Positions 1 to 20,895 of a stretch of DNA of 20,895 nucleotides are shown in pieces. This DNA is from DASVDK01 sp036381125 [NCBI: Thermodesulfobacteriota bacterium]. Lineage in GTDB: Bacteria; DASVDK01. A model generated the notes under the pieces. The model ran no database searches. It was given only the letters and a program-made list of their open reading frames with translations, and was not told the DNA's origin. The position numbers and the translations under genes were made by a program. Every line of letters begins with the position of its first letter. The stretch's first letter is position 1. Where the stretch lies: contig DASVDK010000341.1 of assembly GCA_036381125.1 (NCBI GenBank), positions 1 to 20,895 on the forward strand, written 5' to 3'.

Positions 1-85
1 GGCCATCTCTCCGCGTGCGTCGGGGCATGATACCAGATCGGGGCCCCGCCGTCAGGCGTCCGCCGGGCCGGCGGGGGGTCGCCAG

Positions 86-113
86 GGTGACAGGGCGTGC
101 GTCCGATGTCACC
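86..113. promoter_or_regulatory. Inverted repeat GGTGACA-N14-TGTCACC, candidate operator
   Basis: Two perfect 7-bp arms (86-92 and 107-113) are separated by 14 bases, so their centres lie 21 bp apart, about two helical turns. This is a geometry used by dimeric regulators. The repeat lies just upstream of the ribosome binding site of the first ABC permease and overlaps the best promoter-like hexamers in the leader. Read as RNA it could instead be a small stem-loop. No regulator gene adjoins it in the window, so the binding protein is unknown. Confidence 0.35.
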
Positions 114-137
114 ATGTCGGGGGAGCTGGCGCCAGCC

Positions 138-142
138 GGAGG
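138..142 (+). promoter_or_regulatory. Shine-Dalgarno GGAGG deciding the permease start
   Basis: GGAGG lies 8 bases before the ATG at 151. An upstream start at 97 in the same frame has no such site and would add 18 non-hydrophobic residues, so 151 is preferred. Confidence 0.6.
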
Positions 143-150
143 CCGCAGGG

Positions 151-933
151 ATGCGGGTCGTCACCATCCTCTACCTCGTCTACCTCTTCCTGCCGATGGC
201 GCTCCTGCTGCTCGGCTCGTTCGGGGAGAGCTGGACCAACACGCTCCTCCCCCACGGCGCCACGCTCCGCTGGTACGCGGACGTGCTCGGCGACCCGAGC
301 TTCCGCCGGGCCTTCCGCGTGAGCCTGACGGTGACGGCGGCCACCTGCGCGGCCGGGGCGGTCCTGGCCCTGCCCCTCGCCTACGCCATGTACCGGAGCC
401 GGGTGCGGGGCGTGGCCACGGCGGCCCGCGTGGCGGCCATCCTCCCGGTGGCGGTCCCGCCGCTCACCCTCGGGTTCGCCTACATCCTGGTCTTCTCGAG
501 CGACCAGCTGCCGTGGCTCGGCTCCATCTGGCTCCTCGTGGCCGGCCACGTGGTCCTCACGCTTCCGTACCTCCTCCAGACGCTCCTCGCCGACATGCGG
601 CACCTCGGGCTCGAACGGTTGGAGCAGGCGGCGGAATCGCTCGGCGCCGGGTTCTGGCGCAGGCTCGCCGACATCGTGCTGCCCTCGCTCCGCCACAGCC
701 TCGCCTCGGGCCTCGTCATGGTGGCGGCCCTCTCCATCGGGGAGTTCCAGCTGTCGAACCTCGTTGCCGGGTTCCTCGCTCGGCCGTACCCGGTGGTCCT
801 GCTCCAGGCCTTCTACGGGGCCACCGGCTTCGCCTGCGCGGCCACGGTCGTCCTCCTCGGGCTCGCCCTGGCCGCCGCCGCCGCCGGCGCGCTGACCGCC
901 AGGTCCGCGCAGGCCGTGAAGGCCGCGGCGTGA
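151..933 (+). CDS. ABC transporter permease, PotC/ThiP-like (binding-protein-dependent, inner membrane)
   Basis: This 260-residue protein is one of two membrane subunits of an ABC importer for a small solute. It is strongly hydrophobic, with about six membrane segments. The first is near residues 3-22, and others lie near 63-85, 97-120, 128-150, 185-205 and 225-250. The cytoplasmic EAA loop that docks the ATPase is visible near residues 153-180 (EQAAESLGAGF, then IVLP). The ATG at 151 is chosen because GGAGG lies 8 bases upstream. The stop codon overlaps the GTG start of the ATPase gene (GTGA, 930-933), implying translational coupling. The family covers polyamine, iron(III), thiamine and 2-aminoethylphosphonate importers. 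The sequence does not decide between them. Confidence 0.88.
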   Translation: MRVVTILYLVYLFLPMALLLLGSFGESWTNTLLPHGATLRWYADVLGDPSFRRAFRVSLTVTAATCAAGAVLALPLAYAMYRSRVRGVATAARVAAILPVAVPPLTLGFAYILVFSSDQLPWLGSIWLLVAGHVVLTLPYLLQTLLADMRHLGLERLEQAAESLGAGFWRRLADIVLPSLRHSLASGLVMVAALSIGEFQLSNLVAGFLARPYPVVLLQAFYGATGFACAATVVLLGLALAAAAAGALTARSAQAVKAAA

Positions 934-1955
934 GCGTCCGGGTCGAGCGGGTCACGTACCGGTACCCTGGCGCGAAGGCCGGGGTCTTCGGCGTCGACCT
1001 CGAGATCGCCGACGGGGAGCTCGTGGCCTGCATCGGCCCCTCCGGCTCCGGCAAGACCACGCTCCTGCGGCTGATCGCCGGGTTCCTCCGCCCCGACGAA
1101 GGCCGCGTGCTCGTGGCCGGGGTCGACGTGACGGGGCTGAGGCCGCGCGAGCGCGACCTCGGCATCGTCTTCCAGTCCTACGCGCTCTTCCCGCACATGA
1201 CGGTCGCGGAGAACGTCGCCTACCCGCTCGCGCTCCGCAAGATGCCGCCGGCCGAGCGCCGGAAGGTGGCCCTCGACGCCCTCGCGCGCATGGGCCTCGA
1301 CCAGTTCGCGGATCGGCGGCCGGCGACGCTGTCGGGCGGCCAGCAGCAGCGGGTGGCCCTCGCGCGGGCGCTCGCCTTCCGGCCGAAGGCGCTGCTCCTC
1401 GACGAGCCGCTCTCGGCGCTCGACGCCGCGCTGCGCGTGACGATGCGTGACGAGATCCGGCGGATCCAGAAGGCGCAGGGGATCGCCGCGCTGCACATCA
1501 CGCACGATCAGGAGGAGGCGCTCTCCATCGCGGACCGCGTGGCGGTGCTCGACGCCGGCCGCATCCTCCAGGTGGCTCCGCCGCGAGAGCTCTACGACGC
1601 CCCGGCCTCCCGCGCGGTGGCCGCGTTCGTCGGCCACTCGAACCTCTGGCCCGCCCGCGTGACCGCCGAGGACGCGGTGCAGGCGGCCATCGGCCCGATC
1701 CGGACGGCGCGCCACGGCTTCCCGGCGGGCCGCGAGGTCTTCGTGCTCGTCAGGCCCGAGCGGATCGTGGTGGGGCCGCCCCCGGGCGCGCCGAACCGGT
1801 TCACCGGACGGCTCGCACGCGACCGGTTCCTCGGGGCAACGCGCCGCTTCGACTTCGAGGTCGAGGGCGGCATCATCCAGGGGGAGACCGGCGCCCGCGG
1901 CGAGATCGCGGCCGTCCAGATCCCGCCGGAGGCCGTCCAGCTCCTGCCGGAGTAG
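930..1955 (+). CDS. ABC transporter ATP-binding protein, PotA/FbpC-like with C-terminal TOBE domain
   Basis: This 341-residue subunit powers the importer at the inner face of the membrane. All ATPase motifs are intact: Walker A GPSGSGKTT (36-44), Q-loop Gln82 in FQSYALFPHM, signature LSGGQQQR (134-141), Walker B LLLDEP (155-160), D-loop SALD and switch His192. Residues from about 270 to the end match the TOBE substrate-sensing domain of the CUT1/MOI group (polyamine, iron, sugar). Translation starts at GTG 930, overlapping the permease stop by four bases. The reading frame stays open far upstream of 930, but that part is a shadow of the permease gene and has no ABC features. The exact substrate is unknown. 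Confidence 0.92.
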   Translation: MSVRVERVTYRYPGAKAGVFGVDLEIADGELVACIGPSGSGKTTLLRLIAGFLRPDEGRVLVAGVDVTGLRPRERDLGIVFQSYALFPHMTVAENVAYPLALRKMPPAERRKVALDALARMGLDQFADRRPATLSGGQQQRVALARALAFRPKALLLDEPLSALDAALRVTMRDEIRRIQKAQGIAALHITHDQEEALSIADRVAVLDAGRILQVAPPRELYDAPASRAVAAFVGHSNLWPARVTAEDAVQAAIGPIRTARHGFPAGREVFVLVRPERIVVGPPPGAPNRFTGRLARDRFLGATRRFDFEVEGGIIQGETGARGEIAAVQIPPEAVQLLPE

Positions 1956-1985
1956 CCGGCGCCGTATCAGGAGACGCACCGATTC

Positions 1986-1992
1986 AAGGAGG
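1986..1992 (+). promoter_or_regulatory. Very strong Shine-Dalgarno AAGGAGG
   Basis: AAGGAGG lies 7 bases before the ATG at 2000. It is the best ribosome binding site seen in the window, in keeping with the need for excess binding protein over the membrane subunits. Confidence 0.7.
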
Positions 1993-1999
1993 AAAGACC

Positions 2000-3067
2000 A
2001 TGCAGCTTCGCGTCGTCGCCGCCCTCCTGCTCGCGATGGCCCTCCCGGCCGCCGCGAGCGCGTTCGAGGGCCCCGAACTCTACCCGGGCGAGCGCGCCCT
2101 CTACGAAGCCGCTTCCGAGGAGGGCATCGTCGTCTCGTTCGACACCGGGCCCACCTGGGCCAACTGGGCGGCGCAGTTCGCGGCCTTCAAGAAGCGCTAC
2201 CCGAACGTCGAGATGACCTACAACGACCTCGGCTCGGCGGCCACGGTGGTCGCGCTCGAGAAGGCGCGCAACCGGCCGCAGGCCGACACGGCGTACTACT
2301 TCGCCGCCTCGGCGGTGGACGCGGCGGCCAAGGGCGTCGTGGCGCCCTTCAAGCCGGTGAACTTCGAGAAGCTCCCCGAGGTGTTCCGGCATCCCGACGG
2401 GCAGTGGTTCACCATCCACTCGCTCACGATCGCGTTCCTCGTGAACACGAAGCTCGTGCGGAACGTCCCGCGCTCCTGGGCGGACCTCCTGAAGCCCGAG
2501 TACCGCAACTCGGTCGTCTACCTCGACCCGCGCTCGACGGGGGTCGGCCAGGTGCTCACCTTCGCGGCGGCGTACGCGAACGGCGGCGACGTGAACAACG
2601 TGAAGCCGGGGATCGACTACCTCGCCCGGCTCCACCGCGCCGGCAACGTCCTGCGCGTCGAGGGCACGACCCCCTACGCCAAGTTCGTGAAGGGGGAGAT
2701 CCCCATCTGGATCTCCTACGAGAACGACGGGCTCAAGGCGAAGTACACGGACGGCATGGGCGACGCGGTGGCGGTCGTCATCCCCTCGGAGGCGTCGGTC
2801 GCGGCGCCGTACGCGATCAGCCTCGTGAAGAACGCCCCGCACCCGAACGCGGGCAAGCTCTGGCTCAACTTCATCATGACCGACACGGGCCAGGGGATCT
2901 TCGCGCAGGGCTTCGTGCGGCCGGCCGTGTCGGGCGTGAAGCTGCCGGAGGACGTCGCGGCGAAGCTGCCGGCGGCGCCGCAGGTGCGGCCGCTCGACGT
3001 GAAGGCCGCCGCGGCGAAGAAGGCGGAGATCGACGCCGGATGGGCGAAGGCGATCCTCGGGCGGTAG
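2000..3067 (+). CDS. Periplasmic solute-binding protein of the ABC importer (family 1/PotD-AfuA type)
   Basis: This 355-residue protein should be exported and capture the solute for the permeases on either side. A typical signal peptide is present: basic start (MQLR), hydrophobic core to about residue 17, and the processing motif AASA before Phe22. The mature part has the features of type II periplasmic binding proteins: an early beta strand (IVVSFDTGPTW), a lobe-crossing segment (FLVNTKLV, then SWADLLKPEY) and GEIPIWISYEN in the second lobe. This group includes binding proteins for iron, thiamine, polyamines and 2-aminoethylphosphonate. The ligand cannot be named from the sequence. It lies 44 bases after the ATPase gene and overlaps the next permease by 28 bases, so it belongs to the same operon. 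Confidence 0.88.
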   Translation: MQLRVVAALLLAMALPAAASAFEGPELYPGERALYEAASEEGIVVSFDTGPTWANWAAQFAAFKKRYPNVEMTYNDLGSAATVVALEKARNRPQADTAYYFAASAVDAAAKGVVAPFKPVNFEKLPEVFRHPDGQWFTIHSLTIAFLVNTKLVRNVPRSWADLLKPEYRNSVVYLDPRSTGVGQVLTFAAAYANGGDVNNVKPGIDYLARLHRAGNVLRVEGTTPYAKFVKGEIPIWISYENDGLKAKYTDGMGDAVAVVIPSEASVAAPYAISLVKNAPHPNAGKLWLNFIMTDTGQGIFAQGFVRPAVSGVKLPEDVAAKLPAAPQVRPLDVKAAAAKKAEIDAGWAKAILGR

Positions 3068-3912
3068 GGACGGAGGCGATCGGTCGCGGGCGGGCCGCCG
3101 CGCTGGCCGCGCCCGCGACCCTCCTCCTCGCCCTCTTCTTCGCGCTGCCGCTGGGCCTCCTGGTCACGGAGGCCTTCACGGGCGGCGGGGTCGCCTTCGT
3201 GCGCCTCGCGGCGGACCCGCTCGTCTGGCGGGGCCTCGTGAACAGCCTTGCCCTCGGGGCGACGGCCGCCGGGATCTCCCTCGTCGTCGGCTTCGCCGTC
3301 GCCCTGCACCTCGCGCGGCTCGACGAGCGCGTCCGGGCGGGGCTCGTGTTCTGCATCTCGCTTCCCCTCACCTTCTCGGGGCTCATCGTCGCCTACGGAT
3401 TCATCCTCGCCTTCGGCCGCGCGGGGTTCGTGACGCTGCTCCTCGCCGAGGTGGGGGTCGATCCCGGTTCGTTCGCGAGTCTCGTCTACGGCCCGGGCGG
3501 GCTCGCGGTCGCCTACACGTACTACCTCGTGCCGCGGGTCGTGCTCCTCCTCCTGCCCGTCTTCGTGAACTTCGACGAGCGCCAGCTCCTCGCCGCGGAG
3601 TCGCTCGGCGCGACCCGCCTCAGGGCGCTCGCGGACGTGCTGATGCCGCAGGTGCTCCCGTCGGCCGTGGTCGCGTTCTGCCTCACGGCCGCGGTCGCGA
3701 TCGGGGCGTACGGGACGGCGCTCGCGCTCGTCGGCACGCAGGTGAACATTCTGCCGCTCCTCCTCTACAGCAAGGTCTCGGACGCCGGAAGCGACTTCCC
3801 GTCCGCGGCGGCGCTCTCGCTCGTCCTCCTCGCGATCTGCTCGCTCGTCATGGCGGCAGGCGAGACGTTCGCGGCCCGCCGGAAGGGAGCCACCGATGCC
3901 ACTCTGGCTTGA
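3040..3912 (+). CDS. ABC transporter permease, PotB/ThiP-like (second membrane subunit)
   Basis: This 290-residue membrane protein should pair with the permease encoded at 151. Its first membrane segment is near residues 25-45 (APATLLLALFFALPLGLLV) and about five more follow. The EAA loop is at about 178-208 (LLAAESLGATRLRAL, then VLMPQ). The ATG at 3040 lies inside the binding-protein gene, giving a 28-base overlap. A GGAG sequence at 3025-3028 precedes it, and no ATG or GTG occurs in frame between 3040 and the first membrane segment. The gene overlaps the next one by 17 bases. Splitting the two permeases to opposite ends of the gene set is unusual for this family. Confidence 0.87.
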   Translation: MGEGDPRAVGTEAIGRGRAAALAAPATLLLALFFALPLGLLVTEAFTGGGVAFVRLAADPLVWRGLVNSLALGATAAGISLVVGFAVALHLARLDERVRAGLVFCISLPLTFSGLIVAYGFILAFGRAGFVTLLLAEVGVDPGSFASLVYGPGGLAVAYTYYLVPRVVLLLLPVFVNFDERQLLAAESLGATRLRALADVLMPQVLPSAVVAFCLTAAVAIGAYGTALALVGTQVNILPLLLYSKVSDAGSDFPSAAALSLVLLAICSLVMAAGETFAARRKGATDATLA

Positions 3913-4528
3913 CCGCGCCGCCGGCCGCCTTGCGACCGAGGACGGCCGCACGTTCGACCCTGCCGCCCGCGCCTGGCGCGCCGGCGGACCCGCGCCGGCC
4001 GGCGTGCCGGTGGAGCCGGCCGAGGCGGCCCGCTGGCTCCAGCGGGAGAGCGGGCACCCCTGCCGGCTTCCGGTGGCGGTCGTGGGCCCCCGCGAGGCCA
4101 CGCCCGACCAGCGCGCCGCCGCCGAGGACCTCGGGGTCCGCCTCGCACGCCTCGGCGTGGTGGTCCTCTGCGGGGGGCGCCAGGGGGTGATGGAGGCCGT
4201 CTGCCGGGGCGCGGCGGCGGCGGGGGGCGTCAGCGTCGGCCTCCTCCCCGACGACGACACCCGGCACGCCAACCCCTACGTGACGATCCCCATCGCCACC
4301 GGCATCGGCATCGCGCGCAACGCCCTCATCGCCCGCGCCGGCCTCTGCATGGTCGCCGTGGGAGGCGGCTACGGCACGCTCGCCGAGATCGCCTTCGCCC
4401 TCCAGTTCGGCAAGCCGGTGTTCGGGCTGGCGGGCGCGCCGGACGTCCCGGGCGTCCGTCACCTGCCCGATCTGCCGGCCGCGGAGTCCGCGGTGGCCGC
4501 CCTCCTGCTCGGGCTGCCGCCGGGCTAG
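3896..4528 (+). CDS. LOG/SLOG-fold nucleotide-binding protein (TIGR00725-like) with N-terminal extension
   Basis: This 210-residue cytosolic protein belongs to the Rossmann-like LOG ('lysine decarboxylase-like') group. Some members are phosphoribohydrolases that release bases from nucleoside monophosphates. Visible motifs are VAVVGPRE (60-67), GGRQGVMEA (93-101), IGIARNALI (137-145) and GGGYGTLAEI (156-165), the last two forming the nucleotide pocket in the family. The first ~57 residues, with WLDRAAGRL and DGRTFDP, precede the usual start of the fold and are an extension of unknown role. The ATG at 3896 has a GGAAGGGAG sequence just upstream and overlaps the permease gene by 17 bases, so the two are co-translated. 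The activity is not proven, because family members differ in substrate. Confidence 0.82.
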   Translation: MPLWLDRAAGRLATEDGRTFDPAARAWRAGGPAPAGVPVEPAEAARWLQRESGHPCRLPVAVVGPREATPDQRAAAEDLGVRLARLGVVVLCGGRQGVMEAVCRGAAAAGGVSVGLLPDDDTRHANPYVTIPIATGIGIARNALIARAGLCMVAVGGGYGTLAEIAFALQFGKPVFGLAGAPDVPGVRHLPDLPAAESAVAALLLGLPPG

Positions 4529-5196
4529 CGGGCGTAGGCCTTCCCGAGCCGCCGCTCGTAGGCGCGAAGGCCCCGCACGATGAGCACGGTGACGACCCAG
4601 TAGATCAGCGCGACCTCGATGAGGACCGTGAACGGGTCGAACGTGCGCGCGTAGATGAGCATCCCCGCCCGCATCAGCTCGACGATCGTGATCACGGCGG
4701 CGAGCGACGTGTCCTTGAGCAGGGAGACGAACGTGTTGCCGATGGGCGGGATGGCGACGCGCAGCGCCTGCGGCACCACGACGTACCAGAGCATCTGCCC
4801 CGGGGAGAGGCCGGTCGAGAGCGCCGCCTCCCGCTGGCCGTGTGGGACGGCGAAGAAGGCGCCGCGGATCGTCTCCGACAGGTACGCGCCCGCGTTGAGC
4901 GTGAAGACGACGATGGCCGACGGGACCGGGTCGAGGGTGATGCCGAACTGCGGCAGCCCGTAGTAGACGAGGAAGATCTGCACGAGCAGCGGCGTGCCGC
5001 GGAAGAACGAGACGTAGAGGTCGAACGGCGCCCGGGCGAGGCGGCTGCCGCTCCCCCGCGCCACGGCCGCGACGAAGCCGCAGAGGAGCCCGAGCGCCAT
5101 CGAGACGAGCGTGAGGGTGACGGAGAGCCGCAGCCCCGCGAGCAGCTCCGGCAGGTAGCGGAGCCAGCTCGACAGCACTTCGCCGATCGCCGTCAC
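4525..5196 (-). CDS. Polar amino-acid ABC transporter permease (HisM/GlnP family)
   Basis: This 223-residue inner-membrane subunit has family hallmarks. These are FRGTPL (65-70), NAGAYLSETIRG (101-112), the ATPase-docking EAA loop from residue 123 (EAALSTGLSPGQ, then VVPQALR) and KDTSL (161-165). About five membrane segments are predicted. It follows its binding-protein gene by 46 bases and is transcribed with it. Members often work as homodimers, which fits the presence of only one permease. No ATPase of the HisP/GlnQ kind is encoded in the window, so the subunit must use one made elsewhere. The stop codon shares the palindrome CTAG (4525-4528) with the stop of the convergent LOG gene. Confidence 0.92.
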   Translation of the reverse strand: MTAIGEVLSSWLRYLPELLAGLRLSVTLTLVSMALGLLCGFVAAVARGSGSRLARAPFDLYVSFFRGTPLLVQIFLVYYGLPQFGITLDPVPSAIVVFTLNAGAYLSETIRGAFFAVPHGQREAALSTGLSPGQMLWYVVVPQALRVAIPPIGNTFVSLLKDTSLAAVITIVELMRAGMLIYARTFDPFTVLIEVALIYWVVTVLIVRGLRAYERRLGKAYAR

Positions 5197-5242
5197 GGCG
5201 CGCCGGCTCTCCGGGCCGCGGCTCTCGGGGCCGCCCGGCCCG

Positions 5243-6031
5243 CTACTTCGTCACGTCGATGCCGAACCACTTGAGCGACATGGCGCGCAGCGAGCCGTCG
5301 GCCTTCATCTCCTCGAGCGCCTTGTTGATCGCGGCGAGCAGCTCGGGGTTGCCCTTCTTCACCGCGATCGCCTGGACCTCGCGCTCGATCGGGCCGCCAA
5401 CCTGCTTGAGGGGGAGCTTCTTCTCCCGGATGGCGATCGCCGGCGCCACGGCGTCGGTCATGGCGGCGTCGATCCGCTTCGCCGCCAGGTCGCTCAGGTA
5501 CTCGTTCATCCCCGGATAGGTCCGGACCTCGACCTCGATCCCTTCCTGCCTCCAGCCGTTGGCCCGCTTCTCGAAGTTGGTGCCGAGCGTGACGCCGAGC
5601 GTCTTGCCGTCGAGGTCCTTGTAGGACTTGATCGTCGTGTTGTCCTTGTGGACGATCAGCATCGGCCCGTAGATCGTGTAGGGCTCCGAGAAGTCGACCT
5701 GCTTCTTGCGCTCCTCGTTCACCGTCATCTGCGCGACGATGACGTCGTAGCGATCCGAGAGCAGGCCCGCGATGATGCCGGCCCACTCGGTCGCCACGAA
5801 CTCCGCCTTCACGCCGAGCTTCTTCGCGATGGCGTTGGCCACGTCCACGTCGTAGCCCTTGAACGCCCCGTCCCGGTCCTTGAAGTTGTAGGGCGGGTAG
5901 GTACCCTCGAAGCCGACGACGAGCTTCCCCTTCTGCTTCACCTCGGCCAGCCTGTCCGCGGCGAAGGCGGGCCGTCCGGCCACGAGACCGACGAGGAGCG
6001 CCAGCGCGAGCGCCCCGAACCGGATCCGCAT
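5243..6031 (-). CDS. Periplasmic amino-acid-binding protein (SBP family 3)
   Basis: This 262-residue exported protein delivers a polar amino acid to the permease encoded downstream. The signal peptide spans about residues 1-24 (core ALALALLVGLVAG, processing motif AFA). Family signatures follow: GTYPPYNF (43-50), KGYDVDVANAIA (58-69) and TVNEERKKQVDFSEPY (103-118). In the last of these Arg108 is at the place that binds the ligand carboxylate in the family. DAAMTDA in the second lobe supplies the usual acidic residue for the amino group. The ATG at 6031 is preferred over in-frame upstream starts because GGAGG lies 5 bases before it. The specific amino acid cannot be read from the sequence. Confidence 0.92.
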   Translation of the reverse strand: MRIRFGALALALLVGLVAGRPAFAADRLAEVKQKGKLVVGFEGTYPPYNFKDRDGAFKGYDVDVANAIAKKLGVKAEFVATEWAGIIAGLLSDRYDVIVAQMTVNEERKKQVDFSEPYTIYGPMLIVHKDNTTIKSYKDLDGKTLGVTLGTNFEKRANGWRQEGIEVEVRTYPGMNEYLSDLAAKRIDAAMTDAVAPAIAIREKKLPLKQVGGPIEREVQAIAVKKGNPELLAAINKALEEMKADGSLRAMSLKWFGIDVTK

Positions 6032-6091
6032 GAGTCCCTCCATGGACGCGCCCGTCTTCCCCCCGACGCCGGGGGCGGGCGCCTCCATACG

Positions 6092-6120
6092 ATCCTACCA
6101 GCGGGGGGCGCCGGCGTCAG
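6092..6120 (-). promoter_or_regulatory. Candidate sigma-70-type promoter of the amino-acid transporter
   Basis: On the minus strand, CTGACG (6115-6120) and TAGGAT (6092-6097) are separated by exactly 17 bases. Each matches its consensus hexamer at 4 of 6 positions. A transcript would start near 6085, about 55 bases before the binding-protein ATG. The -35 box overlaps the expected stop codon of the EamA gene. Consensus matches are weak evidence in GC-rich genomes. Confidence 0.35.
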
Positions 6121-6994
6121 CTTCGTCGTGCGTAGACGACGGCCACGCCCGCCACGGCGAGCGCCATGCCGAGCAGGGCCAGGGCGTCAGGGTCTCGCCG
6201 AAGACGGCGTAGGCCATGACGGCCGTCGTGGGCGGCGTGAGGTAGATCAGGCTCGACACGCGGGCGGCGCTCCCCCGCCGGATGAGGAAGTAGAGGAGCG
6301 ACACGGCGCCGAGGGAGAGCACGACGATGGACCAGCCGACGGCGAACGCGAAGGCCGCCGTCCAGCGGATCGGCCCCTCGCCGACGGCGAGGGCGATCGG
6401 GGCCGTGACGAGGGCCGCCGCGCCGAACTGGACGGCGTTGCCCGCGCGCATGTCGACCTGCCCGCCGAAGCGCTTCTGGTAGAACGTCCCGGCCGTGATC
6501 GCGAGCAGCGCGAGGACGTTGGCCGCCACGCCGGCCGGCGTGCCGAACCCCGACCCGAGCCTGTGCCAGACCGCGAGCGTCACCCCGCCGAAGCCGGCGA
6601 CGAGGCCGAGCCAGTCGAGGGGATCGAGGCGGTCGCCCGACAGCCGACCGGCGAGGAGCCCGACGAGGAGCGGCTGCAGGCCGACGACGAGCGCCGAGAC
6701 GCCCGCCGGCACGCCGGTCTCGATGGCGTAGAAGACGCCGCCGAGGTAGACGGCATGGACGAGCAGCCCCGTCACGGCCAGGTGGCCCACCAGGGCGCGG
6801 TCGCGCGGCCACGGCGCGCCGGTCGCGAGCGCGACGAGCGCGAGGAGCGCCGCCGTGACGGTGAAGCGGAACGCCAGGAAGCTGAAGGGTCCTGCGTACG
6901 GCAGGCCGAGCTTGGCCGCGATGAAGCCGGTGCTCCACATGGCCACGAAGAGCGCCGGCGCGGCCCTGGCGACGGCCGATGGCCTCTCGCTCAA
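6095..6994 (-). CDS. EamA/DMT-family transporter, 3' end frameshifted
   Basis: This is a drug/metabolite-superfamily membrane protein with two EamA repeats, normally ten membrane segments. Visible parts include an early FVAMWSTGFIAAKLG and the second-repeat sequence TFYQKRFGGQ. It starts at TTG 6994, overlapping the mutase stop (TTGA, 6991-6994). The first ~270 residues are normal and end in VFGETLTP. The annotated frame then runs into a polar, Trp-rich tail and stops at 6095. Shifting by one base near 6182-6184 restores a textbook last helix (LALLGMALAVAGVAVVYARR) with a stop at 6117, giving about 292 residues. One G seems missing from a short G run, so this is either a real mutation or an assembly error. 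Its place last in the mutase operon suggests transport of the pathway's substrate or a product, which is inference. Confidence 0.85.
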   Translation of the reverse strand: MSERPSAVARAAPALFVAMWSTGFIAAKLGLPYAGPFSFLAFRFTVTAALLALVALATGAPWPRDRALVGHLAVTGLLVHAVYLGGVFYAIETGVPAGVSALVVGLQPLLVGLLAGRLSGDRLDPLDWLGLVAGFGGVTLAVWHRLGSGFGTPAGVAANVLALLAITAGTFYQKRFGGQVDMRAGNAVQFGAAALVTAPIALAVGEGPIRWTAAFAFAVGWSIVVLSLGAVSLLYFLIRRGSAARVSSLIYLTPPTTAVMAYAVFGETLTPWPCSAWRSPWRAWPSSTHDEADAGAPRW

Positions 6995-8676
6995 AAGACC
7001 GGGGTCTCGACGTAGGTGCCGAACACGCCCCTGAGGCGCTCGACGATCTCCCCCATCGTCGCGCGCGCCTCGACCAGCTCGATCGTGACCGGCATCAGGT
7101 TGCGCGACGGGTCGCGCGCCTCGTCGGCCAGGCGGGCGAGGAGCGCATCGACCTTCGCCTGATCGCGCGTGGCGCGCACGCGCCGGGTGCGGGCGATCTG
7201 GCGCCGCTCGGCCTCGGGGTCGACGCGGTGGATCTCCACCGTCTCGGGCTCCCCGTTCGCCTCGACGTAGCGGTTCACGCCGATCACCGGCTGCTCGCCC
7301 GACGCGCGGCGACGCGCCGTCTCGTACGCCGAATCGGCGATCGCCTTCTGGAAGTAGCCCTCCTCGATCGCCCGGATCGTCCCGCCCATGGCGTCGACCT
7401 TCGCCAGGATCGCGTCGACCTCGCGCTCGATGGCGTTCGTGAGCGACTCGACGTACCAGGAGCCCCCGAGCGGGTCGATGACGTTCGGGACCCGCGTCTC
7501 CTCGGCGATGATCTGCTGCGTGCGGAGCGCCACCTTCATGGCGCGCTCCGAGGGGATGGCGTACGCCTCGTCGAGGCCGTTGGTGTGGAGCGACTGCGCC
7601 CCGCCGAGGACCGCCGAGAGGGCCTGGAACGCCGTCCGGACGATGTTGTTGAGCGGCTGGGCCTTCGTGAGGGTGGCCGCGGCGGTCTGGCAGTGGAAGC
7701 GCAGCCGCATCGACTCCGCCTTCGTGGCGCCGAAGCGCTCCTTGAGCAGACGCGCGTAGACGCGGCGGGCGGCGCGGAACTTGGCCACCTCCTCGAAGAA
7801 GTCCTGCTGCGCGACGAAGAAGAAGGCCAGCCGCGGCGCGAACTGGTCCACCGTGATCCCCGCCGCCGTCACCTCCTCCAGGTAGGCGACGGCGTTGCAC
7901 ATGGTGAACGCCACCTCCTGCACCGCGGTCGCGCCGGCCTCCGAGATGTGGTAGCCGCTGATGTTGATGGGGTTGTAGCGGCGCATCCGCTCCGAGCAGA
8001 AGACGATCATGTCGCGCACGAGGCGCATGGCCGGCCGGATCGGGAAGATCCACTCCTTCTGGGCGATGTACTCCTTGAGGATGTCGGCCTGGACGGTCCC
8101 CGACAGCTTGTGGAGGTCGTAGCCGCGCGACTCGGCCAGCGCCACGTACATGGCGAGGAGGATCCAGGCCGTCGGGTTGATGGTCATGGAGACCGACGTC
8201 GTCTCGAGGTCGATCCCCTCGAAGAGGGCGGCCATGTCCTCGATCGTGTCGATCGCCACTCCCTCGCGCCCCACCTCCCCCTCGGACCGCGGATGGTCCG
8301 AGTCGTAACCCATGAGGGTCGGCATGTCGAAGTCGACCGACAGCCCCGTCTGGCCCTGCTCGATGAGGTAGCGGAACCGCCGGTTGGTGTCCTCGCCCGT
8401 GCCGTAGCCCGCGATCTGCCGCATGGTCCAGAGGCGGCCCCGGTACATCGTCGGGTACGGCCCGCGGGTGAACGGGTATTGCCCCGGCAGCCCGATGTCC
8501 TCGAAGGGCGTCTCCGCCACGTCCTCCGGCGTGTAGACGCGCTCCACCTCGAGACCGGAGAGCGTCCGGTACTCCGGCTTCGCCTCGGGCTGCCGCGCGC
8601 GAAACTCCGCCAGCTCCTTCGCCTCCCACGCCTTCCGTTGCGCCGCCACCCGCTTGATCACGTCGGGGTCGAACAT
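6991..8676 (-). CDS. hcmA: 2-Hydroxyisobutyryl-CoA mutase, large subunit (B12-dependent acyl-CoA mutase)
   Basis: This 561-residue catalytic subunit should interconvert 2-hydroxyisobutyryl-CoA and 3-hydroxybutyryl-CoA by a radical mechanism, with adenosylcobalamin held by the small subunit. It is a TIM-barrel acyl-CoA mutase without its own B12 domain (YPTMYRGRLWTMRQ, GYDSDHP, FHCQTAAATL, GGAQSLHTN, IDPLGGSWYVE). Three positions separate it from methylmalonyl-CoA mutase: Ile88 in RQIAG (Tyr there), Asp115 in SVDFD (Ala there) and Gln206 in IAQKEW (Arg there). Ile and Asp correspond to Ile90/Asp117 of HcmA from Aquincola tertiaricarbonis, whose C-terminal ETPVF is also shared, as I recall that sequence. 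The ATG at 8676 has AGGAG upstream. Isobutyryl-CoA mutase (Phe at 88) is a less likely alternative. Confidence 0.9.
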   Translation of the reverse strand: MFDPDVIKRVAAQRKAWEAKELAEFRARQPEAKPEYRTLSGLEVERVYTPEDVAETPFEDIGLPGQYPFTRGPYPTMYRGRLWTMRQIAGYGTGEDTNRRFRYLIEQGQTGLSVDFDMPTLMGYDSDHPRSEGEVGREGVAIDTIEDMAALFEGIDLETTSVSMTINPTAWILLAMYVALAESRGYDLHKLSGTVQADILKEYIAQKEWIFPIRPAMRLVRDMIVFCSERMRRYNPINISGYHISEAGATAVQEVAFTMCNAVAYLEEVTAAGITVDQFAPRLAFFFVAQQDFFEEVAKFRAARRVYARLLKERFGATKAESMRLRFHCQTAAATLTKAQPLNNIVRTAFQALSAVLGGAQSLHTNGLDEAYAIPSERAMKVALRTQQIIAEETRVPNVIDPLGGSWYVESLTNAIEREVDAILAKVDAMGGTIRAIEEGYFQKAIADSAYETARRRASGEQPVIGVNRYVEANGEPETVEIHRVDPEAERRQIARTRRVRATRDQAKVDALLARLADEARDPSRNLMPVTIELVEARATMGEIVERLRGVFGTYVETPVF

Positions 8677-8701
8677 ACGGTCTCCTGCGCACTTACGACA
8701 G

Positions 8702-8761
8702 GGGGGCAGGCCTTTCCATTTTCCCGGCCGACACCGATGGAAAACGTTGAGGCCTGACCCC
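8702..8761. repeat. REP-like imperfect palindrome between the HAD and mutase genes
   Basis: Outer arms of 12 bp (8702-8713 and 8750-8761) pair with one mismatch (GGGGTCAGGCCT on one side, G for T on the other). An inner stem TTTTCC (8719-8724) with GGAAAA (8739-8744) extends the structure around a loop containing GGCCGACACC. The element is visibly richer in A and T than its surroundings. It starts 4 bases after the HAD stop codon and ends 25 bases before the mutase start. Its form resembles extragenic palindromic (REP) elements moved by RAYT transposases. No second copy or transposase is in the window. Confidence 0.55.
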
Positions 8762-8765
8762 ATCG

Positions 8766-9395
8766 TCAGGACCTGATCCCCAGGAGGGGGAGGAGGCCGG
8801 TGAGGTCGGGGGCGTCGACGAGCGGCGGCGGGGCGCCCTGGGGCACCGGCAGCCGCGCGCGGTTCTGCCAGTAGACGGGCATCCCGACGGCCGGGGCGCC
8901 CTTCACGTCGTGTGCCGAGCCGGCCACGAAGAGGACCCGCCCGGCGGGCAGCCCGAGACGGTCGAGCAGCGCCCGGTACGACCGCGGATCGGTCTTGTAG
9001 ACGCCGGCCCGCTCGGCGGACAGCACCAGCTCGAACCGGCCGCCGGTGGCGGCGGCGGCGATGTCGGCGAGCCGCTGCGAGCAGTTGGTCAGCACGGCGA
9101 GCCGCCGGCCGGCGAGGCGCGCGAGGACGCCGGGGACCTCGGGCCACGGGCGGATCTCCCCCCACCTGGCGATCAGCTCGTCCGCCTTCGAGGGGGGCAG
9201 GCCCACCTCGGCCGCCGCCTCGTGCAGGACGTCCTCGTACGAGCGGTAGTTGCCGGCCGCGGTGACGATGCGCAGGGACGCGGTCCGCCACGCCCGCCCC
9301 ACCGCCTCGTCGCCCGCCACGGCCGCGTAGAGCGTCCAGGAGTCGACGAGCGCGGTCAGGAGGTCGAAGGCGACGGCGTCGTAGCGCGGCGTCAC
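8766..9395 (-). CDS. HAD-superfamily hydrolase, haloacid-dehalogenase type II-like, with altered motif I
   Basis: This 209-residue cytosolic protein has the HAD fold. Motif I is FDLLTALVDSW with nucleophile Asp11, motif II is LTNCS (Thr103-Asn104), motif III is YKTDPRSY (Lys134), and motif IV is VAGSAHDVKGA (Ser160, Asp163). The pattern of motifs III and IV is closest to 2-haloacid dehalogenases. However, the usual Gly-Thr after the nucleophile (DxxGT) is Thr-Ala here, so dehalogenase or phosphatase activity should not be assumed. The GTG start at 9395 overlaps the ligase stop (GTGA, 9392-9395). Its position between the CoA ligase and the mutase implies a role with hydroxy-acid or acyl-CoA intermediates, possibly removal of a side product. 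The substrate is unknown. Confidence 0.82.
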   Translation of the reverse strand: MTPRYDAVAFDLLTALVDSWTLYAAVAGDEAVGRAWRTASLRIVTAAGNYRSYEDVLHEAAAEVGLPPSKADELIARWGEIRPWPEVPGVLARLAGRRLAVLTNCSQRLADIAAAATGGRFELVLSAERAGVYKTDPRSYRALLDRLGLPAGRVLFVAGSAHDVKGAPAVGMPVYWQNRARLPVPQGAPPPLVDAPDLTGLLPLLGIRS

Positions 9396-10828
9396 GAGGT
9401 CACCCCCTTGCGGTAGAGGTCCCGGTCGTCGACGACGCGGCGCGCCTTGAACTCGGTCCGCGGGAGCGTCCCCTCGGGCACGAGGTCGAGCCTCGGCCGG
9501 ACGCCGAGGCGCGCCTGCAGGCGCCGCCGTATCTCCACCTCGAGCGAGCGCCGCGCGTCCTCGGCCGCGTGCGAGGCGGCGTACTCCACCTGGACGAGCA
9601 GCTCGTCCATCCGCTCGCGCCGCGAGATGATCACCCGGAACTCGCCGCCGAAGCCGGCGATGCCGCGGAGCGTCTCCTCGATCGCCGCCGGGTAGATGTT
9701 CTCGCCACGGACGATGAACATGTCGTCGATCCGCCCGTAGATCCCGGCCGGCAGGCGCGGGTAGGTGCGGCCGCAGGGGCAGGGCTCGTCGGTCCAGCGC
9801 GTGAGGTCGCCGGAGACGAGCCGGATCATCGGCTGCGAGGTCCGCTCGAGGTGCGTGTAGACCGGCGTCCCCTCCTCGCCGTACGCGACCGGCTCGAAGC
9901 GCGTCGGGTCGCACACCTGCGTGTAGACGAGATCCTGCCAGAGGTGCATGCCGGTACGGTGGCGGCACTCGCCGTCGGTCATCCAGGGGGTCATCTCCGC
10001 CATGCTGCCGGTGTCGATGCAGAGCCCGCCGAAGGTCTCCTCGATGAGCCGCCTGGTCGTGGGAATCCCCGCCCCGGGCTCGCCGGAGAAGACGAGGACG
10101 CGGAAGCCGAAGCTCCGGGGGTCGATCCCCTCCTTGCGCGCCGTGTCGGCGAAGTGGAGGGCGTAGGACGGGGTGCCGTAGAAGGCGGTCGGCCGAAGCT
10201 CCCGGGCCCACTGCACGGCCATCAGCGTCTGTCCGGCGACGCCTGCGCCGAAGGGGAAGGCCGCCGCGCCGAGCCGCTCGCAGCCGGCGAGCATCCCCCA
10301 GGAGCCCATGTAGAGGCTGAAGAACGAGCAGATCATGACGCGATCGGACGGCCGGACGCCGGCCCCCCAGAGGATGCGCGCGTGCGCCTCGCCGATGCGC
10401 GCCCAGTCGCCGCGGCCCACGGCGAAGACCGTGGGACGGCCGGTCGTGCCGCTCGTCCCGTGGATCCGGGCGACCTCCGACTCGTCGACGCAGACGTAGT
10501 CGCCGAAGGGGGGGCTCGCGGCCTGCGCCTCGCGCAGCTCGGCCTTGGTGACGACGGGAAACCGGGCGAGATCGTCGAGCGAGCGGAGCGTGTCCGGGGA
10601 GACGCCGGCCGCCTCCCACTTGCGCCGGTAGAAGGGGCTCCGCTCCCACGCCCACGCGACCTGCCGCCTGAGCTTGAAGAGGACCAGGGCGTCGCGCTCG
10701 GCCGGCGGCGCGCACTCCACGGCCGGCAGCCAGTGCTCGGCCGTCTCGGCCGGTCGGAAGGCCGGGTCGTACCGGGGCGGCCAGACCGACAGGTCCACGC
10801 CCGGGTGGCGCGCGGCGAGGCCCGTCAC
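9392..10828 (-). CDS. Acyl-CoA ligase, PaaK type, probable 2-hydroxyisobutyrate-CoA ligase
   Basis: This 478-residue AMP-forming enzyme of the phenylacetate-CoA ligase group should activate a carboxylic acid to its CoA thioester using ATP. Visible motifs are the phosphate loop [11 protein letters not shown] (123-133), FSGEPGAG, the adenine-binding region [18 protein letters not shown] with its ribose-binding Asp, [10 protein letters not shown] typical of PaaK proteins, the hinge [15 protein letters not shown], and the C-terminal catalytic Lys461 in PRTEFKARR. It starts at GTG 10828, overlapping the stop of the B12-subunit gene by four bases. Known 2-hydroxyisobutyryl-CoA mutase clusters contain such a ligase, so 2-hydroxyisobutyrate is the best substrate guess. 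The substrate call rests on context, while the enzyme class is clear. Confidence 0.88.
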
Positions 10829-11241
10829 GGCCTTTGCCCACGGCGCGCCGCCACGAGGTCCTGCAGGCGGGCCACGATGGCGTCGGGCGGCGTGTCCTGC
10901 GGGAAGACCTCGGCGACGCCGAGCCGGCGCAGCGGCTCCACGTCCTCGTCGGGAACCACGCCCCCCACGACGACGAGGATGTCGTCCGCGGCGGCGGCCC
11001 TGAGCGAGTCCACGATCTTCGGCACGAGGGTCATGTGGGCACCGGACAGGAGGCTCACCCCGACGACGTCCACGTCCTCCTGCACGGCCGCGGCAACGAC
11101 CTCGTCCGGCGTGCGGTGCAGCCCCGTGTAGATCACCTCCATGCCGGCGTCGCGCAGCGTGCGCGCCACGACCTTGGCGCCACGGTCGTGGCCGTCGAGG
11201 CCGACCTTGGCGACCAGGACACGGATGGCAGCGGTCGACAT
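10825..11241 (-). CDS. hcmB: Acyl-CoA mutase B12-binding small subunit (2-hydroxyisobutyryl-CoA mutase beta)
   Basis: This 138-residue protein is a stand-alone cobalamin-binding Rossmann domain that pairs with the large subunit encoded at 6991. The B12 signature is complete: DGHDRG (16-21), where His18 replaces the dimethylbenzimidazole ligand of cobalt, then GVSLLSG (61-67, the SxL element) and VVGGVVP (91-97, the GG element). The length is normal for a separate small subunit. The ATG at 11241 shares one base with the regulator's stop (TGATG), and GGAGG lies 7 bases upstream. The large-subunit residues decide the assignment to hydroxyisobutyryl- rather than methylmalonyl-CoA mutase, since the B12 subunits look alike. 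The two subunit genes are separated by the ligase and HAD genes. Confidence 0.9.
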
Positions 11242-11900
11242 CACGAGTCCTCCCCCTTCGAGGCGGCGAGCAGGTGGCGGCGCGCCGCCCTGGCGTGCTT
11301 GACCGCGATGGCGCGCGCGCGAGCCGGCTTGCGCCCGGCGATGGCCTCGACGAGCGCGGCGTGCTCGTCCCACGCCTGGACGCGATACCCGGCGCCGCCG
11401 AGCGTCATCGCCATGAGGCGCCGGACGTGGCTCCACTGGCCGCGCATGACCTCGGTCATCACCCGGTTGCCCGACGCCTCGTAGAGCGCCATGTGGAAGT
11501 CGAGATCGAGGTCGATCAGGCGCGGGAGCGAGCCGCCGCGGGCGGCGGCGCGGCCCCGGCCGACGATGTCCCGTAGCGGCGCGGGGTCGAAGTCGCGCCG
11601 GGCGGCCACCTTGGCGGCGACGAGCCCCTCGATGGCCTCGCGCAGCTCGTAGAGGTCGCGGATGGCCTGCCGGTCGAGCGGCGCGACGACGGCGCCGCGC
11701 CTGGGCGTGGCACGGACGAGCCCCTCGCGCTCGAGCAGCAGGAGCGCCTGGCGCACCGGCTCGCGCGAGACGCCGAGCTCGGCGGCGAGCGCCTCCTGCT
11801 TGATGCGCGTCCCCGGGGCGAGCACGCCGGCCAGGATGGCGGCGCGCATCTCGGCGGCGACCCGGGCAGGCAGCGGCGGCTCGGCGGCAAGGGGCTTCAT
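11241..11900 (-). CDS. GntR-family transcriptional regulator (FadR/VanR group, FCD domain)
   Basis: This 219-residue DNA-binding regulator heads the mutase operon. The N-terminal winged helix-turn-helix spans residues ~10-75 ([20 protein letters not shown], then [12 protein letters not shown]). An all-helical FCD ligand-binding domain follows, with acidic and histidine residues typical of its metal site ([17 protein letters not shown]). Such proteins usually sense an organic acid and repress their own operon. The ATG at 11900 is preferred over an in-frame TTG at 11915 because the TTG lies inside the likely -10 box. The resulting 5' leader would be very short. One base overlaps the next gene. 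The effector is probably an acid or CoA ester of this pathway (inference). Confidence 0.88.
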
Positions 11901-11906
11901 GGATTC

Positions 11907-11914
11907 TGGATCCA
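11907..11914. promoter_or_regulatory. Palindrome TGGATCCA at the predicted transcription start
   Basis: This perfect 8-bp palindrome lies between the likely -10 box and the regulator's ATG, about where transcription would begin. It could be a second half-site for the GntR protein, but a palindrome this short may be chance. Confidence 0.2.
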
Positions 11915-11944
11915 AGACTACGACGACCGGCGCGCGCCGGTCAA
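11915..11944 (-). promoter_or_regulatory. Candidate promoter of the mutase operon (TTGACC-N18-TAGTCT)
   Basis: On the minus strand a -35 box TTGACC (11939-11944, 5 of 6 consensus matches) and a -10 box TAGTCT (11915-11920, matching the key first, second and last bases) are 18 bases apart. Transcription would start near 11908, only a few bases before the regulator's ATG at 11900. The spacer is largely filled by a perfect palindrome. It is the best promoter match in the window. Confidence 0.5.
11925..11942. promoter_or_regulatory. Perfect 18-bp palindrome, candidate operator for the GntR regulator
   Basis: GACCGGCGCGCGCCGGTC is identical to its own reverse complement. It occupies most of the -35/-10 spacer of the operon promoter and overlaps four bases of the -35 box, a position where a bound repressor would block RNA polymerase. 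It lies between the divergent regulator and DUF481 genes and could affect both. The regulator gene next door belongs to a family that binds palindromes. GC-rich palindromes can arise by chance here, so the call is tentative. Confidence 0.45.
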
Positions 11945-11975
11945 GCTAGACTGGCGGGACCCGCGACCCCGAGCC

Positions 11976-11980
11976 GGAGG
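11976..11980 (+). promoter_or_regulatory. Shine-Dalgarno GGAGG deciding the DUF481 start
   Basis: GGAGG overlaps the in-frame GTG at 11980, which therefore cannot use it. The site is 11 bases before the GTG at 11992, making that the better start. Confidence 0.5.
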
Positions 11981-11991
11981 TGATCGATCGA

Positions 11992-12789
11992 GTGCACCTG
12001 TCGCGCGTCCCCATCGTCCCCGTCCTCGCCCTGCTCCTCGTCCTCTCCGCCCCTCTGGTCCATGCCCAGGAGGGACCGACGCCCGCTCCGACGCCGGACG
12101 GCGCCGCGACGCCCGACGGCGCCGCGAAGCCCGATGCCGCCGCGCCGGCTCGCCGGTTCACGGCCGAATCGGAGCTGGGGGCGGTGCTCACCGAGGGCAA
12201 CACCCGAACGACGACCGCCAAGGCGCGCGTCGCCGCGTCCTACGCCGTCCGCCGGTTGCGCGTCAGCGCCGACGCCGACGCCCTCTACGCCGAGGATCGC
12301 GAGCGCACGACCGCCCAGCGCATCGCCGCCGCGCTCAAGACCGAGTACACGTTCACGGACCGGATGTACGCCTTCGCGACCGGACGGTACGAGGACGACC
12401 GCTTCAGCGGCTTCGACTACACGGTGACCGAGGCGGCCGGTATCGGCCGGAAGCTCATCGAGGGCCCACCCGTCTCGCTCGACATCGAGGCCGGCCCGGG
12501 CGGCCGGCACCGGCGCTTCGACGACGGCCGTCACGAGGACGACCTCATCGCGCGTGCCGCCAGCCGGCTCGCCTGGCAGATCGGCCAGAGCGCGACCGCG
12601 AGCGAGTCGGTCCGCGTGGAGGTCGGCGAGAAGGGCTCCGAGACCGAGTCGATCACCGCGCTCGAGACGCGGATCACCGGCAACCTCGCCCTCAAGCTGT
12701 CGTTCACGGTCACGCACCGCACGGAGGTGCCGTCCGACACCCGCAGCACCGACACGGTCACGGCCGTGACGCTCGTGTACCGGTACTAG
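11992..12789 (+). CDS. DUF481 (YdiY-like) outer-membrane beta-barrel protein
   Basis: This 265-residue exported protein probably inserts in the outer membrane. Its signal peptide has a long hydrophobic core (VPIVPVLALLLVLSAPLV) and ends at HAQ. A flexible Pro/Ala linker follows with three near-identical hexapeptides (TPDGAA, TPDGAA, KPDAAA). The rest alternates polar and hydrophobic residues as in a beta-barrel, begins with FTAESELGAVLTEGNT, typical of DUF481, and ends in the aromatic pattern LVYRY recognised by the outer-membrane insertion machinery. Family relatives include E. coli YdiY, described as acid-inducible; others are annotated as salt-induced. The GTG at 11992 is chosen from the ribosome binding site, and a GTG at 11980 would add four residues. 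The function is unknown. Confidence 0.83.
   Translation: MHLSRVPIVPVLALLLVLSAPLVHAQEGPTPAPTPDGAATPDGAAKPDAAAPARRFTAESELGAVLTEGNTRTTTAKARVAASYAVRRLRVSADADALYAEDRERTTAQRIAAALKTEYTFTDRMYAFATGRYEDDRFSGFDYTVTEAAGIGRKLIEGPPVSLDIEAGPGGRHRRFDDGRHEDDLIARAASRLAWQIGQSATASESVRVEVGEKGSETESITALETRITGNLALKLSFTVTHRTEVPSDTRSTDTVTAVTLVYRY
12091..12144 (+). repeat. Three tandem 18-bp units in the DUF481 gene
   Basis: Units at 12091-12108, 12109-12126 and 12127-12144 encode TPDGAA, TPDGAA and KPDAAA. The first two differ by a single base and the third is diverged. They form a linker between signal peptide and barrel whose length may vary between strains. Confidence 0.75.
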
Positions 12790-12843
12790 GTCAGGGCCAC
12801 GCGGGCGAGCCTCGCATGCCGGCATACTGCGCGCCGGCGAGCG

Positions 12844-12879
12844 CCGCGCCGGCCGCCGCGAGGGGCGCGGCCGGCGCGG
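12844..12879. terminator. Strong GC hairpin between convergent genes, candidate bidirectional terminator
   Basis: Perfect 13-bp arms (CCGCGCCGGCCGC at 12844-12856, its complement at 12867-12879) enclose a 10-base loop. It lies in the 108-base gap between the stop codons of the DUF481 gene (plus) and the channel gene (minus). No T run follows on either strand, so it would be a non-canonical terminator or an RNA 3'-end stabiliser. Confidence 0.5.
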
Positions 12880-12897
12880 TCCGACCCCGGGGGTGAG

Positions 12898-14820
12898 TCA
12901 GAGGACCGGCTTCGCCCCCTGGGACAGCGTGAGGAGGAGGTCGGTCTTCACGATGATGCCGACGAGCCGGCGGGAACGGCGGTCGGCGACGACCGGCACG
13001 CGCTCGCCGTCGTGCCCCGCGAACCGCTCGAGCGCCTCCAGCAACGTGTCGTCCTCCGCCACCACCGGGAAGTCCTTGCGCACGAGGTCGGCCGCGCGCA
13101 CGAGGCCGCGGAGCGCCCCGTCGCCGAGGTGCCCCTTCACGTCGTGGAGCGCGATCGCCCCGAGGAAGCGGGAGTCGGCGTCCGTGACGTAGAGGTACTT
13201 GTAGGGCTCGCGCATGAAGGCGGCGATCACGGTCTCGAACGAGGCATCCGGCAGGAGGGTGGCCGGCGCGGCTCGCAGCAGGTCGCGCACCCGCAGGTCC
13301 GGGATCGACACGTCGGCGCCGAGCTGGCGGCGCTGTCGCGTGAGCGACGCGGTGTAGACGTTCTCCGGCTCGAGGCTCTGGGCCGTGTAGGTCGCGACGA
13401 CGCAGGCCACCATGAGCGGCGGGACGACGGCGTAGTCGAGCGTCATCTCGAAGATCATGACGATCGCCGTGAGCGGGGCGTGGGTGGTGGCCGACAGGAA
13501 CGCCCCCATGCCGACCAGGGCGTACTCGGCCGGCCCGGCGGTGATCGTCGGCGCCAGCCGGTGGAAGAGCGTCCCGAGGAGCGCGCCGCTGATCTCGCCC
13601 AGGAAGAGCGTCGGCGCGAAGATCCCCCCGACCGCACCCGACCCGGTGGTGACGGCGATCGCCAGGGCCTTCGTGAAGAGGACCAGCAGGAGCGTCGACC
13701 AGAGCCACTCCGTGTAGAGCACCGAGTTCTCGGTGTCGAGGCCGCTGCCCCACGCCTCCGGCACGACGACGGCGAGCGCGCCCACGCCGAGCCCGCCGAG
13801 GACGAACCGGACGACGCGCGGGCCCGGGACCAGGTCGAAGAGCCGCCGCACCGCCTTGAGGAAGTAGAGGAACCAGGGGCCGGCCACCCCGCCGACGAGG
13901 CCGAGCGCGAGATAGGGGAAGGCCTCCCAGAGCGAGACGACCTCGAAGCTCGCCGCGTGGAAGCGCGGCTCGTCGCCCGTCACCTGCTGCGTCACGAGCG
14001 CCGACACGACCGACGCGAGGAGGAGCGGCCCGAAGCTCTGCATGGCGACCGCGCCGAGGAGGATCTCCGCCACGAAGAGGGCGCCGCCGATCGGCGTGCC
14101 GTACGCGGACGCCACGCCGGCCGCCGCGCCGCAGGCGACGAGCAGCCGAAGCCGCGGGGTCGGCACGCCCCGCCAGCGGCCGACGAGCGAGGCGAGGAGG
14201 GCGCCGAGCTGCACGATCGGCCCCTCGCGCCCCACCGAGCCGCCCGAGGTGACGGTGGCGAACGAGGAGGCGGTGCGAAGGAGCGTCGGCCTGGCACGCA
14301 CGACGCCGTCTCCGACGGCGATCGCCTCGAGGTAATCGGCCCCGCGTCGGCCGCCGGCGAACCGGTCGCCGGCCGCGAGCACCAGGCCGGCCACGACGGC
14401 CCCGATCGGCGGCATGAGGAGGCGCTGCCACCAGTCGAGGTGGCGCGCGACCTCGGCGACGCTGCCCGTCCGGCCGGTGAGGAGCCACTTGACCCCGTCC
14501 ACCGCGCCGGAGAACGCGAGGCCGGCCGCGGCGCCGAGCAGGCCGATCAGGATGGCCCAGAGGAGGATCGCCTGCCGCTCGTCCGGGGCGAGCCACGCCG
14601 CGAACCACACGCGCGCCGAGAAGAGCCGCGCGACCGACGAGCGCCAGCCGGCCGAGCCGAGCCGGCCGCACGCGCGATCGAGCCGGCCGACGGCGACGGA
14701 CCGGGATCCGCTCTGCGGCCCGGACGATGGCAACGGTCGGCCGTCGCCCGACGGCTCCGGCGACCGCGACGAGCCGGCGGGCGCCTCCGGGCCCGGGCCG
14801 GCGAACCGCCGTGAGGTCAC
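12898..14820 (-). CDS. ClC-family chloride channel/transporter with C-terminal CBS pair
   Basis: This 640-residue inner-membrane protein should move chloride or another anion, as a channel or in exchange for protons. The gating motif GREGP is intact with Glu199, and the third signature [11 protein letters not shown] lies near residue 400. A Tyr in ENVYTASL could be the inner pore Tyr. The first signature, usually GSGIP, is changed to GGRRGADY (~156-163). Two CBS domains follow from ~505 to the end ([13 protein letters not shown], then [14 protein letters not shown] and [16 protein letters not shown]), which in the family sense adenosine nucleotides. The GTG at 14820 overlaps the glgX stop (GTGA, 14817-14820). 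It gives a ~70-residue Ser/Gly/Arg-rich N-terminus of low complexity, so a later start is possible. Confidence 0.88.
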
Positions 14821-16955
14821 CCGCCGTTGCCCTCCTCGCGGGCCAGGACGAGCATGGCGACCGAGCGGCCGCCGAGGTCGTACGTCTCGCCGCCCGGCCT
14901 GGTCGGCGCGGTCGGCCGCCCGCGCGGCACGCGCGTGTCGAGGATCGGCTCCCACTCCACGCCCGGCCGGTGCGCCGGCAGCACGAAGGGCACCGCCTCG
15001 TGGTGGGCGTTGACGAGGATCAGGAGCGTGTCGTCCACGACCCGCTCGCCCATCGCATCGACCTCGGGGATGGCGTCGCCCGCGAGCCGGAGGCCGAAGC
15101 AGCGGGTGTGCGGGTTGTTCCAGTCGGCCTCGGTCATCTCCCGACCGTCCGGCCGGAACCAGGAGAGGTCCTTCACCTCCGAGCCGCGGATCCGGCGGCC
15201 GAAGAAGAACTGCCGGCGCCGGAGCACCGGGTGCGCCTTGCGGAGCTGGATGACGTACCGCGTGAACGCGAGGAGGTCGCGACGGGCGCGGTCGAGGTCC
15301 CAGTCGACCCAGGTGAGCTCGTTGTCGTGGCAGTAGGCGTTGTTGTTCCCCTGCTGCGTCCGCGAGATCTCGTCGCCGGCGAGCAGCATGGGCACCCCCT
15401 GGGAGAGGAACAGCGTCGCGAGGAAGTTGCGCTTCTGCCGCTCCCTGAGGGCCGTGACCTCCGGGTCGTCCGTGGGGCCCTCCACGCCGCAGTTCCAGGA
15501 GAGGTTGTGGTCGTGGCCGTCGTGGTTGGCCTCGCCGTTGGCCTCGTTGTGCTTCTCGTTGTAGCTCACGAGGTCGTTGAGCGTGAAGCCGTCGTGCGCC
15601 GTCACGAAGTTGATGCTCGCGTAGGGCCGGCGGCCGCCGCGCCCGTAGAGGTCGCTGCTGCCGGTGAGCCGGTAGGCGAAGGAGCCCGCCTGACCCTCGT
15701 CGCCCTTGATGAAGCTCCGGACGGTGTCGCGGTAGACGCCGTTCCACTCGGCCCAGAGGACCGGGAAGTTCCCGACCTGATAGCCCCCCTCCCCCACGTC
15801 CCACGGCTCCGCGATGAGCTTCACCTGGGAGATGACCGGGTCCTGGTGGATGATGTCGAAGAACGCGCCGAGGCGGTCGACGTCGTGCAGCTCGCGGGCG
15901 AGCGCCGAGGCGAGGTCGAACCGGAAGCCGTCGACGTGCATCTCCAGGATCCAGTACCGGAGGCTGTCCATGAGGAGCTGGAGCGCCCGCGGGTGGGTCA
16001 TGTCGAGGGTGTTGCCCGTGCCGGTGTAGTCCGCGTAGTACCGGCGGTCGGGCATGAGGCGGTAGTAGGCGGCGTTGTCGATCCCCCGGAAGCAGAGGGT
16101 CGGCCCCAGGTGGTTGCCCTCGGCCGTGTGGTTGTAGACGACGTCGAGGATGACCTCGAGCCCGGCCTGGTGGAGCGTCTTCACCATCGCCTTGAACTCG
16201 GACACCTGCATGCCGGCGCGGTACTCGCTCGCGTAGCGGATGTCGGGCGCGAAGAAGCCGATGGAGTTGTAGCCCCAGTAGTTCGTGAGGCCCCGATCGA
16301 CCAGGTGCTTGTCGGGCACGCTGTGGTGGATCGGCATCAGCTCGACGGCGGTCACGCCGAGGCGGACGAGGTAGTCGACGACGGCCGGCGAGGCGAGCCC
16401 CGCGTAGGTCCCGCGCAGCTCGTCCGGCACGCCGGGGTGCCGCATGGTGAGGCCCTTCACGTGGGCCTCGTAGATGATCGTCTCGTTCCAGGGGATGCGC
16501 GGCGGCCGGTCGTCGCCCCAGGTGAACGCGGGGTCCACGACGACGCACTTCGGGACGTCGGCGGCGTTGTCGCGCTCGTCCCGGTGGAGGTCGCCGTCCG
16601 GATGCCCGATGGTGTAGCCGAACATGGCGTCGCTCCACCGGATCGTCCCGTCGATCGCCTTCGCGTACGGGTCGAGGACGACCTTGGCCGGGTTGAAGCG
16701 GTGGCCGCGTTGCGGGTCGTAGGGGCCGTAGACGCGGTAGCCGTAGCGCTGCCCGGGCCGGACGTGCGGCAGGTAGACGTGCCAGACGTGGTCGGTGTAC
16801 TCCGGCATCCACACCCGGGTCTCCTTCGGCGTGTCGCCCGGCTCGAAGAGGCAGAGCTCGACGCCGGTGGCGTTCTCGGAGAAGAGGGCGAAGTTGACGC
16901 CGGAGCCGTCCCACGTGGCACCGAGCGGATAGGGCTGGCCGGGCCGGACCTTCAT
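14817..16955 (-). CDS. glgX: Glycogen/maltooligosaccharide debranching enzyme (GlgX/TreX type, GH13)
   Basis: This 712-residue cytosolic glycoside hydrolase cuts alpha-1,6 branches of glycogen to give linear maltooligosaccharides. The N-terminal CBM48 domain ([21 protein letters not shown]) is followed by the GH13 barrel. Catalytic regions are intact: DVVYNH (Asp271-His276), GFRFDLAS with nucleophile Asp347, IAEPWD with acid/base Glu383, and TAHDGF with His454-Asp455. The ATG at 16955 overlaps the treY stop (ATGA, 16952-16955). In trehalose operons of other bacteria and archaea this enzyme is called TreX and supplies the chains used by TreY, which fits the gene order here. The length is normal for the family. 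Confidence 0.93.
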
Positions 16956-19900
16956 CGACCCGGCGCTCCCCCCGCCGAGACGAGGGCCGCGACGGGGAAC
17001 TGCGAGAGGAGCCTCGCCAGCGGGAACCCGGCGCGACCGTTTCGCTCGTCCGCCTCGAGCCGCTCGCCGGTGAAGCGATCGACGAAGACCCGCGCCTCGA
17101 CCTCGGCCGGCAGCGGCAGGAACGTGTCGCCCCAGACGTCCGGGCCGACCGGCAGGCCGTCGGCCGAGCGGACGAGCCGCGTGGTCAGGCGAGGCACGAC
17201 CGCGAGCGCGGCGTCGAACGGCTCGCCGCCCCCCGGCCGATGCCGCGCGAAGCCGACGACGTGCTGGGCCTTCGCCCCCTCCGCGCCGAGCGGCAGGTAC
17301 GCGCCGGCCCGGAAGAGCTCGGGCGCCTCGCGCCGCATCTCGAGCGCGCGGTGCACGACGAAGAGCTTCGTCCGCGGGTCGGCGAGCCGGCCGGCCAGCT
17401 CGGCGGCGAGCTTCGCGAGGCCGTGCTCGGCGGCGGCCGCCGTGCGGATCTCCTCGAGCGACCGGACGCGCAGTCCGTAGTCCACCGGACGCCGGTTGTC
17501 GGGGTCCACCAGGCTGAAGTCCCAGCACTCCGTCCCCTGGTAGACGTCCGGGACGCCGGGCGAGAGCAGCTTCAGCACCGTCTGGGAGAGGCTGTTGAGG
17601 AGGCCGAAGCGCGCGACCCGGCCGACGAAGCCGACCAGCTCCGGCAGGAACCGGTTCTGCGGCGAGTCGTCGAGCAGCGCCGCCACGAACGTGCGCACCG
17701 CGTCGTCGTACCCCGGGTCGGGGTTGATCCAGCTCGTGTTGACCTTCGCCTCCCGCGTCGCCTTGGCCATGTACTGCTGGATGCGGTCACGATACGCGGC
17801 CAGCGCCTCGCCCGACGCCCCTTCGAGCGGCCAGCTCCCCACGAGCGTCTGGTAGAGGAGGTACTCGTCGTTGGCGTCCGGCGCCGGCCGCCCTTCGACC
17901 TCGACCTTGCGCCGCGCGTTCATCCGCCGCCAGAGGTTGACGGCGGCCCGCCAGTCGCGGGCCACCTCGGAGAGGACGGCGATGCGCGACCGGACGTCCT
18001 CGCTCCGCTTCGTGTCGTGCGTCGACGTGGTGGCGAGCGACCCGGGCCAGCGCGCGAGCCGCTCCTGGTTCATCCGGTGGAAGTCGGCCGGCTGCGTGCC
18101 GATGCGGTCGGGGTTGCCGCCCACCTCGTTGAGCGCGACCAGGCGATTGTAGCGATAGAAGGCGGTGTCCTCGACCCCCTTGGCCATCACCGGGCTCGTC
18201 ACCTGCTGGAACTTCATGACGAACTCGCGCTGCATCGCCCGGTCCTCCTCGGAGAGGCGCGAGGGGAAGCGCAGCAGGAGCACGTCGCGGATGAAGTCGA
18301 AGATCGAGGCGTCGATGGCCGGGTTGCGACGCTTGGCCGCGTGCACGGCCTGCTCGACGTACTGCCGGTCCCGGTCGGAGACCTCGTCCTTCCCGGCGCA
18401 GATGTAGGTGCGGTAGACCGGGAAGCAGGCGATGATCTCGCGCAGCGCCTGGGTCAGGCTGTAGAGCGTGAAGTCCCGGGACCAGCGGTTGCGCTCGGAG
18501 AGCACGTTGAGTTGGTGGCCGAGGACGTTCGTCTCGCTCGCCATGGAGACGTACATGTTGAGCTTCTTGCACTCGTAGACGAGGTCCCGGAAGTGGATGC
18601 GCCGGCCGATGATCCGCTCGTACAGCTCGTCGAGGCGCCGCGCCTCGTCCTGCGCCACGAAGAGGCCGCCGAGGACGTTCAGGAACTCGTAGCCGGTCGT
18701 GCCCCACACCGGCCACCGCTCGGGCAGCGGCTCGCCCGGTCCCAGGATCTTCTCGACGACGATGAAGAGCGGCCGCGCGACGGGGCTCGCAGGGTCCTCC
18801 GCGGCTCGCGCGTCGAGGTCGGCCATGAGGCGGTCGAGCAGGGCCGAGCGCCCCTGCCCGTCCGAGCCGGCCGCCACGCCGACCTCGGCCTCGACCACCT
18901 GCTGCCTCCGGGCCCGCTGGAGCGTCTGGAAGTACCCGAGCGGGTCGAAGAGGCCGTCGGGATGGTCGATCCTGAGCCCCTGCACCTTGCCGCTGCGCAG
19001 GAGGTCGAGGACGAGCCGGTGCGTCGCCTCGAAGACCCGCGGGTCGTTCATGCGCAGGGCGGCGAGGTCGTTCACGTCGAAGAAGCGGCGGTAGTTGATC
19101 TCCTCGGCGGCCACGCGCCAGTAGGCGAGCCGGTACGCCTGATCGGCGAGCAGCTCGTCGAGGAGGTCGAAGCTGCGCGGCTCCCCCTTCGTGCCGTTGA
19201 AGATCCGGACGTTGTCCCTGATGAACTGGAGGATCCGCGGCTCCTGCCGGCAGAGCACGATCAGGCGACGCTTGATGACCTCCTTCTCCCGGTGGCGCAG
19301 CGCGACCTTCGCCGGATCCCGCTCGCTCCGGGGGGGGAGGTTGTGGATCGCGGTGACGATGCTCTGGTACTCCGCGAAGGCCGGGCTGACCGCCACCGGG
19401 TCGGGCGGCGGCGCGCCTCCACCCACCGCGGCCGGCGCGCCGAGCGCCGCGGCGAGCTGGTCCATGCGGTGCTCGAGGATGCGCGCGACCGAGCGCGGTC
19501 CGACCGGGAAGCGCCGGTCGTAGTAGTGGATCCAGAAGCCGTGCTCGTCGAAGGTGAGCCGGAGCTCCTGGTTCTCGAGCACCTGGCCGTACTGGTCGCC
19601 GAGGACCGGCAGGAGGACCTTGTCCCTGAGCTCCGCCTTGAGCGGGCTCCAGTCGATGTCGAAGAACGGGGCGTACGGCGAGGACGGTCCGTTCTCGAGC
19701 ACGTCGAGCCACCAGCGGTTCGCCTCGTCGAGGATCCCCATGTGGTTCGGCACCATGTCGAGGATCTGGCCGAGGCCGTGCTCGCGCAGCGCCGACACCA
19801 TCGCGTCGTAGTCGGCCTCGCTGCCGATCTCGGGGTTCAGCACGCCGTGGTCGACGATGTCGTAGCCGTGCGTGCTGCCCGGCCTCGCCTTGAGGTAGGG

Positions 19901-20062
19901 CGAGGCGTAGAGGTGGCTCACCCCGAGCGCGGCCAGGTAGGGCGCGAGCGCCGCGGCGTCACGGAACGTGAAGCCGGCGTGGAACTGGATCCGATAGGTG
20001 GCCCGTGGCCGGGCCACCCCGGACTCGAGGGCCGCGAGCACGCGGCCCAGCGTCACGTCCAT
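16952..20062 (-). CDS. treY: Maltooligosyltrehalose synthase (GH13_26)
   Basis: This 1036-residue cytosolic enzyme converts the reducing-end maltose unit of a maltooligosaccharide to a trehalose unit by intramolecular transglycosylation. Family features are [12 protein letters not shown] (22-33) and [20 protein letters not shown] (49-68). Region I is DMVPNHM (102-108), region II is LRIDHPDG with nucleophile Asp366, region III is VVEKIL with acid/base Glu437, and region IV is THDTKRSED with His682-Asp683. Near the end, PGVPDVYQG and a terminal beta domain ([11 protein letters not shown]) are seen. It is longer than the classical 720-780-residue enzymes, with extra sequence spread between the catalytic regions. 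The ATG at 20062 is one base after the treZ stop, so the two are coupled. Confidence 0.95.
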
Positions 20063-20063
20063 G

Positions 20064-20895
20064 TCAGGACCGCCTCCGCCGGTAGACCCACGCGGTGTAG
20101 CCCGGCAGGCGGCCCTCGAGACGCCCCGACGGCTCGGCCGGCGCGGCCCCGCCCGGACCGGCGAAGCGGGCGTCGGCCGTGTCGAGCGCCAGCGCGAGGC
20201 GGGCGCCCCGCAGCGGCAGCCGCAGGTCCACCGGCGCCTCGCCGAGGTTCACGACGAAGAGGCCCTGCCCGCGCGCGGCCCGGCGGACGACCGCAACGGC
20301 GCGGTCGCCGACGGCCCTGGCCGTCACCCGGTCCTTGCCGCGGGCGCCGAACGCCGGCTCCTCGCGCCGCAGGTCGAGGAGGGCGCGGTAGCAAGCGCGC
20401 AGGCCCGCGTGCGGCTCCCGCTCCGCCAGCGTCCAGTCGAGGATCGACCGCTCGAAGGTCTCCGGGTCCTGGGGATCGGGCACCTCGCCCTGCCAGCCGA
20501 ACGCCTTGAACTCCTCCCGCCGCCCCCGGCTCACCGCCTCGGCCAGCGCGGGGTCCTCGTGGCTCGTGAAGTAGAGGAAGGGCGCCGGCTCGCCGTACTC
20601 CTCGCCCATGAAGAGGAGCGGCAGCGCGGGCGCGAGCAGATAGGCCGCCGCCACGGCCTTCAGCGCCTCGAAGGGGACGAGCGCCGTCAGCCGCTCGCCC
20701 CGCGCGCGGTTGCCGACCTGGTCGTGGTTCTGCGCGAAGACGACGAAGCGCTCCCCGGGGAGGTCGCGCGACGGCGTGCCGTGCACGCGGCCGCGGTGGA
20801 CCGAGCGCTCCCCGGTGTAGACGAAGCCCTCCGTGTAGGCCTTGACGAGCTGCTCGACGCGGCCGAAGTCGGCGTAGTAGCCGCTCCGCTCGCCG
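20064..20895 (-). CDS. treZ: Maltooligosyltrehalose trehalohydrolase, C-terminal part (cut by the window edge)
   Basis: This cytosolic GH13 enzyme releases free trehalose from the product of TreY. About 276 C-terminal residues are present, and the frame is open to base 20895, so the N-terminus lies outside. The first visible segment (ERSGYYADFGRVEQLVKAY) and the following FVYTGERSVHRGR are typical of TreZ just after the catalytic core. Region IV appears as FAQNHDQVGNRARGERL with its His-Asp pair, followed by LLFMGEEYGEPAPF, FTSHED and a C-terminal beta domain ending in PGYTAWVYRR. The nucleophile and acid/base residues are upstream of the window. A GTG at 20786 is internal and not a start. 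It is the first gene visible in the trehalose operon. Confidence 0.93.
   Translation of the reverse strand, partial: GERSGYYADFGRVEQLVKAYTEGFVYTGERSVHRGRVHGTPSRDLPGERFVVFAQNHDQVGNRARGERLTALVPFEALKAVAAAYLLAPALPLLFMGEEYGEPAPFLYFTSHEDPALAEAVSRGRREEFKAFGWQGEVPDPQDPETFERSILDWTLAEREPHAGLRACYRALLDLRREEPAFGARGKDRVTARAVGDRAVAVVRRAARGQGLFVVNLGEAPVDLRLPLRGARLALALDTADARFAGPGGAAPAEPSGRLEGRLPGYTAWVYRRRRS

What the first reader, a model, noticed from the sequence alone, without database searches (positions are those of the whole stretch)
6991..11900. Operon for a 2-hydroxyisobutyryl-CoA mutase pathway, easily mis-annotated as methylmalonyl-CoA mutase
Seen: a split acyl-CoA mutase whose large subunit has Ile88, Asp115 and Gln206 where methylmalonyl-CoA mutase has Tyr, Ala and Arg, together with a PaaK-type CoA ligase, a HAD hydrolase, an EamA transporter and a GntR/FCD regulator. 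Known: Ile90/Asp117 define 2-hydroxyisobutyryl-CoA mutase of Aquincola tertiaricarbonis. Inferred: the host converts 2-hydroxyisobutyrate, known from fuel-oxygenate and acetone-cyanohydrin breakdown, or a related acid, to 3-hydroxybutyryl-CoA. The gene order and the HAD and EamA partners may be a new version of this pathway.
Basis: partly seen in the sequence, partly recalled or inferred. Interest (0 to 1): 0.82.

Follow-up and report, generated by a model that had tools for sequence, protein, structure and literature searches.

The report
2-hydroxyisobutyrate mutase operon with extra hydrolase
An uncultured bacterium carries a known kind of vitamin-B12 operon for breaking down 2-hydroxyisobutyric acid, easily mislabelled as methylmalonyl-CoA mutase; its one odd feature is a dehalogenase-like gene wedged into the middle.

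Summary
The minus strand encodes GntR/FCD regulator, B12 subunit, CoA ligase, HAD hydrolase, mutase large subunit and EamA transporter, mostly with overlapping ends. The large subunit has Ile88, Asp115 and Gln206, matches solved 2-hydroxyisobutyryl-CoA mutase (HCM) at 856 bits against 469 for methylmalonyl-CoA mutase (MCM), and falls inside the HCM clade. The 'PaaK-type' ligase is closest to the specific 2-hydroxyisobutyryl-CoA ligase HCL (605 against 246 bits). The pathway reading is well supported. But the gene set is published (PMC7176365) and the order GntR-hcmB-hcl-hcmA is that of Methylibium PM1. What differs: meaH is absent, as in 19 of 27 scorable genomes of the Rokubacteria-containing phylum, and a HAD sits in its place. 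No HAD hit appeared in the DNA fetched around 44 other HCM-type genes. The HAD resembles an entry named fluoroacetate dehalogenase, but its nearest relative found (73%) lies beside a groEL gene in a genome whose own hcmB-hcl-hcmA operon has no HAD. A role in the pathway is possible, not shown. EamA is not a conserved partner.

The parts
11241..11915 (-). GntR/FCD-family regulator (start TTG 11915 or ATG 11900); its stop shares one base with the hcmB start
   Evidence: Pfam FCD and GntR; 38.3% identical to the GntR next to the PM1 hcm operon
10825..11241 (-). hcmB-like B12-binding small subunit, 138 aa
   Evidence: Pfam B12-binding; 173 bits to 4r3u_C, the HCM small subunit; 64.7% identical to PM1 HcmB
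9392..10828 (-). hcl-like 2-hydroxyisobutyryl-CoA ligase, 478 aa, GTG start overlapping the hcmB stop by 4 nt
   Evidence: 605 bits to 6hdw 2-hydroxyisobutyryl-CoA synthetase against 246 for the best phenylacetate-CoA ligase; 55.6% identical to the PM1 ligase
8766..9395 (-). HAD-IA hydrolase with a DxL nucleophile motif (dehalogenase-like, not phosphatase-like), 209 aa, GTG start overlapping the hcl stop by 4 nt
   Evidence: 185 bits to 9c9e 'Fluoroacetate dehalogenase 4A', at most 53 for any other solved structure listed; TIGR01428 106.0 bits, below its cut-off of 125.4 (scanned without the first three residues)
8677..8765 (-). spacer with a strong hairpin (inverted repeat 8702-8724 / 8739-8761) and the hcmA ribosome-binding region
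   Evidence: Folds at -45.2 kcal/mol, z -3.97 against shuffles; inverted repeat
6991..8676 (-). hcmA: 2-hydroxyisobutyryl-CoA mutase large subunit, 561 aa
   Evidence: 856 bits to 4r3u_A; I88/D115/Q206; inside the HCM clade
6095..6994 (-). EamA-family transporter; a TTG start would overlap the hcmA stop by 4 nt; probable frameshift near the 3' end
   Evidence: Pfam EamA (scanned as 6095-6985); start read from sequence; second frame 6117-6938 covers the end

Best explanation
A catabolic operon of the known HCM type. HCL activates 2-hydroxyisobutyrate (or a close 2-hydroxy-2-methyl acid) to its CoA ester; HcmAB with adenosylcobalamin rearranges the carbon skeleton to give 3-hydroxybutyryl-CoA, which enters central metabolism through enzymes coded elsewhere; the GntR/FCD protein senses the substrate or a metabolite. 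The operon lacks its own MeaH chaperone, so a MeaB-type protein coded elsewhere may serve, or none. The HAD between hcl and hcmA is an addition seen so far only here: an intact hydrolase of the dehalogenase type whose start overlaps the hcl stop and whose role is not settled. Shown: gene identities, active-site residues, clade, order. Inferred: substrate, reaction, regulation and direction.
For: HcmA 856 bits to 4r3u against 469 for MCM; HcmB 173 bits to 4r3u_C; ligase 605 bits to 6hdw against 246 for PaaK. Columns 88/115/206: I (L in one)/D/Q in 44 of 44 nearest loci and F/A/Q in the next 36 of 36; I/D/Q in PM1 and 4r3u, Y/A/R in three MCMs. Tree: the window falls in a 73-row clade with both HCM references, SH-aLRT 100; 3 of 3 MCM and 18 of 18 F88/A115 rows lie outside. 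Same order in PM1, with meaB between hcl and hcmA; gene set described in print (PMC7176365 section 5).
Against: No activity data. A MeaH query found nothing in the window; no 3-hydroxybutyryl-CoA dehydrogenase or adenosyltransferase was among the ten window proteins scanned, and the rest of the window was not scanned for them. HCMs differ in side activities: the Bacillus and Kyrpidia enzymes also take L-lactyl-CoA, the Aquincola enzyme does not (PMC11599936 section 7), so the natural substrate could be another 2-hydroxy acid. The R/S stereochemistry of the product is not settled by these residues: a V88/D115 row also lies in the clade.
Confidence: 0.87

Rival explanations
1. On the HAD: it is a working step of the pathway. 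It hydrolyses a 2-halo (or similarly activated) acid to the 2-hydroxy acid that HCL then activates, so the operon takes in a halogenated precursor. (This and the next entry are readings of the HAD alone; both fit the best explanation, and the rest of the odds goes to some other role.)
For: 4-nt overlap with hcl; closest solved relative is named a fluoroacetate dehalogenase, 50% identical over 199 residues; the nucleophile Asp, the WR arginine, the YK lysine and the last Asp line up with classical members. L-type enzymes make 2-hydroxy acids from 2-halo acids (PMC8554231, passages). The one other genome found with a HAD of about 73% identity also has HCM, which 8 of 195 genomes of its phylum have at the cut-off used.
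Against: In that genome (G558) the HAD lies beside a groEL gene and the hcmB-hcl-hcmA operon has no HAD. No HAD hit of 25 bits or more in the DNA fetched around 44 other HCM-type genes and 30 loci of the Rokubacteria-containing phylum. TIGR01428 cut-off not reached. The mini-review says that L-type enzymes other than L-DEX YL have high activity only on 2- and 3-carbon acids (PMC8554231, passages). A tertiary C-X carbon is a poor SN2 target (chemical knowledge).
Confidence: 0.1
2. On the HAD: it is a passenger, an accessory hydrolase gene that has landed in several operons and has no part in 2-hydroxyisobutyrate metabolism.
For: Relatives lie in unlike places: next to, or one gene away from, an alanine-racemase/serine-dehydratase-type gene in 12 of 12 Proteobacterial members examined, after a chaperonin gene, next to ABC transporter genes in two genomes. 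Not found near other HCM genes.
Against: Intact, with catalytic residues kept, and its start overlaps the hcl stop. The window and G558 copies share sequence changes that set them apart from the racemase-linked group, which suggests selection for some function; and both occur with HCM.
Confidence: 0.55
3. The large subunit is an isobutyryl- or methylmalonyl-CoA mutase.
For: Family- and domain-level models name it methylmalonyl-CoA mutase.
Against: MCM equivalog cut-off not reached (602.8 against 876; that model includes the B12 domain, which is a separate protein here); Ile88 and Asp115 match neither MCM (Y/A) nor the F/A type; tree; linked ligase is HCL-like.
Confidence: 0.03

Closest known systems
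hcm operon of Methylibium petroleiphilum PM1 (plasmid RPME01); HcmAB of Aquincola tertiaricarbonis
   Same: GntR, hcmB, hcl, hcmA in this order in PM1; HcmA 67.5% identical to PM1 and 67.6% to 4r3u
   Different: PM1 has meaB between hcl and hcmA, a divergent GntR, and downstream adenosyltransferases, a TPP enzyme and 3-hydroxybutyryl-CoA dehydrogenase. The window has a HAD in the meaB place, GntR in the same direction with touching ends, and EamA downstream.
hcl-hcmA operons without meaH in the Rokubacteria-containing phylum and in G558, G551 and G097
   Same: HcmA 76-80% identical; hcl directly upstream of hcmA and no meaH between in 19 of 27 scorable genomes and in G558, G551 and G097
   Different: No HAD hit in the DNA fetched from any of them around hcmA; flanks there are about 1.5 kb for most
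9c9e 'Fluoroacetate dehalogenase 4A' (HAD family)
   Same: 50% identity over 199 residues, same FDLLTAL and VAGS...D motifs
   Different: The window copy departs at positions shared by the racemase-linked group (YA for WN after DSWT, AS for EY or AY after WR, T for Y in the LTY stretch). The activity of 9c9e was not checked in print here; that it is DeHa4 of Delftia D4B is a guess.

Membership tests
2-hydroxyisobutyryl-CoA mutase (HcmAB) | Ile90/Asp117 (88/115 here) and Gln in place of the MCM Arg | tested here: met
   I88, D115, Q206; same in 4r3u and PM1. The Aquincola numbering is from the finding and recall
2-hydroxyisobutyryl-CoA mutase (HcmAB) | Separate B12-binding small subunit | tested here: met
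   138-aa ORF, best solved match 4r3u_C
2-hydroxyisobutyryl-CoA mutase (HcmAB) | Groups with characterised HCM and apart from MCM and ICM types | tested here: met
   SH-aLRT 100; ECM, PCM and named RCM references were not in the tree, the F/A rows are not characterised ICMs, and the only IcmF row sits on a very long branch
2-hydroxyisobutyryl-CoA mutase (HcmAB) | Operon with hcl | tested here: met
2-hydroxyisobutyryl-CoA mutase (HcmAB) | meaH chaperone gene in the operon (usual, not universal) | tested here: not met
   No hit of a MeaH query in the window; also missing between hcl and hcmA in 19 of 27 scorable relatives
2-hydroxyisobutyryl-CoA mutase (HcmAB) | Interconverts 2-hydroxyisobutyryl-CoA and 3-hydroxybutyryl-CoA | not testable with these tools
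   Needs an enzyme assay
2-HIBA-CoA ligase (HCL) | Closer to HCL than to phenylacetate-CoA ligases | tested here: met
   605 against 246 bits
2-HIBA-CoA ligase (HCL) | Activates 2-hydroxyisobutyrate | not testable with these tools
   Needs an enzyme assay
Methylmalonyl-CoA mutase | Tyr, Ala, Arg at the three positions; MCM equivalog score | tested here: not met
L-2-haloacid dehalogenase (type II HAD) | TIGR01428 cut-off | tested here: not met
   106.0 bits against 125.4 (scanned as 206 aa)
L-2-haloacid dehalogenase (type II HAD) | Nucleophile Asp without the +2 Asp, plus Arg, Lys and final Asp (list recalled) | tested here: met
   Alignment; but the SSN stretch of classical members reads AGS here, which is recalled as part of the classical site
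L-2-haloacid dehalogenase (type II HAD) | Releases halide from 2-halo acids | not testable with these tools
   Needs an enzyme assay

The most novel reading that the evidence does not exclude
The HAD has been recruited to widen the HCM pathway upstream: it makes the 2-hydroxy acid from a 2-halogenated or otherwise activated branched acid, so that dehalogenation, CoA activation and B12 rearrangement are coded in one operon. One search for the words together gave 4 papers, whose listing shows no such system; I read none of the four for it.
Probability: 0.08. Interest if true: 0.6.

Novelty: new member of a known kind. Interest (0 to 1): 0.3.

Why it matters
It adds to the evidence that 2-hydroxyisobutyrate catabolism reaches uncultured lineages: matches to this HcmA at 76-80% identity were listed for 31 of 95 genomes of the Rokubacteria-containing phylum, two of them partial. 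That fits a natural rather than only a fuel-additive source of this acid, as PMC7176365 already suggests. It also shows how readily such operons are filed as methylmalonyl-CoA mutase. The HAD is a cheap, testable question about where the substrate comes from.

Tried and rejected
MCM or ICM identity: rejected by residues, profile cut-off and tree.

HAD as a conserved operon member: looked for in the DNA around 44 HCM-type loci and 30 loci of the Rokubacteria-containing phylum (no hit of 25 bits or more); in 5 genomes of named loci (weaker homologs in 5 of 5, 28-44% identical, all on contigs other than the HCM one); in 95 genomes of the Rokubacteria-containing phylum (0 at 1e-30); in 39 further HCM genomes (3 at 1e-18, one of them 56% identical in the Methylobacterium planeticum genome, next to a racemase-type gene); in 398 genomes of the phylum of G112 (6 at 1e-35); in a 195-genome phylum, asked twice under two centres with the same answer (3 at 1e-30, G558 the closest); in 297 genomes of the phylum of G096 (0). 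The twelve racemase-linked HAD loci and L151-L156 hold no hit to hcmA, hcmB or hcl, though most have flanks of only 1.5 to 7 kb. bear the tool's caveat that no positive control lay in the set; G112 and G558 show that the search can find the gene. No metagenome collection could be searched, so the window's own close relatives may be missed.

Host: TreY is 57% identical to one genome of the Rokubacteria-containing phylum and at most 55% in the phylum of L007, a Myxococcales record by title, while the hcmA tree weakly joins the window to L007, G558 and G551 (84/83). The host is left open.

Hairpin: an exact 14-base piece of it was in none of the 150 loci then held; so it was not tied to a repeat family.

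Literature for 9c9e: no paper held has its name, and '9C9E' is absent from the text of PMC12184663, PMC12350541 and PMC13419579 (passages only seen). The primary papers on HCM structure and on Methylobacterium are not held.
Full report
What is there. On the minus strand the window has a run of genes: GntR/FCD regulator 11241-11915, B12-binding subunit 10825-11241, CoA ligase 9392-10828, HAD hydrolase 8766-9395, mutase large subunit 6991-8676, EamA transporter 6095-6994 (families). Neighbouring ends overlap by one to four bases, given the start codons chosen here, except between HAD and hcmA, where 89 bases hold a strong hairpin (-45.2 kcal/mol, z -3.97; inverted repeat) and the hcmA start region. 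A solute-binding protein and a permease lie further on (ORFs 5243-6088 and 4525-5196); neither query hit the DNA around 44 other HCM genes.

Large subunit. Ile88, Asp115 and Gln206 are as stated. Its best solved match is the 2-hydroxyisobutyryl-CoA mutase 4r3u at 856 bits, against 469 for human MCM. A further 25 of 25 loci of the Rokubacteria-containing phylum have I, D, Q, while E. coli, S. meliloti and human MCM have Y, A, R. A 95-row tree puts the window inside a clade of 73 rows with both HCM references (SH-aLRT 100); all 3 MCM rows, all 18 F/A rows and the IcmF row lie outside. Limits: a quick search without bootstrap, IcmF on a very long branch, the two HCM references nearly identical, and no ECM, PCM, characterised ICM or named RCM row.

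Ligase and small subunit. The ligase scores 605 bits to 6hdw, 2-hydroxyisobutyryl-CoA synthetase, and 246 to the best phenylacetate-CoA ligase. The small subunit matches 4r3u_C best (173 bits; 153 to the next). Against the PM1 operon the identities are hcmB 64.7%, hcl 55.6%, hcmA 67.5%, GntR 38.3%.

Is the order new? PMC7176365 (abstract, introduction, gene-cluster section and discussion read) describes hcl in operon with hcmAB or rcmAB and meaH, with a GntR gene usually upstream. PM1 shows GntR, hcmB, hcl, meaB, hcmA. So the core is known. Matches at 76-80% identity were listed for 31 of 95 genomes of the Rokubacteria-containing phylum, and 30 of them came as loci. Of these 30, 8 have meaH directly before hcmA, 19 have hcl directly before hcmA, and 3 were not scored (G001 and G076 at contig ends, G091 with hcmB next to hcmA) (counted). 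The window is of the meaH-less kind plus a HAD. An EamA hit lay near only one of the 44 named loci (L019), about 5 kb from hcmA.

The HAD. Its closest solved relative is 9c9e, named Fluoroacetate dehalogenase 4A (185 bits; all others at most 53). Motif I is DxL, which fits C-X hydrolysis and not phosphatase chemistry (general HAD knowledge). Twelve of 12 Proteobacterial members of the group that I examined lie next to, or one gene away from (L105, L148), a gene with alanine-racemase and serine-dehydratase domains (domains shown for L101 and L102). The nearest relative found, 73% identical, is in G558 directly after a chaperonin gene; that genome has hcmB-hcl-hcmA on another contig without a HAD or meaH between them. 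In its phylum 8 of 195 genomes have an HCM-type match at the cut-off used, G558 among them; with one case this co-occurrence is only a hint. Two more distant members (44-45%) lie next to ABC transporter genes. I therefore rate a passenger role as likelier than a pathway step, but the overlap with hcl and the kept active-site residues leave the pathway reading open.

Verdict. A sound identification of a known kind of operon, probably in an uncultured lineage, with one unusual gene whose function needs a simple assay. The host is not settled: hcmA leans weakly to the L007/G558/G551 group (84/83) and TreY slightly to the Rokubacteria-containing phylum.

Noticed in passing
window 6095-6994: EamA transporter whose last part seems to continue in another frame (ORF 6117-6938), so a frameshift or a sequencing error is likely near the 3' end.
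   Followed up: no
L004 7292-8983 (same genome as L136); L122; [quoted passage not shown] TPP domains for L004), as PM1 does. Mutase, ligase and a lyase-like enzyme together could link ketones to this pathway.
   Followed up: partly
L145 6001-7671 (Sinorhizobium medicae pSymA): Mutase with Val88, Asp115, Gln206 on a long branch inside the HCM clade: a candidate for the R-specific (RCM-like) type.
   Followed up: no
L101-L106, L110, L146-L150: A HAD subfamily with FDLLTALLDSW and VAGS motifs lies by racemase/serine-dehydratase-type PLP, LysR and sometimes RidA genes, among others on plasmids of Methylobacterium, Erwinia, Cupriavidus, Variovorax and Caballeronia; the pathway is unknown to me.
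   Followed up: partly
window 8702-8761: Strong hairpin between HAD and hcmA without a U-run, so unlike a plain terminator; an exact 14-base piece was in none of 150 loci.
   Followed up: partly
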